From the NCBI RefSeq assembly GCF_003234265.2, contig NZ_CP126256.1, forward strand, positions 2,294,001-2,358,000: a stretch of DNA of 64,000 nt. Reading direction: 5' to 3'. How positions within the stretch are numbered: position 1 is the first letter of the stretch; every line of letters starts with the position of its first letter. Shown in pieces: positions 1 to 64,000 of the stretch. Source of the DNA: Curtobacterium sp. MCSS17_015 (GTDB lineage: Bacteria; Actinomycetota; Actinomycetes; Actinomycetales; Microbacteriaceae). The position numbers and the translations under genes are program-made. The notes beneath the pieces were generated by a model. It was not told the DNA's origin and ran no database searches. It was given only the letters and a program-made list of their open reading frames with translations.

Positions 1-100
1 CCTCGGCCGGGTCGGTACAGTGACCATCGCCGCCGCGCTCGCCGCCAGTCAGAGCCGGCAGCTGTTCCGACGTCCCGAGGAGAGGCCGATCGTTGGCTGA
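1..100 (+). CDS. trkH: TrkH/KtrB-type potassium transporter subunit, C-terminal end only
   Basis: Only the last 32 codons lie in the window; the reading frame begins at base 2 and stops at TGA 98-100. The tail reads LGRVGTVTIAAALAAS, then a charged end finishing in RPEERPIVG. A GRVG(T/P)xT..AL element in the last pore-loop/helix segment is typical of TrkH/KtrB channels. The next gene is the NAD-binding gating subunit and overlaps this stop, as expected for a Ktr/Trk K+ uptake pair. In known systems the membrane subunit carries K+ and the cytosolic ring gates it. The assignment rests on a short tail plus the partner gene. Confidence 0.8.
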   Translation, partial: LGRVGTVTIAAALAASQSRQLFRRPEERPIVG

Positions 101-788
101 CCGACACCGTCCGCACGCCCAGCAGGGTCCCGTCAGCCACGACGCCCCGGTCCTCGTGATCGGCCTCGGGCGGTTCGGTGCCGCGACCGCCGGCCAGCTC
201 GAACGGCAGGGGCGCGACGTCCTGGTCGTGGACACCGACGCCGCGCTCGTGCAGAAGTGGTCGGACCGGGTGACGCACGCGGTCCAGGCCGACGCGACCG
301 ACATGGACGCGCTCCGGCAGATCGGGGCGCAGGACTTCGCGATCGCCGTGGTCGGCACCGGCTCGGACCTGGAGTCGAGCGTGCTCATCACGGCCAACCT
401 GGTCGACCTCGGCGTCCCGCAGATCTGGGCGAAGGCGATCAGTCGGTCGCACGGCACCATCCTCAGCCGGATCGGCGCGAACCACGTGGTCTACCCGGAG
501 CGCGAGGCCGGCGAGCGGACGGCGCACCTGGTGTCCGGGCGCATGCTCGACTTCATCGAGTTCGACGACGACTTCGCCGTGGTGAAGATGTTCCCGCCGC
601 GGGCCGTGCGGGGACGGGACCTCGCGACGACGGTGATCCGGACGCGCCACGGTCTCACGGTGCTCGGGATCAAGCCGCCGGGACAGGCCTTCGTCCCGGC
701 GACCCCGGACAGCGTCATCGGCGAGGACGACCTCATCATCGTCTCGGGCACCGAGACCGACCTCGAGCGGTTCGCCGCGCTCGAGTAG
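93..788 (+). CDS. trkA: TrkA/KtrA-family K+ uptake gating protein (RCK domain)
   Basis: 231-residue cytosolic protein. A Rossmann NAD(P)-binding RCK_N domain spans about residues 18-140, with the GLGRFG dinucleotide motif at 24-29. An RCK_C (TrkA_C) ligand domain runs from about 150 to the end, closing with GEDDLIIVSGTETDLERF. It should form the ring that gates the TrkH/KtrB subunit encoded just upstream. The TTG start at 93 overlaps the upstream stop by 8 nt and follows GAGGAGAGG, a good ribosome site, so the pair is translationally coupled. A first-gene start at an internal codon near residue 15 is possible but lacks a comparable ribosome site. Confidence 0.92.
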   Translation: MADRHRPHAQQGPVSHDAPVLVIGLGRFGAATAGQLERQGRDVLVVDTDAALVQKWSDRVTHAVQADATDMDALRQIGAQDFAIAVVGTGSDLESSVLITANLVDLGVPQIWAKAISRSHGTILSRIGANHVVYPEREAGERTAHLVSGRMLDFIEFDDDFAVVKMFPPRAVRGRDLATTVIRTRHGLTVLGIKPPGQAFVPATPDSVIGEDDLIIVSGTETDLERFAALE

Positions 789-830
789 TGCGCCCGGAGC
801 GGGGTCGGCGGCCTGGCCCGACGACCGGCG

Positions 831-1661
831 TCAGAGCCGGGACAGCTCCTCGGCGCGGCTGATGGCGGCACGTGCGGCCCGTCCGAGCGTGTCGGCGAGG
901 TCGGCCTCCTGCAGCACCGCCACCGCACGCTCGGTCGTGCCCTTCGGGCTGGTCACCGCACGGCGGAGGTCGGCGGGCTCACGGCCCGAGCGCGCGAGGA
1001 GCTCGACCGCACCGCGGACCGTGCCCTGCACCATGGTGCGGGCCTGCTCGGCGGTGAACCCGAGCTGCTCGGCGGCCCGCTGCCACTCCTCGACCAGCAG
1101 GAACACGTAGGCAGGGCCGGAGCCGGACACGGCGGACAGGGCGTCGAGCTGGGACTCGGGGACGTCGAGGACGTCGCCGGACACGGCGAAGACGGAGCTG
1201 GCGAGCGCGACGGCCTCGGCGTCCGCCGACTCCCCCGCACTGACACCCGTGACCCCGAGGCCGACGCCGACGGGCGTGTTGGGCAGCGCCCGGACGACGC
1301 GGACGCCGGATGGGACGTGCGCCTCCATCGTGGCGGTGGTCACCCCGACCGCGACGCTGACGACGACCGCGCCCGGCTCGAGGTCGCTCGCGACCTCGTC
1401 GAGCAGGTCGACGATGCCGAAGGGCTTCACCCCGAGCACGACGACACCGGCACCGCGGACGGCTGCCCGGTTGGCGTCGGGGTCGGTCTCGGACGCGACG
1501 GCGAGGAGCCCGGAGGCGCGGTGCGACGCCGCCGAGGACTCGGACCGGGTGGTGACGGCGACGGTCTCGGGTGCCACCCCTGCGGCGAGGAGCCCCTGCA
1601 GGACCGCGCCGGACATGGAACCGACGCCGAGCATGGCGACGCGGGGCAGGTCGATGGTCAT
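831..1661 (-). CDS. proC: pyrroline-5-carboxylate reductase
   Basis: 276 residues, the usual ProC length. Last step of proline synthesis: NAD(P)H reduction of 1-pyrroline-5-carboxylate. The N-terminal Rossmann fold has GVGSMSG at about residues 12-18. The C-terminal dimerisation domain has the conserved SGSGPAYVFLLVE segment and the TSPKGTTERAVAVL segment. The ATG at 1661 was chosen because TTGGAGGCC sits directly before it; the open frame extends upstream without family similarity. It is divergent from the cation transporter at 1736, and the -10 elements of the two genes overlap at 1687-1696. Confidence 0.95.
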   Translation of the reverse strand: MTIDLPRVAMLGVGSMSGAVLQGLLAAGVAPETVAVTTRSESSAASHRASGLLAVASETDPDANRAAVRGAGVVVLGVKPFGIVDLLDEVASDLEPGAVVVSVAVGVTTATMEAHVPSGVRVVRALPNTPVGVGLGVTGVSAGESADAEAVALASSVFAVSGDVLDVPESQLDALSAVSGSGPAYVFLLVEEWQRAAEQLGFTAEQARTMVQGTVRGAVELLARSGREPADLRRAVTSPKGTTERAVAVLQEADLADTLGRAARAAISRAEELSRL

Positions 1662-1686
1662 GGCCTCCAACCTACCGACCAGCGGG

Positions 1687-1696
1687 AGCCTAGGAT
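1687..1696. promoter_or_regulatory. overlapping divergent -10 elements of proC and the CDF gene
   Basis: On the minus strand 1692-1687 reads TAGGCT, placed to start a proC transcript near 1680 with a roughly 19-nt leader containing GGAGG. On the plus strand 1691-1696 reads TAGGAT, placed to start the CDF transcript near 1703. The two hexamers share the TA at 1691-1692, so the two polymerases could not occupy the site together. Seen in sequence; promoter activity is inference. Confidence 0.5.
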
Positions 1697-1735
1697 CGTG
1701 GTCCAGGTCGGTACGAGAAGGGGTCGGACAGCTAC

Positions 1736-2692
1736 ATGAGCGCTTCCGGAGGGACGAAGGCGATCTTCGCCGCACTCGGTGCGAACGTCGGGATCGCGAT
1801 CGTGAAGTTCATCGCCGCGGCGATCAGCGGATCTGCGTCGATGCTCGCCGAAGGGGTGCACTCCCTCGCGGACTCCGCGAACCAGCTGCTCCTGCTGCTC
1901 GGTGGCCGGAAGGCGAAGAAGGCCGCAGACGAGGAGCACCCGTTCGGCCACGGCCGGGAGCGCTACGTGCACGCGTTCGTCGTGTCGATCGTGCTGTTCT
2001 CGGTGGGTGGCGTGTTCTCGCTCTACGAGGGCATCGAGAAGTTCGCGCACCCGCACCCGCTCGAGAACTGGTGGCTGCCGATGGCGGTGCTCGTCATCGC
2101 GATCGGTCTCGAGGGCTTCTCCCTGCGCACGGCGCTGAAGGAGGCACGGCCGCACAAGGGCGGGCAGTCCTGGGTGCAGTTCGTCCGCCGGGCCAAGGCA
2201 CCGGAGCTCCCCGTCGTCATGCTCGAGGACACGGCTGCCCTGATCGGCCTGGTCTTCGCGTTCTTCGGTGTCGGCCTCACGGTGCTCACCGGCAACGGCG
2301 TGTTCGACGCGATCGGCACGGTGCTCATCGCCGTGCTCCTCATCGCCGTCGCGCTCGTGCTGGGGGTCGAGACGAAGAGCCTCCTCGTCGGCGAGGGTGC
2401 GAGCTCCCGTGACGTCGCCCGGATCAAGCAGGCGGTGCTCGACGGACCCGAGGTCGACTCGGTCATCCACCTCAAGACCCTCTACCTCGGGCCGGACGAG
2501 CTCATGGTCGGCGTCAAGGTCGCCGTCGACGGCGACCGCCGCCTCGGCGACGTCGCCGCCGGCATCGACACCGTGGAACAGCGGGTGCGCGCCGCGGTGC
2601 CCATCGCGCGCGTCATCTACATCGAGCCCGATGTGCGGCACGACGGCCCGCACCCGTCGACCGAGGCGATCGTCCTGCGCGCCGCCGACTGA
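1736..2692 (+). CDS. cation diffusion facilitator (CDF) family metal efflux protein
   Basis: 318-residue inner-membrane protein with about six N-terminal transmembrane helices (residues 5-225) and a cytosolic C-terminal domain. Metal-site residues are visible in helix 2 (HSLADSANQ, about 42-50) and in the loop motif HPFGHGRER (about 68-76), both characteristic of the CDF/ZIP9-like branch. CDF proteins export Zn2+, Fe2+, Mn2+ or similar ions in exchange for protons; the ion cannot be told from sequence. The gene is monocistronic, divergent from proC and convergent with tadA. Confidence 0.9.
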   Translation: MSASGGTKAIFAALGANVGIAIVKFIAAAISGSASMLAEGVHSLADSANQLLLLLGGRKAKKAADEEHPFGHGRERYVHAFVVSIVLFSVGGVFSLYEGIEKFAHPHPLENWWLPMAVLVIAIGLEGFSLRTALKEARPHKGGQSWVQFVRRAKAPELPVVMLEDTAALIGLVFAFFGVGLTVLTGNGVFDAIGTVLIAVLLIAVALVLGVETKSLLVGEGASSRDVARIKQAVLDGPEVDSVIHLKTLYLGPDELMVGVKVAVDGDRRLGDVAAGIDTVEQRVRAAVPIARVIYIEPDVRHDGPHPSTEAIVLRAAD

Positions 2693-2712
2693 CGGTCGGT
2701 CGGTCGGTCGGT
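2693..2712. repeat. (CGGT)5 tetranucleotide tract filling a convergent gap
   Basis: Five exact tandem copies of CGGT occupy the entire 20-nt gap between the stop of the CDF gene (2690-2692) and the stop of tadA (2713-2715 on the other strand). Copy number could vary by slippage without touching either coding region. No hairpin is formed. A role is not evident. Confidence 0.8.
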
Positions 2713-3180
2713 TCAGCGGCGCTCGGCGAAGAACGTGTCGAGCAGCGCCGCACAGTCCTGTTCCAGGACCCCGGCGACGACTTCCGCACGGTGCGGCAGC
2801 CGGCGGTCGCGAGCGATGTCGTAGACGCTGCCGCTCGCGCCGGCCTTGGGGTCCCAGGCGCCGAACACGATCCGGGGGACGCGCGCGGCGAGCAACGCTC
2901 CGGCACACATCGGGCACGGCTCGAGCGTGACGACGAGGGTGTGCTCGGCCAAGTGCCAGTCCCCGGTGACCGCCGCCGCGGCCCGCAGCGCGAGGACCTC
3001 GGCATGTGCGGTCGGGTCCTGCCGGGCCTCGCGTTCGTTGCGTCCCACGGCGACGACCTCCCCGGCGGCGTCGAGCACGACGGCGCCCACCGGGACGTCG
3101 CCGGTGGCCAGGCACGCCCGGGCCTCGGTCAGCGCCTGCTCCATGGCGGGGACGAACGGCCGTCCGGCTGGGTGCTCCAC
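2713..3180 (-). CDS. tadA: tRNA(adenine-34) deaminase / nucleoside deaminase
   Basis: 155 residues. Cytidine-deaminase fold with the zinc motifs HAEV (about 59-62) and PCPMC (about 88-92), plus the GAVV and GSVYDI elements shared by TadA. TadA converts A34 to inosine in tRNA-Arg(ACG). The GTG start at 3180 is preferred because GGCGGAGGACGC precedes it; the in-frame ATG at 3144 has no ribosome site and would trim the first helix. A guanine or cytosine deaminase role is less likely given length and motif spacing. Confidence 0.9.
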
Positions 3181-3237
3181 GCGTCCTCCGCCCCGACGCC
3201 GACGATGGCCGCGACCGCCGGTCGGGGTGCGGCACGG

Positions 3238-3250
3238 TACGCTCGACCCT
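3238..3250 (+). promoter_or_regulatory. -10 element for leaderless upp transcript
   Basis: TACGCT at 3238-3243 lies exactly 7 nt before the upp ATG, so the predicted +1 falls on or next to the start codon. There is no Shine-Dalgarno sequence before the ATG, consistent with a leaderless mRNA. Inference from spacing. Confidence 0.55.
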
Positions 3251-3886
3251 ATGCGAGTCCACGTCGCCGACCACCCGCTCATCACCCACAAGCTCTCGGT
3301 GCTCCGCGACCGGACCACTCCCTCCCCCACGTTCCGTGCCCTGACCGAGGAACTCGTCACGCTCCTCGCGTACGAGGCCACGCGCAACGTCCGGGTGACG
3401 GCGACGCCGATCAGCACGCCCGTCGCGCAGACGATGGGGGTCGCGATCGCGAAGCCCCGTCCGCTCGTCGTGCCGATCCTCCGCGCCGGGCTCGGCATGC
3501 TCGAGGGCATGGTCAAGCTCGTCCCCACGGCCGAGGTCGGGTTCCTCGGCATGGCCCGCGACGAGGAGACCTTCGAGCCGCAGACGTACGCCGAGCGCCT
3601 GCCCGACGACCTGTCGAACCGGCAGTGCTTCGTGCTCGACCCGATGCTGGCGACGGGCGGCACGCTCGCCGCGGCGATCGAGTTCCTGTTCGACCGCGGC
3701 GCCGTGGACGTCACGTGCGTGTGCATCCTCGGCGCTCCTGAGGGCCTCGCCGCGCTCGAGGCGGCGGTCGGCGACCGTGACGTGACGATCGTCCTCGGCG
3801 CGCTCGACGAACGCCTGGACGAGAACGGGTACATCGTCCCCGGTCTCGGCGACGCCGGCGACCGCCTCTACGGCCTGGCCGACTAG
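3251..3886 (+). CDS. upp: uracil phosphoribosyltransferase
   Basis: 211 residues, standard UPRTase length. Converts uracil plus PRPP to UMP in pyrimidine salvage. Visible motifs: the PRPP loop in [10 protein letters not shown] (about 129-138), the flexible PILRAGLGM segment (about 75-83), and the C-terminal uracil-binding [13 protein letters not shown]. It is divergent from tadA with a 70-nt gap. An 18-bp perfect palindrome lies 27 nt after the stop. Confidence 0.96.
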
Positions 3887-3912
3887 CGACCGCACCACCT
3901 TCCGGATCCGTC

Positions 3913-3930
3913 ACCGTCCGCGCGGACGGT
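3913..3930. promoter_or_regulatory. 18-bp perfect palindrome abutting a -35 element
   Basis: ACCGTCCGCGCGGACGGT is perfectly self-complementary and its last base is the first T of a TTGACA -35 element. It could be the hairpin terminator of upp (stop at 3886) or an operator for the promoter beside it. Its half-sites ACCGTCC/GGACGGT also occur, four bases closer, in the palindrome within the MFS promoter at 12693-12706. Confidence 0.5.
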
Positions 3931-3959
3931 TGACACCACGTTGGTATACCGCCGATACT
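3930..3959 (+). promoter_or_regulatory. strong sigma-A-like promoter (TTGACA-18-GATACT)
   Basis: Consensus -35 TTGACA at 3930-3935 and -10 GATACT at 3954-3959, with an 18-nt spacer that itself contains GGTATACC. The expected start is near 3966, exactly at the ATG of a small ORF. This is the best -35/-10 match in the window. It probably also transcribes the winged-helix gene at 4309. Confidence 0.6.
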
Positions 3960-3965
3960 CGTGCC

Positions 3966-4067
3966 ATGACTGCAACCGTGTCCACCCGAGCCCTCCACGA
4001 GGCCAAGGGGACTGCCGGCATCATGATGCCGACCACGGCGGTCATGCGTTGTCGAATGTGTGCCTGA
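3966..4067 (+). CDS. putative leaderless 33-residue leader peptide
   Basis: ATG 3966 to TGA 4067 encodes 33 residues ending in the cluster AVMRCRMCA (two cysteines, three arginines or methionines). The ATG lies 6 nt after the -10 GATACT, so it would sit at the 5' end of the mRNA and be read without a ribosome site. The next gene, an orphan winged-helix regulator, begins 241 nt later with no clear promoter between. Leaderless small ORFs acting as attenuators are known in actinobacteria. I do not recognise this peptide family, and translation is inference. Confidence 0.45.
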   Translation: MTATVSTRALHEAKGTAGIMMPTTAVMRCRMCA

Positions 4068-4308
4068 TCGGTACCCGTTCCAGCCGGATCCCCCGCGACA
4101 CCACCCCCGTCGCCCGCGCGTGATCCCCGGTGACGACCCCGTCGACGACGCGCACCACCGTCTCGAGGTCTGATCCCGCTCCCCCGGACGAGCCCCGGTC
4201 CCCCACGGACCGCAGGGCCACTCGGCGTACCGCCGATCCGGGCCGACGCATTCGACACCGGCCGACGTCCCACCACTCCGCTCGGCCGCACCACCCGGAG
4301 ACCGCACC
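4068..4308 (+). other. C-rich 241-nt leader between the small ORF and the winged-helix gene
   Basis: No convincing gene. The plus strand is markedly C-rich with runs of CCCCC and CCCCCC, which would leave the transcript largely unpaired. A sequence like GTACCGCCGAT recurs (about 3943-3956 and 4226-4236). A modest ribosome site, CGGAGACCGC, precedes ATG 4309. No T-tract terminator is visible. Confidence 0.5.
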
Positions 4309-5097
4309 ATGTCGCTCACCATCGCCCAGCCCCGCACCACCCCCGCCCGTCTGGCGGCCGCCGCTCCGACCGACCTCGGCAGCGTCACGCCGATCCGCAG
4401 CCGTCGCGCACCGGCGGCACAGCCGGTCCGTCCGGTCCCCGACCGTTCCGCCGTCCCCACCAGCCCGGTCGTCGCCCCGCAGCGGAACCGGGCACTGCCC
4501 GAGGGGACCGAGGCGCGTGGCTTCGCGCTCTACGTCGGGCTCGACGAGGCCGCCGCGGCTGCGGCCGGCACCACCCTGGCCGCCGTCGTCGAGCAGCTGA
4601 AGGCGCTCACGGCACAGCTCGTGCCGTCGGCGGAGACCTACGCGGCCGTCGCCGTCGCGGCCGAGGGGTCCGGCGGGCGGGACGTCGACGTGGTCCGCCT
4701 CGCGCTGCAGGACCGGTCGGCGGTGGCCGCGCGCAAGCAGACGGAGAAGCCCGAGCCGGAGGAGACCGGCGTCGTCATCGACATCTCCCGCAAGCGTGTC
4801 GTCCTCGACGGCGAGACCGCGCCCCTGACGTTCAAGGAGTTCGAGCTCCTGCAGTTCCTCGTCCTCCGCGAGGGTCGCACGGTTGACCGCTCGGCCATCA
4901 TCGAGGGACTGTGGTCCGACGGTGAGGACGAGACCCCGAACGAGCGCACCATCGACGTGCACGTCCGTCGCCTCCGGGCGAAGCTCGGCGCCTTCGAGGA
5001 GATCGTCCGGACGGTGCGGGGTGTCGGGTACCGGTTCGACCGGCACGCCGACGTGTCGGTGCGCTACGCCTCCACGCCGTCGCCCGACCTCTTCTGA
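4309..5097 (+). CDS. orphan winged-helix (OmpR/PhoB-type) DNA-binding protein without receiver domain
   Basis: 262 residues. The N-terminal ~65 residues are low-complexity Ala/Pro/Arg. A middle region (about 70-135) carries YVGLDEAAAAAAGTTLAAVVEQL and matches no receiver domain I know. The C-terminal wHTH (about 155-250) is typical of OmpR/PhoB: LTFKEFELLQFLVLREGRTV, then IDVHVRRLRAKLG, then TVRGVGYRF. There is no phospho-acceptor domain and no adjacent kinase, so it is not an ordinary response regulator. Targets are unknown. Expressed from the 3930 promoter or a weaker internal one. Confidence 0.8.
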   Translation: MSLTIAQPRTTPARLAAAAPTDLGSVTPIRSRRAPAAQPVRPVPDRSAVPTSPVVAPQRNRALPEGTEARGFALYVGLDEAAAAAAGTTLAAVVEQLKALTAQLVPSAETYAAVAVAAEGSGGRDVDVVRLALQDRSAVAARKQTEKPEPEETGVVIDISRKRVVLDGETAPLTFKEFELLQFLVLREGRTVDRSAIIEGLWSDGEDETPNERTIDVHVRRLRAKLGAFEEIVRTVRGVGYRFDRHADVSVRYASTPSPDLF

Positions 5098-5172
5098 ACC
5101 GGCTCTCGTCCGGCGATCGGACAACTCGCAGGAACCGACGGCGTGGCCGCCTTCCCTGGCGTTACCGCTTCG

Positions 5173-5287
5173 TTATACAGTCGGTCGTGCAGTCGGTGTT
5201 TGCTGTGGCACCGGCTGTGGAATGTGATTGCAGGAATCTCCCGGTGCAAGGGAGCGGGCCGGTCGTCCACTCGGGCGGCCGGCCCGC
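5173..5287 (+). promoter_or_regulatory. candidate promoter and leader hairpin for the MarR-phr operon
   Basis: TTATACAGT at 5173-5181 resembles a -10 element, with a start expected near 5186 and a leader of about 160 nt before GTG 5345. The leader is locally poorer in GC (about 5195-5240). It holds a 9-bp stem, GCGGGCCGG (5254-5262) with CCGGCCCGC (5279-5287), 57 nt before the start codon. Upstream, GTTAC at 5161-5165 and GTTAT at 5172-5176 form a degenerate direct repeat. The gap 5098-5344 contains no gene. Confidence 0.35.
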
Positions 5288-5344
5288 GTTCTGCGTCGGT
5301 ACCCCTCGGTAGGGTGGGGGTCCACCAGACGGAGGGACGTACCC

Positions 5345-5848
5345 GTGAGCGATCACCGCAGCGAGAAGGCGACAGCGGTCGCGGCGTGGGAGTCGTTGTT
5401 CCGCGCGCAGGTCACCGTGATGCGGAACCTCAACACCGAGTTCCCCTCGGCCGAGATCTCCTTCAACGAGTACGACGTCTGCTTCAACCTCTCGACACAG
5501 CCGGGGCGCCGCTGCCGGATGCGTGACCTGACGGGTCACCTCCTCCTGACCCAGCCGAGCGTCAGTCGACTGGTCGACCGTCTCGCGACCAAGGGCATCG
5601 TGGAGAAGCAGCCCGACCCGACCGACGCCCGCGGGGTGATCGTCGCCCTGACCGCCCACGGGTACGACGTCTACCGCGCCGTCGCCGTGCAGCACGCGTC
5701 GACGATCGCCGCGCAGGTCGGCGCCGGGCTCGACGACGCCGAGCTGCGCACCCTCACCGAGCTCTGCACGAAGCTCCGGGTCGCGGCTGCCGGCACGTCC
5801 CCGACGCGTCGGACGGTCGCCGCGGCACCGGATCGGGCCTCGGCGTGA
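5345..5848 (+). CDS. MarR-family transcriptional regulator
   Basis: 167 residues. Central winged helix: MRDLTGHLLLTQPSVSRLVDRL recognition region (about 59-80) followed by the wing GIVEKQPDPTDARGVIVALT. GTG 5345 is chosen for GGAGG nine bases upstream. The stop overlaps the photolyase start by 4 nt (GTGA), so regulator and DNA-repair enzyme are translationally coupled. MarR proteins usually repress their own operon and respond to small ligands or oxidation; here the likely target is this operon. Ligand unknown. Confidence 0.9.
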   Translation: MSDHRSEKATAVAAWESLFRAQVTVMRNLNTEFPSAEISFNEYDVCFNLSTQPGRRCRMRDLTGHLLLTQPSVSRLVDRLATKGIVEKQPDPTDARGVIVALTAHGYDVYRAVAVQHASTIAAQVGAGLDDAELRTLTELCTKLRVAAAGTSPTRRTVAAAPDRASA

Positions 5849-7194
5849 GCGGCTCGATCGTCTGGTTGCGTGACGACCTCCGGATCGCCGACAACCCGGC
5901 GCTCCGGTCCGCGGTCGACCGGCCCGGCCCCGTCACCGTGGTGTACGTGCTCGACGAGCAGAGCGACGGCATCCGTCCCCACGGTGCCGCAGCACGGTGG
6001 TGGCTCCACCACTCCCTCGCCGCGCTCGACGCCGACCTTCGTGCCCACGGGTCACGGCTCGTGCTGCGCCGGGGTGCCGCGGCGGACGTCGTCACGGACC
6101 TCGTCGCCGAGTCCGGTGCGGACGCCGTGTTCTGGAACCGGCGGTACGGCCGGGTGGAGCGGGAGATCGACGCCGGCATCAAGTCCGGCCTCGTCGCCAG
6201 CGGCATCGAGGCGCACAGCTCCGCGGGGACGCTGCTCTGGGAACCGTGGACCGTCCTGACCGGCAAGGGCGAGCCGTTCAAGGTCTTCACGCCGTTCTGG
6301 CGGGCCGCGCAGGCCATGCCGGAACCCCGGCACCCGTGGCCCGAGCCGGAGTCCGTCGCCGCGCCGGCCGACGTGGCCTCGGACGTGCTCGGTGACTGGG
6401 CGCTGCTGCCGACCACCCCGGACTGGGCGGGCGGCATGCGAGACGCCTGGACCCCCGGCGAACACGGGGCCTGGGACCGGCTCGAGCGGTTCATCGACGA
6501 GGCCCTGGCCGACTACGACCAGCGCGACGAACCGGCGCAGGCTGCGACGAGCAGCCTCTCCCCACACCTGCGCTGGGGTGAGATCAGCCCGTACCAGGTC
6601 TGGCACCGCCTGCACGAGACACTCGAGCCCGACCGACGGCGTGCCGCCCCGGCGTTCCTCCGGCAGCTCGCGTGGCGGGAGTTCAACTGGAACGAGTACT
6701 TCCACTGCGACGACATCGCACGGACCAACGTCCGCCGCGAGTTCGACGCCTTCCCGTGGCGGGAGCCCACCGACGACGAGCTCGACCGGTGGCGGTACGG
6801 CACGACCGGGTTCGACCTCGTCGACGCCGGCATGCGCGAGCTCTGGCACACCGGCGCGATGCACAACCGGGTGCGCCTGGCGACGGCGAGCTTCCTCGTG
6901 AAGAACATGCTCGTGGACTGGCGGGTCGGTGAGCAGTGGTTCTGGGACACCCTGGTCGACGCCGATCCGGCCAACAACGCGGCGAACTGGCAGTGGGTCG
7001 CCGGGTCCGGCTTCGACGCGGCACCGTACTTCCGGGTCTTCAACCCGGATCGCCAATTCGAGCGCTTCGATCCGCACCGCGAGTACGTGCGTCGCTGGGT
7101 CCCCGCTGACGAGGACCGCCCCGAGCCGATGCTCGACCTCAGGTCCAGTCGGCAGCGCGCACTGGACGCCTACGCCGAGATGCGGCGCGCATGA
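5845..7194 (+). CDS. phr: deoxyribodipyrimidine photolyase (cryptochrome/photolyase family)
   Basis: 449 residues. N-terminal antenna-binding alpha/beta domain starts SIVWLRDDLRIADNPAL. The C-terminal FAD domain shows SPHLRWGEISPYQVW, the segment FLRQLAWREFNWNEYF, TGFDLVDAGMRELWHTGAMHNR and DAAPYFRVFNPDRQFERFD. Light-driven repair of cyclobutane pyrimidine dimers. Motifs fit a class I CPD photolyase; a cryptochrome or other subclass cannot be excluded by eye. Start GTG overlaps the MarR stop; its stop overlaps the next ATG (ATGA), making a three-gene coupled operon. Confidence 0.93.
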   Translation: MSGSIVWLRDDLRIADNPALRSAVDRPGPVTVVYVLDEQSDGIRPHGAAARWWLHHSLAALDADLRAHGSRLVLRRGAAADVVTDLVAESGADAVFWNRRYGRVEREIDAGIKSGLVASGIEAHSSAGTLLWEPWTVLTGKGEPFKVFTPFWRAAQAMPEPRHPWPEPESVAAPADVASDVLGDWALLPTTPDWAGGMRDAWTPGEHGAWDRLERFIDEALADYDQRDEPAQAATSSLSPHLRWGEISPYQVWHRLHETLEPDRRRAAPAFLRQLAWREFNWNEYFHCDDIARTNVRREFDAFPWREPTDDELDRWRYGTTGFDLVDAGMRELWHTGAMHNRVRLATASFLVKNMLVDWRVGEQWFWDTLVDADPANNAANWQWVAGSGFDAAPYFRVFNPDRQFERFDPHREYVRRWVPADEDRPEPMLDLRSSRQRALDAYAEMRRA

Positions 7195-8699
7195 TGCGCC
7201 CGGGTCCGGGCGTGCTGGACGCGGTGGACGCCCTGCACCGGCAGCGCGTGGCGGACGGCATCGCGCCGAGCAGCGTGTGGGGCGTGTTCGACCGGGACGG
7301 ACTCGTCGCCTGGGGCGGGCACGGGGACCGCGGTGACGGCGCCGTGCCCGACGCGGACACCGTGTACCGCATCGCCTCGTGCACGAAGAGCGTCACCGCC
7401 GCGACCCTGCTCGGCCTGGTGGACGACGGCCTGGTCTCGCTCGACGCACCGGTCACGGACTTCGTCCCGGCGTTCGACGCGGTCCGGCTGCCCACCGCCG
7501 ACTCCCCCGTCCCGACCCTCCGGATGCTCCTGACGATGTCCGCCGGGCTCCCGACGGACGACCCGTGGGCGGACCGACAGGAGTCGATCACGGACGACGA
7601 CCTCGACGACGTCCTGCGTGCCGGGTTGCTCTTCGACTCCGTTCCGGGAACGCGCTTCGCGTACTCGAACCTCGGGTACGCCCTGCTCGGACGGGTGGTG
7701 TCGGTCGTCTCCGGGGCACCGTTCACCGCGGTCGCGACCGATCGTGTGCTGCGGCCGCTCGGCCTCGACGACACCGTCTTCAGCGCCGCCGATGCCCGCG
7801 GGCACGTCGTCACCGGGCACCGCCGGGTCGAGGACGCCTGGGAGGCACTCGACACGACCGGACCGGGGGCGTTCTCCCCGATCGGCGGCCTGTTCTCCAC
7901 CGTGCGGGACCTGGCGCGGTGGGGCGGGTGGCTCGCCTCGGCCTTCACCGGCACCGCGGCACCGTTCACGGACCCGGCGACCGCCGTCGCCGGGCCCCTG
8001 GGCAGGGCGGGACGTCGCGCCATGCAGCAGGCGATGCGGGCGGTCCCGGCCGAGGCCCTGCCCGGCTCCACGCGTGCCACCGGCTACGGCTCGGGCCTGT
8101 TCGTCGAGCACGACCCCGGTGTCGGGTCGATCGTGTCGCACTCCGGCGGCTACCCCGGGTTCTCCGCCCACATGCGCTGGTCGGTGTCGACCGGTCTCGG
8201 GGTGGTGGCGTTCGAGAACGCCACGCAGGCGAGGGTCTCCGCCGCCGCCTCCCGCGCCCTCGACCTCGTCCTGGCCGAGTCCGTCAGCGGCTCCTCGGCC
8301 CCGGTCGAGCCCGACACCACGGCGGATGCCCGGTCCCGTCCGCAGACGGACGTCGGGCGCGAGCCGGGGACCGAAGCGGTCCTGCCGGCCACGCGCGTCG
8401 CGCAGCACGCCGTGACCCGGCTGCTCGCCGACTGGTTTGACGACGTCGCAACGGTGATCTGTGCCGAGAACGTGCCCATGGACGTCCCGTGGGACCGTCG
8501 ACGGACGGCGATCGCGGACGCGGTGGCGGAGGTCGACGCCGACCTCGCCGCACCGCCCGTCGCCGAACGGTCCGCCACACCCACCCACCTGCGCTGGTGG
8601 CTGCCGGGCGGACGGGGACGGCTCCGGGTGGAGATCCGCCTCGCTCCGATGGCGGCCGGCCTCGTGCAGACCCTCGTGGTGCACGCCGAACGGCAGTGA
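7191..8699 (+). CDS. serine hydrolase of the beta-lactamase / class C PBP family
   Basis: 502 residues. The catalytic S-x-x-K is SCTK (Ser63, Lys66), the YxN motif is YSN in FAYSNLGYALLGRV, and a HSGGYPG stretch takes the place of the third motif, as in esterase EstB, D-aminopeptidase and AmpC-like proteins. A C-terminal extra domain (about 375-502) carries a conserved-looking WWLPGGRGRLRVEIRL. No signal peptide is evident, so it is probably cytosolic and more likely an esterase or peptidase than a resistance enzyme. ATG 7191 overlaps the photolyase stop. Confidence 0.85.
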   Translation: MMRPGPGVLDAVDALHRQRVADGIAPSSVWGVFDRDGLVAWGGHGDRGDGAVPDADTVYRIASCTKSVTAATLLGLVDDGLVSLDAPVTDFVPAFDAVRLPTADSPVPTLRMLLTMSAGLPTDDPWADRQESITDDDLDDVLRAGLLFDSVPGTRFAYSNLGYALLGRVVSVVSGAPFTAVATDRVLRPLGLDDTVFSAADARGHVVTGHRRVEDAWEALDTTGPGAFSPIGGLFSTVRDLARWGGWLASAFTGTAAPFTDPATAVAGPLGRAGRRAMQQAMRAVPAEALPGSTRATGYGSGLFVEHDPGVGSIVSHSGGYPGFSAHMRWSVSTGLGVVAFENATQARVSAAASRALDLVLAESVSGSSAPVEPDTTADARSRPQTDVGREPGTEAVLPATRVAQHAVTRLLADWFDDVATVICAENVPMDVPWDRRRTAIADAVAEVDADLAAPPVAERSATPTHLRWWLPGGRGRLRVEIRLAPMAAGLVQTLVVHAERQ

Positions 8700-8830
8700 C
8701 GGGCCAGGAGCAGATCGCCTGACCTCGCCGTACCGGCAGGTCGACGGGTCGACGGTCCGCACACCGACGGCGGACCACGACGAGCGACCGGCTCCGCGCT
8801 CCGTCGGGCGCTGCCGCCGCCCGTCCGGTA

Positions 8831-8843
8831 ACATGCGACATGT
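8831..8843. promoter_or_regulatory. inverted repeat ACATG-CGA-CATGT before a tetR gene
   Basis: Perfect 5-bp arms with a 3-bp spacer, 50 nt upstream of the TetR start at 8893 and 130 nt after the serine hydrolase stop. Position and symmetry suit an autoregulatory TetR operator, but the arms are short. Inference. Confidence 0.3.
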
Positions 8844-8892
8844 CCGCCGTCTCGTGGCGGCCGTCAGCCCTGACCCCCGTTCGGAAGAGACC

Positions 8893-9588
8893 ATGCCACG
8901 CAAACCGGACCCGACGTTGAAGCCCGCCATCGTGTGCAAGGTCACCGAACACCTGCGTGACACCCGTCTCGAGGACGTCTCGGTCCGGAGCCTCGGCCGC
9001 GTCCTGGGGACGAGCGCGTACCCGATCGTCTACCACTTCGGCTCCCGTGACGGCCTCGTCGACGCCGTCGTCGAGCACCTGAGCCACCCCGTGCACCGCG
9101 TCCGACTCGACCCGGACGGCGATCAGCACGCGCTGGCCGGGTACCTGAGCGCGGTGTTCGGCGGCCTCGACGACCCGGACCGGTTCCTCGCCGCCCGCCT
9201 GACCTTCGAGCTCGGCTCGGTCGAGTCCCTGACCGGGCACGACCGACACCTGCGCCTGCACCGCTCGCTGATCGAGACACTGGCCGCCTGGTGTCGCGCG
9301 CACGGGGCCGACGACTGCACAGCGGTCCGGGCGTCGCGTGCCGCGGTGCTCGCGTGCCGCGGTGCGCAGTGGGGCGCCGTCCTCGACGGTGACGTCGCCC
9401 ACACCGAGGTCGTCCTCCGCGGTGTCGCCCGACGACTCGCCGCCGAGATCGCCGGCATCCGTGCCCGCACGCCGCACAGGAGCACCGCGCTCGCCGACGC
9501 CCAGGACGCCGGTACTCCGCACGGCAGGGCGTGCGACGACAGCGCTGTCCGGGTCGGTCCGGTCCCGGTCGGCAGGTCCCTCGACTGA
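8893..9588 (+). CDS. TetR/AcrR-family transcriptional regulator
   Basis: 231 residues. The N-terminal helix-turn-helix (about 15-60) contains VRSLGRVLGTSAYPIVYHFGSRDGL, the usual TetR recognition helix ending in YYHF/YHFGS. The ligand-binding C-terminal domain is not recognised. ATG 8893 follows GGAAGAGACC. It stands alone, with no divergent target gene, and its last ~30 residues are low-complexity. It converges on sodA across a 50-bp perfect palindrome. Confidence 0.85.
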   Translation: MPRKPDPTLKPAIVCKVTEHLRDTRLEDVSVRSLGRVLGTSAYPIVYHFGSRDGLVDAVVEHLSHPVHRVRLDPDGDQHALAGYLSAVFGGLDDPDRFLAARLTFELGSVESLTGHDRHLRLHRSLIETLAAWCRAHGADDCTAVRASRAAVLACRGAQWGAVLDGDVAHTEVVLRGVARRLAAEIAGIRARTPHRSTALADAQDAGTPHGRACDDSAVRVGPVPVGRSLD

Positions 9589-9613
9589 CGCTCCCCCGGG
9601 CGGAACCCACCGA

Positions 9614-9663
9614 GGACGGACGGGAGGCCCGGTACCAGCTGGTACCGGGCCTCCCGTCCGTCC
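9614..9663. terminator. 50-bp perfect palindrome between tetR and sodA
   Basis: Every base from 9614 to 9663 pairs about the centre AG|CT (25-bp arms, no loop). The core is GGGAGGCCCGGTACC and its complement. It lies 26 nt after the tetR stop and 62 nt before the sodA stop, so it can act as a bidirectional terminator hairpin. The same 44-bp core recurs at 25205-25256. No T-tract is present on either side. Confidence 0.75.
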
Positions 9664-9724
9664 ACCGGGCGCTTCAGCGCCCGCCGTCGGTCACGCGAGC
9701 GTGACACTCACGATGCGACGGGGC

Positions 9725-10339
9725 TCAGAGCGTGACGAAGCGCTGCGACCGGGCGTTCGCGAGACGGGCCGCGACGTTCTCCCAGTCGACGATGTTCCAG
9801 ACGGCCTTGACGTAGTCCGCCTTGACGTTGAGGTAGTCGAGGTAGAAGGCGTGCTCCCACATGTCGAGCATGAAGATCGGGACGAGACCGAACGGGATGT
9901 TGCCCTGCTGGTCGAAGAGCTGGAACGTAGTGAGCTTCTGGCCCACGGTGTCCCAGGCCAGCACGGACCAGCCGGAGCCCTGGATGCCGTTGGCGACGGC
10001 GGCGAACTGCGCCTGGAACTTCTCGAAGGAGCCGAAGAACTCGTCGATGGCGGCGGCGAGCTCGCCCTCGGGGACCTTGGTCTCCGGGCCGAGGTTGGTC
10101 CAGAAGATCGAGTGGTTCACGTGGCCGCCGAGGTGGAACGCGAGGTCCTTCTCGAGCTTGTTGACGTTCGCCAGGTTGCCCGACTCGCGCGCCTCCGCGA
10201 GCTGCTCGAGCGCGGTGTTCGCGCCGGTCACGTAGGTCTGGTGGTGCTTGTCGTGGTGCAGCTGCATGATCTTGCCGCTGATGTGCGGCTCGAGTGCGGC
10301 GTAGTCGTACGGCAGCTCGGGCAGGGTGTACTCAGCCAT
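9725..10339 (-). CDS. sodA: superoxide dismutase (Mn/Fe family)
   Basis: 204 residues. Dismutates superoxide to O2 and H2O2 in the cytosol. Metal ligands are visible in MQLHHDKHHQTYV (first His), HVNHSIFW (second His) and DMWEHAFYLDY (Asp and His). GSGWSVL and FGSFEKFQAQF are family signatures. Mn versus Fe use cannot be settled by eye. ATG 10339 follows GAAAGGACCGCAC. It lies 45 nt downstream of the flavin reductase gene on the same strand and may be co-transcribed with it. Confidence 0.96.
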   Translation of the reverse strand: MAEYTLPELPYDYAALEPHISGKIMQLHHDKHHQTYVTGANTALEQLAEARESGNLANVNKLEKDLAFHLGGHVNHSIFWTNLGPETKVPEGELAAAIDEFFGSFEKFQAQFAAVANGIQGSGWSVLAWDTVGQKLTTFQLFDQQGNIPFGLVPIFMLDMWEHAFYLDYLNVKADYVKAVWNIVDWENVAARLANARSQRFVTL

Positions 10340-10384
10340 GTGCGGTCCTTTCGATCGGTGATGTGCGGTGCGGGGTCCCGCGGC

Positions 10385-10924
10385 TCACGAGAGCCGGGAA
10401 CGATCGGTCAGGGAGTGGAATTCCCGGTTGTGGTAGACCAGCGGCTCCCCGCGGTCGAGGCCGACGACGATGTCGAGCACCTCGGCGACGACCACGGTGG
10501 AACTGCCGATCGGGGTCGTCGAGAGCGGACGGCAGCGCAGGGCACTGGCGGCATCGGGCAGGTACCGGTCGCCGGACGGCAGCGATCCCCAGATCGGGTC
10601 GTCGGCGGCGGGACTGCCCGTGGACGCGAAACGCTTGGCCAGGGCGACCCCACGGGCGTCCATGAGGTGGACGACGAAGACCGGAGCGCCGAGCACGACG
10701 CCGGCGGACCCGGAGTTCGTGGAGAGCGAGAAGACCAGGACGGGCGGGTCGACCGCGACCGAGGCGACGCTCGACGCGGTGAGCCCGGTGGGTCCGTCGG
10801 GGCCTCCCGCGGTGATGACGGCGACCCCGGCGGGGTGCCCGCGGAAGGCGGCCTTGTACGCGGCGGCCATGTCGGCCTGGGGGACGTCGGCCTGCGGGAG
10901 ATCGGCGGAGGCGGCGTCGGGCAT
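10385..10924 (-). CDS. flavin reductase domain (FMN-binding) protein
   Basis: 179 residues. The flavin_reduct split-barrel fold is indicated by FRGHPAGVAVITAGG (about 23-37), the TGLTASSVASVAVDPPVLVFSL segment and VVLGAPVFVVHLMDARG. Such proteins supply reduced FMN/FAD to two-component monooxygenases, or reduce flavins for other uses; no oxygenase partner is nearby. The ATG at 10924 lacks a close ribosome site (GAGGAA is about 15 nt away), so the start is uncertain. The stop region forms a small CGGCTC/GAGCCG hairpin. Confidence 0.82.
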   Translation of the reverse strand: MPDAASADLPQADVPQADMAAAYKAAFRGHPAGVAVITAGGPDGPTGLTASSVASVAVDPPVLVFSLSTNSGSAGVVLGAPVFVVHLMDARGVALAKRFASTGSPAADDPIWGSLPSGDRYLPDAASALRCRPLSTTPIGSSTVVVAEVLDIVVGLDRGEPLVYHNREFHSLTDRSRLS

Positions 10925-11059
10925 GTCAGTCGTGGTCGTTCCTCGTTCGTGTGACGGCCACGGTCGTCGCGGCCACCTCCCAACGTAGGACCTGCGGCAT
11001 GGTGGCGGTCCATGATTCACAGGTTCGGCCCATCCCGGGCGTGCCGCGCAGTCCCGCGA

Positions 11060-12583
11060 TCAGCGACGGCGCAGCATCACGACCGCACCCGCGGCCGCCA
11101 CGAGCATCAGCGCCGCGGCGACGCCCGCCGTGGTGGTGACCCCTGAGTCGAACGCGGCACGCGCGGACTCGAGGAGCGCCTGACCCGCGGGCCCGCCGAG
11201 CTCGGCCGCCGCGGTGACCGCGCCGCCGAGGGTCTCCTCCGCCGCGGTGTGCGCCGTGGACGACAACCCCTCGGGGACCACGACGTTCGCCCGGTAGGCC
11301 GAGGCGAGGATCGTCCCGAGGACGGCGGTCCCGAGCACGGCGCCGATCTCGTACGCCGTCTCCGAGATCGCCGATGCCGCCCCGGCCTTGTCGGCCGGAG
11401 CGGTCGAGATGATGAGGTCGTTCGTGACGGTCTCCGACGCGCCGATGCCGATGCCGAGCAGCACGAAGGCGAACGCCAGCGCCGCGATGGTGGCGTGGTG
11501 CCCGAGCCCCGCGACGAGGGCGTAGGCCACCGCGGAGAACAGCAGCGACACCGACACGACCCAGCGCGGAGCGACCCGCGCGACGACCGGGACGACGACG
11601 AGCCCGGCGACGATCGTGAGCACCGCACCGGGGACCAGGACGAGCCCGCTCGCGAACGGGTCGAGGCCCGCGACGAGCTGCAGGTGCTGCGCGATGAAGA
11701 ACAGGAAGCCGGTGAGCGAGAACATCGCCGCCATGTTCATGAGCACGCTGCCGGTGAAGGCGGTGCTGCGGAACAGCCGCATGTCGAGCATCGGGGTGCG
11801 GGTGCGGAGCTGACGACGGACGAACGCGATGCCGCAGAGCACCCCGACGGCGACCATGGCGATCGCGAAGCCGCGCTCCTCCGGGTGGACGAGCGACTTG
11901 ATGGCCCAGACGAGCGGGCCGAGGGCGCCGAGCGAGAGCAGCATGCTCGCCACGTCGACGGGGCCGGGCTCGGGGTCGCGGGACTCCGGCACACAGAACG
12001 GCACGGCGACGAGCATCACGACGAGGATCGGCACGGCGACGAGGAACACGCTGCCCCAGTGGAAGTGTGCGAGCAGCACGCCGCCGACGAGCGGACCGAG
12101 GGCGTTCCCGGCGGCGAACATCGTCGACCACACGGCGAGGGCCAGACGTCGCTCCCCGGCGTCCGGGAACACGTTCCGGATGATGGACAGGGTCGCGGGC
12201 ATGAGCATGGCGCCGAAGACGCCCATGGCGAGGCGGGCGGCGACGAGCATCCAGGCCTCGGTGGCGAACGCGGCGGCGGCGGAGAGCACGGCGAAGCCGG
12301 TCGCACCGATGACGAGGATCCGACGCCGGCCGATCCGGTCACCGATGCTGCCCATGACGACGAGCAGGCCGGCGAGGACCAGCGGGTAGGCGTCGACGAT
12401 CCAGAGCTGGGTGGTCGCGTCGGGGTGCAGGGCACGAGCGATCGAGGGCAGCGCGAAGCTCAGGACGGTGTTGTCGACCGAGATGAGCAACACCGGCAGC
12501 ATGAGCACCGCGAGCGCTGCGAACCGTGAGCCGCGGCTCGTGGTGATCCGGGTGGCGACGGGGCTGGTGAGCAGTGCGGACAT
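11060..12583 (-). CDS. MFS drug:H+ antiporter, DHA2 (EmrB/QacA-like) family
   Basis: 507 residues with about 14 hydrophobic helices. Typical DHA2 signatures: helix-1 motif LLISVDNTVLSFALPSI, motif A in GSIGDRIGRRRIL, and motif C-like GNALGPLVGGVLLAHF. Proton-driven export of toxic organic compounds; substrate unknown. The last ~45 residues contain a stretch of Ala/Gly-rich helix. The promoter at 12688-12717 holds a palindromic operator, so the gene is probably inducible under a TetR-type repressor, though no regulator gene is adjacent. Confidence 0.9.
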   Translation of the reverse strand: MSALLTSPVATRITTSRGSRFAALAVLMLPVLLISVDNTVLSFALPSIARALHPDATTQLWIVDAYPLVLAGLLVVMGSIGDRIGRRRILVIGATGFAVLSAAAAFATEAWMLVAARLAMGVFGAMLMPATLSIIRNVFPDAGERRLALAVWSTMFAAGNALGPLVGGVLLAHFHWGSVFLVAVPILVVMLVAVPFCVPESRDPEPGPVDVASMLLSLGALGPLVWAIKSLVHPEERGFAIAMVAVGVLCGIAFVRRQLRTRTPMLDMRLFRSTAFTGSVLMNMAAMFSLTGFLFFIAQHLQLVAGLDPFASGLVLVPGAVLTIVAGLVVVPVVARVAPRWVVSVSLLFSAVAYALVAGLGHHATIAALAFAFVLLGIGIGASETVTNDLIISTAPADKAGAASAISETAYEIGAVLGTAVLGTILASAYRANVVVPEGLSSTAHTAAEETLGGAVTAAAELGGPAGQALLESARAAFDSGVTTTAGVAAALMLVAAAGAVVMLRRR

Positions 12584-12687
12584 GGCGGACTCCAGGACTT
12601 CGAGCGTGTCGCGCCTGCGGCCCTGACGGGCCGGACGCAGACGAGACGGGACGCGGAAGTCGTCACGCGTCCCGTCGGGGTCCCGTT

Positions 12688-12717
12688 AGTGTACCGTCCG
12701 GACGGTTACGGTCGCAA
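12688..12717 (-). promoter_or_regulatory. MFS promoter with embedded palindromic operator
   Basis: On the minus strand, -35 TTGCGA (12717-12712) and -10 TACACT (12693-12688) are 18 nt apart. The spacer carries the perfect 14-bp palindrome ACCGTCCGGACGGT (12693-12706). A repressor bound there would block polymerase directly. The layout is the classic one for TetR-controlled efflux pumps; the regulator is not identified (candidates by proximity are the TetR genes at 8893 and 14021). Confidence 0.55.
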
Positions 12718-12732
12718 ATGCACCGGAGCGGC

Positions 12733-12768
12733 CGGGAGGCGCTCCGCCGGGCGGTGCGGCGCCTCCCG
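12733..12768. terminator. GGGAGGC-armed hairpin after the Gfo/Idh/MocA gene
   Basis: CGGGAGGCGC (12733-12742) pairs with GCGCCTCCCG (12759-12768); inside, CCGCC can pair with GGCGG. It lies 38 nt past the stop of the minus-strand oxidoreductase. It belongs to the same GGGAGGC-armed set as the palindromes at 9614 and 25205. Confidence 0.5.
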
Positions 12769-12805
12769 TCCGGCGGGCGGTCGCGCCCGCCGTGTCAGCG
12801 GACCG

Positions 12806-13897
12806 TCAGGCCTCCCCCACTTCGGGCACGTCGTCGGCCGCCTCCGCCTCGAACGGGTAGCGCAGCCCGATCGCCGCGCGCCAGCGGTCGAGCGTGCGCG
12901 CGGTGGCCAGGGTCTCGTCGGTCGTCATCTGCGGTGCGTCGACACGGCCGGCATGCAGGGCGTCGATCGTGGCCGCGGCTTCGAGCCCGTAGGGTGCCAC
13001 GTCCGGGAAAGGCTGCTCCGCGACGGCGTCGTCGACGGTCTGCACGACGATCACCGGCTCCCCGCCGATGGTCCACGGGTCTCGGAGCGTGATGGTGCCC
13101 CGGCTCCCGTGCACGACGACGACGTTCGCGTCCTCGACGCGGATGCCGGTGCGGAGGCTCGCGGTGATGCCCGACGCGTACGTCGCACTCGCGACGGTCC
13201 ATTCGTCGACCCCGGTCGGGCCGATCGTCCCCACGGCGGAGAGCTCCACCGGCTCGGCGGCCGCCGTCCCGGTGGCGGCCTGCACGATCGCGGCCGTCAT
13301 CGTCACCGGGTAGCACCCGACGTCCAGGATGCCGCCGCCGGCGGTGGCGACGTCGAACAGGCGTCCGGAGCGCTCCTCGACCCGGAACGCGAACGCGGCG
13401 TCGACGTGTGTGACCGTACCGACCACGCCGTCCCGCACGAGGTCGAGCAGCGCCGCCGTCTGCGGGTGGAAGCGGTACATGAACGCCTCGACGAGCGGCA
13501 GCCCGGCACGGCGGGCCGCGTCGACGAGCACCGTCGTCGTGCGGTGGTCGGGCGTGAGCGGCTTCTCGCACAGCACGGCCTTGCCGGCCCGAAGCGCCGC
13601 GAGGACGAGGTCGGCGTGCCCGGTGTGCACGGTCGCGATGTACACGGCGTCGACACGGGGGTCGGCGAGGACCTCGTCGTAGGTGCCGGCGGTCACGTCC
13701 GGGAAGCCGTGTGCTCCGGCCTCGGCCGCGAAGGCCCGGGCACGCTCGACCGAGGAACTCCCGGCGGCGACGAGCACCCCGCCGCTCGCGGAGAGCTGGG
13801 ACAGGAAGCGTCGGGCGATGCTGCCGGGACCGAGGACGGCCCAGCGGGGGTTCACGGGCGGTGTCGTGCTCGGTTCGGTCGCGGTCTGCGCTGACAT
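12806..13897 (-). CDS. Gfo/Idh/MocA-family NAD(P)-dependent oxidoreductase
   Basis: 363 residues. The N-terminal Rossmann fold begins RWAVLGPGSIARRFLSQL (about 19-36). The family EKP motif is CEKPLTPD with the catalytic lysine (about 108), followed by EAFMYRFHPQ. GGGILDVGCYP is the usual second-domain signature. These enzymes oxidise or reduce sugars, inositols and related polyols; the substrate is not deducible. ATG 13897 follows CAGGAGCCGC. Divergent from the tetR at 14021 with a 123-nt gap, so it may be that regulator's target. Confidence 0.88.
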   Translation of the reverse strand: MSAQTATEPSTTPPVNPRWAVLGPGSIARRFLSQLSASGGVLVAAGSSSVERARAFAAEAGAHGFPDVTAGTYDEVLADPRVDAVYIATVHTGHADLVLAALRAGKAVLCEKPLTPDHRTTTVLVDAARRAGLPLVEAFMYRFHPQTAALLDLVRDGVVGTVTHVDAAFAFRVEERSGRLFDVATAGGGILDVGCYPVTMTAAIVQAATGTAAAEPVELSAVGTIGPTGVDEWTVASATYASGITASLRTGIRVEDANVVVVHGSRGTITLRDPWTIGGEPVIVVQTVDDAVAEQPFPDVAPYGLEAAATIDALHAGRVDAPQMTTDETLATARTLDRWRAAIGLRYPFEAEAADDVPEVGEA

Positions 13898-14008
13898 GCG
13901 GCTCCTGTTCGTCGTGGACCTCGACGGTCTCGGTGAGGCTAGTCGCCCCGGGCCCGCACGGCCACGGTCGGTGTCCGTGCCCGGGCGCCGCGGACCGTCG
14001 GGTGTCCC

Positions 14009-14020
14009 TAGACTCAGCGC
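14009..14020 (+). promoter_or_regulatory. -10 element for leaderless tetR transcript
   Basis: TAGACT at 14009-14014 ends 6 nt before ATG 14021, and no ribosome site precedes the ATG. This is the leaderless arrangement seen repeatedly in the window. Confidence 0.5.
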
Positions 14021-14569
14021 ATGGCCAGTGCTCGCGACCGCGTCCTCGACAGCTTCGTCGCCATCGTGTGCGAGGAGGGCGAACGTCCCGCGACGCTCGA
14101 CGCCGTCGCCGCGCGTGCCGGCGTCTCCAAGGGCGGACTGCTGTACCACTTCGGGTCGAAGGCCGCCCTGGTCGAGGGGCTCTGCGAGCGGCTCGCCGAC
14201 CTCTCCGCACTCGACGTCGAGCGGATGCGCGCCGCCGAGGACGGGCCCGCTCGCTACTTCGTCGAGAACTGCCAGTTCGTCGGCAGCGAGCTCGACCTCG
14301 CGCTGCTGGCAGCCTCCCGTCTGCAGCAGGCCGGGTACGAGGAGGCCGGACGGACCCTCGACGAGACCGAGAACGCCTGGCTCGCCACCCTGGTCGACGC
14401 GCTCGGGGACGTCCCCACCGCACAGGCCGTCAAGCTCCTCGGCGACGGGCTCTACCACGCGGCCTCGCTCGGTGCCGCGAGCGACGTCCGACCCGACCGC
14501 GGCACGGTCGACATGGGGGCCCTGCTCGAGGTCGTCGACCGCCTGATCGCGACGAAACCCGCTCCGTGA
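14021..14569 (+). CDS. TetR-family transcriptional regulator
   Basis: 182 residues. Helix-turn-helix at about 22-46: ATLDAVAARAGVSKGGLLYHFGSK. The C-terminal part resembles TetR_C_37-type regulators (QLxxxSELDLALLAASRLQQAGYEE). It is divergent from the Gfo/Idh/MocA gene at 12806-13897, and the MFS efflux gene lies beyond that; either could be controlled by it. Start chosen at ATG 14021 from the adjacent -10 element. Confidence 0.88.
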   Translation: MASARDRVLDSFVAIVCEEGERPATLDAVAARAGVSKGGLLYHFGSKAALVEGLCERLADLSALDVERMRAAEDGPARYFVENCQFVGSELDLALLAASRLQQAGYEEAGRTLDETENAWLATLVDALGDVPTAQAVKLLGDGLYHAASLGAASDVRPDRGTVDMGALLEVVDRLIATKPAP

Positions 14570-14634
14570 ACCGTGCACCCGGTCCTGGGGATAGACTGGT
14601 TGCGATCCACCCGCTGATTCCCGGAGGTACCACC

Positions 14635-14805
14635 GTGGGCCGCGTCCTCGCCGCTGTTTTCTCGATCCTGCTGCTGCTGGTGTCGATGTACCTGTTCGGG
14701 TTCGCGTTCCAGGTCGATTCCGGTCAGGGCTTCGTCTTCGTCGCCGGTGTGCTCCTGATGAGCCTCTCCTTCTTCCTGCCGATCCACGTGTTCGGCAAGC
14801 GGTAG
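14635..14805 (+). CDS. small two-helix membrane protein, unknown function
   Basis: 56 residues, GTG start seven bases after GGAGG (14623-14627). A hydrophobic helix at about 4-26 and another at about 32-52 are joined by the short polar loop QVDSGQG, ending HVFGKR. A -10-like TAGACT at 14592-14597 would give a 30-nt leader. Not a shadow frame: it has its own promoter, ribosome site and terminator (14818-14857). No function recognised. Confidence 0.7.
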   Translation: MGRVLAAVFSILLLLVSMYLFGFAFQVDSGQGFVFVAGVLLMSLSFFLPIHVFGKR

Positions 14806-14817
14806 TCACACGCCTCA

Positions 14818-14857
14818 GCAGAACGGCCCCGCACCTTCCGGTGCGGGGCCGTTCTGC
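14818..14857. terminator. bidirectional intrinsic terminator hairpin
   Basis: An 18-bp perfect stem, GCAGAACGGCCCCGCACC with its complement, and a TTCC loop (14836-14839). It sits between the convergent small membrane gene and ribH. There is no T-tract, as usual in high-GC actinobacteria. Confidence 0.85.
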
Positions 14858-14879
14858 GTCACGGGCGGCGCCGCACGAG

Positions 14880-15359
14880 CTACGCCGACGCGCGCAACCC
14901 GCGCAGGGTCACGGCGGTGGCGATCGCGGCGTGCGCGGCCTCGGCGCCCTTGTCCTCCTTCGACCCCGGCAGCCCGGCGCGGTCGATGCCCTGCTGCTCG
15001 TCGTCGAGGGTGAGCACGCCGAAGCCGACCGGCTTGCCGGTGTCGATCGCCACTCGGGTGAGGCCACTCGTCGCCGCGTCCGAGACGTACTCGAAGTGCG
15101 GGGTGCCACCGCGGATGATGACGCCGAGGGCGACCGCAGCGTCGAAGCCGGACTCGAGGGCGGCCTTCGCGACCACCGGCAGCTCGAAGCTGCCCGGCAC
15201 GGGGATGACCTGCCCGGTGGCGCCGAGCCGCTCGATCTCGCGCTGGGCGCCGTCGAGCAGCCCCGTCGCGATGACGTCGTGCCACTGACCGGCGATCACC
15301 GCGACCCGGATGCCGCTGCCGTCGACGAGCTCCCGCTCCGCCGCTCCTGCTCCGCTCAT
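14880..15359 (-). CDS. ribH: 6,7-dimethyl-8-ribityllumazine synthase
   Basis: 159 residues. Condenses 5-amino-6-ribitylaminouracil with 3,4-dihydroxybutanone phosphate to form lumazine. Family signatures: [31 protein letters not shown] with the catalytic His in the PHFEYV loop, and [10 protein letters not shown](G)I, normally GVLTxxxxEQA. Third gene of the rib operon; its ATG overlaps the ribB stop by 4 nt (ATGA). Confidence 0.96.
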
Positions 15360-16054
15360 ACGTGTGTCCCTTCGGTACGGGCGGCGTCGTCCGCCGCCCG
15401 GTCGGCCGCGTCCAGCCAGGAGGCCAGCGCGGCGATGGTGATGACGGGCACGCCCTCGCGCGCCCCGAGTCCGACGAGCTCCGGCAGGCGCATCATGCCG
15501 CCCTGCTCGTCGACGATCTCGCAGATCGCCGCCGCGGGCCGGAGTCCGGCGGCGGTGACGAGGTCGATCGCGGCTTCGGTGTGACCGGCCCGCTCACGCA
15601 CCCCGCCCGGCCGGGCCCGCAGGGGGACGACGTGCCCCGGCCGGTGCAGGTCGTCGCGGGCCGACGTCGGGTCGGCGAGCACCCGGAGCGTGCGCGCCCG
15701 GTCGTGTGCGCTGATGCCGGTGGTGACGCCGACTGCGGCGTCGACGGTCACCGTGTAGGCGGTCCCGCGGACGTCCTCGTTGTGCTGCACCATCGGCGGC
15801 AGGTCCAGGGCGTCGGCGATCTCGGCGCTGACCGGCGCGCAGATGAACCCGGACGAGTGCGCGACCGTCCAGGCGATCCACTCCGGCGTCGCGAGTTCGG
15901 CCGAGAGGACGACGTCGCCCTCGTTCTCGCGGTGCTCGTCATCGGCGACGATGACCGGCCGGCCGGCGGCGATCGCGGCGATCGCCTGCTCGACCGAGGA
16001 CAGGCCGGGGTCGCTCGTGACCGTACGCGTCACGGGGTCGGTGTCGGCGGCCAT
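15356..16054 (-). CDS. ribB: 3,4-dihydroxy-2-butanone-4-phosphate synthase (RibB only)
   Basis: 232 residues. Splits ribulose 5-phosphate to formate and the four-carbon unit used by RibH. Motifs: [10 protein letters not shown] near residue 39, the Mg/substrate loop, and [15 protein letters not shown]...GHTEA. Many actinobacteria carry a RibB-RibA fusion (GTP cyclohydrolase II); here the protein ends after the DHBP synthase domain with an Ala/Asp-rich tail, so RibA must be elsewhere. ATG 16054 shares one base with the ribE stop (TGATG); GTG 16057 is an alternative. Confidence 0.94.
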
Positions 16055-16710
16055 CACCGGGCCTCCACCCCGACGGGTGCGCCCGGGGCGCCGGCAGCAG
16101 CGTCGAGTCGCAGCATGCGGCGGACGTGGCGGGCGAGGACGTCGGTCTCGACGTTGACCCGGTCACCGGGGACACGCGCGCCGAGGGTCGTCGCGGCGAG
16201 CGTCTCCGGGATGAGGCTGACCTCGAACCAGGCGGCGTCCCGAGCGGTGGACTCCGGCGACACGGCGCTCACGGTCAGGGAGACCCCGTCGATCGCGACG
16301 GAGCCCTTGTCGACGACCAGCGGACTGAGTTCCGGTGACAGCGTGAAGCGCACCCGACGCCATCCGTCGCCGTCGTCGGTCTCGAGCACGGTCGCGGTGC
16401 CGTCGATGTGCCCCTGCACGATGTGTCCACCCAGGCGGTCCCCCACCGAGGCCGCCCGCTCCAGGTTCACCCGGTCCCCGGAACGCAGGGACCCGTGCGC
16501 GCTCATGTCGAGGGTCTGCTTCATGACGAAGGCGGTGAAGGTCTCGGGGGTCTGCTCGACGACGGTCAGGCACACGCCCGAGACCGAGATGGAGTCGCCG
16601 TGTTGCGCGTCCGAGACGACGAGCGGGCCACGGACGGTGAGCGCGACGGAGTCGCCTCGTTCGTCGACGGCGGTGACGGTGCCGAGTTCCTCGATGATGC
16701 CGGTGAACAC
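16054..16710 (-). CDS. ribE: riboflavin synthase, alpha subunit
   Basis: 218 residues, first gene of ribE-ribB-ribH. Dismutates two lumazines to riboflavin. Two tandem lumazine-binding barrels: the first starts [12 protein letters not shown] (GTG start) and contains [11 protein letters not shown]; the second starts near [15 protein letters not shown] with [13 protein letters not shown]. Such internal duplication is the family hallmark. The GTG start follows GAGAGGA. The long structured leader is an FMN riboswitch. ribD and ribA are absent from the cluster. Confidence 0.96.
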
Positions 16711-16743
16711 TGGTGTCCTCTCAACGGGACTCCGGGTGCGCGC

Positions 16744-16788
16744 GACGGTCGTCGGCAGACGGGAGGCGGTGGTCAGGGAACGACCGTC
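16744..16788 (-). promoter_or_regulatory. expression-platform hairpin downstream of the FMN aptamer
   Basis: On the transcript, GACGGTCGT (16788-16780) pairs with ACGACCGTC (16752-16744). The loop contains CCTCCCGTC (16766-16758), which is exactly complementary to GACGGGAGG (16814-16806) in the 3' part of the aptamer. This gives mutually exclusive pairings and a plausible switch before the ribE ribosome site. Pairing seen by eye; mechanism is inference. Confidence 0.5.
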
Positions 16789-16798
16789 ACCTTCCGTC

Positions 16799-16930
16799 AG
16801 CGCTTCCTCCCGTCCGGACTTTCACCGTCGGTCCCGGAATCCCACCGGGTCAACCCCGCACCGGGCGGACCCGGCGCGGCGCTCGTGGACTGTCACCACC
16901 GGTTCGGACTTGCACCGACCCCGGAGCGCT
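16799..16930 (-). promoter_or_regulatory. FMN riboswitch (RFN element) controlling ribEBH
   Basis: The transcript matches the RFN consensus in order: GGGGTCGGTGCAAGTCC, ACCGGTGGTGACAGTCC, a variable stem, GGTGGGATTCCGGGACCGAC, then GGTGAAAGTCCGGACGGGAG. The basal stem is AGCGCT (16925-16930) with AGCGCT (16799-16804). A -10 TATCGT at 16948-16943 places the RNA start just before the aptamer. FMN binding should turn riboflavin synthesis off. Confidence 0.93.
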
Positions 16931-16948
16931 TGCGTACCCGAGACGATA

Positions 16949-17152
16949 CCCCAGGCCCCCGACCGTCGCCCTCTGGCCGTCCGTCGGGCGTCACACGGCG
17001 TCGTCGTCGGTGCCGGTCTGTTGCCGCTCCGCTCAGCCCGGCTGCACCGGCCGTCCTGGAGGCACGGAGCGGTTCGGTACCGCCGTCAGCCTCCGGCACG
17101 TCCGCGGGCCCGGCGCTCGACCGGGCTCCGCGGGTGACGTGGCCTGGGCAGG
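16949..17152. other. non-coding gap upstream of the rib operon
   Basis: Between the rib promoter and the terminator of the repeat-protein gene I see no start codon with a ribosome site and no plausible protein. It holds the upstream region of the rib promoter; the -35 position (near 16967-16972 on the minus strand) is weak. Confidence 0.4.
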
Positions 17153-17190
17153 CGGATGCGGAGCACCGGGCGTCCGGTGCTCCGCATCCG
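17153..17190. terminator. intrinsic terminator of the chaplin-like gene
   Basis: 17-bp perfect stem CGGATGCGGAGCACCGG with its complement, GCGT loop (17170-17173), starting 15 nt after the stop of the minus-strand gene at 17206. Confidence 0.85.
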
Positions 17191-17205
17191 TGCAGGTCCC
17201 CCCTG

Positions 17206-18984
17206 TCAGTGGCGACGCCGCAGGACCAGCGTCCCGAGTCCGGCGAGCAGGAGGAGGAGCGCTGCCGTCGCCGGCAGGGCGGGGTCAGCGCCCGTGTACG
17301 CGAGACCGGTCGTGCCGATCGTGCCGGTCGTGCCGTTGGTTCCCGACGAGGCGTCGGTCGCCGTGACCGTGCTGGCTCCGACGGTCGCTGCCGTGGTGAC
17401 CGTGCTGCCGGTCGTCACCGTGGCCGCTCGGACCGTCGGGGTGGTGCCGGACACGGCCGGGGTGGTTCCCACCGCCGGGGCCGTGCCCGGGTCGATCGGG
17501 GTGGTCCCCACCGCCGGGGTCGTCCCGGTGCCCGGAGTCGTGCCGGTACCCGGAGTCGCACCGGTACCCGGAGTCGCACCGGTACCCGGAGTCGCACCGG
17601 TACCCGGAGTCGCACCGGTACCCGGAGTCGCACCGGTACCCGGAGTCGCACCGGTACCCGGAGTCGTACCGGTACCCGGCGTCGTGCCGGTACCCGGCGT
17701 CGGCACCGTGCCGGGGTCGGTCCCCGGTCCGGTGCCGGGCTCCGTACCCGTGTCCGTGCCCGGATCCGTGGCGACCGGGGTCGTGCTGGTCCCGTCACCG
17801 ACGATGCCGATGCCGTTGCCACCGATGGTGATCGGGACGTCGATGACCGGGATGATCTGCGTCCCGGAACCGATGCCGTCCTCACCCGAGGTCGAACCAC
17901 CAGCAACCGGAGCCGGACCAGCACCCGTGCCGGAACCGGCCGTCGCACCACCGGTGCTCGTCCCGTCACCGACCACACCGACGCCGTTCCCACCGACCGT
18001 CACCGGGACCGACACCACCGGCGAGACCTGCGTCCCGGAACCGATGCCGTCCTCACCCGAGGTCGAACCACCAGCAACCGGAGCCGGACCAGCACCCGTG
18101 CCGGAACCGGCCGTCGCACCACCGGTGCTCGTCCCGTCACCGACCACACCGACGCCGTTCCCACCGACCGTCACCGGGACCGACACCACCGGCGAGACCT
18201 GCGTCCCGGAACCGATGCCGTCCTCACCCGAGGTCGAACCACCAGCAGCCGGAGCCGGACCAGCACCCGTGCCGGAACCGGCCGTCGCACCACCGGTGCT
18301 CGTCCCGTCACCGACCACACCGACGCCGTTCCCACCGACCGTCACCGGGACCGAGATGGTCCCGAGCAGCTGTGTCCCCGAGATGAGTCCGTCCGACCCC
18401 GAGGTGGTACCGCCGGCCTCCGGGGCGGTCCCGGTCGGCTGCGCCGGCGCCGGGGAACCAGTGGTCGACGTACCGTCACCCAGGACGCCGACACCGTTGC
18501 CGGAGACGGTCACCGGGACCGACACGTCGGGCAGCACCTGCGTCCCGGACAGGACACCGTCCTCACCCGACGTCGACGCCGGCTCAGGAGCCGGAGCCGG
18601 AGCTGAGGCGGGAGCGGCTGCCGCGTCGCTGAGCACGCCGAGCGCGTTGCCGGCGACCTGCACGGGCGCCGTGACCTCGGGGGCGACCTGGGTGCCCGAC
18701 ACGACGCCGTCGTCACCACTGGTGGTCGGTGCTGCGGCGGGGGCGGGAGCAGGGGCAGCAGCAGGCGCCGGAGCGGGTGCTGCCGTGGTCACCGCGTCAC
18801 CGACGATGCCGAAGGCGTTGCGGGTGACGGAGACGGGCGCGTCGACGGTCGGCGCGACCTGGGTTCCGGAGACGGTGCCGTCCTCGCCGGTGGTCGTCGC
18901 CGCGTTCGCCGCGACGGCTCCACCGAAGGTCAGCCCGCCCACGCAGAGGGCGAACCACAGCCCTCGGGAGACGTTCTTGTTCAT
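17206..18984 (-). CDS. chaplin-like repeat protein with LAYTG sortase signal
   Basis: 592 residues. A Sec signal peptide (1-29, cleavage near AANA) is followed by seven repeats of about 35 residues near 32, 88, 138, 194, 251, 308 and 365. The consensus is GEDGxxSGTQVxPxVxVPVTV, then GGNGVGVVGDGTST. It resembles the chaplin core of Streptomyces (SGNxxQVPVxVPVxVxGNxVxVxG) without cysteines. Ala/Pro linkers separate the first repeats. A stalk of ten PGTG(T/A)T units (430-489) and a Thr-rich spacer precede LAYTG (561-565), a hydrophobic helix and RRRH. LAxTG is the class E sortase motif, so the protein should be cell-wall anchored. No sortase is in the window. By analogy with long chaplins it may form a hydrophobic or amyloid-like coat; that is inference. 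Confidence 0.75.
   Translation of the reverse strand: MNKNVSRGLWFALCVGGLTFGGAVAANAATTTGEDGTVSGTQVAPTVDAPVSVTRNAFGIVGDAVTTAAPAPAPAAAPAPAPAAAPTTSGDDGVVSGTQVAPEVTAPVQVAGNALGVLSDAAAAPASAPAPAPEPASTSGEDGVLSGTQVLPDVSVPVTVSGNGVGVLGDGTSTTGSPAPAQPTGTAPEAGGTTSGSDGLISGTQLLGTISVPVTVGGNGVGVVGDGTSTGGATAGSGTGAGPAPAAGGSTSGEDGIGSGTQVSPVVSVPVTVGGNGVGVVGDGTSTGGATAGSGTGAGPAPVAGGSTSGEDGIGSGTQVSPVVSVPVTVGGNGVGVVGDGTSTGGATAGSGTGAGPAPVAGGSTSGEDGIGSGTQIIPVIDVPITIGGNGIGIVGDGTSTTPVATDPGTDTGTEPGTGPGTDPGTVPTPGTGTTPGTGTTPGTGATPGTGATPGTGATPGTGATPGTGATPGTGATPGTGTTPGTGTTPAVGTTPIDPGTAPAVGTTPAVSGTTPTVRAATVTTGSTVTTAATVGASTVTATDASSGTNGTTGTIGTTGLAYTGADPALPATAALLLLLAGLGTLVLRRRH
17518..17697. repeat. 18-bp tandem repeats encoding PGTG(A/T)T stalk
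   Basis: Ten consecutive units of GGAGTCGCACCGGTACCC or near variants, each encoding Pro-Gly-Thr-Gly-(Ala/Thr)-Thr on the minus strand. The six central copies are nearly identical. Copy number is likely variable between strains and would set the length of the wall-spanning stalk. Confidence 0.9.
17868..18351. repeat. 171-bp near-identical tandem repeats (chaplin-like modules 5-7)
   Basis: The phrase CTCACCCGAGGTCGAACCAC recurs at 17881, 18052 and 18223, an exact 171-bp (57-residue) period. About 2.8 copies span the region with very few differences (for example Ala versus Val in the linker). The first four modules are more diverged, so the last three arose by recent duplication. Confidence 0.9.
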
Positions 18985-19070
18985 GGTCGTTCACTCCTGA
19001 TCGAGATGGGTGGTCGACCGCGTGCTGCGGTCGATGGCGCGTCCTGCCGTGACGGGCAGGTGCGCCGATC

Positions 19071-20594
19071 TCAATCGGGAGCGACGTCGTGGTCGCCGAC
19101 GAGCGAGGCCGGGACGGCGTCGTCGGAGACCGGACCGCGGAGACCCGCGGTGAGGGGGGAGGTCGACACCTCGGCACCGACGGTGCCGAGGACGTTCGCG
19201 CCGGCCGACCCACCGGCGGCGGACCCGCCTGCGGTGCCTCCGGCGGTGCCCTCGAACGGTGCGCGTGTCGGCGCGCCGCCGTCCGGGAGGATGTGTGCCT
19301 CGCCACCGAGCGTCGCCGCTGCGGAGGCCGAGGTGACGACCTCGGCTCCGACCAGACCGACGGTCGGACGAGCGGCGAGGTCCGTCGCGGTGGTGGTCGC
19401 CGGCCGCTGTTCGTCCAGGGCGACGACGGCTGCGGCGTCCGTGGTCGCTGCCGGGGTGACGTCCGCTCCGACGTCGCGGCCGTCGCCGGGTCGGGCGGGC
19501 ACCGCGGGGTCCACCGGCAGGGCGGGGACCACGGGCGACTGCGGACCGACGCCCGGGACCTCGGGCAGCGCACCGCCGGAGCCCGGGAGCACCGGGCGCA
19601 CGGGGAGGTCGACGACGGGCAGCGGGCCTCCCGGCAGGACGCCGCCTCCGGTGGTCGGCAGACCATCGACGAGCTCGGGCACGTCGGCGACCACGTCCGG
19701 CACGACGGCGACGACGTCACCGACCGTGCCGAGGGTCCCGTCGACGATGCCGGTGACGGGTGCGGCGACCTCGCCGAGCGTGCCGTCGCCGAGCAGTGTG
19801 CCGACGACCGGGAGGCTCCCGACCACCCGGTCGACGGTCGCCACGATGCTGCTCACCGGGCCCGCGGCCGTGACGGCCTGCACCGACTCTGTGACGGGTG
19901 CGAGGGCCTCGGACGCGGTGTCGGTGACGGGTGCGAGGGCCTCGGACGCGGTGTCGGTGACGGGCCGCGAGGCGCTGCTCACGGCCGTCACGACGTCGCC
20001 GACGAGCGGCGTGCCCGGTCGGGCCGCGGGGTCTTCGTCGACGCCGGTCGACGGGGCCGCCGGCGTCGCCGACGCGGATCCGGTGGCCCCGGCCGCGGCC
20101 TCGGTCGACGCCGGAGTCGTCGGCGCCCCGTCCGCCGGTGGCGCGGCGACCGGTGCGGCGGGGGCAGCGGGAGCGAGAGCCGCAGGGGCGGGTGCGACGG
20201 GAGCAGCCGGTGGCGCAGCCGGAGTCGCGACGACCGGCGCGGGAGCCGGCGTGCGGACCGGAGCAGGCGCTGCCGGGACCGGGGCAGCAACGACCGGTGC
20301 GACGCCGCGGACGGGTGCGACGGCCCGGTCGACGACCCGACCCGCCCCGCTCGTGACGCGCTCCGCAGCTCCCCCGACGCCGGAGACGACGCCCCCGAGC
20401 GGGCCGTCGGCCCGCGGTGCTGCGGATGTCTGGGAACCACCGGACGACGCCCCGCCGAGGAGTGGTCCTCCCGCTGCCGCTGCGGGCCGGGCACCGAGGA
20501 CGAGCGAGAGCAGCACGACCGCCGTCGCGATCCCGGAGGCCATGAGAGCCCATCGCAGGACCGCGCGCCAGGGTGCGCGCATCGTCGCGTCCAT
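19071..20594 (-). CDS. large secreted Ala/Pro/Val-rich protein, unknown function
   Basis: 507 residues. A hydrophobic segment (about 14-36) then ARPAAAAGG looks like a Sec signal peptide. The rest is low-complexity: an Ala/Pro region (about 75-160), then hydrophobic LVGDVV/PVVGTLLGDGTLG/PVTGIVDGTLG segments with regularly spaced Val and Gly, and Gly/Ala-rich stretches near the end. There is no sorting signal, enzyme motif or C-terminal anchor. ATG 20594 follows AGGAGGT at a good distance. It lies 86 nt upstream of the chaplin-like gene on the same strand, so the two are probably co-expressed surface proteins. Not recognised. Confidence 0.7.
   Translation of the reverse strand: MDATMRAPWRAVLRWALMASGIATAVVLLSLVLGARPAAAAGGPLLGGASSGGSQTSAAPRADGPLGGVVSGVGGAAERVTSGAGRVVDRAVAPVRGVAPVVAAPVPAAPAPVRTPAPAPVVATPAAPPAAPVAPAPAALAPAAPAAPVAAPPADGAPTTPASTEAAAGATGSASATPAAPSTGVDEDPAARPGTPLVGDVVTAVSSASRPVTDTASEALAPVTDTASEALAPVTESVQAVTAAGPVSSIVATVDRVVGSLPVVGTLLGDGTLGEVAAPVTGIVDGTLGTVGDVVAVVPDVVADVPELVDGLPTTGGGVLPGGPLPVVDLPVRPVLPGSGGALPEVPGVGPQSPVVPALPVDPAVPARPGDGRDVGADVTPAATTDAAAVVALDEQRPATTTATDLAARPTVGLVGAEVVTSASAAATLGGEAHILPDGGAPTRAPFEGTAGGTAGGSAAGGSAGANVLGTVGAEVSTSPLTAGLRGPVSDDAVPASLVGDHDVAPD
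19891..19956. repeat. 33-bp exact tandem duplication in the secreted protein gene
   Basis: Two identical 33-bp units (19891-19923 and 19924-19956) encode PVTDTASEALA twice; a diverged third copy (PVTESVQAVTA) adjoins. It is an in-frame duplication within the hydrophobic/polar repeat section. Confidence 0.9.
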
Positions 20595-20699
20595 GCGCTC
20601 ACCTCCTGATCTCGGCTGCGCACGTAGAGTGGTTGACCGGCACGGTACGCCAGGACCGCTGCCACGCTCCTCATTCACAAGGAAAAGTCAGGAAACGGC

Positions 20700-21131
20700 G
20701 TGACCTCGACCTTCAGTGCCCCCACTCGCAACCTCGACATCGTCACCCTGCACGAGATCCTCCGCCTGCGGCAGGACGTGTTCGTGGTCGAGCAGGAGTG
20801 CGCCTACCCGGACATCGACGGCCGCGACCTCGAGCCGGGGACGCTGCAGTTCTGGGCCGGCACGGGGTCGGTCGACGCCACGCTCCGCCTCCTCCGCGAA
20901 CCCGACGGCACCGAGCGGATCGGCCGGGTCGCCACCGCGGTGCAGGCGCGCGGCAAGGGTCTCGGTGCCGCGCTCATGACGGCCGCCATCGCCGAGAGCC
21001 GGTCCGAGCGGATCGCCATCAACGCGCAGGCACACCTCGGCCAGTGGTACGGGCAGTTCGGCTTCGAACGCTCCGGCGAGGACTTCCTCGAGGACGCGAT
21101 CCCGCACACGCCGATGGTCCGCACGCGCTGA
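20700..21131 (+). CDS. GNAT acetyltransferase, ElaA-like
   Basis: 143 residues. The ElaA-type start includes LHEILRLRQDVFVVEQECAYPDIDGRD; the acetyl-CoA loop is VQARGKGLGAALM (Q/RxxGxG/A at about 82-94). The C-terminus has YGQFGFERSGEDFLEDAIPHTPM, the family signature. N-acetylation of an unknown small molecule or protein. GTG start after CAGGAAACGG. Divergent from the secreted-protein gene. Confidence 0.88.
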   Translation: MTSTFSAPTRNLDIVTLHEILRLRQDVFVVEQECAYPDIDGRDLEPGTLQFWAGTGSVDATLRLLREPDGTERIGRVATAVQARGKGLGAALMTAAIAESRSERIAINAQAHLGQWYGQFGFERSGEDFLEDAIPHTPMVRTR

Positions 21132-21174
21132 CCCGAGCCTCCCGAGGCCGCTCGGCTCGACCGGACCGGCGGCG

Positions 21175-21705
21175 TCAGGCCTGCCAGTGACGGAGTTCGC
21201 CGTAGGAGCGAGCCTGGTGCTCCCGGTCGGCGACCAGACGCTCGAACACGATCGAGGTCTGCGTGGTCGCGACCGAGGGGTCCCCGCTCAGCTCGTCCGC
21301 GACGAAGTCCCGGAGCTGCTCGGTCGAGGTGCAGGCGATGTGCACGAGGAAGTCCTTGTCACCCGCCAGGAACGACACGTCGAGCACGACGGGCACACGC
21401 AGCAGGCGCTTCGCGAACTCACGGAGTTCGTGCCGGGCGGCGGCGTGCACGCGCACGGACACCATCGCCTCGATCGAGAACCCGAGCCGGGCGATGTCCA
21501 CCTCGGCCCGGTAGCCCGCGATGACGCCGGCGTCCTCGAGCGCGCGGACCCGGACCAGGCACGTCGACGGCGCGATGCCGACCGCCGCGGCCAGACGGTT
21601 GTTCGGGATCCGGGCGTCGGACGCCAGCACCCACAGGATCCGCTCGTCGACCTCGTCGAGACGGGGCGGTGGAGCGTCGGGTCGGCGGACGATGCGGTCG
21701 GACAC
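21175..21705 (-). CDS. Lrp/AsnC-family transcriptional regulator
   Basis: 176 residues. N-terminal HTH (about 16-65): LDEVDERILWVLASDARIPNNRLAAAVGIAPSTC, with the C-terminal RAM ligand domain from about 85 (FSIEAMVSVRV, then VVLDVSFLAGDKDFLVHIA). Lrp proteins sense amino acids and form octamers. No adjacent exporter or catabolic gene gives the target. The GTG start lies 6 nt after -10 TACGGT, suggesting leaderless mRNA. Confidence 0.92.
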   Translation of the reverse strand: MSDRIVRRPDAPPPRLDEVDERILWVLASDARIPNNRLAAAVGIAPSTCLVRVRALEDAGVIAGYRAEVDIARLGFSIEAMVSVRVHAAARHELREFAKRLLRVPVVLDVSFLAGDKDFLVHIACTSTEQLRDFVADELSGDPSVATTQTSIVFERLVADREHQARSYGELRHWQA

Positions 21706-21760
21706 GGCTCCACCGTAACGCCGAGCGCCCGGGCCGGCAGGGGCACGACCGTCCCGCCGG

Positions 21761-22273
21761 TCACATCGCCAGGGTCATCCCCACGACGGCGACGGTCATG
21801 GCGAAGACCTCACCGCTGCGGACGGCACGTCGGTCCTCCCGTGCCCACTCGTACCGGAGCAGCCACCCGCTGAACGCGCAGTAGCCGATCACCCCGGCGC
21901 CGAGCACCGCGGTCAGGACGAGCGCGTGCGCGTGCACGGCACCGCCGACGAGTTCGGACGCGTGCCCCATGAACAGCATGCCGGCCATCACCACTGCGGA
22001 GAGTGCTCGGTGCACGTCCATCGGTTCGGCCCGACGGCCGTCCGCGCGCCGCCGCCGCCGCGCGACGGGCAGTGGCGCGAGGAACAACAGCAGGGCCGCG
22101 GCCAGGATCGTCCACGACGGACCGGCCTGCACGACCGGCATGAGCATCGCGACGAGCATGACCGCCGCGGGCACGATGACGCCCGGCCGCGGCCGGTACC
22201 GGTCGCCGACGATGCAGCAGACCGACGCGAACTGCGGCACGACGAGCATGGCGTCGGCGACGGTCGCGTGCAC
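21761..22273 (-). CDS. multi-pass membrane protein, DUF5134-like
   Basis: About 170 residues with four to five hydrophobic helices. A basic loop RRRRRADGRRAEP lies in the middle, followed by MDVHRALSAVVMAGMLFMGHASE. The Met- and His-rich helix pattern is reminiscent of DUF5134 membrane proteins, whose function is unknown. It begins 8 nt after the DUF5997 stop on the same strand, so the two are likely one operon. The GTG at 22273 is a guess; ATG 22249 is the alternative. Confidence 0.65.
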   Translation of the reverse strand: MHATVADAMLVVPQFASVCCIVGDRYRPRPGVIVPAAVMLVAMLMPVVQAGPSWTILAAALLLFLAPLPVARRRRRADGRRAEPMDVHRALSAVVMAGMLFMGHASELVGGAVHAHALVLTAVLGAGVIGYCAFSGWLLRYEWAREDRRAVRSGEVFAMTVAVVGMTLAM

Positions 22274-22281
22274 GGGAAGGG

Positions 22282-22659
22282 TCAGCTCTCGGTGCGGGCG
22301 GCGCGCTCCTGCTTCACGCGCACGTTCTCGGAGCGGACCGCCGCCTGGGTGGAGCGCTCGCGCACGAGCCACTCCGGCATCTCCTGCAGGAGCTGCTTGA
22401 TCTGCTCGGTGGTCAGGACGTCGTCGACACCGGCACGGGCCAGACCCGAGATCGAGACGCCGAGGCGCGCGGCGACGACCGGACGCGGGTGCGGCCCGTC
22501 ACGGCGGAGGTCCTGCAGCCACGTCGGGGGCTCGCTCTGCAGTTCGTCGAACGTCGTGCGAGCGATCGGGCCCGCACGGAACGACTCCGGCGTCGCCGAG
22601 AGGAGGATGCCGAGCTTCTTGGCAGCGGTCTCGGGCTTCATGGTCTGTTCCTGGGCCAT
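22282..22659 (-). CDS. DUF5997 family protein
   Basis: 125 residues. Recognised from MKPETAAKKLGILLSATP near the start, then LQSEPPTWLQDLRRDGPHPR and EMPEWLVRERSTQA. It is a small actinobacterial family of unknown function. The middle (PRPVVAARLGVSISGLARAG) looks like a helix-turn-helix, so DNA binding is possible. It is divergent from a LysR-substrate-domain protein, a partnership I recall from other actinobacteria. The ATG lies 7 nt after -10 TACCCT on the minus strand. Confidence 0.85.
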   Translation of the reverse strand: MAQEQTMKPETAAKKLGILLSATPESFRAGPIARTTFDELQSEPPTWLQDLRRDGPHPRPVVAARLGVSISGLARAGVDDVLTTEQIKQLLQEMPEWLVRERSTQAAVRSENVRVKQERAARTES

Positions 22660-22666
22660 GGTGACA

Positions 22667-22685
22667 AGGGTACGGCCCCTATGCT
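22667..22685. promoter_or_regulatory. back-to-back -10 elements for two leaderless divergent genes
   Basis: The minus-strand -10 TACCCT (22672-22667) is 7 nt before the DUF5997 ATG (22659), and the plus-strand -10 TATGCT (22680-22685) is 7 nt before ATG 22693. Only 7 bp separate the two hexamers and the whole intergenic gap is 33 bp, so the two polymerase footprints must collide. Confidence 0.6.
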
Positions 22686-22692
22686 CGGGTGC

Positions 22693-23469
22693 ATGACCGC
22701 GCTCTCCATCGCCTTCGTACCCGGGGTCTCCCCCGCCAAGTGGGTGCGGGTCTGGCGGGAGCGCCGACCGGACGTCGACCTGGTGCTGCTGCCCGTGGAC
22801 GCCGACGGGGTCACGGCGGCGATCGAGGGCGACGCCGACATGGTCTTCGCCCGCATGCCGGTCCCGGATCGGGCCGACGGCGAGCAGTACCACGCCATCC
22901 CGCTGTGGACCGAGACGGCGGTCGTCGCGACGCCGAAGGACTCGCCGCTCGCCGACCTCGACGAGGTGACCGAGCCGGACCTCGCCGACGTCACGGTCCT
23001 CGACGCCGGCCCGGTCCCGCCCGACGTCGCCGCCGCGCTCGACCTGGTGGAGGCGAACGTCGGTGTCGTCGTCCTGCCGCAGTCCTTGTTCCGCGCCGCG
23101 AGCCGAAAGGACCTGGTGTCCCGACCGCTCGCCGGCTCCCCCGGCACCCGGGTTGCGCTGGTCTGGCGCGACGAGGACGCCTCGGAACTGACCGAGGAGT
23201 TCATCGGCGTCGTCCGCGGCCGGACCGCCAACAGCTCCCGGAACCAGACGGACGAGCCGGGAGGCACCGATCCCGCCGGTGCCGACCGCTCGCGTCCGTC
23301 GAAGAGCGGCGGCAAGGCCACGGCGGCGAACGCGAAGACCGTCGCCAAGCGGAGCGCGACGAAGGGCACCGGGGCGAAGAGCGGCGGTGGGAAGAACTCG
23401 ACGGGACGCGGCCGGACACAGCGCGGCATGCAGGGCAAGCCGAAGCGCGGCTCGAAGGGCAACCGTTGA
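22693..23469 (+). CDS. LysR substrate-binding-domain protein lacking HTH, with basic tail
   Basis: 258 residues. About residues 4-172 look like the periplasmic-binding-protein-like ligand domain of LysR regulators (ALSIAFVPGVSPAKWVRVW, then MPVPDRADGEQYHAIPLWTE, then ANVGVVVLPQSLFRAA). The DNA-binding domain is missing. From about 180 the protein is a Lys/Arg/Ser/Gly/Thr-rich tail ending KRGSKGNR, probably disordered and nucleic-acid-binding. It is divergent from DUF5997. A plausible idea is that the two work together as ligand sensor and DNA binder; this is inference. Confidence 0.8.
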   Translation: MTALSIAFVPGVSPAKWVRVWRERRPDVDLVLLPVDADGVTAAIEGDADMVFARMPVPDRADGEQYHAIPLWTETAVVATPKDSPLADLDEVTEPDLADVTVLDAGPVPPDVAAALDLVEANVGVVVLPQSLFRAASRKDLVSRPLAGSPGTRVALVWRDEDASELTEEFIGVVRGRTANSSRNQTDEPGGTDPAGADRSRPSKSGGKATAANAKTVAKRSATKGTGAKSGGGKNSTGRGRTQRGMQGKPKRGSKGNR

Positions 23470-23972
23470 CCGCGGGGACGGCGCCGGACGGCGACCACCC
23501 GGCGCCCGGCGTGCGCCTCGTGCCGATGCCCGAAGACCGGCTGCCCGCATGGCTCGACCGCTCCATGGCGGAGTACGTCGGGTCCCGCATGCGATCCGGC
23601 GAGAGCCGCGAGCAGGCCGAGGCGAACAAGCAGCGCTCCCTCGACACCTGGTTCCCGGGCGGTTCGCCCGCTGCGGGTCACCACGTGTGGGAGGTGACCA
23701 CTCCGGACGGCACCGTCGTCGGTCACCTCTGGATCGGCCCGTTCACGGCCGGCAGCAGCGACTGGTGGGTCTTCGACGTCGAGATCGGCGCCGGACACCG
23801 TCGGCAGGGGTACGCCCGGCGCGCGCTCGAGCTCGCGCACCGAGTCGCCCGGGACGAGGGTGCGACGAGCATCGGTCTCAACGTCTTCGGGTACAACACC
23901 GGTGCCCGTGGTCTCTACGAGCAACTCGGGTACGAGGTCGCCTCGGTCCAGATGCGCCTGCCGCTCGACTGA
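23466..23972 (+). CDS. GNAT-family N-acetyltransferase
   Basis: 168 residues. The acetyl-CoA motif is DVEIGAGHRRQGYARRAL (about 99-116), followed by GATSIGLNVFGYNTGARGLYEQLGY, a strong GNAT C-terminal signature. Substrate unknown. The TTG start overlaps the upstream stop (TTGA), which implies coupling to the LysR-domain gene; GTG 23511 is an alternative that would drop 15 residues. Confidence 0.85.
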   Translation: MTAGTAPDGDHPAPGVRLVPMPEDRLPAWLDRSMAEYVGSRMRSGESREQAEANKQRSLDTWFPGGSPAAGHHVWEVTTPDGTVVGHLWIGPFTAGSSDWWVFDVEIGAGHRRQGYARRALELAHRVARDEGATSIGLNVFGYNTGARGLYEQLGYEVASVQMRLPLD

Positions 23973-24012
23973 CCACCCCGCTGCACCGACGACGGCGGGC
24001 GTCGCTCCCCGT

Positions 24013-24609
24013 TCAGTCGGGCCAGACGCCGGAGCTCGCCCGGCGGTGGCTGCCGACCAGGTGCGTGTCGACGATGCCCAGCGCCTCCATCAACGCGTGC
24101 ATGGTGGTCGGCCCCACGAACGCGAACCCGCGCTTCCGCAGGGCCTTCGACAGCGCGGTCGACCCGGGGCTGGTCGTCGGGACCTCGGCGGCGGTCCGGG
24201 GCCGAGGGGTGTCGTCCGGCCGGAAGGACCACACGAAGTCCGCCAGTCCGCCGTCGGCACGGAGGGCGATCGTGGCGTTCGCGTTGGTGATCGTCGCGGC
24301 GATCTTGGCGCGGTTCCGAACGATGCCCGCGTCCCCCAGCAGCCGGGCCACGTCGCGCTCCCCGAAGCCGGCGACCACGTCGGGGTCGAAGTCGGCGAAC
24401 GCCGCACGGAACGCCGGACGTTTGGCCAGGATCGTGCGCCAGGAGAGCCCGGACTGGAACGCCTCGAGCGACAGCCGTTCGAAGACGCCCCGTTCGTCGC
24501 GGACGGGCATCCCCCACTCCGTGTCGTAGTACGCGCGGAGCATCGGGTCGGCCGATGCCCAGAACGGACGGGCGAGGCCGTCATCGCCGGTCACGAGATC
24601 GTCGGTCAT
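24013..24609 (-). CDS. tag: DNA-3-methyladenine glycosylase I
   Basis: 198 residues. Excises 3-methyladenine from alkylated DNA. Signatures: RPFWASADPMLRAYYDTEWGMPV near the start (the catalytic Glu in DTEWG), FERLSLEAFQSGLSWRTIL, and FVGPTTMHALMEALGIVDTH. The usual N-terminal zinc-ligand cysteine (RCxW) is replaced by PFW, so the zinc site may be altered. The ATG lies 6 nt after -10 CAGGAT, suggesting leaderless mRNA. Confidence 0.92.
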   Translation of the reverse strand: MTDDLVTGDDGLARPFWASADPMLRAYYDTEWGMPVRDERGVFERLSLEAFQSGLSWRTILAKRPAFRAAFADFDPDVVAGFGERDVARLLGDAGIVRNRAKIAATITNANATIALRADGGLADFVWSFRPDDTPRPRTAAEVPTTSPGSTALSKALRKRGFAFVGPTTMHALMEALGIVDTHLVGSHRRASSGVWPD

Positions 24610-24712
24610 CCCCCCATCCTGCCGTCGCCCCCTCCGCTGGACGCGACCCCGGCACGTGCTCGCAGCGGTACTCCGTTGCGCGACGCCGCCGGGGTCGCGT
24701 TCCGCGGGAGGG

Positions 24713-25117
24713 TCAGCCCTCCTCCGCGGCGGCGGGGTCCATCCACACGTACTCCCAGCGGTGGCCGTCGAGGTCGACGAAGCTCCGCTGGAACATGGTG
24801 CCGAGGTCCATCTCCGGCCGGTCCTCGGTGCCGCCGGCCCCGACCGCGGCGTCCACGATCCGGTGCACCTCGTCCTTGGTCTCGGCGCTGAGGGAGTTGA
24901 TGACCTCGATCGTGTCCGGTCCGGCGATCGCCTTGTCGGTGAACTCGGAGAACTTCGCGTGCGTCAGGAGCATCACGGAGACGGTGTCGCTGATGACGAT
25001 GCTCGAGGCGGTGTCGTCACTGAACACCGGGTTGAGCGGGTAGCCGAGCGCCCGGTAGAACGCGGTCGCCCGCTCCAGGTCGGACACCGGCAGGTTGATG
25101 AACACCATGGTCGACAT
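24713..25117 (-). CDS. VOC-family (glyoxalase/bleomycin-resistance fold) protein
   Basis: 134 residues, two beta-alpha-beta-beta-beta modules. Starts with MSTMVFINLPVSDLERATAFYRALGYP and ends with FVDLDGHRWEYVWMDP, both standard for YciA/Glo-like VOC proteins. Enzyme activity is unknown; such genes are often annotated as extradiol dioxygenases without evidence. ATG 25117 follows GAAGGGACC. It lies downstream of the 52-bp palindrome. Confidence 0.85.
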   Translation of the reverse strand: MSTMVFINLPVSDLERATAFYRALGYPLNPVFSDDTASSIVISDTVSVMLLTHAKFSEFTDKAIAGPDTIEVINSLSAETKDEVHRIVDAAVGAGGTEDRPEMDLGTMFQRSFVDLDGHRWEYVWMDPAAAEEG

Positions 25118-25204
25118 GTGGGGTCCCTTCGTCGTGACCAACCTGGACCCCGGACCGCGCCGGCGCAACCGTTCCGTGGCGGAACCGACGTCCCCGCCCG
25201 AGGG

Positions 25205-25256
25205 ACGACGGACGGGAGGCCCGGTACCAGCTGGTACCGGGCCTCCCGTCCGTCGT
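25205..25256. terminator. 52-bp perfect palindrome (second copy)
   Basis: All bases 25205-25256 are self-complementary around AG|CT. The central 44 bp (CGGACGGGAGGCCCGGTACC and its mirror) are identical to the 9614-9663 element. It sits 25 nt after the stop of the symporter operon on the minus strand and before the VOC gene, as a terminator would. No T-tract. Confidence 0.75.
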
Positions 25257-25280
25257 GGGTCGCCGGGGCGACCCACCTGT

Positions 25281-25604
25281 CTACGCCAGGTCGCGGCCTT
25301 CGCCGGCGGCGCGCTGGTGTGCCTCCGCCTCGGCCTGTCCGACGATGTCCTCGGCCGGCACCGGGGCGAGGCGGTCCCAGAGGAAGAACAGCAGGCCGCC
25401 CGCGAGCATCGCGAGTCCGACCCACAGGTTGATGTGGATGCCGCCGGTCTTCTCGGGGTCGGTGTCCCAGTGCACGATCCCGACGATCGTCGTGATGACG
25501 CCGTACAGGACGAACAGTCCGCCGAGGATGCGGCGCAGGTCGAGGCGGCGCGTGGACCGGACGAGTTCGGCCTTCTGCTCCTCGGTGAGGGTGGTGTCAC
25601 TCAT
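25281..25604 (-). CDS. small membrane protein partner of the symporter
   Basis: 107 residues. Acidic N-terminus (LTEEQKAELVRSTRRLDLRRI), two hydrophobic helices (about 26-45 and 57-76) and a polar tail. It starts 26 nt after the sodium:solute symporter stop, so it is cotranscribed. Several SSS transporters have a small two-helix partner protein; this one is not a family I can name. A role in symporter assembly or regulation is inference. Confidence 0.7.
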   Translation of the reverse strand: MSDTTLTEEQKAELVRSTRRLDLRRILGGLFVLYGVITTIVGIVHWDTDPEKTGGIHINLWVGLAMLAGGLLFFLWDRLAPVPAEDIVGQAEAEAHQRAAGEGRDLA

Positions 25605-25630
25605 GAGGGTTCTCCTTCAGTGGACGTCGA

Positions 25631-27301
25631 TCAGAGGAACGGCAGGTAGAGGGCGACACAGAGCACGAGCGCGACCGTGCCGAGCAGCGCCGGCGAGCGG
25701 TACCAGGCCGTGTCGGTGGCGACGGCCCCCGCGGTCATGTCGATCTTGCCGATGCCGTAGACCAGGCCGCCGAGCTCCGAGACGTCCTTGGGCTTGGTGA
25801 ACATCGACACCGCGACGGCGACGACGATGACCGTCACGAACGAGATGATCGCGCCGTACATCGTCTCGGCCGTGGCGGTCGAGAACAGGTCCGGGTCCAC
25901 CAGGTACGCGATCCAGGTGATGGTCGGCGTGATGATGCCGAGCACGTAGCCCCACAGTGCGCCCTGCGTGGTCATCCGCTTCCAGAGCAGACCGAGGATG
26001 AAGACGCCGAACAGCGGTGCGTTGAAGAACGAGAACAGCGTCTGCATGTAGGTCATGATGTTGCCGGCCTGGGCGGCGAGGAACGCCGTGCCGACGCCGA
26101 CGACGACGCCCACGACGGTGACCCAGCGACCGGTCTTGAGGTAGTGCACGTCCGGCATGGCCGGCTTGATGTAGCGCTGCCAGATGTCGTAGGTGAACAC
26201 CGTGTTGAAGCTCGACACGTTCGCGGCCATGCCGGCCATGAAGGACGCCAGGAGGCCCGTGACGGCGACACCGAGGACGCCGGTCGGCAGGTACATCTGG
26301 ATGAGCTTCGGGATCGCGTCGTTGTAGGTCAGGGTCCCGTCGGCGAACTGGTTGCCCACGACGGCGGCGGCGATGAGGCCGGGAACGACGACGATGAACG
26401 GGATGAACAGCTTCGGGATCGCGGCGATGAGCGGGGTGCGCCGGGCAGCGGACATGTTCTTGGCCGAGAACGCACGCTGCACCTCGGTGAAGTTCGTCGT
26501 CCAGTAGCCGAACGAGAGCACGAAGCCGAGGCCGAGCACGATCGCGAGCCAGTTCGCCCCGATCGGGTTCGTCACGTCGCCGATGCCGGTGCCGGCCCAG
26601 GTCTGCAGGTGCTGCACGCCCTGGGTCTCCTTGATCGCCTCGGTGAGGCCGCTCCAGCCGCCGACCCGGTGGAGACCGACGATCGTCAGCGGGATGAGCC
26701 CGGCGAGGATCACGAAGAACTGCATGACCTCGTTGTAGATCGCGCTCGAGAGCCCGCCGAGGGTGATGTAGGCGAGCACGAAGCCGGCCGACACGATGAT
26801 GGCGAGCCACTCCGGCCAGCCGAGCATCGCCTCGATGACGATCGCCATCGCGTAGAGGTTGATGCCCGCGATGAGGACGTTCGACACCGCGAACGCGATC
26901 GAGTTCACCAGGTGCGGGGCCTTGCCGAAGCGGCGGAGCATGAACTCCGGCACGCTGCGGACCTTCGAGCCGTAGTAGAAGGGCATCATCACGAGGCCGA
27001 GGAAGACCATCGCGGGCACGGCACCGATGAGGTAGTAGTGCAGCGTCGCCATGCCGATCTGGGCGCCGTTCGCGGCCATGCCGAGGATCTCGGTCGCGCC
27101 GAGGTTCGCGGACACGAACGCCAGGCCCGTGATCCACGCGGGCATGGACCTGCCCGAGAGGAAGAAGTCCATGCTCGTGCGGACCTGCCGCCGAGCCGTG
27201 AACCCGATCCAGATGACCACCCCGAAGTACACGAGGATCATCAAGTAGTCGACCCAGCCCAAGTCGAGCCGGATCCCGCTGTTCGCTGCCGCGAGAACCA
27301 T
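25631..27301 (-). CDS. sodium:solute symporter (SSS/SLC5 family)
   Basis: 556 residues, about 13-14 transmembrane helices. Family features: FFLSGRSMPAWITGLAFVSANLGATEILG in the first helices, GINLYAMAIVIEAMLGW, and VVPGLIAAAVVGNQ. The SGRSM and SAN(L)GATE motifs are those of SGLT-like sugar/solute:Na+ symporters. The solute cannot be named; sugars and polyols are typical. A palindromic operator lies 66-81 bp upstream. Confidence 0.92.
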   Translation of the reverse strand: MVLAAANSGIRLDLGWVDYLMILVYFGVVIWIGFTARRQVRTSMDFFLSGRSMPAWITGLAFVSANLGATEILGMAANGAQIGMATLHYYLIGAVPAMVFLGLVMMPFYYGSKVRSVPEFMLRRFGKAPHLVNSIAFAVSNVLIAGINLYAMAIVIEAMLGWPEWLAIIVSAGFVLAYITLGGLSSAIYNEVMQFFVILAGLIPLTIVGLHRVGGWSGLTEAIKETQGVQHLQTWAGTGIGDVTNPIGANWLAIVLGLGFVLSFGYWTTNFTEVQRAFSAKNMSAARRTPLIAAIPKLFIPFIVVVPGLIAAAVVGNQFADGTLTYNDAIPKLIQMYLPTGVLGVAVTGLLASFMAGMAANVSSFNTVFTYDIWQRYIKPAMPDVHYLKTGRWVTVVGVVVGVGTAFLAAQAGNIMTYMQTLFSFFNAPLFGVFILGLLWKRMTTQGALWGYVLGIITPTITWIAYLVDPDLFSTATAETMYGAIISFVTVIVVAVAVSMFTKPKDVSELGGLVYGIGKIDMTAGAVATDTAWYRSPALLGTVALVLCVALYLPFL

Positions 27302-27322
27302 TCACACTCTCCGTCGATGTGT

Positions 27323-27382
27323 TGCAGTCGACAACCGTGCCGACCCGGACGAAGACGTTACACGCGATGTGACCGTTCACAT
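27323..27382. promoter_or_regulatory. operator region upstream of the symporter gene
   Basis: ATGTGA-CCGT-TCACAT (27367-27382) is a perfect 6-bp-arm inverted repeat. A second symmetric element, GTTGCAGTCGACAAC (27321-27335), lies nearer the start codon. A -10-like TAACGT on the minus strand (27360-27355) lies between them. The arms resemble CRP- or GntR-type half-sites but with a 4-bp spacer, so the regulator is not assigned. Confidence 0.4.
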
Positions 27383-27427
27383 AGCCGCGGTATGCATCGT
27401 GCTCGCGCTCGGATCCCGACCCCTCGC

Positions 27428-27439
27428 TAGGCTCGGACC
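27428..27439 (+). promoter_or_regulatory. -10 element for leaderless aroQ transcript
   Basis: TAGGCT at 27428-27433, 6 nt before ATG 27440; no ribosome site precedes the ATG. Confidence 0.5.
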
Positions 27440-27874
27440 ATGCGCATCCTCGTCCTCAACGGCCCGAACCTGGACATCCTCGGCCGTCGCGACCCGGAGC
27501 AGTACGGCACGGTGACGCTCGCCGAGATCGAGGCGATCGTCCACACCGAGGCCGCGGTGCACGAGCTCGAGGCCGACTTCCGACAGAGCAACCGCGAGGG
27601 CGAGCTCGTCGAGTGGCTGCACGAGGCGCTCGACGACTTCGCGGGCGTCGTCATCAACCCCGCTGCGTACGCCCACACCTCGGTCGCGCTGCACGACGCC
27701 GTCGAGGCGCTCAGCGTCCCCGTCGTCGAGGTGCACCTGTCGAACACGTGGAAGCGCGAGCCGTTCCGGCACGTCGACCACGTCGCCACCGCCGCCACCG
27801 CGGTGATCGCCGGTGCGGGTGCGGACGGGTACCGCCTGGCCGTCGCACACGTCGCCACGCTGCTGCGCGGCTGA
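27440..27874 (+). CDS. aroQ: 3-dehydroquinate dehydratase, type II
   Basis: 144 residues, the short type II enzyme of the shikimate pathway (3-dehydroquinate to 3-dehydroshikimate). Signatures: ILVLNGPNLDILGRRDPEQYG at the N-terminus (catalytic Tyr in the lid), FRQSNREGELVEWLHEA, VINPAAYAHTSVALHDA and VEVHLSNTWKREPFR. All expected catalytic motifs are present. Monocistronic; convergent with the FMN reductase gene. Confidence 0.96.
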   Translation: MRILVLNGPNLDILGRRDPEQYGTVTLAEIEAIVHTEAAVHELEADFRQSNREGELVEWLHEALDDFAGVVINPAAYAHTSVALHDAVEALSVPVVEVHLSNTWKREPFRHVDHVATAATAVIAGAGADGYRLAVAHVATLLRG

Positions 27875-27907
27875 CCCGGTCCGCCCCGTTCCGTCCCGGG
27901 AGGCCCG

Positions 27908-28504
27908 TCAGAAGTCCGCGGGCCGCCGCACGTCCTCGATGCCCGCCGCCACGAACCCGCCGCGGATGATGGGCAGCGCCCGATGGACCGCCTGGTCGAT
28001 CCGCAGCTCGAGGTCGACGCTGGAGATGTCGTACCCGCCGGCCCGCTTCGTGAAGTCGCGCTCGTTCCCGAACACCGCGAGCGGGAGCGTCGTCGACTGG
28101 AAGAACCCGAACAGCGGGCGCATCTGGTGCTCGACGAGGAGCGCGTGCCGGTCGCTGCCCCCGGTCGCGGTGAGCAGGACCGGGGTGTCGACGAGGTCGT
28201 ACTGGCCGACCCAGTCGAAGAAGAGCTTGAACGCACCCGAGTAGGCGGCCCGGAACGCCGGACTCCCCACGACCAGGACGTCCGCCGCCTCGACCGCTGC
28301 GAGTGCGGCCTGCGTCGCCGCGGACATCTGCTCCCGCCCGGCCGCGGCGCCGAGGTCGGCCAGGAGCGGCCCGATCTCGACCGTCACGGCGTCGGCGTCC
28401 GGCAGTTCGGCCGCCAGACGCTGCACCGTCGCCCCGACCAGCGTCGAGGTCCGGGACGGGTCCGAGGGGCTGCCACTGACTCCGACGACGAGGGTTCCGC
28501 TCAT
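27908..28504 (-). CDS. NADPH-dependent FMN reductase (SsuE/MsuE-like)
   Basis: 198 residues, flavodoxin-like fold. The FMN phosphate loop is VVGVSGSPSDPSRTSTLV (about 6-23); DVLVVGSPAFRAAYSGAFKLFFDWV is the typical second motif. Such enzymes supply FMNH2 to sulfonate monooxygenases or LLM oxygenases (one is at 47562 but not adjacent). No ssu genes are nearby, so the partner is unknown. Divergent from the MSMEG_6728 gene. Confidence 0.88.
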   Translation of the reverse strand: MSGTLVVGVSGSPSDPSRTSTLVGATVQRLAAELPDADAVTVEIGPLLADLGAAAGREQMSAATQAALAAVEAADVLVVGSPAFRAAYSGAFKLFFDWVGQYDLVDTPVLLTATGGSDRHALLVEHQMRPLFGFFQSTTLPLAVFGNERDFTKRAGGYDISSVDLELRIDQAVHRALPIIRGGFVAAGIEDVRRPADF

Positions 28505-28578
28505 GCGCTCGATGCTCACACGCGCGTCCCGAGACCGGTCGCGATGTGACGACATGTGTCGCTCCCAACCGGTCGGCG

Positions 28579-28591
28579 TACCGTCCGGCGC
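28579..28591 (+). promoter_or_regulatory. -10 element for leaderless MSMEG_6728-family transcript
   Basis: TACCGT at 28579-28584, 7 nt before ATG 28592; no ribosome site in between. Confidence 0.5.
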
Positions 28592-29056
28592 ATGCAGACC
28601 TTCCTGCCGTACGCCGACTTCCGCGCCTCCGCCGAGGTGCTCGACGACAAGCGCCTCGGGAAGCAACGGGTCGAGACGCTGCAGGTCATGCGGGCCCTGA
28701 CGCTGCCGGACTACGGCTGGCAGCACCACCCCGTGACGGCGATGTGGCGCGGCTTCCGGCCCGCACTGATGGCCTACCAGGACGCGACGTGCCGGGTCTG
28801 GCTCGAACGGGGCCACGCGGACACCTGCCTCGAGAAGACCCTCGCCGACCTGGCCCTCGTCCCCGAGGACCTGGTGGCGTACGAGCGCGGCGACTACGAG
28901 GTCCCGTCCTGGAACACCGACGAGCGGGTGCACCTGTCGCACCGGTCGAAGCTCGTGCAGAAGGCGCCCGAGCACTACCGTCCGCTGTTCCCCGACGTGC
29001 CGGACGACCTCGAGTACCACTGGCCCGGCACGGTGGAGCACCGAGCTTCGGCCTGA
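28592..29056 (+). CDS. MSMEG_6728-family protein (pyrimidine-dimer glycosylase-like)
   Basis: 154 residues. Starts MQTFLPYADFRASAEVLDDK(R)LGKQRVE, the conserved N-terminus of this family, which is distantly related to T4 DenV pyrimidine-dimer DNA glycosylases. Later conserved segments: WQHHPVTAMWRGFRPAL and HLSHRSKLVQKAPEHYRPLF. The function is unproven in bacteria; a DNA-repair role is suggested by family only. A photolyase is also present in the window. Confidence 0.85.
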   Translation: MQTFLPYADFRASAEVLDDKRLGKQRVETLQVMRALTLPDYGWQHHPVTAMWRGFRPALMAYQDATCRVWLERGHADTCLEKTLADLALVPEDLVAYERGDYEVPSWNTDERVHLSHRSKLVQKAPEHYRPLFPDVPDDLEYHWPGTVEHRASA

Positions 29057-29209
29057 CGAGCCCGAGCCCGCCGCGGATCTCAGGGGAACGGGAGCGATCG
29101 TTCAGGGGTCGATCGTCCCGGATCCGCAGCGGGCCCGGTCGTTCCGGGACGGCACGGCAGGGACCGGCGCCCCGGCCGGACGCGCATCAGGGGGTGCGTC
29201 CGGTCCGGC

Positions 29210-29231
29210 GCACCGCCGCGGACGGCGGTGC
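29210..29231. terminator. hairpin between convergent genes
   Basis: GCACCGCCG-CGGA-CGGCGGTGC, a 9-bp stem with a tetraloop, 13 nt before the stop of the minus-strand gene at 29245. A second weaker stem (CCGGACGC with GCGTCCGG, 29176-29203) precedes it on the plus strand. Confidence 0.65.
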
Positions 29232-29244
29232 AGGACTCATGGCG

Positions 29245-29508
29245 TCAGGGGTGGAGTCGACCCTCCCGGTACCGGTCGGACTCCGTCGGTGCCGGCATCG
29301 ACCGCGCGACCCGGGCGAGGTGCGCGGGCAACAGGGCGCTCGCGAGCGTGGCGAGGGCACCGACGACCGCGACGACCCCGAGGGGCACCGCGTCGAGGCC
29401 GTGCCCGGCACCGACGGCGAGCGCGAGGACGGTGGCCGGCGCGGGCAGGAGCTGCACCGCGCGGAAGCGGTCGTCCTGCGTCACCGGTCGGGTCGTCGCG
29501 TTCGCCAT
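29245..29508 (-). CDS. small two-helix membrane protein, unknown
   Basis: 87 residues. Polar N-terminus (MANATTRPVTQDDRFRAVQL), two hydrophobic helices (about 22-40 and 44-66), basic C-terminus (RSMPAPTESDRYREGRLHP). The ATG lies 6 nt after -10 CAGAGT on the minus strand. No family recognised. It has codon use and flanking terminator like a real gene. Confidence 0.55.
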   Translation of the reverse strand: MANATTRPVTQDDRFRAVQLLPAPATVLALAVGAGHGLDAVPLGVVAVVGALATLASALLPAHLARVARSMPAPTESDRYREGRLHP

Positions 29509-29590
29509 GTCCCCACTCTGTCCGACACCGCCTGTCCGCAGAAGGGGGGACACGGCCCCAGACCTGGAGTAGAACGTCTAGTACACCCAC

Positions 29591-30730
29591 TCATGCGAGG
29601 GCGCGCACCGTTGCCACGGCCGTCACGACGGCGTCGACGACCTGGTCGGCGTCGTCGCCGGAGAGCGTCTCGTCGAAGGTGAGGCGGACGGCCGAGCGGG
29701 CCACGTCCTCCGGGAGGCCCAGCGCCGTGAGCACGTGCGAGGCCTCGGTGCTCCCCGCGGCACAGGCGCTCCCCGACGACGAGACGACGTCACGCCGTTC
29801 GAGCTCGAGCAGCACCGTCTCGCCGTGCACGCCGGGGAAGCAGAACGAGGCGTGGCCGGGCAGGCGACGGTCGCGCGACCCGGTGAGCACGGCTCCCGGG
29901 ACCCGGGCGAGCACGCCGGCGACGACGATCTCGCGGACCGCGGTGGCCTGCGCAGCGGCGGCGTCGCGCCCCGCGAGGAGGCTCCCCCAGGCCGCAGCCA
30001 GGCCCACGGCCCCCGCGACGTCCTCGGTCCCCGAGCGCCGGCCGCGTTCCTGCCCACCACCGTGCAGCAGGGGTTCGAGCGCGACCCCGGCCCGGACCGC
30101 GAGCGCGCCGGTCCCCTTCGTCGCGCCGAGCTTGTGTCCCGAGACGGACACCGCGTCGACCCCGAGCACGTCGAGCCCGACCGGCGACCACGGTGCGGAC
30201 TGCACGGCGTCGGTGTGGAAGCGCGCCCCGACGGCGTGGGCGACCTCGGCGAGCGCCCGGACGTCCTGCACCGTGCCGATCTCGTTGTCGGCGTGCGCGA
30301 CCGAGACGAGTGTCGTGTCCGGCCGGAGGGCGGCGCGCAGGGCCTCGGGTGTGACGGTGCCGTCCGGCGTGACCGGCAGCACCGTGAGGGAGAAGCCGTG
30401 GTGCCGTTCGAGGTACCGGCAGCTCGCGAGGACGGCATCGTGCTCGATCGCACTCGTCACGACGTGCCGTCCGCGGGGCGCGGCGAGCGCGATGCCCTTG
30501 ACCGCCGTGTTGGCCCCCTCGGTGCCGCCGCTCGTGAAGACGACCTCGCCCGGGCGAGCGCCGAGGGCCCCGGCGACGACCGACCGCGCGGCTGCGAGAC
30601 CGCGTGCCGCGGCGTCACCGACCTCGTGCGTGGACGAGGGGTTGCCGAAGGTCCCCGTCAGGTAGGGCCACATCGCCTCGAGGACCTCGCGGCGGACCGG
30701 CGTCGTCGCGGCACGGTCGAGGTAGAACAC
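29591..30730 (-). CDS. cysteine desulfurase (NifS/IscS-like), last gene of the NAD operon
   Basis: 379 residues, PLP-dependent. VFYLDRAATTPVRREVLEAM is the NifS start; SGHKLGATKGTGAL holds the PLP lysine; SSSGSACAAGSTEASHVL holds the active cysteine loop. It converts cysteine to alanine and transfers sulfur, most likely to build the [4Fe-4S] cluster of NadA, since NifS-like genes are commonly linked to nadA-nadB-nadC. GTG start 4 nt after the nadC stop. Confidence 0.92.
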   Translation of the reverse strand: MFYLDRAATTPVRREVLEAMWPYLTGTFGNPSSTHEVGDAAARGLAAARSVVAGALGARPGEVVFTSGGTEGANTAVKGIALAAPRGRHVVTSAIEHDAVLASCRYLERHHGFSLTVLPVTPDGTVTPEALRAALRPDTTLVSVAHADNEIGTVQDVRALAEVAHAVGARFHTDAVQSAPWSPVGLDVLGVDAVSVSGHKLGATKGTGALAVRAGVALEPLLHGGGQERGRRSGTEDVAGAVGLAAAWGSLLAGRDAAAAQATAVREIVVAGVLARVPGAVLTGSRDRRLPGHASFCFPGVHGETVLLELERRDVVSSSGSACAAGSTEASHVLTALGLPEDVARSAVRLTFDETLSGDDADQVVDAVVTAVATVRALA

Positions 30731-30734
30731 GGCG

Positions 30735-31661
30735 TCAGACCGGACGGACGTCGACGTCGAGCCCGAGGTCGAGCGCCCGCGCCGAGTGGGTGAGGGCGCC
30801 GACGGACACGATGTCGACCCCCGTGGCGGCGATCGCGGCCACCGTGTCGAGCGAGACCCCGCCCGAGGCCTCGACGAGCGCCCGGCCCGCCACGAGGGCC
30901 ACGCCCTCCTCGAGCATCGGGACCGTGAAGTTGTCGAGCATGACGGTGTCGACACCCGCGCCGACGACGGGTTCGATCTGGTCGATCCGGTCCACCTCGA
31001 CCTCGAGGTGCACCGTGTGACCGAGGCGCTGCCGGGCGGTCCGGATCGCGTCCCCGATGCCCACGCCCTCGGCGAGGAGCACCGCGAGGTGGTTGTCCTT
31101 CGCGAGCACCGCGTCGGACAGTGACGTCCGGTGGTTGTGGCCGCCGCCGCAGCGCACCGCGTGCCGTTCGAGGGCACGGAGGCCGGGCGTGGTCTTCCGG
31201 GTGTCGACGATCCGGGCGCCGGTGCCGGCGACGGCGGCGACGTACCGGGCGGTGAGGGTCGCGATGCCCGACATCCGCTGCACGAGGTTGAGCGCGACCC
31301 GCTCGGCGCGGAGCACGGACCGCGCCGAGCCGGTGACGCTCGCGATGACGTCGCCCGCGGCGAACACCGCGCCGTCCCGGAGCGCCACGGACACGACGAG
31401 CCCGGGATCGACGGCGTGCATCACGGCCACGAAGACCTCGCCGCCGGCGAGCACCCCCGGCTCCCGTGCCGCGAGGGTCGCGGTGGCGGTCGCCGCGGCG
31501 GGGATGAGCGTCTCGCTCGTGACGTCGCCCCAGGGCGCGTCCTCCTCGAGCGCGGTCTCGATCACCCGCCGGAGCACGTGCGGCGGGACGGTCCCCGGGT
31601 CGAGGACGGCGGGCCCGGCAGCGCCGGTGACGTCCGCGCCGGTGGTGGTTCGAGTGGTCAT
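30735..31661 (-). CDS. nadC: nicotinate-nucleotide pyrophosphorylase (carboxylating)
   Basis: 308 residues. Makes nicotinate mononucleotide from quinolinate and PRPP. Motifs: TLIPAAATATATLAAREPGVLAG, RKTTPGLRALERHAVRCGGG, and HRTSLSDAVLAKDNH, then VEVDRIDQIEPVV. The N-terminal ~20 residues are an extra Thr/Gly-rich segment. ATG overlaps the nadB stop by 4 nt (ATGA). Confidence 0.96.
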   Translation of the reverse strand: MTTRTTTGADVTGAAGPAVLDPGTVPPHVLRRVIETALEEDAPWGDVTSETLIPAAATATATLAAREPGVLAGGEVFVAVMHAVDPGLVVSVALRDGAVFAAGDVIASVTGSARSVLRAERVALNLVQRMSGIATLTARYVAAVAGTGARIVDTRKTTPGLRALERHAVRCGGGHNHRTSLSDAVLAKDNHLAVLLAEGVGIGDAIRTARQRLGHTVHLEVEVDRIDQIEPVVGAGVDTVMLDNFTVPMLEEGVALVAGRALVEASGGVSLDTVAAIAATGVDIVSVGALTHSARALDLGLDVDVRPV

Positions 31662-33328
31662 GCGAGTGCCTCCTGCAGGACGGCGGACGGGGCGCCGAGG
31701 GGGTCGGCCGGTCGGGAACGCACCCAGGCGGTCGTCGCCGGCGCGGACGGGTCGGTGTCGGGGTGGTCGGTCCGGGCGTGGGCACCGCGGGACTCGGTCC
31801 GGGCGTCGGCGGCGAGCACGGTGACGCGTGCCAGGTCGAGCAGCGCCCGGTCCTCGGCAGCGCGGACGGTCGCCGGTGCCGGGGTCGACGGTGCGTCGAG
31901 CGCGCGCCTGGCCGCGGCGAGTCCGTCGGCGTCGCGGAGCAGCCCGACGTGCTCGGTCATGACGGACTGGACCACGGGGCGGACGACGGTGTCAGGGCGG
32001 AGCCGGTCCGGGCCTCCCGGCCGGTCCCGGTCCGCCCCGCGCACGTCGTCGGTCGGACGGGAGGCGCGCCCGACGTCCGCCACGCCGGTCACCACCGTGG
32101 GCACGAGCGCCGCGTCCCCCCGCAACCGGAGCGTGCCGGGCCGCGCGGAACCGAGCGCGTCGGCGGCGCGGACGGCGAACACGAGGCCCTCGAGCAGCGA
32201 GTTCGAGGCGAGACGGTTCGCGCCGTGCACGCCGGTGCAGGCCACCTCGCCGACCGCGGACAGCCCGGGCAGGCTCGTCCGTCCTTCGGTGTCGGTCACG
32301 ACGCCGCCCATCGCGTAGTGCGCTGCGGGGGCGACGGGGACGCCCTCCCGCGTCCAGTCGACACCCGCCGCCCGGGTCGCCCGGGTGAGGCCGGGGAACC
32401 GGCCGAGCAGGAAGGCGGGGTCGAGACCGGTGGCGTCGAGGAGCACGGGTCGGCCGCCCTGGTCGCGCATCGCGGCCGCGATCCCCCGCGCGACGACGTC
32501 CCGCGGGGCGAGCTCGGCGTCCGGGTGCACGTCACGCATGAAGCGGTGCCCGCGCTCGTCCCGCAGGACGGCACCCTCGCCGCGGACCGCCTCGGAGACG
32601 AGCCCGCCGCCGGGCACGGCCAGACGGGTCGGGTGGAACTGGACGAACTCGAGGTCGGCGAGCACCGCACCGGCACGCCAGGCCGCGGCCGCCCCGTCCC
32701 CGGTCGCGACGAGCGGGTTGGTGGTCTCGCGGTACAGGTGCCCGGCTCCCCCGGAGGCGAGCAGCACCGCGTCCGCGTCGATCCGGCGCGGTTCGCCGAG
32801 CAGGTCGAGGACGTCGACGCCGACGACCTGGCCGTGTCGCACGACGAGGTCGGTCAGGCAGGTCCGTTCCAGGATGGTGACGTGCCGACGGTGGAGGGCG
32901 GCGACGAGCGTCCGCTCCACCGCGGCCCCGGTCGCGTCCCCGTCCGCGTGCAGGACCCGCCAGCGGCCGTGCGCGGCCTCCCGCCCCCGGGCGAGGTCGT
33001 CGCCGTACCGGTCGAGTGCGGCAGCGTCCCCGGTGCGGTCGAACGGCACCCCGAGGGCGAGGAGGTCGCGCACCCGCGCCGGGCCGTCGGTGCAGAGGAC
33101 GTCGACGGCCCGGGCGTCCGCGGTGCCCGCGGCCGCGACGTGCGTGTCATGCTGGTGGAGGGCTGCGGTGTCGTCCGCGCCGAGCGCCACCGCGATGCCG
33201 CCCTGGGCACACGCGGTGGCGCCGTCGGTCAGGGCGCCCTTCGTGACGAGGGTGACGTCGTGCACGGTGCTCGCGCGGATCGCGGCGGTCAGGCCGGCGA
33301 TGCCCGACCCGACGACGACGACGTGCAT
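31658..33328 (-). CDS. nadB: L-aspartate oxidase
   Basis: 556 residues. Oxidises L-aspartate to iminosuccinate for NadA. FAD-binding start MHVVVVGSGIAGLTAAI; substrate-domain motifs FHPTRL, SEAVRGEGAVL, MGGVVTDTEGRTSLPGLSAVGEVACTGVHGANRLASNSLLEG. Between the flavoprotein fold and the C-terminal helices is an Arg/Asp/Pro-rich stretch (about residues 414-445) whose DNA carries GGGAGGC-type inverted-repeat arms. TGATG overlap with nadA. Confidence 0.95.
   Translation of the reverse strand: MHVVVVGSGIAGLTAAIRASTVHDVTLVTKGALTDGATACAQGGIAVALGADDTAALHQHDTHVAAAGTADARAVDVLCTDGPARVRDLLALGVPFDRTGDAAALDRYGDDLARGREAAHGRWRVLHADGDATGAAVERTLVAALHRRHVTILERTCLTDLVVRHGQVVGVDVLDLLGEPRRIDADAVLLASGGAGHLYRETTNPLVATGDGAAAAWRAGAVLADLEFVQFHPTRLAVPGGGLVSEAVRGEGAVLRDERGHRFMRDVHPDAELAPRDVVARGIAAAMRDQGGRPVLLDATGLDPAFLLGRFPGLTRATRAAGVDWTREGVPVAPAAHYAMGGVVTDTEGRTSLPGLSAVGEVACTGVHGANRLASNSLLEGLVFAVRAADALGSARPGTLRLRGDAALVPTVVTGVADVGRASRPTDDVRGADRDRPGGPDRLRPDTVVRPVVQSVMTEHVGLLRDADGLAAARRALDAPSTPAPATVRAAEDRALLDLARVTVLAADARTESRGAHARTDHPDTDPSAPATTAWVRSRPADPLGAPSAVLQEALA
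32012..32065. repeat. GGGAGGC-armed inverted repeat inside nadB
   Basis: GCCTCCCG (32012-32019) and CGGGAGGC (32058-32065) face each other with a 38-nt interval inside the nadB coding region, in the Arg/Asp/Pro-rich linker. Elsewhere in the window the same arms mark gene ends. Confidence 0.5.
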
Positions 33329-34620
33329 CAGGCCCGGGTCCCCAGCGGACGGGGCTTCGCGGCGAGCATGCGTTCGAGCGCGACCTTCGCGTCGACCTGG
33401 ACGTCGGCGGGGACCACGATCTCGTTGAGCACGACACCATCGACGAGCGCCTCGAGCACCCACGCCAGGTAGCCGGGGTGGATGCGGTACATGGTCGAGC
33501 ACGGGCACACGACGGGGTCGAGGCACGTGATGGTGTGCTGCGGGTACTCGGCCGCGAGCCGGTTGACCATGTTGATCTCGGTGCCGATGGCGAACGACGT
33601 CGGCTCGGTGGCCGCGGCGACCGTCTTCCGGATGAGGTCGGTGCTGCCGGCGACGTCGGCGGCGTCCACCACGGCCATCGGGCACTCCGGGTGCACGATC
33701 ACCCGGACGTCCGGGTCGTCGCGCCGGGCCTGCTCGATCTGCTCGACCGTGAACCGGCGGTGCACCGAGCAGAAACCGTGCCACAGGACGACCTGGGCGT
33801 CGAGCAACTCGGCGGCGGTGTTGCCGCCACCGGCGAGCCGCGGGTTCCACATCGGCATCCGGTCGGTGCTGATCCCCATCGCCTTCGCGGTGTTCCGACC
33901 GAGGTGCTGGTCCGGGAAGAACAGCACGCGCTGCCCCCGCTCGAACGCCCACTCGAGCACCGTCGCCGCGTTCGAGGACGTGCAGACGATGCCGCCGTTC
34001 CGACCGCAGAACGCCTTGAGGTCGGCAGCGGAGTTCATGTACGTGACCGGGACGACCGGGACGCGGCCGTCGGCGTCCGGCTCCGAGCCGTACAGCGCCG
34101 TCAGCTCGGCCCAGGCCGCCTCGACGCTGTCGATGTCGGCCATGTCCGCCATCGAGCACCCGGCAGCCAGGTTCGGCAGGATGACGCGCTGGTCGTCCCG
34201 CGCCAGGACGTCCGCCGTCTCCGCCATGAAGTGCACGCCGCAGAACACGATGGCCTCGGCGTCCGGCCTGGTCAGGGCGGCGTTCGCGAGCTGGAACGAG
34301 TCGCCGAGGAAGTCCGCGTGCCGCACCACCTCGTCCCGCTGGTAGAAGTGCCCGAGGACGACCACGCGGTCCCCGAGGCTGGCCTTCGCCCGCTCGATGC
34401 GCTCGTGCAGCTCGTCGTCGGGAGCGTTCCGGTACTCGTCCGGCAGGACGCCCTGCCGCGGCGCCGAGGTCGGGATGACGTCGGACATCGACGAGCCGGG
34501 GCCGTACCCGGGGACGGCGTCGAAGTCCCAGGTGGGAGCGGCGAGGTCGGGCGTGCAGGTGGTGCCGGCCGCCCGGCCGTTCGAGATCAGTTCGATGGTG
34601 GTCGCGATGGACACGGTCAC
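33328..34620 (-). CDS. nadA: quinolinate synthase A
   Basis: 430 residues, the long actinobacterial form. Makes quinolinate from iminosuccinate and DHAP using a [4Fe-4S] cluster. Cluster cysteines are visible in IVFCGVHFMAE, GGIVCTSSNA and the CLDPVVCPCSTMYRIHPGYLAW region. LGHFYQRDEVVRHADFLGDS is the N-terminal signature. GTG 34620 is 8 nt after the nrtR stop. Residues 1-60 precede the family core. Confidence 0.96.
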   Translation of the reverse strand: MTVSIATTIELISNGRAAGTTCTPDLAAPTWDFDAVPGYGPGSSMSDVIPTSAPRQGVLPDEYRNAPDDELHERIERAKASLGDRVVVLGHFYQRDEVVRHADFLGDSFQLANAALTRPDAEAIVFCGVHFMAETADVLARDDQRVILPNLAAGCSMADMADIDSVEAAWAELTALYGSEPDADGRVPVVPVTYMNSAADLKAFCGRNGGIVCTSSNAATVLEWAFERGQRVLFFPDQHLGRNTAKAMGISTDRMPMWNPRLAGGGNTAAELLDAQVVLWHGFCSVHRRFTVEQIEQARRDDPDVRVIVHPECPMAVVDAADVAGSTDLIRKTVAAATEPTSFAIGTEINMVNRLAAEYPQHTITCLDPVVCPCSTMYRIHPGYLAWVLEALVDGVVLNEIVVPADVQVDAKVALERMLAAKPRPLGTRA

Positions 34621-34628
34621 GTCCCCGT

Positions 34629-35375
34629 TCAGTGCGCGGTGGTGGGAGGGGTGGGGTCCGCGGAGGTCCGCGGGGTCGTCAGCGGGCCGTTGTCCGCGTA
34701 CGACAGGTCGGGGTTCGAGCGGTACAACCGGGCCGGCCGGTGCCGACCGCCGCTCGTGGTCTCGTCGGTCGGCAGGACCGCGTCGCCCTGCGCGACCTGC
34801 CGCCGGAAGTTCGCCGGGTCGAGTGTCCGACCGAGCACGGCCTCGTAGACCCCGCGGAGCTCGGCGAGGGTGAACCGGTCACCGAGGAACGCCTGTGCGA
34901 TCCGGGAGTACGACATCTTGTTCCGCAGCCGCCAGAGGGCGTACTCGACGATGCGGTCGTGGTCGAAGGCGAGGGGCGGGTGCTCGTCGGCCAGGAACCA
35001 CCGCACGTTCCAGTCGTCCGGCACGACGCTCGCCTCGTCCGGGTGGACCAGCGCCCAGTAGACGACCGACACGACCCGGCTCGGCGAACGGCCGACGTCC
35101 CCGAACGCGTAGAGCTGCTCGAGGTAGCGCGGCTGCACGTTCGTCGTCTCACGGAGTCGTGCCGCCGCGGAGTCGTCGAGCCCCTCGTCCGGACCCACCC
35201 ATCCGCCCGGGAGCGCCCACGACCCCTCGAACGGCTCGGTGACGCGGCGGACGAGCGGCATCCACAGCGCCGGGGTGCCGGTGTCGGGGTGCGGTCGGAG
35301 CGCGACGATGACGGTGGACACCGCGAGCCGGATCCCGGTGTCGTCCACGGCTGCTCCTGCTGCTGTTCGGGTCAT
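34629..35375 (-). CDS. nrtR: NrtR: NUDIX-domain transcriptional regulator of NAD synthesis
   Basis: 248 residues. The N-terminal Nudix-like ADP-ribose sensor (about 12-145) includes PFEGSWALPGGWVGPDEGLDDSAAARL; the Nudix box is degenerate (RETTNVQ in place of REExxGE), as expected for a sensor rather than a hydrolase. The C-terminal winged helix (about 150-215) ends RLYRSNPDL. NrtR represses NAD genes and is released by ADP-ribose. It heads the nadA-nadB-nadC-desulfurase operon and three half-sites of the same sequence overlap its start. Confidence 0.92.
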   Translation of the reverse strand: MTRTAAGAAVDDTGIRLAVSTVIVALRPHPDTGTPALWMPLVRRVTEPFEGSWALPGGWVGPDEGLDDSAAARLRETTNVQPRYLEQLYAFGDVGRSPSRVVSVVYWALVHPDEASVVPDDWNVRWFLADEHPPLAFDHDRIVEYALWRLRNKMSYSRIAQAFLGDRFTLAELRGVYEAVLGRTLDPANFRRQVAQGDAVLPTDETTSGGRHRPARLYRSNPDLSYADNGPLTTPRTSADPTPPTTAH

Positions 35376-35397
35376 GCTGACCCGAAGTGTTCGGGTA
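35366..35397. promoter_or_regulatory. candidate NrtR operator: three TTCGGGT half-sites
   Basis: TTCGGGTC (35366-35373), GACCCGAA (35379-35386) and TTCGGGTA (35390-35397) make two overlapping inverted repeats; the second, ACCCGAA-GTG-TTCGGGT, has perfect 7-bp arms. They cover the nrtR start codon and leader, downstream of a -10-like TACGGT (35409-35404 on the minus strand). This suits autorepression of the whole operon. Confidence 0.6.
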
Positions 35398-35465
35398 CTG
35401 ATGACCGTATCACGGCGGTCACCGGACCGGAACCGAGCCGTGACGCCGGGGAAACACGCCGCGCC

Positions 35466-35478
35466 TAGCATCGGCGGC
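35466..35478 (+). promoter_or_regulatory. -10 element for leaderless acylphosphatase transcript
   Basis: TAGCAT at 35466-35471, 7 nt before ATG 35479; no ribosome site. Confidence 0.5.
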
Positions 35479-35763
35479 ATGGGCAGCACGACCACGAGGA
35501 AGCACGCCGTCGTGAGCGGGACGGTGCAGGGCGTCGGGTTCCGCTGGTGGACCGCACGCAAGGCCGACGGCCTCGAACTCGCCGGGTACGCCCGGAACCT
35601 GTTCGACGGCACCGTCGAGGTGGAGGCCGAGGGCCCCGCCCCCGCGGTCGACGCGCTGGTCGTCATGCTCCGGTCCGGTCCACCGTCGGCGAGCGTCACC
35701 GACGTCGCCGTGCGCGAGGTCGTGCCACACGGCGACGAGGACGGCTTCCGCATCCTGCACTGA
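35479..35763 (+). CDS. acyP: acylphosphatase
   Basis: 94 residues. Hydrolyses acyl phosphates. Catalytic Arg in VQGVGFRWW (about 17-25) and catalytic Asn in GYARNLFDGTVEVEAEG (about 37-53), both at the canonical spacing. Monocistronic; divergent from nrtR across a ~100-nt gap that holds both promoters. Confidence 0.95.
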   Translation: MGSTTTRKHAVVSGTVQGVGFRWWTARKADGLELAGYARNLFDGTVEVEAEGPAPAVDALVVMLRSGPPSASVTDVAVREVVPHGDEDGFRILH

Positions 35764-35875
35764 CCGTTCACCCCGCGTTCGCGGTCCGTCGGGAATGACC
35801 TGGCGTCGTCGGGCCTTGCAGCATCGGTACCCGTCCGTCACGGGTGCGTGTCACCCCGAACCCCCAGGAGCCCCC

Positions 35876-37366
35876 TTGACCCAGGCCGTCGACTCCGCGC
35901 CCCGCACCGGGAGCATCGAGCAGTCCTCCCCCGCGGGCAACCGCCTCGTGATCGGACTGCTGCTCGTCTCGGCGTTCGTCGTCATCCTCAACGAGACGAT
36001 CATGGGCGTGGCGCTGCCGCGGCTCATGGACGACCTCGGCATCAGCGCCGCCACCGGACAGTGGCTCACCACCGGCTTCCTGCTCACCATGGCGGTCGTC
36101 ATCCCGATCACGGGCTACCTGCTGCAGCGCTTCGACACCCGACCGGTGTTCGTCTGGGCGATGAGCCTGTTCTCCGCCGGCACGCTCGTCGCGCTGCTCG
36201 CCCCGGGCTTCACGATGCTGCTCATCGGGCGCATCGTCCAGGCCAGCGGCACCGCGATCATGATGCCGCTGCTCATGACCACCGTGCTGACCCTCATCGA
36301 ACCCGCGCACCGCGGCCGCGTGATGGGCAACATCTCGATCGTCATCTCCGTCGCCCCGGCCATCGGCCCGACGATCTCCGGCCTCATCCTCAACGCCTTC
36401 TCGTGGCGCTGGCTGTTCGGCTTCGTGCTCCCCATCGCCCTCGCCGCACTCGTGCTCGGCATGCTGAAGGTCCGCAACGTCTCCACCCCGCGGAAGTCGG
36501 CGATCGACGTCGCCTCGGTCGTCCTGTCGGCCGTCGCGTTCGGCGGCATCGTCTACGGCCTCTCGAGCATCGGTGAGGCCGGCTCGACGGGTCTGGCCGT
36601 GCCGGTCGGCTCGCTCGTCGTCGGGTTCGCCGCCCTCGCGGTCTTCATCGTGCGGCAGACCCGCCTGCAGCGTCGTGACGCGGCCCTGCTCGACCTGCGC
36701 ACCTTCAGCACGAAGGGCTTCACGATCCCGATCGTCGCGATGGCGATCAGCTTCATGGCGATGTTCGGCACGCTCATCCTGCTGCCGATCTACCTCGAGC
36801 GCGTGCTCGGGCTCGAGGTCCTCGACGTCGGGCTCCTGCTCCTCCCCGGCGGCCTGCTCATGGGCCTCCTGTCCCCGATCGTCGGTCGGATCTACGACCG
36901 TCGCGGGCCGCGCGTCCTGCTCATCCCGGGCTCGATCATCATCAGCGGTGTGCTCTGGGCGCTCTCGACGGTCACGGTGGACACGAGCGTCTGGTTCGTG
37001 CTCGGTGCCCACGTCGTGCTGAGCCTCGGCCTGGCGCTGACCTTCACGCCGCTGTTCACCTCGGCGCTCGGCGGACTGCCCCCGCGCCTCTACTCGCACG
37101 GCAGCGCCGTGCTCGGCACGGCGCAGCAGCTGGCCGGTGCCGCCGGGACGGCCTTGTTCGTCACGCTGCTCACCATCGGCGCGACCACCGCCGCCGCCGG
37201 CGGCGACGGGCTGACCGTTGCTGAGGCCACCGCGCGGGCCACGGCCTCCGGCGTGCACTCGGCGTTCCTCGTCGGTGCGGTGATCTCGCTGTTCGGCATC
37301 CTCGCCTCGTCGATGGTCCGGAAGCCGGTCACGCCGGAGGGTGCACCCGCGCCCGCCGTGCACTGA
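35876..37366 (+). CDS. MFS drug:H+ antiporter, DHA2 (EmrB-like) family
   Basis: 496 residues, 14 predicted helices. Helix-1 motif VVILNETIMGVALPRLM, motif A absent or weak in GYLLQRFDTRPVFVW (as in LmrB-type pumps), and motif C APAIGPTISGLILNAFSW. Exports unknown toxicants. The TTG start at 35876 is preferred because AGGAG lies five bases upstream; ATG 35795 would add 27 residues. Terminated by the hairpin at 37399-37438. Confidence 0.88.
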   Translation: MTQAVDSAPRTGSIEQSSPAGNRLVIGLLLVSAFVVILNETIMGVALPRLMDDLGISAATGQWLTTGFLLTMAVVIPITGYLLQRFDTRPVFVWAMSLFSAGTLVALLAPGFTMLLIGRIVQASGTAIMMPLLMTTVLTLIEPAHRGRVMGNISIVISVAPAIGPTISGLILNAFSWRWLFGFVLPIALAALVLGMLKVRNVSTPRKSAIDVASVVLSAVAFGGIVYGLSSIGEAGSTGLAVPVGSLVVGFAALAVFIVRQTRLQRRDAALLDLRTFSTKGFTIPIVAMAISFMAMFGTLILLPIYLERVLGLEVLDVGLLLLPGGLLMGLLSPIVGRIYDRRGPRVLLIPGSIIISGVLWALSTVTVDTSVWFVLGAHVVLSLGLALTFTPLFTSALGGLPPRLYSHGSAVLGTAQQLAGAAGTALFVTLLTIGATTAAAGGDGLTVAEATARATASGVHSAFLVGAVISLFGILASSMVRKPVTPEGAPAPAVH

Positions 37367-37398
37367 CGCGCCGACGCACGACGCACCGCCCCGCGGTC

Positions 37399-37438
37399 CG
37401 ACCGACGCGCCCCGTCGCCCGACGGGGCGCGTCGGTCG
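37399..37438. terminator. intrinsic terminator after the MFS gene
   Basis: 18-bp stem built on ACCGACGCGCCCCGTC and its complement with a GCCC loop (37417-37420), 33 nt after the stop. The following bases are CGTTCC, without a T-tract. Confidence 0.85.
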
Positions 37439-37464
37439 TTCCCGGGCCGTGGCATCGTGGGCGC

Positions 37465-38712
37465 ATGCGGTCGACGACGAGCGAGCTGAACTGGTCCGGC
37501 ACGGTCACCTACACGGCCGAGCGGGTCCTCCGCCCGGCGTCGCTCGACCAGGTCGCCGACACCGTGGCCCGGGCGTCCCGCATCCACGGGCTCGGCACCC
37601 GCCACTCGTTCAACGACGTCGCCGACACCTCCGGCGTCCTGCTCGACCTCACCGCCGTGCCGACCGACCTCGTCGTCGCCCGGGACCGGAGCACCGCGAC
37701 GATGGGCGCCGGCACCCGGTACGGCCTCGTCGCCCCCGACCTCGACGCCGCCGGGGTCGCGCTCCACAACGAGGGCTCGCTCCCCCACATCTCGCTCGGC
37801 GGCGCGATCGCCACCGGCACGCACGGCTCGGGCACGACGCTCGGGTCGCTCAGCACCGCCGCGGCCGCGCTCGAGGTCATCGGACCGGACGGCACGACGA
37901 GCACCGTCCGCCGCGGCGACCCGGCGCTGTCGGGGGCCGCGATCCACCTCGGCCTGCTCGGTATCGTCACGCGCGTCACGGTCGACGTACAGCCCACCTA
38001 CCGGATGCGGCAGGACACGTACGGCCCGATCGGCTGGGACACGTTCACCGCGGGCGTCGACGAGGTGTTCGCGGCCGGCTACTCCGTCTGCGCGTTCACA
38101 CGCTTCGGTGACGCCGTGTCCGAGGTGCTCGTGAAGTCCCGCGTGCCGGACGACGCCGACGACGTCGAGGTGCCCACGGACCTCCGCAGCGCACCCCGCC
38201 TGCCCGGCACGCCCGGCGACGGGCACCACACCGCCCGCGACGGTTCGGTGGGTCCGTGGTGGGACCGGCTGCCGCACTTCCCGATCGAGGCGGTCCCCTC
38301 GGTCGGGTCCGAGGTGCAGAGCGAGCACTTCGTCCCGCTCCGGCACGCGGCCGCCGCCCTCGACGCGCTCCGCGGACTCGCCGACCGGTTCCGGCCGCAC
38401 CTGCACGTGTGCGAACTGCGGACGATGGCCGCTGACGACCTCTGGCTCAGCCCGACACAGGGCGAGGACGTGCTCTGCATCGCCCTCACCTGGCGGAAGC
38501 ACCCGGACGAGGTCGCGGCCCTGCTCCCCGACCTGGAGGCCCGGCTCGCCCCGTTCGGCGGCCGTCCGCACTGGGGCAAGATGAGCTCCCTCGACGGCGT
38601 GGCGATCGCGGCCCTGTACCCGCGGCTGCCGGACTTCCGCGCCCTCGTCGCTGAGCGCGACCCGGACCGGAAGTTCGCGTCCGCGTTCGGTGAGCGGGTG
38701 CTCGGGACCTGA
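37465..38712 (+). CDS. FAD-linked alditol oxidase-like protein (AldO/xylitol oxidase family)
   Basis: 415 residues. FAD_binding_4 domain (about 13-180): the GLGTRHSFNDVADTSG motif holds the histidine that carries covalent FAD in AldO, with GSLPHISLGGAIATGTHGSG as the second flavin motif. The C-terminal D-arabinono-lactone-oxidase domain ends HWGKMSSLDGVAIAALYPRL, the ALO signature. AldO oxidises sugar alcohols to aldoses with H2O2 release; an aldonolactone oxidase is the other option. Monocistronic. Confidence 0.88.
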   Translation: MRSTTSELNWSGTVTYTAERVLRPASLDQVADTVARASRIHGLGTRHSFNDVADTSGVLLDLTAVPTDLVVARDRSTATMGAGTRYGLVAPDLDAAGVALHNEGSLPHISLGGAIATGTHGSGTTLGSLSTAAAALEVIGPDGTTSTVRRGDPALSGAAIHLGLLGIVTRVTVDVQPTYRMRQDTYGPIGWDTFTAGVDEVFAAGYSVCAFTRFGDAVSEVLVKSRVPDDADDVEVPTDLRSAPRLPGTPGDGHHTARDGSVGPWWDRLPHFPIEAVPSVGSEVQSEHFVPLRHAAAALDALRGLADRFRPHLHVCELRTMAADDLWLSPTQGEDVLCIALTWRKHPDEVAALLPDLEARLAPFGGRPHWGKMSSLDGVAIAALYPRLPDFRALVAERDPDRKFASAFGERVLGT

Positions 38713-38714
38713 TG

Positions 38715-38734
38715 CGGGCCTCCCGGGAGGCCCG
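38715..38734. terminator. 20-bp perfect palindrome of the GGGAGGC family
   Basis: CGGGCCTCCCGGGAGGCCCG, 2 nt after the alditol oxidase stop and before the convergent thpR stop (38794). It shares GGGAGGCCCG with the palindromes at 9614 and 25205. Confidence 0.6.
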
Positions 38735-38793
38735 GGGCGCGCCCCGGCACGACCGTCACGACCGTTTCCCCGCGTCCCGCCGCCGTCCGAGCG

Positions 38794-39291
38794 TCAGCCG
38801 AGCGGGGTGACCGTCTTCGTCTCGCCGTCCCAGTGCCGCACGCCGGCGACCCCGAACTCCTCGGGCAACGGCACGGCCGTGAGCGCCTCGAGCATCCGCG
38901 GGAGGTCGACGTCGCGCGGCCGACGGGCGAGCGTCAGGTGCGGCACCCAGCGGCCGGGCAGTGCGGTGTCGACACCACCGGGAGCCGCTCGGTGCACGGC
39001 CTCGTGGAAGGCGGCGAGCGTCCGGTCGACCACGATGCCGACCCCGAGCACGTGCCGACCCGGACCGGCGGGGAACAGCAGGAGCCCGGCGGGCCGGACG
39101 GTCGTCGGCAGCGGGGCGTCGAAGGCGGTCGGGACGGGCAGGGCCTCGCCCGCGGTCAGGGTGACGTGCGGGGCGTTCGTGTCCGAGGTGTGCCGGCCCA
39201 TGCTCGGCAGGTCGGCGGTGACCAGCGCTTCCCAGGCGTCGCGGACCGCCCGTTCGGCGGCCGGGTCGAGGACGAGTTCGATGCTGCGCAC
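38794..39291 (-). CDS. thpR: 2H phosphoesterase, 2'-5' RNA ligase / ThpR-like
   Basis: 165 residues. Two HxTL motifs are present: HVTLT (about 42-46) and HLTLA (about 114-118), the catalytic pair of the 2H superfamily. ThpR opens 2',3'-cyclic phosphates on RNA; the biological substrate is uncertain. The GTG start at 39291 lies 6 nt after a CAGGCT -10-like hexamer, consistent with leaderless mRNA. Confidence 0.85.
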   Translation of the reverse strand: MRSIELVLDPAAERAVRDAWEALVTADLPSMGRHTSDTNAPHVTLTAGEALPVPTAFDAPLPTTVRPAGLLLFPAGPGRHVLGVGIVVDRTLAAFHEAVHRAAPGGVDTALPGRWVPHLTLARRPRDVDLPRMLEALTAVPLPEEFGVAGVRHWDGETKTVTPLG

Positions 39292-39369
39292 GCTCCGAGC
39301 CTGCCCGGTGACGGCGTCGCTCGTAACACGGCGGAACGCGAATCGACCCCGTCCGCGTCGCCGTGCACA

Positions 39370-39451
39370 CTCGTGGGGTCCGCGCTGCTCACCCCCGGCG
39401 ACGGACCACACAGCACCGACCCTGCCACCAGGGCGACCCCTTCACGAGGAG
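39370..39451 (+). promoter_or_regulatory. structured leader that sequesters the metQ ribosome site
   Basis: CTCGTG (39370-39375) pairs with CACGAG (39443-39448) and GGGTC (39376-39380) with GACCC (39435-39439). The 3' strand of this helix runs into GAGGAG (39446-39451), the metQ ribosome site, six nt before ATG 39457. The enclosed 54 nt hold further stems such as CCCTG-CCAC-CAGGG. The arrangement resembles a riboswitch or thermosensor; it does not match SAM-I or SAM-IV sequences that I can recall. Confidence 0.45.
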
Positions 39452-39456
39452 CACCC

Positions 39457-40419
39457 ATGACCGCCGCACCCGTCCTGCCCGACCGTCCGAAGCGCAAGCG
39501 CCCCATCGGGTGGATCGTGGCTGCTGCCGTCGTCGTCGTCGCGATCGTCGTCGCCCTCGTGGTGGTCGCCGTCCGCGGTGGCGGTTCCGGGCAGGCCGGC
39601 GCCGCCGGTGCCGGATCGGACCGGAAGGCCCAGACCGTCACCATCGGTGTCGCGGACGAGGCCCTGCCGTACTGGAAGACGTACACGGAGCTCGCGAAGG
39701 AGCGGTTGAACGTCACCGTCGACCTGACGAACTTCGCCGACTACTCGCTGCCGAACCCCGCCCTCACGGACGGCCAGGTCGACATCAACCAGTTCCAGCA
39801 CATCCAGTACCTGGCGAACTACAACGTCACCTCGGACGACGACCTGCAGCCGATCGGCTCCACCGCCGTCTACCCGCTCCCCCTGTACGCGACGAAGTAC
39901 GACGACGTCGCCGATCTGCCCGAGGGCGCGAAGGTCGCGATCCCGAACGACGCCATCAACGAGGCACGTGCGCTCCTCGTCCTGCAGGCCGCGGAGCTGC
40001 TGGAGCTGGAGGACGGCGGCAGCGCCTTCTCCACCACGGACGACATCGAGACGGCGAAGGTCGACGTGCAGCCGCTCGACGCCTCGCAGACCGCGAACGC
40101 CCTGCAGCAGGGCTCCGTGCAGGCCGCCGTGGTGAACAACAACTTCGCCACCGCTGCCGGGCTGCCCGCTTCGGACAAGGTCTTCACCGACGACCCGACC
40201 AGCTCCTCCGCCGCCCCGTACGTGAACGTCTTCGCGGTCCGCAACGAGGACAAGGCGAACGAGACGTACCTCGACCTCGCCGAGCTGTTCCAGGACGAGG
40301 CCGTGCAGGAGGCGTTCAAGCAGGACTACCCGGACGCGGTCTCGCGTGACCAGGACGCGGAGGAGCTGCAGGACGAGCTCGCCACCGTCGAGCAGGACGC
40401 GAAGGCGGCAGCGGAGTAG
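39457..40419 (+). CDS. metQ: MetQ-like substrate-binding protein of a methionine-type ABC importer
   Basis: 320 residues. NLPA/MetQ fold: TVTIGVADEALPYWKTYTELAKE, then DINQFQHIQYLANYN, which is the MetQ signature, and AIPNDAINEARALLVLQAA. In place of a lipobox the protein has an N-terminal transmembrane helix (about 17-43) after basic RPKRKRP, so it is anchored by that helix. It binds methionine or a related amino acid outside the membrane. Start preceded by GAGGAG; followed by metN with 1-nt overlap. Confidence 0.9.
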   Translation: MTAAPVLPDRPKRKRPIGWIVAAAVVVVAIVVALVVVAVRGGGSGQAGAAGAGSDRKAQTVTIGVADEALPYWKTYTELAKERLNVTVDLTNFADYSLPNPALTDGQVDINQFQHIQYLANYNVTSDDDLQPIGSTAVYPLPLYATKYDDVADLPEGAKVAIPNDAINEARALLVLQAAELLELEDGGSAFSTTDDIETAKVDVQPLDASQTANALQQGSVQAAVVNNNFATAAGLPASDKVFTDDPTSSSAAPYVNVFAVRNEDKANETYLDLAELFQDEAVQEAFKQDYPDAVSRDQDAEELQDELATVEQDAKAAAE

Positions 40420-41450
40420 TGGCTGCGCTCGTCGAACTCCGCGGCGTCACCAAGAGCTACCGCCGCGCCGACACCGGAGAGACCGTCACCGCGGTCGAGG
40501 GTGTCGACCTCGACGTCCACCAGGGCGAGGTCCTCGGGGTGATCGGGTACTCCGGTGCCGGGAAGTCCACCCTCGTCCGGCTCGTCAACGCGCTCGAGCT
40601 GCCCACCTCCGGCACCGTCACGGTCGCCGGGCAGGAGCTGACCGCGATCCCCGAACGGGACCGGCGCACCGCCCGTCGCCGCATCGGGATGGTCTTCCAG
40701 CAGTTCAACCTGTTCCGCTCCCGCACCATCGCGGGCAACGTGGCCTACCCGCTCAAGGTCGCTGGCGTGCCGAAGGCCGAACGGGACCGCCGGGTCGCCG
40801 AACTGCTCGACTTCGTCGGGCTGCTCGACCGCGCACACGCCTACCCGGAGCAGTTGTCCGGCGGGCAGAAGCAGCGCGTCGGCATCGCCCGGGCGCTCGC
40901 CTCGAACCCCGAGCTGCTGCTCGCCGACGAGGCCACCAGCGCCCTCGACCCCGAGACCACGTCCGAGGTGCTCGCGCTGCTGCGTCGGGTGAACCGGGAG
41001 CTCGGGGTCACGATCATCGTCATCACGCACGAGATGGACGCCGTGCGCCGCATCGCCGATCGGGTCGCCGTGATGGAACAGGGCCGCGTGGTGGAGGTCG
41101 GGGACGTGTACGACGTGTTCTCCGCACCGACCACCGATGCCGCCCGGCGCTTCGTGCGCACCGCGCTGCACGACCGGCCCTCGGCCGAGACCGTCACGAG
41201 ACTGCGGGAACGGCACCCCGGACGCCTCGTGTCGGTGCGGATCACCGACGAGACCGGACTGCAGGCACGCATCGACCAGGCGTTCCGCGACGCCGGCGTC
41301 ACCGCAGAACTCGTCTTCGGCGGCGTCACCGAGATCCGGGAACGCCGGATCGGCTCGCTCACCTACGAGCTCGGCGGTTCCGACGCCGACCGGGCCGTCA
41401 CCGCGCTCCGGGCGAGCGGCATCACCGTCGACGAGGAGGCACGCGCATGA
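40419..41450 (+). CDS. metN: MetN ABC transporter ATPase
   Basis: 343 residues. Walker A GYSGAGKST (about 43-51), signature LSGGQKQR, Walker B LLLADEATSALD, switch His in VITHEMDAV. A C-terminal NIL domain (about 265-340) is the methionine-sensing domain that inhibits transport in MetNI systems. GTG start overlaps the metQ stop by 1 nt. Confidence 0.96.
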   Translation: MAALVELRGVTKSYRRADTGETVTAVEGVDLDVHQGEVLGVIGYSGAGKSTLVRLVNALELPTSGTVTVAGQELTAIPERDRRTARRRIGMVFQQFNLFRSRTIAGNVAYPLKVAGVPKAERDRRVAELLDFVGLLDRAHAYPEQLSGGQKQRVGIARALASNPELLLADEATSALDPETTSEVLALLRRVNRELGVTIIVITHEMDAVRRIADRVAVMEQGRVVEVGDVYDVFSAPTTDAARRFVRTALHDRPSAETVTRLRERHPGRLVSVRITDETGLQARIDQAFRDAGVTAELVFGGVTEIRERRIGSLTYELGGSDADRAVTALRASGITVDEEARA

Positions 41451-42118
41451 ACAACTCGTTCCAGAGCGTCATCGACACCTTCGACGTGTTCCTCGCGGCG
41501 ATCCGCGACACGATCGTCATGTCCCTCGTGTCGCTCGTCATCGCCGGCGTCATCGGGCTCGCCCTCGGCCTGCTGCTGTACGCCACCCGGCCGGGCAACC
41601 TGCTCGGCAACCGGACCGCGTACACGGTGATCAACCTGGTCGTGAACCTCGTCCGGCCGATCCCGTTCGTGATCTTCCTGGCCGCCATCGCGCCGCTGTC
41701 CCGCGTGGTCGTGCAGACGACGATCGGCGTGCCCGCGGTGACGTTCGCGATCTCCCTGGCGGCGGCGTTCGCGGTGTCACGCATCGTCGAGCAGAACCTG
41801 CTGGCGGTCGACCCCGGCGTCGTCGAAGCGGCGAGGGCCTCCGGGGCGCACCCGGTGTCGATCCTGCTGACGGTGCTCATCCCGGAAGGGCTGGGTCCGC
41901 TCATCCTCGGGTACACGTTCATCTACATCGGCATCGTGGACATGACCGCCCAGGGCGCACTGGTCGGCGGTGGCGGCCTCGGCGAGTACGCCATCACGTA
42001 CGGCTCGCAGCGCTACGACTGGTGGGTCGTCTACGTGTCGGTCGCGGCGATCGTCGTCATCGTGCAGCTCGGCCAGTTCATCGGCAATCGCCTGGCCCGA
42101 GCGACGCTCCGCCGCTGA
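41447..42118 (+). CDS. metI: MetI ABC transporter permease
   Basis: 223 residues, five hydrophobic helices. The EAA coupling loop is EAARASGAHPVSILLTVLIPEGLGPLI (too long to be mistaken), then YIGIVDMTAQGALVGGGGLG, typical of MetI. ATG overlaps the metN stop by 4 nt, so metQ-metN-metI are one tightly coupled operon. Confidence 0.95.
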   Translation: MNNSFQSVIDTFDVFLAAIRDTIVMSLVSLVIAGVIGLALGLLLYATRPGNLLGNRTAYTVINLVVNLVRPIPFVIFLAAIAPLSRVVVQTTIGVPAVTFAISLAAAFAVSRIVEQNLLAVDPGVVEAARASGAHPVSILLTVLIPEGLGPLILGYTFIYIGIVDMTAQGALVGGGGLGEYAITYGSQRYDWWVVYVSVAAIVVIVQLGQFIGNRLARATLRR

Positions 42119-42260
42119 GCCGGCCCGCCCGGGTTCCGGCTCGCCCGGGTTCCGGCCCGCCCGGGTTCCGGCCCGCCCGGGTTCCGGGATCGCGGCATCT
42201 CGCGCGCCGAGATGCCGGGATTCCGGCATCTCGCGCGCCGAGATGCCGGGATCCCGGAAC
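42119..42260. repeat. tandem GCCCGGGTTCCGGCCC units and paired hairpins
   Basis: Four copies of a 16-bp unit around CCCGGGTTCCGG fill 42124-42188. They are followed by two near-identical hairpins, CGGCATCTCG-CGCGC-CGAGATGCCG, at 42193-42217 and 42223-42249. The second can extend to a 19-bp stem (42215-42233 with 42239-42257). It lies after metI and before a convergent gene, so it includes the operon terminator. Confidence 0.8.
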
Positions 42261-42370
42261 CGCGGCGGCACGCGCGCGGCAGGTCGTGCGACCTCGGCGG
42301 GCGCCGGACGGCAGCCGTCCGGGCGGGCGCCGGGCGGCAGCCGTCCCGGCGGTCGCCGACGTCGCGGCGC
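42261..42370. other. GC-rich degenerate repeats before the EEP gene stop
   Basis: Further imperfect repeats of GGGCGCCGG(A/G)CGGCAGCCGTC (about 42300-42350). No coding sequence is convincing on either strand. Confidence 0.4.
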
Positions 42371-43147
42371 CTACGCCGCGGGCGTGTCCGCTGCAGCTCG
42401 GGCGTCCGCCGCGGCGGGCTCCTCGTAGTTCGCGCGGACCAGGATCGGCCGGTGGTCGGAGATGCCCGCGGGCAGGGTCTCGACGCCGGCGATGTGCAGC
42501 CCGACGCTCGTGGCGAAGTCGAAGTGCCCGGTGAACTTGCGGTAGCGCAGGTAGGTCGGCTGGTCCGAGAGCGACAGCGCGAAGCCGGACTCCTCGATCT
42601 TCCGGCGCAGGTTCGTCTGGAACCACGGGTAGTTGAAGTCGCCGACCATGATCGCCGGTGCCTCGCTCGACAGGTCACGGACGAAGTCGTGCGCGGCCTC
42701 GATCTGCTTGCGGCGCAGCGAGTTCGTGGCGGTGAGCGGCGAGGCGTGGAACGAGGCGACGATGACCTCGGCGTCGGCCTCCCGGTCGTACAGGTGCATC
42801 GCGATGAGACGCTCGTGCGCGGGCGAGAGGACCCGGTCGTGCAGGGACTTCTGCAGCGAGTGGATGCCGAGGTCGCGGACCTCGAAGCGGTCGTCCCGCT
42901 TGTAGATCGCCAGGCCGAGCCGGTTCCCCTGGGTCGACGCCGCGAGGGTGAGCCCGCCGACGGAGCTCGCGAGGTCGGTGCTGTCGCACTCCTGCACGCA
43001 GAGCACGTCGGCCTGCGACGACTCGGCGAGGGCAGCGAGCTCACCGTTCGCGGTGTGCTCGCGGAGGTTGTAGCTCACGACGCGCAGGGCTCTCTGCCGG
43101 ACCTCGGTGGTGGAGTCGGTCGTTCCCTGTTCGTGTGGCGCGGCCAT
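42371..43147 (-). CDS. endonuclease/exonuclease/phosphatase (EEP) family hydrolase
   Basis: 258 residues. DNase I-like fold: VVSYNLREH, VQECDSTD (metal-binding Glu), MVGDFNYPWFQTN (catalytic Asp/Asn) and GISDHRPILV (catalytic His). Metal-dependent phosphodiesterase of unknown substrate; there is no signal peptide. Start at ATG 43147, preceded by GGAAGGCAGC; an upstream in-frame ATG would add a basic extension. Confidence 0.88.
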   Translation of the reverse strand: MAAPHEQGTTDSTTEVRQRALRVVSYNLREHTANGELAALAESSQADVLCVQECDSTDLASSVGGLTLAASTQGNRLGLAIYKRDDRFEVRDLGIHSLQKSLHDRVLSPAHERLIAMHLYDREADAEVIVASFHASPLTATNSLRRKQIEAAHDFVRDLSSEAPAIMVGDFNYPWFQTNLRRKIEESGFALSLSDQPTYLRYRKFTGHFDFATSVGLHIAGVETLPAGISDHRPILVRANYEEPAAADARAAADTPAA

Positions 43148-43292
43148 GCTGCCTTCCGTCCCGGGCCCTGATCGGCCCTCTCTCCTGCGGCGGTCACGGT
43201 ACTCGGGCATCGCAGCAGGTTGCTGAGACTGTAGCGCGGTGCGGATCGCGGACACGTGACCTGGCGGTGGACGAACGGTGACGAGTCACGGC

Positions 43293-44723
43293 TCAGTTCC
43301 GCGTCGTCACCCGCACCCGCTGCGCCGGTCGCACGGTCTCCCCCGCGGTCCGGCTCATGAGCAGCCCCTCGACGCAGGCGACCCCCAGCAGGACCGCGAT
43401 CACCGCGAACGCGACGGCGTACGGGGCGGTGCCGCCGAGTCCGTCACCCCCGAGCCCGGACGCTGCCCGGAGCACGACGGCGGCGACCGCCACACCGAAC
43501 CCGGCCGCGGTCTGTTGCAGCGTCGAGGACAGCGTGTTGGCGGCCGTCATGTCCGGCTGCTCGACGTCGGCGAACGCGATGGTGTTGTACGCAGTGAAGC
43601 CGACCGAGCGAGCAGCTCCGCTGACGACGAGCAGCACCGCGAGCAGCCAGAACGGGGTGTCCGGGGTGAGGAACACCATCGCCACGACGGTCAGCGCCGC
43701 GACGGCCGACGACACCACGATGACCGGCCGGTACCCCCACCAGCGCAGGAACGGGGTCGTCGCGGGCTTGATGCCGAGGTTGCCGACGAAGACCCAGAGC
43801 ACGGCCGACCCGGCCTCGAGGGCGCTCCAGCCCCACGCGTCCTGGAACAGCAGCGGCAGCACGAACGGCACCGCCGAGACGGCCAGGCGGAACAGGCTGC
43901 CACCGGCGTGGGACACCCGGAAGGTCTCGAGCCGGAACGCGTCGAGCCCCATGATCGGGTGCGGTGCCCGCAGGAAGTGCCGGATCGCGAGCCAGGTGCA
44001 GACCGCCCCGACGACCCCGGCGAGCACGGCCGGCACGAAGGGCACGGTCTCGAGGGCGAGCAGGGACGCCATGACGACGAGCGCCCCGAGCCCGAGGCAG
44101 GCCAGCAGCGACCCGAGCCAGTCGAACGGCACCCGCTCGGGGGCGCGCTCCTGCGGCACGAGCACGAGCGCCGCGACGACGGCGACCACCCCGAGCGGGA
44201 TGTTGACGAGGAAGACCCAGTGCCACGACAGGGTGTCGACGAGCACGCCGCCCAGGAAGGGCGCGATGATCGGCGCCGCGAGCGCGGGCCAGGTGAGGAT
44301 CGCGATGGCCGTGACGAGCTGGTCGCGACCCGCGCTCCGGAGCACCACGAGCCTCCCGACCGGGACCATGAGCGCGCCGCCGAGTCCCTGCAGGATCCGC
44401 CAGAGCGTGAGTTCGACGAGTCCGGTCGAGGCGGCGCAGAGCGCGGAGGCGACCGTGAAGAGCGCGATGGCGCCGACGAAGACGGTGCGGGAGCCGACCC
44501 GGTCGGTGATCCACCCGCTGACCGGGATGAACACGGCCAGCGTCACGAGGTAGGCGGTGATCGCGACGCCGACGGCCGCCGAGTCGACGCCCAGGTCGCG
44601 TCCCATCGCGGGGGCGGCCGTGGCGAGGATGGTCCCGTCCAGCAGCTCCATGAAGAAGGTGCCCGCCACGAGCACGGCGACCGCCGTGCTGCTCGTCCGT
44701 CGTGCCGTCGTCGTCGTCGTCAT
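43293..44723 (-). CDS. MFS drug:H+ antiporter, DHA2-like
   Basis: 476 residues, 14 helices. Helix-1 motif FFMELLDGTILATAAPAMG and motif A in GWITDRVGSRTVF are DHA2 features; QGLGGALMVPVGR follows. It is the third DHA2 pump in the window. Divergent from the mannosyltransferase gene with 61 bp between the ATG and the leader ORF. Confidence 0.88.
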   Translation of the reverse strand: MTTTTTARRTSSTAVAVLVAGTFFMELLDGTILATAAPAMGRDLGVDSAAVGVAITAYLVTLAVFIPVSGWITDRVGSRTVFVGAIALFTVASALCAASTGLVELTLWRILQGLGGALMVPVGRLVVLRSAGRDQLVTAIAILTWPALAAPIIAPFLGGVLVDTLSWHWVFLVNIPLGVVAVVAALVLVPQERAPERVPFDWLGSLLACLGLGALVVMASLLALETVPFVPAVLAGVVGAVCTWLAIRHFLRAPHPIMGLDAFRLETFRVSHAGGSLFRLAVSAVPFVLPLLFQDAWGWSALEAGSAVLWVFVGNLGIKPATTPFLRWWGYRPVIVVSSAVAALTVVAMVFLTPDTPFWLLAVLLVVSGAARSVGFTAYNTIAFADVEQPDMTAANTLSSTLQQTAAGFGVAVAAVVLRAASGLGGDGLGGTAPYAVAFAVIAVLLGVACVEGLLMSRTAGETVRPAQRVRVTTRN

Positions 44724-44772
44724 CGCTTCGGATGCTAGTCCCGCCTCGTCCGGGTCCCCAGCGAGCAGCGAC

Positions 44773-44784
44773 TACCGTGGAGCC
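44773..44784 (+). promoter_or_regulatory. -10 element of the leaderless 13-codon ORF
   Basis: TACCGT at 44773-44778, 6 nt before GTG 44785. The sequence TACNGT-GGAGCC-GTG is the same as at the Lrp gene start (21705). Confidence 0.5.
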
Positions 44785-44826
44785 GTGTCGTCTGCCGTGC
44801 CCGACCTCTGCGGACCGCGCGCATGA
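44785..44826 (+). CDS. 13-residue leaderless leader ORF coupled to the mannosyltransferase
   Basis: GTG 44785 to TGA 44826 encodes VSSAVPDLCGPRA. Its stop overlaps the ATG of the next gene (ATGA at 44823-44826). The GTG would sit at the mRNA 5' end. The next ATG has no ribosome site of its own, so translation of the membrane enzyme probably depends on reinitiation after this mini-ORF. Inference, but the geometry is exact. Confidence 0.5.
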   Translation: MSSAVPDLCGPRA

Positions 44827-46064
44827 GCCGCCTGGACGGGGTCCTCACCGGCTCGGTCGCCGCGGGCCGTCGCCGCGTGGTCGACACCGTCGTCAGCCTG
44901 CCGGTGTGGTCGGCGGTCCTGCTGCTCTGGACCGTCGGGCGTCTCGTGTCGACGATGTGGCTCATGGTGCTCTACCCGCTCGTCTCGCGGGTGCAGCCCG
45001 ACAACGCCATCTGGGGCAACGACCACGGGTTCACGGCGTTCCTGACCTCGTGGGACGGCCAGTACTACGAGGCGATCTCGCTGCACGGGTACCCCTCGGT
45101 CCTGCCGCTCGACGACACCGGGCACGTCGCGCAGAACGCCTGGGCCTTCCTGCCCGCGTTCCCGTTCACCATCAGACTGCTGACGGTCTCGACCGGCCTG
45201 CCCTTCACGATCGGCGCCCCGGCCGTGGCGGTCGTCGCCGGGCTCGTCGCCACCTTCCTGCTGCACCGGCTCGTGCAGGAGCACGCCGGTGCCACCGCGG
45301 CGCTCTGGGCGGTCTTCTTCTTCACGTGCGGACCGCTGTCGTTCCTGCTGCAGGTCGGGTACGCCGAGACCGTGTTCCTCGCGCTCACCTTCGGCGCGCT
45401 GCTCGCGATCGAACGACGGCGGTACGGGCTGCTCACCGTGGTCGGGGTCGTCGCCGCGTTCACGCGCCCGGGTGCGCTCGCGATCCCGCTGACGCTCGGG
45501 GTGCTCGCCCTCGTCCGGTACCTCGCCGCGCGGCGGTCGGGAGCGCGGTCCCTCGACGAGTTCCCGGTCGCGGAGCGGGTGCGGGTCGTCGCGTCCGGGC
45601 TCGTGATGGCGGTGGCCGGGTCGGCGTGGCCCGTGATCGCGGCGTGGGCGACCGGTCGTCCGGACGCGTACCTGGCGACCGAGATGTCCTGGTGGGTGAA
45701 CTTCATCGGCCGGGTGCACTTCGTCCCGTTGTCGCCGTGGTTCCTCACCACCGCGAAGTGGCTCGGCGTCGGCGGGGTGCTCCTCGTCGTGCTGCTGCTC
45801 GTGCTCTACCCACTGTGGTTGTCCCGCCGGTCGACCCGCCAGCTCGGACCCACGACGATCGTGTTCGCCGCCGGCTACGCGCTCTACGTGTTCGCGGTGT
45901 CGCTGCCGATGGCGTCCACACCCCGGCTGCTCATGCCCCTGGCGCCGCTGATGGGGTCACCGGAACTGGTCGCGAAGCCGGCGCTCCGGTGGACACTCGT
46001 CTCCGGTGCCCTCGTGCTGCAGCCGGTGTTCGTCGCGCTCCTCTGGTTGCTCGGGCCGCCCTGA
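44823..46064 (+). CDS. PIG-V-like polytopic mannosyltransferase
   Basis: 413 residues, about 9-11 hydrophobic helices. SWDGQYYEAISLHGYPSVLPL is the catalytic first loop of the PIG-V/GT76-like family (acidic DG pair); AFLPAFPFTIRLL follows. Family members add mannose from polyprenyl-phosphomannose to lipids or proteins on the outer face of the membrane. The acceptor is unknown. Coupled to the leader ORF at 44785. Confidence 0.85.
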   Translation: MSRLDGVLTGSVAAGRRRVVDTVVSLPVWSAVLLLWTVGRLVSTMWLMVLYPLVSRVQPDNAIWGNDHGFTAFLTSWDGQYYEAISLHGYPSVLPLDDTGHVAQNAWAFLPAFPFTIRLLTVSTGLPFTIGAPAVAVVAGLVATFLLHRLVQEHAGATAALWAVFFFTCGPLSFLLQVGYAETVFLALTFGALLAIERRRYGLLTVVGVVAAFTRPGALAIPLTLGVLALVRYLAARRSGARSLDEFPVAERVRVVASGLVMAVAGSAWPVIAAWATGRPDAYLATEMSWWVNFIGRVHFVPLSPWFLTTAKWLGVGGVLLVVLLLVLYPLWLSRRSTRQLGPTTIVFAAGYALYVFAVSLPMASTPRLLMPLAPLMGSPELVAKPALRWTLVSGALVLQPVFVALLWLLGPP

Positions 46065-46098
46065 CCGGTGAGCGGGCGTGCCGCGTGCCCGCGACGGA

Positions 46099-46125
46099 GC
46101 GTCCGGGCCGGCGGGGCCCGGACGC
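46099..46125. terminator. terminator between convergent genes
   Basis: GCGTCCGGGCC-GGCGG-GGCCCGGACGC, 11-bp perfect stem, 35 nt after the mannosyltransferase stop and just before the stop of the gene at 46135. Confidence 0.8.
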
Positions 46126-46134
46126 CCGGTCCGG

Positions 46135-46626
46135 CTAGACCTCGACGGTCCCGTGACTGCCGACGTCCGGCTGCGACTGGTGCCCCAGCGCTGCCTTGAG
46201 GGTCTGCACGAGGCTCCCCACGGGTCCGGTGTCCTGCGTCCAGTACTCGACCGACACCCCCTGCACGGTGAGCAGGCGGATCGACGGGTCGTCGCGGCCG
46301 TCCGGGAACCACGCCTCGGCGAACGGCGACCAGAGCTCGTCGACGACGGCCCGGTCCTCGGTGACGGTGGCCGTCCCGGCGATGGACAGGTAGCCGCCCT
46401 GCGATTCGATGGCGACGTTGACGTGCGGGTTCCGGGCGATGTCCTCGACCTTCTCGCTCCCGTCCTGCACGAGGAACCGCAGGGTCCCGTGGAACGACTT
46501 GTCCTGCACGGCGAGGGGCCTGGCGTGCAGCTGACCGTCCTCGCTCACCGTCGTGAGCAGGGCCGTGCGGGCCCCGTGGACGATGTCGGAGATGGCGGCA
46601 CGGTGGTCGGTCTGGGTGTCGGTCAT
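46135..46626 (-). CDS. pyridoxamine 5'-phosphate oxidase-like (general stress protein 26) protein
   Basis: 163 residues, split-barrel flavin/PLP-binding fold. ARTALLTTVSEDGQLHARPLAV and GYLSIAGTATVTEDRAVVDELWSPFAEAWFPDG are the GSP26 signatures. Probably binds FMN or F420; actual reaction unknown. ATG after AAAGGAGC, the strongest ribosome site nearby. The 200-nt gap before it (46627-46827) has no gene. Confidence 0.88.
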   Translation of the reverse strand: MTDTQTDHRAAISDIVHGARTALLTTVSEDGQLHARPLAVQDKSFHGTLRFLVQDGSEKVEDIARNPHVNVAIESQGGYLSIAGTATVTEDRAVVDELWSPFAEAWFPDGRDDPSIRLLTVQGVSVEYWTQDTGPVGSLVQTLKAALGHQSQPDVGSHGTVEV

Positions 46627-46827
46627 GATGCTCCTTTGCGTCGTGCACCCCGACCGCCGACGCGTCGGCCGGCGGGGCGCGAACCGTTCCGACCAGTGTG
46701 CCCCCGCTCACTGGACGCGCGCGAGGGGCACATGCCGGCCGAGGCTCGGCTGGACGGACGACCTGCGGCATCCGCACGACGCGTCCTGTCCGCCAGGACG
46801 AGTCTCGGCGCAGGACGGGCGGCCGGC

Positions 46828-47451
46828 TCAGCCGCGCTCGCGGATCGTGGTCTCGACGTCGACGACCTGCGGGATCCGCGGCAACGAGGCGAAGCCGAAC
46901 TGCACGGGCGGGTCGAGCGGTGCGAGTTCGCCGAGCGACTCCCCCGCCCAGGTACCCCGGAGGCCGACGACGTCGTGCGCGCCGGTGACGCCGTAGTACT
47001 CGCGGCGGCCACCCCCCGCGGTGCCGGCGGTCCCCGAGCCCGGCGCGACGAGCTTCGCCACGGGGTCGATCACGGTGAGCCAGCGGGGGTCGCGGGCGAT
47101 GCGCTTCGGGACGATCCGGAGCACGCGCCCGAGCGGGGAGATGGTGCCGACGTCGACCGACGTGACGAGCGGGCCGGCGTCGAGTTCCAGGCCGCGGGCG
47201 GTCCGCCGGGCGCTGATGTCGACGACGGACACCGCGTCGAAGCGGTACGTGCCGGAGACGTAGGCAGCGACGATCTCGTCGGGTGCGAGGAGCACGCTCG
47301 AGCCGTCGGGCAGCTCGACGAACACGTCGGTGAAGGCGCCGAACGGGGAGGACTCCCACATGCCGACGACGAACCGGACGCCGGAGGTGCTCCCGGCGCC
47401 GAGGATCCGTCCGCGGAACCGTCGTTCGGTGGTCTCGTTGCGCGACGACAT
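46828..47451 (-). CDS. conserved-looking protein of unknown function
   Basis: 207 residues, soluble, no signal peptide, no motif I recognise. A mostly beta-strand pattern is suggested by FRGRILGAGSTSGVRFVVGMW and SPFGAFTDVFVELPDGSSVLL. Starts at ATG 47451 with a weak ribosome region. Downstream of the LLM oxidoreductase on the same strand with a 110-nt gap containing an imperfect GGGAGGC-type hairpin (47502-47570). Confidence 0.55.
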   Translation of the reverse strand: MSSRNETTERRFRGRILGAGSTSGVRFVVGMWESSPFGAFTDVFVELPDGSSVLLAPDEIVAAYVSGTYRFDAVSVVDISARRTARGLELDAGPLVTSVDVGTISPLGRVLRIVPKRIARDPRWLTVIDPVAKLVAPGSGTAGTAGGGRREYYGVTGAHDVVGLRGTWAGESLGELAPLDPPVQFGFASLPRIPQVVDVETTIRERG

Positions 47452-47501
47452 GCGCCAGACGGTACCCGCGTCGTCCCGGGAGCCGCCGGGCGGACGCGCA
47501 C

Positions 47502-47570
47502 CGGGCCTCCCGGCCGCCGCCGCCGGGTCAGGCGGGGTGGCCGGCCGGGACGGAGGCCCGCTCAGGGGAC
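47502..47570. terminator. imperfect GGGAGGC-type inverted repeat
   Basis: CGGGCCTCC (47502-47510) and GGAGGCCCG (47562-47570) flank a GC-rich loop that contains a second pair (CCGGCC with GGCCGG). It lies at the end of the LLM oxidoreductase gene (47562) and before the hypothetical gene start. Confidence 0.4.
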
Positions 47571-48671
47571 GGGGACCGGCTCCGCCAGGAGTTCGCGGAC
47601 GCGGGGGGCGACGCGGGTGCCGTACAGCTCGATCGAGCGCATCATGTCGGCGTGCGGCAGGCGTCCGGTCGCGTAACGCATGTCGAAGCGGGTGACCCCG
47701 AGGATCCGCATGTTCCGCGCGATCTTCCGCGCGACCGTCTCCGGCGACCCGACGTAGAGCGAGCCGCCCGCGGAGAGGCCGGCGCGGTAGCCGGCCTGGT
47801 CGAGGGGCGGCCAGCCGCGCTCCCGACCGAGCTGGTCAGTGACGGCCTTGTGGTACGGCCAGTAGCGCTCGGCTGCTTCCTCGTCGGTCTCGGCGACGAA
47901 CCCGGGCGAGTGCATCGCGATCGGCTGCTGCGGGAGCTCGAGCTGGTCGAGGGCCTGCCGGTAGAGCCGGGCGTAGGGGGCGAACTGCGCGGGCTGCCCG
48001 CCGATGATGGCGAGGAACAGCGGCATGCCGTAGGACGCGGCGCGGATCACGGACTGGGGTGACCCGCCCACGCCGATCCAGGTCGGGATCGGGCCGTGCT
48101 CGAGCTTCGGGAAGACGTCCTGCTCGACGAGCGAGGCGCGCTTGGTGCCCTGCCAGGTGACGGTGTCCCCGCCGCGGAGGGCGCTCCAGAGCTGCAGCTT
48201 CTCCTCGAACAGCACCTCGTAGTCCTGCAGGTCGAAGCCGAACAGCGGGAAGGACTCGGTGAAGGACCCGCGACCGAGGATGACCTCGGCGCGGCCGTTC
48301 GACAGCGCGTCGACCGTCGCGAACCGCTCGTAGACGCGGACCGGGTCGTCCGAGGACAGCACCGTGACCGCGGAGCCCATCCGGATGCGTCCGGTGCGGG
48401 CGGCGATCGCGGCGAGGACGACCTCGGGCGCGCTCACGGAGTAGTCGGCGCGGTGGTGCTCACCCACGCCGATGAAGTCGATGCCGACCTGGTCGGCGAG
48501 GACGGCCTCGTCGAGGAGGTCGCGCAGGGTCGCGGCGTGGGACTGCACGCCCCCGTCGGTGGTCTCGGTGACGTCGCCGAAGGTGTCGAGGCCGAGCTGC
48601 ACGGGGCCGACGCGGTCCGGTGCCGGGGGCGGGACGTCCGAGGGTCGACCGGTACCGAAGGCGTTGCTCAT
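47562..48671 (-). CDS. LLM-class flavin-dependent oxidoreductase (luciferase-like)
   Basis: 369 residues. GIDFIGVGEHHRADY is the luciferase-family signature (flavin/NADPH site), followed by IRMGSAVTVLSSDDPVRVYERF and GRAEVILGRGSFTESFPLFG. Requires FMNH2 or F420; no partner reductase adjacent. ATG 48671 follows CGGGAGGGTCCC. An operator-like palindrome covers its predicted transcription start. Divergent from an SDR gene. Confidence 0.9.
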   Translation of the reverse strand: MSNAFGTGRPSDVPPPAPDRVGPVQLGLDTFGDVTETTDGGVQSHAATLRDLLDEAVLADQVGIDFIGVGEHHRADYSVSAPEVVLAAIAARTGRIRMGSAVTVLSSDDPVRVYERFATVDALSNGRAEVILGRGSFTESFPLFGFDLQDYEVLFEEKLQLWSALRGGDTVTWQGTKRASLVEQDVFPKLEHGPIPTWIGVGGSPQSVIRAASYGMPLFLAIIGGQPAQFAPYARLYRQALDQLELPQQPIAMHSPGFVAETDEEAAERYWPYHKAVTDQLGRERGWPPLDQAGYRAGLSAGGSLYVGSPETVARKIARNMRILGVTRFDMRYATGRLPHADMMRSIELYGTRVAPRVRELLAEPVPVP

Positions 48672-48700
48672 GGGACCCTCCCGGATCTCGCAGTCAATCA

Positions 48701-48720
48701 ATGCGAACGCATGAAAACTA
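48701..48720 (-). promoter_or_regulatory. operator and -10 of the LLM oxidoreductase gene
   Basis: ATGCGAACGCAT (48701-48712; arms ATGCG/CGCAT) lies immediately downstream of a -10-like TAGTTT (48720-48715 on the minus strand), over the predicted start site. Occupancy would block initiation. The regulator is unknown; a TetR- or MarR-type protein would fit. Confidence 0.45.
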
Positions 48721-48759
48721 GCACGATCGGCCGGCGACCGCACCCCCAGCACCGCTGTG

Positions 48760-48772
48760 TACGGTCCACCCC
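48760..48772 (+). promoter_or_regulatory. -10 element for leaderless SDR transcript
   Basis: TACGGT at 48760-48765, 7 nt before ATG 48773; no ribosome site. Confidence 0.5.
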
Positions 48773-49690
48773 ATGGTGCAGCCCTCGACCCTCCCCGACC
48801 AGACCGGCCGTCGCATCGTCGTCACCGGGTCCAACAGCGGCACCGGCAAGGAGACCGCACGTCGACTGGCCGGGGCCGGCGCGAGCGTCGTCATCGCGGT
48901 CCGCACGGTGTCGAAGGGCGAGGACGCCGCCGCCGAGATCCGCCGTGAGCACCCGGACGCCGACCTCGAGGTCCGCGAGCTCGACCTCGCCGACCTGTCG
49001 AGCGTGCACCGCTTCGCCGAGGGCATCGTCGCCGACGACCGGCCGCTCGACGTCCTGGTCAACAACGCCGGCGTGATGGCGCCCCGGGAGCGCTTCGAGA
49101 CCGCCGACGGCTTCGAGCTGCAGTTCGGGACGAACCACCTCGGTCCGTTCGCACTCACGAACCTGCTCCTGCCGACCCTGCTGCGTGCCGAGGCACCCCG
49201 GGTGGCGACGATGTCGAGCATCGCCGCCGTGCCCGGCAAGATCCACTTCGGCGACCTGCAGTGGCAGACCGGCTACCAGCCGTGGCTCGCGTACGCCCAG
49301 TCGAAGCTCGCCGACCTGCTCCTCGGGCTGCACCTGCACCAGGTCGCCGTCACCCGCGACTGGCACCTGTCGTCCACGATCGCCCACCCCGGCTACACCC
49401 GGACGAACCTGCAGTCCGCCGGGCGGTCACTCGGCCGGGACCGCCCCGTGCAGTCGAGCGACCGCGCGCTGCCGTTCACGCAGGACGTCGAGCAGGGCAC
49501 CGAGCCGCTCCTCTACGCGGCGGTCGGTCGGAACGCCGCCTCGGGGGCCTACTACGGCCCGGCCGGGGCCTTCGGACTCACGGGCCCGACGACGCTCGCG
49601 TCGGTCCCCCGCTCGGCGCGCGGCGTCGACCTGGCCCGGTCGCTGTGGGCCGTGGCCGAGGACCTCACCGGGACCCGGCTGCCGGACTGA
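48773..49690 (+). CDS. short-chain dehydrogenase/reductase (SDR family)
   Basis: 305 residues. Rossmann motif [16 protein letters not shown] (TGxxxGxG, about 17-25), [10 protein letters not shown] (NNAG), catalytic YAQSK. The long form with [16 protein letters not shown] is the retinol-dehydrogenase-like group often divergently paired with oxidoreductases. Substrate unknown. Its 3' end overlaps the convergent NRDE gene by 26 bp. Confidence 0.92.
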
Positions 49691-50477
49691 CGTCCACCGG
49701 CGACACCGCACCACGCAGGACACCGGGCTCCGCGAGCCGGGTGTGCTGCAGGACCGTCCGGTCCGGACCGATCGCGGCGGCGACGATCGAGAGCGTCGCG
49801 AAGTGCCCCTCCGGCTCCACGGTGTCGCGCAGGATCGCGTCACGGTCGTCGGGGGCCAGCGCGGTCGACGCGTGCAGCACCCGGAACCAGGGTCCCCAGC
49901 CGTCGGAGTCGTCCCCACCGGCAGCGACGACACGGAGCTCGTCGGACGGTGTCGTGCCGGCCGGACCGGTCGGAGCCGGCACCGCACGGAAGACGTCGAG
50001 CCACCGACCGACCCGCGGGGCGGCCGGATCGTCGGGTTCGCCGTGCGTGACCATGTGCACACCCGGCCCGAGCGCCGTCGTCCGGACGGCGGTCCCGTCC
50101 CACGTGACGACCTCGGCCCCGTCAGCGGTGGCGCGGAGCAGGTTGAACGCCCGACTCGTCGGCCGCGCGCCGTCCGCGCCCGGCACCGCGTCGTCCACCA
50201 CCGCGTCGAGCGGCAGCGTGCCGCGGGTGGTCCAGGAGCCGTCCAGCCCGGGGGTCTCCTCCCACCGGTTGAGCACGACCGCCAGGCCGTTCCGGTCCGA
50301 GGCCGCGAGCCACGCGCCGCCCGCCTGCTGGTCCCGGACACCGACGACGCCGGGATCACGGTCCGGCCACCACGCCGCCGGCGGGTCCCACGGGCGGTCC
50401 GGCGACTCGTCCCGCAGCGCGAGCAGGGTGACGGGCCACTCGGCGCCGGGATCGACGCGGACGACGACGGTGCACAT
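49665..50477 (-). CDS. NRDE-family (TANGO2-like) protein
   Basis: 270 residues. Starts MCTVVV, with Cys2 as the putative N-terminal nucleophile, and has [14 protein letters not shown], corresponding to the NRDE motif (here LRDE). [19 protein letters not shown] is another family signature. Function unknown; eukaryotic TANGO2 relates to heme and lipid handling. ATG lies 7 nt after -10 CAGGAT (leaderless-like). Its 3' end is antisense to the SDR. Confidence 0.88.
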
Positions 50478-50539
50478 GGAGCCGATCCTGCCACCCGCCA
50501 CCGGCACCGCGCGGACGAGGCAGGTCCGGCCAGCCCGGG

Positions 50540-50552
50540 TAGCGTGAGCGCC
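50540..50552 (+). promoter_or_regulatory. -10 element for leaderless coaBC transcript
   Basis: TAGCGT at 50540-50545, 7 nt before GTG 50553. An alternative GTG at 50544 lies inside the hexamer, which argues for 50553 as the real start. Confidence 0.5.
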
Positions 50553-51911
50553 GTGAACGACGCAGCCCCGCAGACCGTCCGTCCCCGCACCGTCGTCGTC
50601 GGCATCACCGGCGGCATCGCCGCCTACAAGGCCGTCGGCGTCGTCCGCGACCTCGTCAAGCGCGGCCACGACGTACACGTGGTGCCGACCGAGGGCGCCC
50701 TCCGTTTCGTCGGGCTCCCCACCCTGGAGGCCCTCAGCCGCAACCCCGTCTCCACCAGCGTGTGGGACGACGTCGCCGAGGTCCGGCACGTCGCCCTCGG
50801 CCGCCGCGCCGACCTCGTCGTGATCGCCCCCGCCACCGCGGACAGCCTCGCCAAGATGGCCGCCGGACTCGCGGGCGACCTGCTCGGGACGACGCTCCTC
50901 GCCACCGAGGCACCGGTCGTCGTCGCCCCGGCCATGCACCCGCAGATGTGGGAGCACCCCGCCACGCGGGCCAACCTCGCGACCCTGCGGTCCAGGGGCG
51001 TGCACGTCGTCGGTCCCGTCGTCGGCGCGCTCACCGGCGACGACGCCGGGATCGGGCGGATGTCCGAGCCCGAGGACATCGTGCGCGCCGCCCTCGCCGT
51101 GCTCGACGAGACGGAGCGCACGGCGACGGCGGCCGGCACGGGCACGCACGGCGGTGCCGACACGGCCCGCTCCGCGGCGGGGACGACCGACGCTGCGGGT
51201 GCTGCCCCGGGCCTCCACACCGGTGCCCGCGGCGAGCAGGGCGACCTGGCCGGCGTCCGCGTCGTCGTCAGCGCGGGCGGGACCCGTGAACCCCTCGACC
51301 CGGTCCGCTTCGTCGGCAACCGGTCGAGTGGCCGGCAGGGCGTCGCGCTCGCCGCCGAAGCCGCACGCCGGGGTGCCGAGGTCACCCTCGTCGCGGCGAA
51401 CACCGACCCGGGTCTCACCGCGGACCTGCCGGTCGAGGTCGTCCGCGTGGGGTCGGCGCAGGAACTCGCCGCCGCGATGCACGCCGCCGCCGGCGAGGCC
51501 GACGTCCTGGTGATGACCGCCGCCGTCGCCGACTACCGCCCCGCCGAGGTGCTCGAGTCGAAGCTCAAGAAGGAGCAGCAGGGCGACCGGATGACGCTCG
51601 AGCTCGTGAAGAACCCGGACGTGCTCGCGGAACTCGTCGCCGCCCGTCGGGTCGGACAGGTCATCGTGGGCTTCGCCGCCGAGACCGAACCGGACCGGGC
51701 GGCGCGCATCGAGCTCGGCCGCGCCAAGATCACCCGGAAACCGGCCGACCTGCTCGTGGTGAACCACGTCGGGTGGTCCCACGGGTTCGAACGCGAGGAG
51801 AACGCCATCGAGGTCCTGGTGCCCGGCGGGGAGGTCGTGCGCGAGACCTCCGGGTCCAAGGCCCACGTGGCGACGGCCGTCCTCGACCTGGTCGCGACCG
51901 CGCTGACCTGA
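50553..51911 (+). CDS. coaBC: bifunctional phosphopantothenoylcysteine decarboxylase/synthase
   Basis: 452 residues. CoaC flavoprotein half (about 10-185): VVVGITGGIAAYKAVGVVRDL, then PATADSLAKMAAGLAGDLL, then PAMHPQMWEHPATRANLATL. CoaB half (about 235-450): VSAGGTREPLDPVRFVGNRS, then VMTAAVADYRP, then KITRKPADLLVVNHV. An Ala/Gly/Thr linker (about 190-230) joins them. Two steps of CoA synthesis. Confidence 0.95.
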   Translation: MNDAAPQTVRPRTVVVGITGGIAAYKAVGVVRDLVKRGHDVHVVPTEGALRFVGLPTLEALSRNPVSTSVWDDVAEVRHVALGRRADLVVIAPATADSLAKMAAGLAGDLLGTTLLATEAPVVVAPAMHPQMWEHPATRANLATLRSRGVHVVGPVVGALTGDDAGIGRMSEPEDIVRAALAVLDETERTATAAGTGTHGGADTARSAAGTTDAAGAAPGLHTGARGEQGDLAGVRVVVSAGGTREPLDPVRFVGNRSSGRQGVALAAEAARRGAEVTLVAANTDPGLTADLPVEVVRVGSAQELAAAMHAAAGEADVLVMTAAVADYRPAEVLESKLKKEQQGDRMTLELVKNPDVLAELVAARRVGQVIVGFAAETEPDRAARIELGRAKITRKPADLLVVNHVGWSHGFEREENAIEVLVPGGEVVRETSGSKAHVATAVLDLVATALT

Positions 51912-51995
51912 GCGCGGACGCCCGCTCCGTGGACCGGGTGTGACGGCTGACACCGAGCTGTGCGCGTGCGGGGGCGCGGCGGGCACGATGGAACG

Positions 51996-52397
51996 ATGCG
52001 ACGGCGGACCAGACGTGCACGACGAGCGACGAGGACCGCCGGTGCCCTCGCCCTCCTCCTCGGTGGCGCGGGCGTGACCCACTTCCTCCGGCCCCGCGGC
52101 TACGACCGCATCGTGCCGGACGCCCTGCCGCCCCGGACGACGACCTTGGCGTCCGGTGTCGCCGAACTCGGCATCGCCGCCGGGCTGCTCGTCCCGGCGA
52201 CCCGTCGCGGCGCCGGGTGGGCCGCGGCCGCCCTGTTCCTCGCCGTCTTCCCCGCGAACTGCAAGATGGCGGCCGACCTGCTCGAGAGCCCCCGGTCGAG
52301 CCGGGCGGGTCGCGTCGTCGCCGTCCTCCGTCTGCCACTGCAGGTGCCGCTCGTCGCCTGGGCCGTCCGCGTCGCGCGGCACGCGCCGCGCCGATGA
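51996..52397 (+). CDS. DoxX-like small membrane protein
   Basis: 133 residues, four hydrophobic helices. GVTHFLRPRGYDRIVPDALPPR and ELGIAAGLLVPATRR are DoxX/DoxD-family features; role unknown. Start ATG 51996 has a -10-like CACGAT six nt upstream. Overlaps the DUF2071 gene by 4 nt (ATGA). Confidence 0.8.
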   Translation: MRRRTRRARRATRTAGALALLLGGAGVTHFLRPRGYDRIVPDALPPRTTTLASGVAELGIAAGLLVPATRRGAGWAAAALFLAVFPANCKMAADLLESPRSSRAGRVVAVLRLPLQVPLVAWAVRVARHAPRR

Positions 52398-53218
52398 GCG
52401 ACGCCGAGGCGGCGCCACCGCCCGGACCGGGAGCGCCGCGGACGCGGGCGGCCGTGCCGCTGCGTCACCGCCCGGTGACCGTGCACGCCTGGGACGACAT
52501 CGTGTTCGCGCACTGGCGCTGCGAACCGGAGACGCTCGCCCGCCTGGTCCCCCGCGGCACCCGCCCGGACATCGTGGACGGCAGCGCCTGGGTCGGCCTC
52601 GTCGCGTACGTCTTCCGCGAGACCCGCGTCCCCCCGTTCCCGCCGTCGACCCGCCTCGGCTCGATGACCGAGGTCACGATCGAGGTCCTCACCGTCGACG
52701 ACGCCGGGCGCCGCGGCGTCGCCTACCTCACCGTGGACACCCCGAACGTGCCCGCGATCGTCGCCGCGCACGCCCTGCTCGGCGTGCCGTACACGTTCGC
52801 GTGGGCCCGGTCGCGACGACGCGGCGAGACCGTGAGCCACCGGTCCGTCCGGCGCCCCGGTCGCGTCCGGCACCCGATCCGCGCGGTCCGCCAGGCTCGG
52901 AGGGCTGGTCGGACGCCAGGCTCGTCCGGCGCCCGGCACGCGGCCTCGGTCCGCGCCGTGGCCGGGGAGGTCGACACCTCGCCCCTGGCCGCCGACCTCA
53001 CCACCCGCGCGGGCATCCACGCGAGGCTCCTGGCGCAGACGCTGTTCTGGCAGCGCCAGCACCCGCCGCTGACGGTCCGGTCCGCGCGGCTCGAACGGCT
53101 CGCGGGCGACCTGCCCGAGGTGGTCGGTCTGCCGGGACTGTTCGACCGCTCCCCGGACTCCGTGCTCGTGGTCGACGGCACCACGGTCCGCTACGCCTGG
53201 GGGGACGTGGTCAGATGA
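52394..53218 (+). CDS. YqjF/DUF2071-family protein
   Basis: 274 residues. HRPVTVHAWDDIVFAHWRCEPETL and VGLVAYVFRETRVPPF are clear DUF2071 (YqjF) features. An Arg-rich insertion (about 155-185) interrupts the middle. Function unknown; family is often stress-linked. ATG overlaps the DoxX stop, and its stop overlaps the DUF1810 start. Confidence 0.85.
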   Translation: MSDAEAAPPPGPGAPRTRAAVPLRHRPVTVHAWDDIVFAHWRCEPETLARLVPRGTRPDIVDGSAWVGLVAYVFRETRVPPFPPSTRLGSMTEVTIEVLTVDDAGRRGVAYLTVDTPNVPAIVAAHALLGVPYTFAWARSRRRGETVSHRSVRRPGRVRHPIRAVRQARRAGRTPGSSGARHAASVRAVAGEVDTSPLAADLTTRAGIHARLLAQTLFWQRQHPPLTVRSARLERLAGDLPEVVGLPGLFDRSPDSVLVVDGTTVRYAWGDVVR

Positions 53219-53649
53219 CCGGCGACGACCCGTTCGACCTCGGCCGGTTCGTGTCGGCGCAACAGGGTGTGCACGACACCGCGCTCGCCGAGCTCCGGGC
53301 CGGGCGGAAGCGCACGCACTGGATGTGGTTCGTCCTGCCCCAGGTCGCCGGGCTCGGGCGGAGCGCCACGGCGCAGCACTACGCGGTCACGGGGCTCCCC
53401 GAGGCCCGCGCGTACCTCGCGCACCCGGTGCTCGGACCTCGGCTCCGCGACGCCGCCGCCACCGTCCTCGACGCGCCGGCGCGCTCCGCCGAGGACCTGT
53501 TCGGCGGCATCGACGCCGTGAAGGCCAGGTCCTCGATGACCCTGTTCGCCCGCGCGGCGGACGACTCGGCACCGTTCCGGGCGGTCCTCGACCGGTGGTT
53601 CGCCGGCGACGAGGACCCGGAGACACTCCGCCTGCTCGGCCTCGACTGA
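53215..53649 (+). CDS. DUF1810-family protein
   Basis: 144 residues. FDLGRFVSAQQGVHDTALAELRAGRKRTHWMWFVLPQVAGLG is the family hallmark (quoted in parts: RKRTHWMWFVLPQ). ARAYLAHPVLGPRLRDA and DAVKARSSMTLFARA follow. Structural relatives bind calcium-like or nucleic-acid-like ligands, but no function is known. Third gene of a tightly overlapped operon. Confidence 0.88.
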   Translation: MTGDDPFDLGRFVSAQQGVHDTALAELRAGRKRTHWMWFVLPQVAGLGRSATAQHYAVTGLPEARAYLAHPVLGPRLRDAAATVLDAPARSAEDLFGGIDAVKARSSMTLFARAADDSAPFRAVLDRWFAGDEDPETLRLLGLD

Positions 53650-53717
53650 CGGCATCCGTCCGGTACCACATCAGGTACGGTGAGCGGGAACGCGTCACGA
53701 ATCCGGAAGGTCCTCGC

Positions 53718-54368
53718 ATGCCGGTCCCCAGCACCGCCCCGACCGAGCACAAGCTGCTCCGCGACACCGTCCGGCAGAAGATCCACGAGGCGATCATGGA
53801 CGGGACGCTCGAGCCCGGGGAACGACTGAACGACGACGAGCTCATCGCCTGGCTCGGCGTCTCGCGCACGCCGATCCGCGAAGCCCTCAGTCAGCTCGCC
53901 CGCGCCGGACTCATCGAGATGGCACCCAACCGGTACACCCGGGTGACGACCCCGGACCCGGCGGAGGTCGTCGAGGCCATGCAGACGCTCGGCGTGCTGT
54001 TCGGCGGCGTCGTGCGGCTGGCGGTCCCCCGACTGTCCGCGGCGGCGCGCAAGCGGATCCTGACGGCGCTCGACAAGACCATCGCCGAACTCGACGCGCA
54101 CGACGTCCCGGCCGTGAACCGCGACGCCCTCGGCGTGTTCGCCCTGTACGTGGCCGAGTGCGGCAACGAGAACCTGCAGCGCGTCTGTCAGGACACCATG
54201 GACGGACTCGCCTTCCGCCTGCGCCTGCCGGACCTCGACCAGCTCATCGACTGGGACCGGATGACCGAGGACTTCCGGCGCCTCCGGGCCGCCACGGCCG
54301 ACGGCGACAACGTCGCCGCCGAGCTCGCGACGGAGGCCATCCACATGCTCCCCGGCGAGAAGCGCTGA
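53718..54368 (+). CDS. GntR-family transcriptional regulator (FadR/FCD-type)
   Basis: 216 residues. wHTH (about 10-72): LLRDTVRQKIHEAIMDGTLEPGERLNDDE and SRTPIREALSQLARAGLIE are canonical. The C-terminal FCD-like helical ligand domain (about 80-210) is partly diverged. Senses a small acid in known cases. ATG 53718 follows GGAAGG. GTACC-ACATCA-GGTAC just upstream could be its operator. No catabolic gene is adjacent. Confidence 0.9.
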   Translation: MPVPSTAPTEHKLLRDTVRQKIHEAIMDGTLEPGERLNDDELIAWLGVSRTPIREALSQLARAGLIEMAPNRYTRVTTPDPAEVVEAMQTLGVLFGGVVRLAVPRLSAAARKRILTALDKTIAELDAHDVPAVNRDALGVFALYVAECGNENLQRVCQDTMDGLAFRLRLPDLDQLIDWDRMTEDFRRLRAATADGDNVAAELATEAIHMLPGEKR

Positions 54369-54407
54369 CCCGGTCCGCCGCGTTCGCCTGAACGTCCGTA
54401 CAGGAAA

Positions 54408-54526
54408 GTGCTCGATCCGGTCCGTCGAAGCGCGCGGGCCCGCCCACGGTCCACTCCGGACACCGCGGCCGGCCGCCCTCCTGTCCCCCGTTCGACCCGG
54501 TCCCCGCGACCGCTACGATCGAGCAC
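54408..54526 (+). promoter_or_regulatory. marR promoter region with 10-bp distant inverted repeat
   Basis: GTGCTCGATC (54408-54417) and GATCGAGCAC (54517-54526) are exact complements 99 nt apart. The second copy starts inside a -10-like TACGAT (54514-54519) upstream of the MarR start at 54555. A MarR dimer could bridge the two, or each may be a half-operator. Between them is only C-rich sequence. Confidence 0.4.
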
Positions 54527-54554
54527 ACCACCCGACCGACCCCGCGGAGCAGCC

Positions 54555-55010
54555 ATGACCGACCTCGACCCGGACCGCACCGAGGTCGCCGCACGACTCG
54601 CCGCGGCCGTCGGTCGGATCAACCGGCGGGCGCGCACCGACTCGGCGTCCCTCGGGTACGGGATCGTGTCCGCGCTCGCCTCGATCGTGCAGCACGGACC
54701 CCTGCGGCCCGGCGACCTGTCGCGGATCGAGGTGGTCACGAAGCCGACCATGACCCGCATCCTCACGGAGCTCGAGCAGCGCGGATTCATCGAGCGCGAA
54801 GCCGACCCCCGCGACGGCCGGGCCTTCATGGTGAGCGCGACCCCGGCTGGGGAGGACGCCGTCGACGCGGCCCGGTCGGAACGCACCGGCATCGTCGCCG
54901 GCCTCATCGCGGAGCTGTCCCCCGACGACGTCGCCGCGATCGCCCAGGCCCTCGACGCCCTGGAGCGCGTCGCGCAGAGCCCGACCGCCCGCGCGACCAC
55001 CGCCTCCTGA
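54555..55010 (+). CDS. MarR-family transcriptional regulator
   Basis: 151 residues. Winged-helix (about 45-105): LRPGDLSRIEVVTKPTMTRILTELEQRGFIEREADPRDGRAF. Short wing and terminal helices as in most MarR proteins. Ligand unknown. Starts ATG 54555, GGAG five nt upstream. The distant inverted repeat upstream suggests self-control. Confidence 0.9.
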   Translation: MTDLDPDRTEVAARLAAAVGRINRRARTDSASLGYGIVSALASIVQHGPLRPGDLSRIEVVTKPTMTRILTELEQRGFIEREADPRDGRAFMVSATPAGEDAVDAARSERTGIVAGLIAELSPDDVAAIAQALDALERVAQSPTARATTAS

Positions 55011-55376
55011 CCGTCACCGGGTCGTTACCGAACCGTTACCGCCCCGACGACCGGGTCCCTGGGCACCGTTGCTGACGGTGCGTCCAGGATGACGTGTCAT
55101 CGTGGCCGCTTCGCCCCGCGAGTGACCGAGCGTCACCGTGCCGAGGCGGAACGGACGGGCCCACACACCACCGTCCGGTCCTCCCCCGGCTCGCGGGTCC
55201 ACGCGACGACGCGGACGGCAGGGTCCCCACCCCGGCCGTCTCCCGGTGCCACCGAACGTCCCTGCGACCCTCGGCTGCACCGGTGTCCGGCGTGCGCTCC
55301 ACCCGCGCACCACCGACCGGACGCCCACCGTCGTCGATGAGGGCCCGCACCACGAGCCGGCCGACCCCCGGAAACC
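55011..55376 (+). promoter_or_regulatory. 366-nt regulatory gap before the secreted muralytic-like gene
   Basis: No gene. It begins with GTTAC-N6-GTTAC (55024-55039; GTAAC-N6-GTAAC on the other strand), a direct repeat like the known MtrA-binding motif that controls cell-wall hydrolases in actinobacteria. Next come the terminator at 55063 and a symmetric GATGAC-GT-GTCATC (55088-55101). The rest (about 55102-55376) is a long C-rich leader without a recognisable riboswitch. The ATG is preceded only by GGAAACC. Confidence 0.45.
55063..55081 (+). terminator. marR terminator hairpin
   Basis: GCACCGT-TGCTG-ACGGTGC, 7-bp stem, 53 nt after the stop. Confidence 0.6.
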
Positions 55377-56252
55377 ATGACCCGACCCACTCCCCGCACC
55401 AGCACCCCCGCGCCCGGCACCCGGCGCGCAGCCCTCGACACCCCGTCCCGTCGCATGCGTCGGACCCTCCGCAAGCACGGCGTCCTCCTCGCCGGCGGTG
55501 CGGCGGTCGTCGCGATCGCCGGCGGCGCCCTCACCGTGACGCAGCCGGCGCTCGGCGAAGCGCTCGGTGTCCCCAGCGCCTCCGCGACCCCCGGCCTGTC
55601 CGGCACCGACCTCGACCGGGCTCAGGCCGCCGCGACGATCGCCACCGCACGCTCCGTCGTGCAGGACGCCAACGCCAGCACCGACACCGCCAGGCTCGAG
55701 CAGCACATCGCCTCGCTGGCGGACTACGGCTCGTTGTCCGGTGCCGCGCTGACCGAGCGGATCGCCGCGACCGTCGACACCGCCCAGGACGTCGCGCAGG
55801 CGAGTGCCGACCGAGACCACCGGGACGCCGTCGAGCGGGCTGCCGCAGCGGAGCGGGCGTCCGACCGGGCTGCCGCGGCCGCGGCAGCCGCCGAACGGGC
55901 CGCCGCGGAACGAGCCGCCGCCGAGGCCCAGGCCCGGGCCAACACCCCGGCCGGCGCCAAGACGGTCGCTGCGTCGATGGCCGCGTCCCGGTTCGGCTGG
56001 GGCGCCGACCAGTTCCAGTGCCTCGACAGCCTGTGGACCAAGGAGTCCGGCTGGGACTACCAGGCGGTCAACCCGAACGGCGGCGCGACCGGCATCCCGC
56101 AGGCGCTCCCCGGATCGAAGATGGCCACGGTCGCCGCCGACTGGCAGACGAACGCCACGACACAGATCACCTGGGGCCTGCAGTACATCGACGCGTCCTA
56201 CGGCACCCCGTGCAGTGCGTGGTCGCACTCGCAGGCGGTCAACTGGTACTGA
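55377..56252 (+). CDS. secreted protein with C-terminal transglycosylase-like (APF) domain
   Basis: 291 residues. Basic N-terminus with SRRMRRTLRKHG and a hydrophobic segment (about 36-60) forming a signal anchor; Ala/Arg/Glu coiled coil (about 140-190); then AASRFGWGADQFQCLDSLWTKESGW, followed by NPNGGATGIPQALPGSKM and TQITWGLQYIDASYGTPCSAW. The end matches the lytic-transglycosylase-like domain of aggregation-promoting factors and Rpf-like proteins (catalytic Glu in TKESGW). Probably cleaves or binds peptidoglycan. Cysteines around Leu-Asp suggest one disulfide. Confidence 0.85.
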   Translation: MTRPTPRTSTPAPGTRRAALDTPSRRMRRTLRKHGVLLAGGAAVVAIAGGALTVTQPALGEALGVPSASATPGLSGTDLDRAQAAATIATARSVVQDANASTDTARLEQHIASLADYGSLSGAALTERIAATVDTAQDVAQASADRDHRDAVERAAAAERASDRAAAAAAAAERAAAERAAAEAQARANTPAGAKTVAASMAASRFGWGADQFQCLDSLWTKESGWDYQAVNPNGGATGIPQALPGSKMATVAADWQTNATTQITWGLQYIDASYGTPCSAWSHSQAVNWY

Positions 56253-56395
56253 CCCGTACCGGACCGCGGGGGTGAGCGGACGCGACGGGCCGGTGGCGGA
56301 CCTCCCGGCAGCAGGGAGCGACCGTCACGCCCGATCCGTGTCGTCCGGCCCCTTCCCAGCTGCGGCACGGGCCCGACGTACGGCAGGCTGGTCCC

Positions 56396-57031
56396 ATGTC
56401 CGTCGTCACCGCCGTCTGCCGCGTCGACCACCTGCGCCCGGACTCCGGCACGATCGGCGTCACCGCGATCGACAAGCGTCCCGTCGCCGGCGCGGTCCGC
56501 GTCCGTCCCCTCGGGCTGTACGCCGACGTGCAGGCGGACCGGAAGCACCACGGCGGCGAGGACCAGGCCGTCTACGTCTACGCCGACGAGGACGCCGCGT
56601 ACTTCGCCGAGCAGCTCGACCGGCCAGTACCGCCCGGGCTCTTCGGCGAGAACCTCCGCACCACCGGCATCGACGTCACCGGGCTCGTGCTCGGCGAGCG
56701 CTGGCGGATCGGTGCGACCCTCGAGCTCGAGGTGACGATCCCACGGACGCCTTGCGGGACCTTCGCGCGCCGCATGGGGATCGACCGGTGGGTCAAGCGC
56801 TTCGCGGAGGAAGGCCGTCCCGGCGCCTACTTCCGCGTCCGCCGTTCCGGGTCGGTGGCCGCGGGTGACGCCGTGACGGTCCTCGAGCGCCCTGAGCACG
56901 GCGTCACGATCGGGCAGATGGCCGCGGGGCTCACGGCGGAGCAGGCGAGAGCGGTGCTCGCCTCTGACGACCGGCTCGCGCCGAAGGTCGTCCGGGAGGC
57001 CCAGCTCGCGCTCCGGCGCGCTGCCGTCTGA
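56396..57031 (+). CDS. MOSC-domain protein
   Basis: 211 residues. MOSC beta-barrel: DRKHHGGEDQAVYVYADEDA (about 48-68) and TPCGTFARRMG with the putative cofactor-binding Cys (about 119). Similar to YiiM-like molybdenum-cofactor-dependent reductases of N-hydroxylated compounds; needs a redox partner not seen here. The ATG lies 6 nt after CAGGCT (leaderless-like). Confidence 0.9.
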   Translation: MSVVTAVCRVDHLRPDSGTIGVTAIDKRPVAGAVRVRPLGLYADVQADRKHHGGEDQAVYVYADEDAAYFAEQLDRPVPPGLFGENLRTTGIDVTGLVLGERWRIGATLELEVTIPRTPCGTFARRMGIDRWVKRFAEEGRPGAYFRVRRSGSVAAGDAVTVLERPEHGVTIGQMAAGLTAEQARAVLASDDRLAPKVVREAQLALRRAAV

Positions 57032-57035
57032 CCGC

Positions 57036-57419
57036 TCAGGGCTGCTGCGCGCCCCGCGTCGGATCGAGCGGGCGCCGGGCACGGGGCAGGCCCGCGACGA
57101 CGAGGTCCCAGGAGTTCGCGACGAGGTCCTCGACCATCGCCTCGTCGAGCCCGGGACCCGGCGAGAGCGTGATCCAGTGCCGTTTGTCCATGTGCCAGCC
57201 CGGGGAGACCTCGGCGAAGTCCCGGACGAGCGCGGCACCGTGCGGAGGAGCGCACTTGAGGTTCACGATGGCGACACCGCGGAGGTCGGTCGTCATCGCG
57301 AACATCCTGTCGACGACCTTGTAGACGTCGGTGTCCGCTCCGAAGGGCTGCGTCTCGGTCACCGCCGGGAGGGCCATGGCGGTCCGAGCGGCGATCCGGT
57401 GCAGGGTGCTGCCGTCCAT
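57036..57419 (-). CDS. MmcQ/YjbR-family DNA-binding-like protein
   Basis: 127 residues. MDGSTLHRIAARTAMALPAV start; ETQPFGADTDVYKVVDRMFAMTTDL and PGWHMDKRHWITLSPGPGLDEAMVEDLVANSWDLVVAGLP are the YjbR signatures. Fold related to CyaY-like; function unknown. Start chosen at ATG 57419 on family length; ATG 57428 is 3 codons upstream. Convergent with MOSC by 4 bp. Confidence 0.88.
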   Translation of the reverse strand: MDGSTLHRIAARTAMALPAVTETQPFGADTDVYKVVDRMFAMTTDLRGVAIVNLKCAPPHGAALVRDFAEVSPGWHMDKRHWITLSPGPGLDEAMVEDLVANSWDLVVAGLPRARRPLDPTRGAQQP

Positions 57420-57563
57420 GCGCCCCATGATGCCCGGCACCGGGGACAGCGGCGTGGCCCCGGGACGATGCACCTCGTTCGGGGGCTGAAGGAAGCTCAT
57501 GGACCGCAGTACCCTCGCCATGCCGAGCGTGCCCGACGTCGGCCATCGTCCCTGGAGGAACCC

Positions 57564-57863
57564 GTGAAGACCATCCGCACCCTCGGCGTCACCACCCTCG
57601 CGCTCGCGCTCACCCTCGGCGGTGTCGTCGGCACCGCCACCAGCGCCTCCGCCGCGCCGAAGACCTACGCCAACTGCACGGCCGTCAACAAGGTGTACTC
57701 GGGCGGCATCGCCAAGAAGTCCGTCACGAAGAACAAGGTGACCTCCGCCGGCAAGACGTCGTACCGAGCGCTCAAGGGCACCGTGAAGAAGGACGACGCG
57801 CTCTACAACGCGAACAAGAAGATGGACCGCGATGCCGACGGGATCGCCTGCGAGAAGAGCTGA
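57564..57863 (+). CDS. secreted excalibur calcium-binding domain protein
   Basis: 99 residues. Sec signal peptide (1-30: TLALALTLGG...ASAAP). The C-terminal excalibur motif is MDRDADGIACEKS (about 87-99), an extracellular DxDxDG calcium-binding loop with a conserved Cys pairing to NCTAVNKVY. GTG start, GGAGG five nt upstream. Probably binds Ca2+ in the cell envelope; exact role unknown. Confidence 0.9.
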   Translation: MKTIRTLGVTTLALALTLGGVVGTATSASAAPKTYANCTAVNKVYSGGIAKKSVTKNKVTSAGKTSYRALKGTVKKDDALYNANKKMDRDADGIACEKS

Positions 57864-57885
57864 GGCTCGGGTGGTGCCGCGAGCG

Positions 57886-58470
57886 TCAGAGCTCCGGCAC
57901 ACCCTCGCCGCCCGACCGCGGCCGTGCCGTCCCGGCGACCCCCGTCACGACGGAGGCCGCCGGGACGTCCTTCGTCACGACCGTGCCCGCACCGACGACG
58001 GAGTCGTCGCCGACGGTGATCCCGCCGATGAGCGCCGAACCGGCGCCGAGGACGACCCGGTCGCCCACCGTCGGGTGCCGCTTGGAACCCGGCCCCGGGC
58101 CTCCGCCGCGACCGCCGAGCGTCACACCGTGGAAGACGAGGACGTCGTCGCCGATGACGGCGGTCTCGCCGATGACCACACCCATGCCGTGGTCGATGAA
58201 GAACCGACGACCGATCCGGGCGCCGGGGTGGATCTCGATCCCCGTCACCGTGCGCGTGGCCTGCGCCAGGATGCGGGCCGCGGTCCGCGAGCCGGGCAGC
58301 GCACGGGCGTGCCACAGGCGGTGCGCGACGCGGTGCGACCAGATCGCGTGCAGGCCCGAGTAGACGATCGCGTTCTCGAGGTCCCCGCGCGCAGCGGGGT
58401 CACCGCGACGTGCGGCGGCCAGGTCCTCCCGGACGGTCCGCAGCACGCCGCGGCGTGGAGCCGTCGTCAC
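57886..58470 (-). CDS. cysE: serine O-acetyltransferase
   Basis: 194 residues, short CysE/EpsC form. Left-handed beta-helix hexapeptides: [53 protein letters not shown]. Makes O-acetylserine for CysK. GTG start overlaps the cysK stop by 4 nt, so both are one operon. A Gly/Pro loop ([14 protein letters not shown]) replaces the usual loop after the acetyl-CoA site. Confidence 0.95.
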
Positions 58471-59405
58471 GCAGTGAGCCCCTCGAAGAGCACCGTGGAC
58501 AGGTAGCGCTCCCCCGTGTCGCAGACGATCGCGACGATCCGCTTGCCCGCGTTCTCGGGCCGGGCTGCGACCTGCAGCGCCGCGTGGATGATCGCGCCCG
58601 AGGAGATGCCGGACAGGATGCCCTCTTCCGTCGCGAGCGCACGGGCGACCCGGAGCGCGTCGTCGAGCTCGACGTCGATGACCTCGTCGATGACCGAGCG
58701 GTCGAGGACCTCCGGGACGAAGTTCGCCCCGATGCCCGCGATCTTGTGCGGACCGGCGGTCCCCTTCGTGAGGAGGGGCGAGTCCGCGGGCTCCACGGCG
58801 ACGATCTGCACGCCGGGCACACGCTCCTTGAGCACCTGGCCGACACCGGTGATGGTCCCGCCGGTGCCGACACCCGCGACGAACACGTCGACGTGCTCCT
58901 CGGTGTCGCGGAGGATCTCCTGCGCGGTGGTCCTGCGGTGGATGGCGGCGTTGGCCGTCGTCTCGAACTGGTGGGCGAGGATCGCGCCCGGAGTCTCGTC
59001 GACGATCTGTCCGGCCCGGGCGACGGCGCCCTTCATGCCCTCGGAACCCGGCGTCAGCACGATCTCGGCGCCGTAGGCACGCATCACCGCGCGGCGCTCG
59101 ACACTCATGGTCTCGGGCATCGTCACGATGACCCGGTACCCACGGGCCGCGCCCACGAGGGCCAGCGCGATGCCGGTGTTGCCGGACGAACCCTCGACGA
59201 TGGTGCCGCCGGGCTTCAGGTCACCGGACTCCTCGGCCGCGTCGATGATGGCGACGCCGAGGCGGTCCTTCACGCTCGCGCCGGGGTTGTAGAACTCGAG
59301 CTTGGCGAGGACCTCGGCCCCGCCCTCCTGCGGCAGTCGGTTCAGCCGCACGAGGGGCGTGTTGCCGAAGGCCTGCGTGATGTCGTCGTAGATGGTGCCG
59401 GTCAT
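58467..59405 (-). CDS. cysK: O-acetylserine (thiol) lyase A / cysteine synthase
   Basis: 312 residues. PLP lysine in [11 protein letters not shown] (about 44), substrate loop [20 protein letters not shown], phosphate-binding [13 protein letters not shown] and GISSGAI. Makes cysteine from O-acetylserine and sulfide. ATG 59405 preferred by spacing to GAGGA; cysE is coupled downstream. Confidence 0.96.
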
Positions 59406-59553
59406 CGGGTGCGTCCTCACGTCGGTCCCATTGCCCCCATCCCAGGAGGCTCGGTGTGCGGCCCGATCCTACCGAGCGGATCCCGGGTGGCCCACGTGGT
59501 GTGACGGCGCCGGACGGGCCCGCCGGACGCCACTTCGGGGGCCAGCCGGTCGG

Positions 59554-60591
59554 TCAGCGGACGAGAGCGGTCCGCGCGAAACGGTCGTCGGTGGCCTCGA
59601 GCACACGCAGCACGTTGCCGCCCGCCAGCGCCCGCAGGTCGGCGCCACCCCACCCCCGGCGGCGCAGCTCGTCGGCGAGCGACGGGTACCGCGACACGTC
59701 CCGCAGGTCCGGGGGCAGCACCGGGGTGCCGTCGTAGTCGCCGCCGAGGCCGATGTGCGCTGCACCGGCGACCTCCCTGGCGTGGTCGACGTGGTCCGCG
59801 ACGTCCGACACCGTGACGAGCGGCAGCTCACCCACCGATCCCGCCTGCTCCCAGTCGGCCCAGGCACGGGACACGAACGCGGGCACGAAGGTGATCATGA
59901 CCACCCCGCCGTTGTCGCTCAGCCGTCCGAGCACGTCGTCGGGTACGTTCCGGGGGTGGTCGTCGAGGGCGACGGTCGACGAGTGGCTGAACACGACCGG
60001 GCGGGTGGCGACGTCGAGGGTGTCCCGCATGGTGCTCGGCGCGGTGTGCGACAGGTCGACGAGCATGCCGATGCGCTCCATCTCGGCGACGACCTCGCGT
60101 CCACGGTCGGTCAGGCCGCCGTGCGCCCGCTCGCCCGTCGCGGAGTCGGCCCACGGGGTGTCGTCGTTGTGCGTCAGGGTCATGTACCGGACCCCGAGCC
60201 GTGCGAAGTCGCGGAGGACGGCCAGGTCGTCGCCGATGGAGTGCCCGCCCTCGGCACCGAGCAGCGAGGCGATCCGCCCCGAGGCGACCGCGGCTCGCAC
60301 CTCGTCGGCCGTGCGCGCGAGGGCGAGGTCGTCCGGGTACCGCTCGACCATCCGGTGCACGAGGTCGATCTGCTGGAGCGTGGTCCGGACGGGGTCGGGC
60401 TCCTCGACGGGCACGTAGACCGACCAGAACTGCCCGACGACGCCGCCGGCGCGGAGCTTCGGCAGGTCGGTGTGGAGCGAGTCGGTCTCCGAGTCGATGC
60501 CGTCGACACCGGACGCGTGCGTGTCACGACGCTCCCACGGCAGGTCGTTGTGGCCGTCGATGACGGGGAAGGTGGAGGCGTCGAGGTCCAT
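59554..60591 (-). CDS. membrane-dipeptidase-like (M19) peptidase
   Basis: 345 residues. FPVIDGHNDLPWERR (first zinc ligands), HGGLTDRGREVVAEMERIGMLVDLSH (bridging residues), VVFSHSSTVAL and HIGLGGDYDGTPVLP are the renal-dipeptidase signature set. Cleaves dipeptides, including D-amino-acid dipeptides; no signal peptide, so cytosolic here. ATG lies 6 nt after -10 TACGGT, leaderless-like. Confidence 0.92.
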   Translation of the reverse strand: MDLDASTFPVIDGHNDLPWERRDTHASGVDGIDSETDSLHTDLPKLRAGGVVGQFWSVYVPVEEPDPVRTTLQQIDLVHRMVERYPDDLALARTADEVRAAVASGRIASLLGAEGGHSIGDDLAVLRDFARLGVRYMTLTHNDDTPWADSATGERAHGGLTDRGREVVAEMERIGMLVDLSHTAPSTMRDTLDVATRPVVFSHSSTVALDDHPRNVPDDVLGRLSDNGGVVMITFVPAFVSRAWADWEQAGSVGELPLVTVSDVADHVDHAREVAGAAHIGLGGDYDGTPVLPPDLRDVSRYPSLADELRRRGWGGADLRALAGGNVLRVLEATDDRFARTALVR

Positions 60592-60611
60592 CCCCCGACC
60601 GTAGCGGCAGG

Positions 60612-61691
60612 TCAGATGCTGCCGGTGAGGGCCTGCAGCCCGAGGCTCGACACCGAGACCACGATCCACAGCGACCCGCCGAGCAGCACCGGGCGGAGCC
60701 CGGCCCGGCGGAACCCGGCGACGTCGGTGGACAGACCGATGGCGCTCAGCGCGACGGTGATGAGGAATGCGGCGACCGCGGCGATGACCGGGTGCGCCGG
60801 ACCGGGGACCAGACCGGTGGAGTTCACGGCGGCGACCAGCACGAAGCCGATCAGGAACCAGGGCACGAGGCGGAACACCCGGCGCGGCGACCAGCGCGCG
60901 GGTGTGGGGCTCGGCACGGTTGGACCGTCGAGGGCGACGCCGTCGGCCGGAGCGGTGCCGGGGCTCGTCCGCCGACCCACGAGCCACGCCAGGACGAGGA
61001 CGACCGGGATGATCATCAGGGTGCGCACGAGCTTCACGACGACCGCGAAGTCGGCCGCACCGGGACCGTAGGTGCTCGCCGCGGCGACGACCGACGAGGT
61101 GTCGTTCACCGCCGTGCCCGCGAACAGACCGAACGCGTGCTGGCTCATCCCCAGCGCGTGCCCCACCACGGGGAAGACGACGACCGCGGCCACGTTGAAC
61201 AGGAAGATCGTCGACACCGCGTAGGCCACCTCGATCGACACGGCACCGATCACGGGGGTCACGGCGGCGATCGCGGAGGCTCCGCAGATCCCCGTCCCGA
61301 CTCCGATCAGGGTCCGGAGGTTGCCGACGACGCCCAGGGCGCGACCGATCCCCCACGCTGCGAGCAGGCAGACGGCGAGGGTGCCGAGCATGACCGGCAG
61401 CGACTCCACCCCGGCACGCGCCACCTGCGCCAGGGACAGCTGGGCACCGAGCAGCACCACCGCGGACTGCAGGACCGTCCTGCTCGCCGTCGAGATGCCG
61501 GGGCGGAACAGCGCACCCGGACGACGGATCGTGCCGATGACCGCGCCGATGAGGACCCCGCTGACCGGGGCGCCGACGACGGGCAGGAGACGGCCGATGA
61601 CCGTGGCGACCACGGCGATGCCGGTCGCGAGCGCGAGACCGGGCACGAGCGCTGCGGCACGGTCGAGCGGGCGCACGGTCGCATTCGTCAC
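60612..61691 (-). CDS. YeiH/UPF0324-family membrane protein
   Basis: 359 residues, about 10 helices. VLQSAVVLLGAQLSLAQVA, GICGASAIAAVTPVIGAVS and FAGTAVNDTSSVVAAASTYG are hallmarks. Proposed to export or import sulfate-like anions; unproven. The GTG start lies 6 nt after CAGGAT. Divergent from the SRPBCC gene with both -10 elements inside a 36-bp gap. Confidence 0.92.
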   Translation of the reverse strand: MTNATVRPLDRAAALVPGLALATGIAVVATVIGRLLPVVGAPVSGVLIGAVIGTIRRPGALFRPGISTASRTVLQSAVVLLGAQLSLAQVARAGVESLPVMLGTLAVCLLAAWGIGRALGVVGNLRTLIGVGTGICGASAIAAVTPVIGAVSIEVAYAVSTIFLFNVAAVVVFPVVGHALGMSQHAFGLFAGTAVNDTSSVVAAASTYGPGAADFAVVVKLVRTLMIIPVVLVLAWLVGRRTSPGTAPADGVALDGPTVPSPTPARWSPRRVFRLVPWFLIGFVLVAAVNSTGLVPGPAHPVIAAVAAFLITVALSAIGLSTDVAGFRRAGLRPVLLGGSLWIVVSVSSLGLQALTGSI

Positions 61692-61697
61692 GTGACC

Positions 61698-61721
61698 ATC
61701 CTGCCGTCGGTGCGCCAGGAT
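61698..61721. promoter_or_regulatory. two divergent -10 elements, 12 bp apart
   Basis: Minus-strand CAGGAT (61703-61698), 6 nt before GTG 61691, and plus-strand CAGGAT (61716-61721), 6 nt before ATG 61728. Both transcripts would be leaderless and their promoters overlap sterically. Confidence 0.5.
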
Positions 61722-61727
61722 CGTGGC

Positions 61728-62225
61728 ATGAGCGCTGCCGTCCGGATCGTGACCGACCTGCCGGTGCCACCGGAGCGTGCCTTCGCACTGTCCCTCGACA
61801 TCGGCGCGCACCTGCGGTCGATGGCAGCGAGCGGCGAGCAAGCCGTCGCCGGACGTACCAGCGGCACGATCGGGCTGGGCGAGACCGTGACGTGGCGAGC
61901 CCGCCACCTCGGCGTCGTCTGGCGGATGACGAGCCGGATCACCGTCCTGGAGGCACCTTGCGCGTTCGTCGACGAACAGGTGCGCGGGCCGTTCGCCCGG
62001 TTCCGGCACGAGCACCGGTTCGAGCCCACGGCCGAGGGGACACGGATGATCGACGAGCTCACGTTCCGCGCGCCCCTCGGTGTGCTCGGGCGGGTCGCCG
62101 AGGGGCTCGTGCTCCGCCGCTACCTCCGGACGCTCATCGTGGAGCGGAACCAATCGCTGGCGTCCGAGCTGCGCGTGGCGTCCGACGACCGTCAGGACCC
62201 GGCGAGTTCCCCGAGCGTGTCGTAG
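61728..62225 (+). CDS. SRPBCC-family (START/Bet v1-like) protein
   Basis: 165 residues. VPPERAFALSLDIGAHLRSM, GLGETVTWRARHLGVVWRMTSRI and DEQVRGPFARFRHEHRFEP are the polyketide-cyclase/ligand-binding-fold features of the CoxG-like SRPBCC group. Binds an unknown hydrophobic ligand. The 3' end overlaps the convergent rpiR gene by 34 bp. Confidence 0.85.
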   Translation: MSAAVRIVTDLPVPPERAFALSLDIGAHLRSMAASGEQAVAGRTSGTIGLGETVTWRARHLGVVWRMTSRITVLEAPCAFVDEQVRGPFARFRHEHRFEPTAEGTRMIDELTFRAPLGVLGRVAEGLVLRRYLRTLIVERNQSLASELRVASDDRQDPASSPSVS

Positions 62226-63019
62226 GCGTTCGCGACGGCGTCGACCCTGGTCCGTCCGGCCGGGCCCGCGGCCTCGTAGACGTCGTTCGTGATCGCGGCG
62301 ACGACGGCGAACAGGGCCGCCATCGAGTCGAACGCCGAGGGCGAGTCGACCGGACACAGCACGGCGGTCGTGGCCGGTGCCGCGATCAGCGCCGCCGTCG
62401 GATCGCCGAGCACGACGACGTCCGCGCCCGTCCCGACGCAGTGCCGGACCACGCGGTCGACGCCGGCCGCGTGCCGCCGGACCGTGACGATGAACACGAG
62501 GTCGCGCCGGTCGAGGTCGGCGACCTCTTCGCCGAGGCGCTGCCCGGGCGAGGGACCGATGCGGACGTCCGGCCGCACCTGCGCGAGTTGCGCCCGGAGC
62601 TGCAGGGCGATCGGGTAGGCACCACGCTCGCCGAACACCAGGACTCGTCGGGCACGCATCACCCGTCGGGCGAGACGAGGTCGGTCGGCCCGCGCGAGCG
62701 AGGCGAAGGCTGCGTCCAGGTTCCGGGCCTCCACCGCACGCTGGTCGACGTGGGCGGCGTCCTCCGCAGCCCATGGCAGGCCGGTGCCGCGGGCCGACAT
62801 GAGGTTCTGCCGGACCTCGGCCGCGTCCTGGAAACCCAGGGACCGGACGAGCCGTGACACGGTCGCCTTGGAGGTCCCGGACTCCGCGGCGAGCTGCGCG
62901 GAGGTCCCGACGAGCAGCAGCTCAGGATCGTGTCGGATCATCGCGGCGACCCGCCGTTCGGCGGGCGAGAGCCGCTCCCACACCCGGTCGATGCGTCCGC
63001 GGACGTCGGGGGCGGTCAC
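62192..63019 (-). CDS. MurR/RpiR-family transcriptional regulator
   Basis: 275 residues. N-terminal HTH (about 12-75): ERRVAAMIRHDPELLLVGTSAQLAAESGTSKATVSRLVRSLGF. C-terminal SIS domain (about 115-250) for phosphosugar-like ligands: RRVLVFGERGAYPIALQL. GTG start overlaps the upstream M20 gene stop by 4 nt, so it probably controls that operon. Members near hydantoin/allantoate genes often control purine or pyrimidine nitrogen use. Confidence 0.9.
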   Translation of the reverse strand: MTAPDVRGRIDRVWERLSPAERRVAAMIRHDPELLLVGTSAQLAAESGTSKATVSRLVRSLGFQDAAEVRQNLMSARGTGLPWAAEDAAHVDQRAVEARNLDAAFASLARADRPRLARRVMRARRVLVFGERGAYPIALQLRAQLAQVRPDVRIGPSPGQRLGEEVADLDRRDLVFIVTVRRHAAGVDRVVRHCVGTGADVVVLGDPTAALIAAPATTAVLCPVDSPSAFDSMAALFAVVAAITNDVYEAAGPAGRTRVDAVANAYDTLGELAGS

Positions 63020-64000
63020 GCGTCGACCTCGTCACCGAGGCGGTGCTCGTGTGCGAGACGCTCGATCGCCGCGGTGAGCGCGTCGACCCCGAGCGCGACG
63101 TCGTCGGCCGAGACGAACTCATCCGGGTGGTGACTGATGCCGTCGGGGTTGCGGAGGAACAGCATCGCGACGTCGGTGACGAGGCCGAGGGACATCGCGT
63201 CGTGGCCGGCGCGTGAGAACAGTTCCAGCGGTGTCGGTTCGCCGGTGGCGACGATGCCGGCGCGGATCGCGTCCATGAGCCGTGGTGCGCAGAAGACCGC
63301 GGGGGCACGGTGCACCTCGGTGGGGGTGACGACGACCCCGCGGCGCTCCCCGATCTGCCGGAAGGCGTCGGCGATGTCGTCCCACACCCGGTCGCGTCCG
63401 TCGTCGAACTCCCCGCGGAGGTCGACCGTGAACGTCGCGAGGCCCGGGACCACGTTGACGGCTCCGGGCTCGACCACCATGGTCCCGACGGTGCCGATGT
63501 GCTGCTCCGCACGGCAGATCCGCTCCACGGCGAGTGCTGCTTCGGCGGCGGCGAGCAGGGCGTCGTGGCGGCGTTCGTAGGGCGTGCCGCCGGCGTGCCG
63601 AGCCTCACCGACCGCCTGCACCGTGAAGCGACGGGCACTCGCGATGCTCGTGACGACGCCGAGCGCCTGGCCGGCCTGCTCCAGGGACGGGCCCTGTTCG
63701 ATGTGCGCCTCGAGGTAGCCGACGAGCGATGCCGGGGCCACGGCGGCCTCGGTGACGCGCCGCGGGTCGAGACCGAAGGACTCGAAGGCGGACCGGAGCG
63801 TGGTGCCGTGCGCGTCCGCGAGGTCCCACCACGACTCGTCCCACACGCCGGCGACCGCGGAGGAGCCGAGCAACGCCTTGCCGAACCGGGTGCCCTCTTC
63901 GTCCGAGAAGGCGATGACCTCGAGTGCGAACGGCAGCGCGCCGTGGTCGTCGACCAGGCGGGCGACGACCTCGATCGCCATGAGGACCCCGACGACGCCG
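63016..64000 (-). CDS. M20-family N-carbamoyl/allantoate amidohydrolase, 5' end beyond window
   Basis: At least 328 residues seen; the frame continues past base 64000, so the N-terminus is missing. FSDEEGTRFGKALLGSSAVAG, YLEAHIEQGPSLEQAG, GEARHAGGTPYERRHDALLAAAEAALA, then SRAGHDAMSLG are the AllC/HyuC (M20 subfamily) signatures, including zinc ligands and the ARHAGG pattern. Hydrolyses allantoate, ureidoglycolate-type or N-carbamoyl amino acids. Coupled to an RpiR regulator. Confidence 0.9.
   Translation of the reverse strand, partial: GVVGVLMAIEVVARLVDDHGALPFALEVIAFSDEEGTRFGKALLGSSAVAGVWDESWWDLADAHGTTLRSAFESFGLDPRRVTEAAVAPASLVGYLEAHIEQGPSLEQAGQALGVVTSIASARRFTVQAVGEARHAGGTPYERRHDALLAAAEAALAVERICRAEQHIGTVGTMVVEPGAVNVVPGLATFTVDLRGEFDDGRDRVWDDIADAFRQIGERRGVVVTPTEVHRAPAVFCAPRLMDAIRAGIVATGEPTPLELFSRAGHDAMSLGLVTDVAMLFLRNPDGISHHPDEFVSADDVALGVDALTAAIERLAHEHRLGDEVDA

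Follow-up and report, generated by a model that had tools for sequence, protein, structure and literature searches.

The window, the whole stretch of 64,000 nucleotides analysed, comes from Curtobacterium sp. MCSS17_015 and contains a two-gene surface operon whose features all lie on the reverse strand. The downstream gene is a poly-chaplin-like open reading frame (17206–18984) with an ATG start and an AGGAG site 5' of the ATG, and it encodes a protein of 592 aa. From the N-terminus, the product consists of a signal peptide, seven modules, a Pro-Gly-Thr stalk, an LAYTG signal, a membrane helix and the residues RRRH. Its sole cysteine is residue 14, within the signal peptide. The low-complexity stalk covers approximately residues 405–556 (17317–17772, limits set by eye) and corresponds to an 18-bp repeat in the DNA. 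The LAYTG sorting signal (residues 561–565, 17290–17304), the predicted helix (569–591) and the RRRH tail together occupy 17209–17304. A terminator-like hairpin was read by eye 3' of the gene (17154–17189); an FMN riboswitch element lies past this hairpin, at 16798–16931, and a link to it was dropped. The upstream gene (19071–20594) encodes a low-complexity partner of 507 aa with a signal peptide, recognized by eye, and no anchor. A strongly conserved stretch lies directly 5' of the partner start (20595–20655), and nothing in Pfam or NCBIfam matched the partner protein at E values up to 1. The first-pass annotation had described a secreted, anchorless partner and a protein with a signal peptide, seven cysteine-free modules, stalk and LAYTG signal, and on re-reading all of these elements were recovered.

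The modules start at residues 33, 90, 140, 196, 253, 310 and 367. When each was scored alone against the chaplin family PF03777, module 1 (residues 33–67, 18784–18888) gave 14.8 bits, module 2 (90–124, 18613–18717) 18.8 bits, module 3 (140–174, 18463–18567) 24.4 bits, module 4 (196–230, 18295–18399) 20.8 bits, module 5 (253–287, 18124–18228) 15.3 bits, module 6 (310–344, 17953–18057) 15.3 bits and module 7 (367–401, 17782–17886) 16.0 bits. Modules 5 and 6 are identical, and the DNA at this point forms a 171-bp tandem repeat. PF03777 was the top match for all seven, with E values from 0.027 to 2.6e-5, and one of the seven reached 21 bits (24.4; next 20.8), a cut-off meant for whole proteins. 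The whole protein matched PF03777 with 57.3 bits against that cut-off of 21 (E 1.4e-15, six stretches), which upholds the chaplin-family likeness first suggested by eye. The classical chaplin domain has two conserved cysteines and three GN motifs 12–13 residues apart, the latter as described in the available text of PMC13251363. Here, the first site reads SGT, the middle GN is present in six of the seven modules and the third site reads GD or SD (by eye), and the modules are without cysteine, so that they fall short of the strict domain description. According to the available text of PMC3079736, ChpE likewise lacks the conserved cysteines yet forms fibrils. Module hydropathy was modest (0.28 to 0.89). 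Seven modules on one anchor had been thought unusual; in the 59 genes read as complete, a set that includes the window gene, its paralogue, complete near-duplicates and L041 with its masked bases, the count ranged from 4 to 13 with a median of 7, and seven is an ordinary number here.

Chaplins are coat proteins of filamentous Streptomyces, while Curtobacterium is non-filamentous, unicellular and associated with plants and soil; the host had been judged a Microbacteriaceae cell, which the genus bears out. As in the long Streptomyces chaplins ChpA–C (PF03777, DUF320), the 592 aa protein combines export, chaplin-family domains and an LAXTG motif with membrane helix and basic tail, the motif being that used by class E sortase in the ChpA–C system as presented in the available text of PMC5148588 and PMC3079736. 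Its C-terminus scored 24.4 bits against the NCBIfam model Microco_LAVTG, under the cut-off of 27. A class E sortase, for which a search had been suggested, is encoded in the genome (NF033747, 229.2 bits, cut-off 160). In contrast to the two domains of ChpA–C, the protein has seven shorter modules, which lack cysteines and retain one of the three GN motifs; it further differs in its Pro-Gly-Thr stalk and in having a partner gene upstream. The genome also contains a second copy of the operon, in which the chaplin-like gene has 11 modules, and all eight PF03777 matches at E 1e-3 lie inside the two copies; no short chaplin was found at this threshold, which weaker matches could escape. A developmental chaplin of the Streptomyces type, serving aerial growth and co-assembling with short chaplins and rodlins, would account for the family match and the LAXTG-type anchor, but with the different module architecture and no short chaplin among the matches this was considered very improbable. 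Proteins with the same family and architecture are named 'chaplin family protein' in Microbacterium, Agromyces, Mycetocola, Cellulomonas and Pseudarthrobacter, and the chaplin name was already attached to 17 of 120 listed relatives (counted by hand). The 592 aa protein is one more member of the poly-chaplins of Micrococcales and relatives.

In three or more families of the order, the partner was located directly upstream of the chaplin-like gene, and this held for most of the loci read. Hand tallies of three unfiltered listings gave an upstream partner in 27/27, 27/29 and 13/19 loci, and the association with a large secreted partner, for which a comparison of loci had been proposed, is therefore steady. 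L160 and L109 denote one and the same place, and L108, which showed no upstream frame, was read in two of the three listings. The L144 locus is interrupted by a contig end. Matches to PF03777 in L154, L156 and L157 were rejected, their frames being unlike chaplins.

The body of the partner is variable and its end is conserved in register with the stop codon. The conserved 17-residue tail, DDAVPASLVGDHDVAPD in the window copy (19074–19124), abuts the stop codon and has the consensus DDxLPASPxxxxDxxPD-stop; the window copy ends VAPD. Pro was present at position −2 in 61/61 partners, in part by construction, as the selection of partners required a frame ending P(D/N), P(D/G) or similar. In the unfiltered listings of upstream frames there was one clear exception, L159, which ends PA. 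Partner starts were assigned for 48 and for 13 none was assigned; 27 of the 48 were aligned.

The 86 nt between the partner stop codon and the chaplin start were predicted to fold, together with these two codons, into a conserved three-way junction (18982–19073). In helix P1 (19002–19073), the UGA stop codon and the following GAU (19068–19073) pair with AUCUCG (19002–19007). Arm P2 (19036–19066) has an asymmetric internal loop, arm P3 occupies 19014–19034, and the Shine-Dalgarno-like AGGAG of the chaplin gene (18994–18998) lies a few nucleotides past P1. In the window copy, P1 is predicted to be only about half populated (0.49 compared with 0.17–0.18 in shuffles), and 15 and 17.5% of shuffles reach the same level of pairing. 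Across loci, the folding z of the intergenic regions averaged −2.99 and was below −2 in 48/54, rows that include L097, whose start is wrong, as well as the duplicate pairs L036/L043 and L040/L053. Nucleotides 2–5, counted from the stop codon onward, paired at least 40 nt downstream with a mean probability of 0.73, against 0.18 in shuffles (31 distinct loci in 32 rows, the window row appearing twice and the wrong-start L097 row being included). A fold survey of 63 intergenic regions, omitting L043, L053, L097 and L149 and keeping the near-duplicates L111, L117 and L118, gave three in which the junction could not be drawn and 12, these three included, in which it did not come within 1 kcal/mol of the optimum; the distance from P1 to the ATG had a median of 18 nt and a range of 12–74.

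In a model-fitted alignment of 25 sequences, two-sided changes occurred at 23 of 24 pairs and 94.4% of cells were paired; none of 500 shuffles equalled it on five measures. In an unfitted alignment of the genus, two-sided change was seen in 5/24 pairs, a level reached by 9/500 shuffles, and there was no excess of pair types (12 versus 11.9). A single MAFFT alignment across all genera misplaced the arms and was excluded from the counts. The covariance model R1, trained on Curtobacterium only, pinpointed the position of the junction in loci of another family (39.1 bits in L155, 37.8 in L158 and 32.9 in L050), and its weak matches of 15–20 bits were intermixed with chance ones. Its match in L146 (6162–6256, E 0.034) was rejected as a chance place, several of which also occur in the window. 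The model R2 matched in 35/36 Curtobacterium genomes, 28 outside the training set and seven that had contributed training sequences. In a scan of the order, 14 of 16 R2 places were inside the chaplin operon; the matches in L196 and L198 (order) and in L199 and L200 (beyond the order) were outside it. The R2 scans made no use of the protein, and the frame preceding the place ended P(D/G)-stop in 16/16 re-read Curtobacterium matches and in 14/16 of the order-wide places (9 of 11 among those outside training). At E values up to 1, R2 missed 20 of 34 other loci given to it. Of the thousands of first-look candidates per genome, the genome scans scored between 10 and 150, and absences in them therefore carry little weight. 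Rfam gave no match over gathering, and the four weaker ones (E 2.9 to 7.2) were to no plausible family. The intergenic RNA is put forward as a candidate for a new family of structured RNAs, in which the first predicted base pairs include the upstream stop codon. This RNA, the conserved tail of the partner and the second operon copy go beyond the first-pass annotation, and the literature searches yielded no text describing the partner, this tail or the RNA.

A role in mRNA processing or stability, in which a nuclease would cut at or stall on the junction and so leave unequal amounts of chaplin and partner message, fits the two stable arms, the similar length of the intergenic region in most loci and the retention of shape under changing sequence expected of a structural roadblock. 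It leaves unexplained why P1 starts on the stop codon and why its distance to the chaplin start is similar across loci, and was judged distinctly improbable.

The ribosome-binding region of the chaplin gene had a predicted unpaired probability of 0.64 in the free RNA and of 0.51 once the first 15 nt were covered. The fold therefore leaves the site open instead of sequestering it as in an arrest-controlled operon, and a simple form of coupling by unfolding is unsupported. This openness would suit an insulator, the junction being an elaborate ribosome termination structure that keeps ribosomes from drifting on once they leave the partner, while the chaplin is initiated independently at its own site. 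Such structures are likewise stable and lie immediately 3' of a stop codon; in the available text of PMC7518266 they are enriched where genes are separated by 25 nt or more and, in a synthetic operon, they inhibit re-initiation, which also counts against coupling. The same text reports them depleted after operon genes except the last. Moreover, they represent a general folding tendency, whereas here one architecture is predicted to include the stop codon in its pairing and shows covariation across families, and an insulator has no obvious need for a single conserved three-way architecture that pairs the stop codon and lies at a nearly constant distance from the ribosome-binding site that follows. 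We regard an insulator as rather unlikely.

The partner–chaplin pair can also be likened to the arrest-peptide leaders SecM-secA, VemP-secDF2, ApcA-yidC2 and NSP-stop/NAP-stop, in which an exported upstream protein with a conserved C-terminus precedes a regulated gene, in some cases across a structured intergenic RNA. As a nascent-chain sensor, the partner tail would slow or stall the ribosome at or near the stop codon in an export-dependent manner, holding P1 open and thereby setting chaplin synthesis. The export signal (by eye), the variable body and the conserved end in stop-codon register are consistent with this. In the available text of PMC10987492, NSP-stop/NAP-stop arrest peptides halt the ribosome when the stop codon occupies the A site, and in that of PMC7897499 the ApcA stall has Pro in the P site, Gly or Asp being tolerated in the A site; the partner ends in Pro followed by Asp or Gly. 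However, the window copy has no RAPP-like motif, 507 aa is far above the 80–200 aa used in searches for known cases, and the downstream gene encodes a chaplin-family surface protein, neither sec nor yidC. With the ribosome-binding region exposed and a tail that may simply be a protein contact, sensing of this kind seems quite unlikely.

The reading that we favour, with a probability of about 0.45, builds on the computed gene anatomy, chaplin-family match, sortase, conserved operon and partner tail and on the predicted, covarying RNA structure. It postulates that the operon makes a coat or adhesin anchored to the wall, and that synthesis of this layer is linked, through the junction, to termination of partner translation. 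The two genes would share one transcript and both proteins would be exported; class E sortase would then attach the chaplin-like protein to the wall through LAYTG, and the string of beta-rich modules on its stalk could form a hydrophobic or adhesive outer layer, with the unanchored partner as a physical companion. At the RNA level, P1 as predicted contains the partner stop codon and ends a few nucleotides short of the chaplin ribosome-binding site. A ribosome on the stop codon would prevent P1 from forming, and once formed P1 would join the stop and start sites over approximately 86 nt. Counted against such coupling, the available text of PMC10666635 reports it almost abolished at approximately 20 nt in six tested gene pairs. 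A further reading makes partner and RNA a new termination-sensing device, in which a ribosome paused by the tail on the P1-embedded stop codon is handed across the 86-nt structured gap to the next ribosome-binding site, so that the anchored coat keeps in step with partner export; on our estimate this is unlikely. A parallel is the ribosome shunt of plant pararetroviruses, where, in the available text of PMC5902531, a reading frame terminates at the base of a structure and the following start is located just beyond it. In that system the ribosomes are eukaryotic and scanning, and the distance from the end of the frame to the stem is 7 and 8 nt in the two viruses compared, whereas here the stop codon is inside the predicted stem.

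Chaplins here look like a regular surface module in Curtobacterium, consistently accompanied by a secreted protein that belongs to no named family. The junction offers a natural, covariation-supported test of whether the shape of an RNA can couple the translation of two genes, or insulate one from the other, when the gap between them is longer than current models allow. If true, a hand-over of ribosomes across these 86 nt would be a bacterial counterpart of the ribosome shunt.

The operon in the window consists of two consecutive minus-strand genes, the partner gene (19071-20594, minus strand) followed by the chaplin-like gene (17206-18984, minus strand). The 592-residue product of the second comprises a signal peptide, seven modules, a Pro-Gly-Thr stalk, LAYTG, a membrane helix and RRRH. 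The whole protein matched the Pfam chaplin profile, PF03777, at 57.3 bits over six stretches (cut-off 21), and PF03777 was the top match for 7/7 modules scored singly (14.8 to 24.4 bits), one of which reached 21 bits alone. The NCBIfam anchor model Microco_LAVTG gave 24.4 bits on the C-terminus, below its cut-off of 27. The AlphaFold model (whole chain 60.7) placed approximately four short strands in most modules; comparison of the predicted module fold with solved structures gave no usable match. The first-pass annotation had called the protein sortase-anchored, a reading that lack of a class E sortase would have overturned; one class E sortase was found in the genome (NF033747, 229.2 bits; cut-off 160).

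According to published descriptions, the chaplin domain spans ~40 residues (PMC3079736) with three GN motifs 12-13 apart and two cysteines (PMC13251363); ChpA-C carry two domains, and ChpE has no cysteines, which fibrils in vitro do not need (PMC3079736). The window protein shares with chaplins the profile match and an LAXTG-type anchor, whereas its modules lack the full set of three GN motifs and the cysteines and, unlike the two domains of ChpA-C, number seven. On these sequence features it is named a poly-chaplin-like protein of the PF03777 family rather than a classical chaplin. Modules 5 and 6 have the same sequence, and 171-bp tandem repeats occur at 17783-18354, suggesting that module number probably changes by recombination.

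Relatives were numerous, with 122 proteins found in 8000 scored candidates, in genera including Microbacterium, Agromyces, Mycetocola, Cellulomonas, Pseudarthrobacter and others, and 17/120 relatives among the matches listed already carried a chaplin name. When counted with a profile built from modules of the window protein and its paralogue, 59 genes read as complete had 4 to 13 modules (median 7). PF03777 was detected at E 1e-3 in 21/59 relative genomes, 30/150 genomes of the family (20/85 genera) and 23/297 genomes of the order, where some matches were not chaplin frames; these counts are incomplete because the survey of the 59 relatives overlooked 16 Curtobacterium genomes that have the gene. 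In one locus (L041), the chaplin-like gene of genome G030 holds a masked stretch and seems to lack an anchor, which masking or assembly probably explains.

The host genome, a single contig of 3.32 Mb, holds a second copy of the whole operon (partner, RNA and chaplin-like gene) at G000 C1:250857-254944 (3858-7945 of locus L033). Its partner has 528 residues and its poly-chaplin-like protein 803, with 11 modules; each of the two proteins is ~53% identical to its window counterpart. All eight PF03777 matches in the genome fall within the two operons, and thus no short chaplin was found among them. The paralogous operon adjoins a GAF-PP2C phosphatase gene, as does the operon in L037; the shared neighbours belong to the window's operon, since of 26 loci compared, two duplicate pairs included, 22 have an acetyltransferase gene resembling that of the window and 20 have riboflavin synthase. 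An FMN riboswitch (RF00050, 79.7 bits) lies at 16798-16931 (minus strand), before the riboflavin genes following the operon. Elsewhere, a second sortase-like gene (G000 C1:2535601-2535852; minus strand, ~4330-5300 of locus L035) lacks the catalytic Cys and His by eye and is possibly a pseudo-sortase; its neighbours are PstB-like and PstS-like genes, also named by eye.

In the 507-residue partner, a signal peptide, as judged by eye, precedes a low-complexity body of Ala, Val, Pro and Gly; the protein carries no wall anchor, and neither Pfam nor NCBIfam gave a family match at E up to 1. Of the eight relatives returned by a direct protein search, five carry an organism name, and these are hypothetical proteins of Curtobacterium. 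Tallied by hand from unfiltered frame listings, a partner-type frame ended shortly before the chaplin start in 27/27 loci of a first set (25 distinct), 27/29 of a second and 13/19 of a third. The second-set misses were L108, where no frame lay upstream, and L109, where the wrong frame had been taken and the refetched locus (L160) was positive. Those of the third were L108, L144 (cut), L159, whose upstream frame ends in PA, and three loci whose frames are not those of chaplins (L154, L156, L157). Positive loci came from Microbacteriaceae and two more families of the order, f18 (L050, L155, L158, L161) and f6 (L056, L152, L153). Within the partner gene, a 33-bp repeat (19891-19972) encodes tandem TDTASEALAPV units. 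The ~60 bp directly upstream of its start (20595-20655) are nearly invariant across 21 aligned Curtobacterium loci, possibly a promoter or leader element.

The partner body aligned poorly. In an alignment that took in 27 of the 48 partners located, the last 17 residues kept DDx(L/V)P(A/S)SPxxxxDxxPD-stop, loosely and ungapped, in Microbacteriaceae; in other families little beyond the end was retained. Across 61 genes, position -2 was Pro in all and position -1 was Asp in 58 and Gly in 3, with varying codons; these counts are partly by construction because the partner picker required such an end. In a control, 12/346 coding-like frames ended in P(D/G), and partner genes may be among them.

The 86 nt between the genes are predicted to form a three-way junction of a first helix (P1) and two arms (P2 and P3). 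In P1, the partner stop codon and the next nucleotides would pair with a stretch just 5' of the chaplin ribosome-binding site. With a UAA stop (L100), the opposite P1 strand reads UUA in place of UCA, and with a UAG stop (L056, L152), P1 begins one base later. The folding z averaged -2.99 and was below -2 in 48/54. For nucleotides 2-5, counted from the stop codon on, the mean probability of pairing at least 40 nt downstream was 0.73 versus 0.18 when shuffled, and none of 40 shuffled sets exceeded 0.31. The window copy gave 0.49, a value reached in 15 to 17.5% of its shuffles; L092, L102, L104 and L110 gave 0.03 or less. A junction containing the stop codon could be drawn in 60/63 intergenics, in 51/63 at no more than 1 kcal/mol from the optimum. 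Intergenic sequences were identical between L043 and L036 and between L053 and L040. From the end of P1, the median distance was 18 nt to the start codon (12 to 74) and 4.5 nt to the first ribosome-binding-like motif.

In an unfitted genus alignment of 23 sequences, two-sided changes occurred at 5/24 pairs, a number reached by 9/500 shuffles; there were 20 two-sided cells versus 6.6 shuffled, 99.1% of cells were paired, and pair types showed no excess (12 versus 11.9). Fitting to the model gave two-sided changes at 20/24 pairs with 14 sequences, two rows of which have one or two extra bases ahead of the stop codon, and at 23/24 with 25 sequences (161 cells, 94.4% paired; 0/500 shuffles as high), where sliding the partner strand reduced pairing to 31 to 40%. 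Such fitting favours the structure, and covariance-model search is the more independent test.

The first such model (R1), trained on Curtobacterium only, found the exact intergenic at E < 1e-3 in five loci of other genera or families (L155, 39.1 bits; L158, 37.8; L050, 32.9; L146, 29.6; L105, 25.9). Weaker correct places (15-20 bits) were mixed with chance ones, e.g. one in L146 at E 0.034, and in the host genome R1 matched nothing but the two operons at E up to 1. A later model (R2) was right in 11 of 34 further loci, none in training, at E < 0.002 and in 14 at E up to 1, failing in 20. It matched 35/36 Curtobacterium genomes, seven of which supplied training sequences; the exception, G009, is an assembly in 790 pieces. 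In 16 of these 35, the PF03777 survey of the relatives had come up empty; on re-reading, all 16 had a partner frame ending DVAPD and a chaplin start, the downstream frame being broken in L184. An order-wide scan (396 genomes) gave 16 places, spread over 15 genomes, with 14 following a frame ending P(D/G)-stop (9/11 outside training) and two, L196 and L198, unrelated to the operon. Class-wide (394 genomes), seven places were found, and both outside the order were false. No Rfam 15 family matched at the intergenic RNA, and the titles and abstract beginnings covered, a part of the literature, held no description of a chaplin partner gene or RNA at this place.

Because the RNA begins with the stop codon and runs to the ribosome-binding site, a ribosome terminating on the partner would have to affect its folding, and the folded form would bring the two sites together. 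The favoured model is therefore that chaplin synthesis is linked to partner translation. Its simplest form is counted against, since the predicted fold does not hide the ribosome-binding region (unpaired 0.64 free, 0.51 with the first 15 nt covered). Coupling is reported to have been nearly abolished at ~20 nt in tested gene pairs (PMC10666635), and a review names rpmI-rplT, with 52 nt between the genes, as an instance of coupling mediated by RNA structure (PMC12548453). The main rival is that the junction insulates chaplin translation from that of the partner, and structures following stop codons are described as insulators (PMC7518266).

A bolder reading, by analogy, makes the end of the partner a candidate for nascent-chain arrest at its stop codon. 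The putatively exported partner, variable in its body and ending Pro-Asp or Pro-Gly then stop, resembles known arrest peptides: NSP-stop and NAP-stop are reported to arrest the ribosome while the stop codon occupies the A site (PMC10987492), and for ApcA, Gly and Asp are among the arrest-permitting A-site residues after Pro (PMC7897499). However, it has no RAPP motif, and its length exceeds the 80-200 residues that served as a search criterion for known arrest peptides.

The occurrence of chaplin-like proteins beyond filamentous genera was recognised in 2013, in Arthrobacter chlorophenolicus, and attachment was suggested as a role they may have had earlier (PMC4255298). Beyond the genes, anchor signal, sortase, recurring operon and predicted RNA observed here, the partner and the chaplin-like protein would probably be made from one transcript and both exported, the second being anchored to the wall, and a surface layer or adhesin may result.
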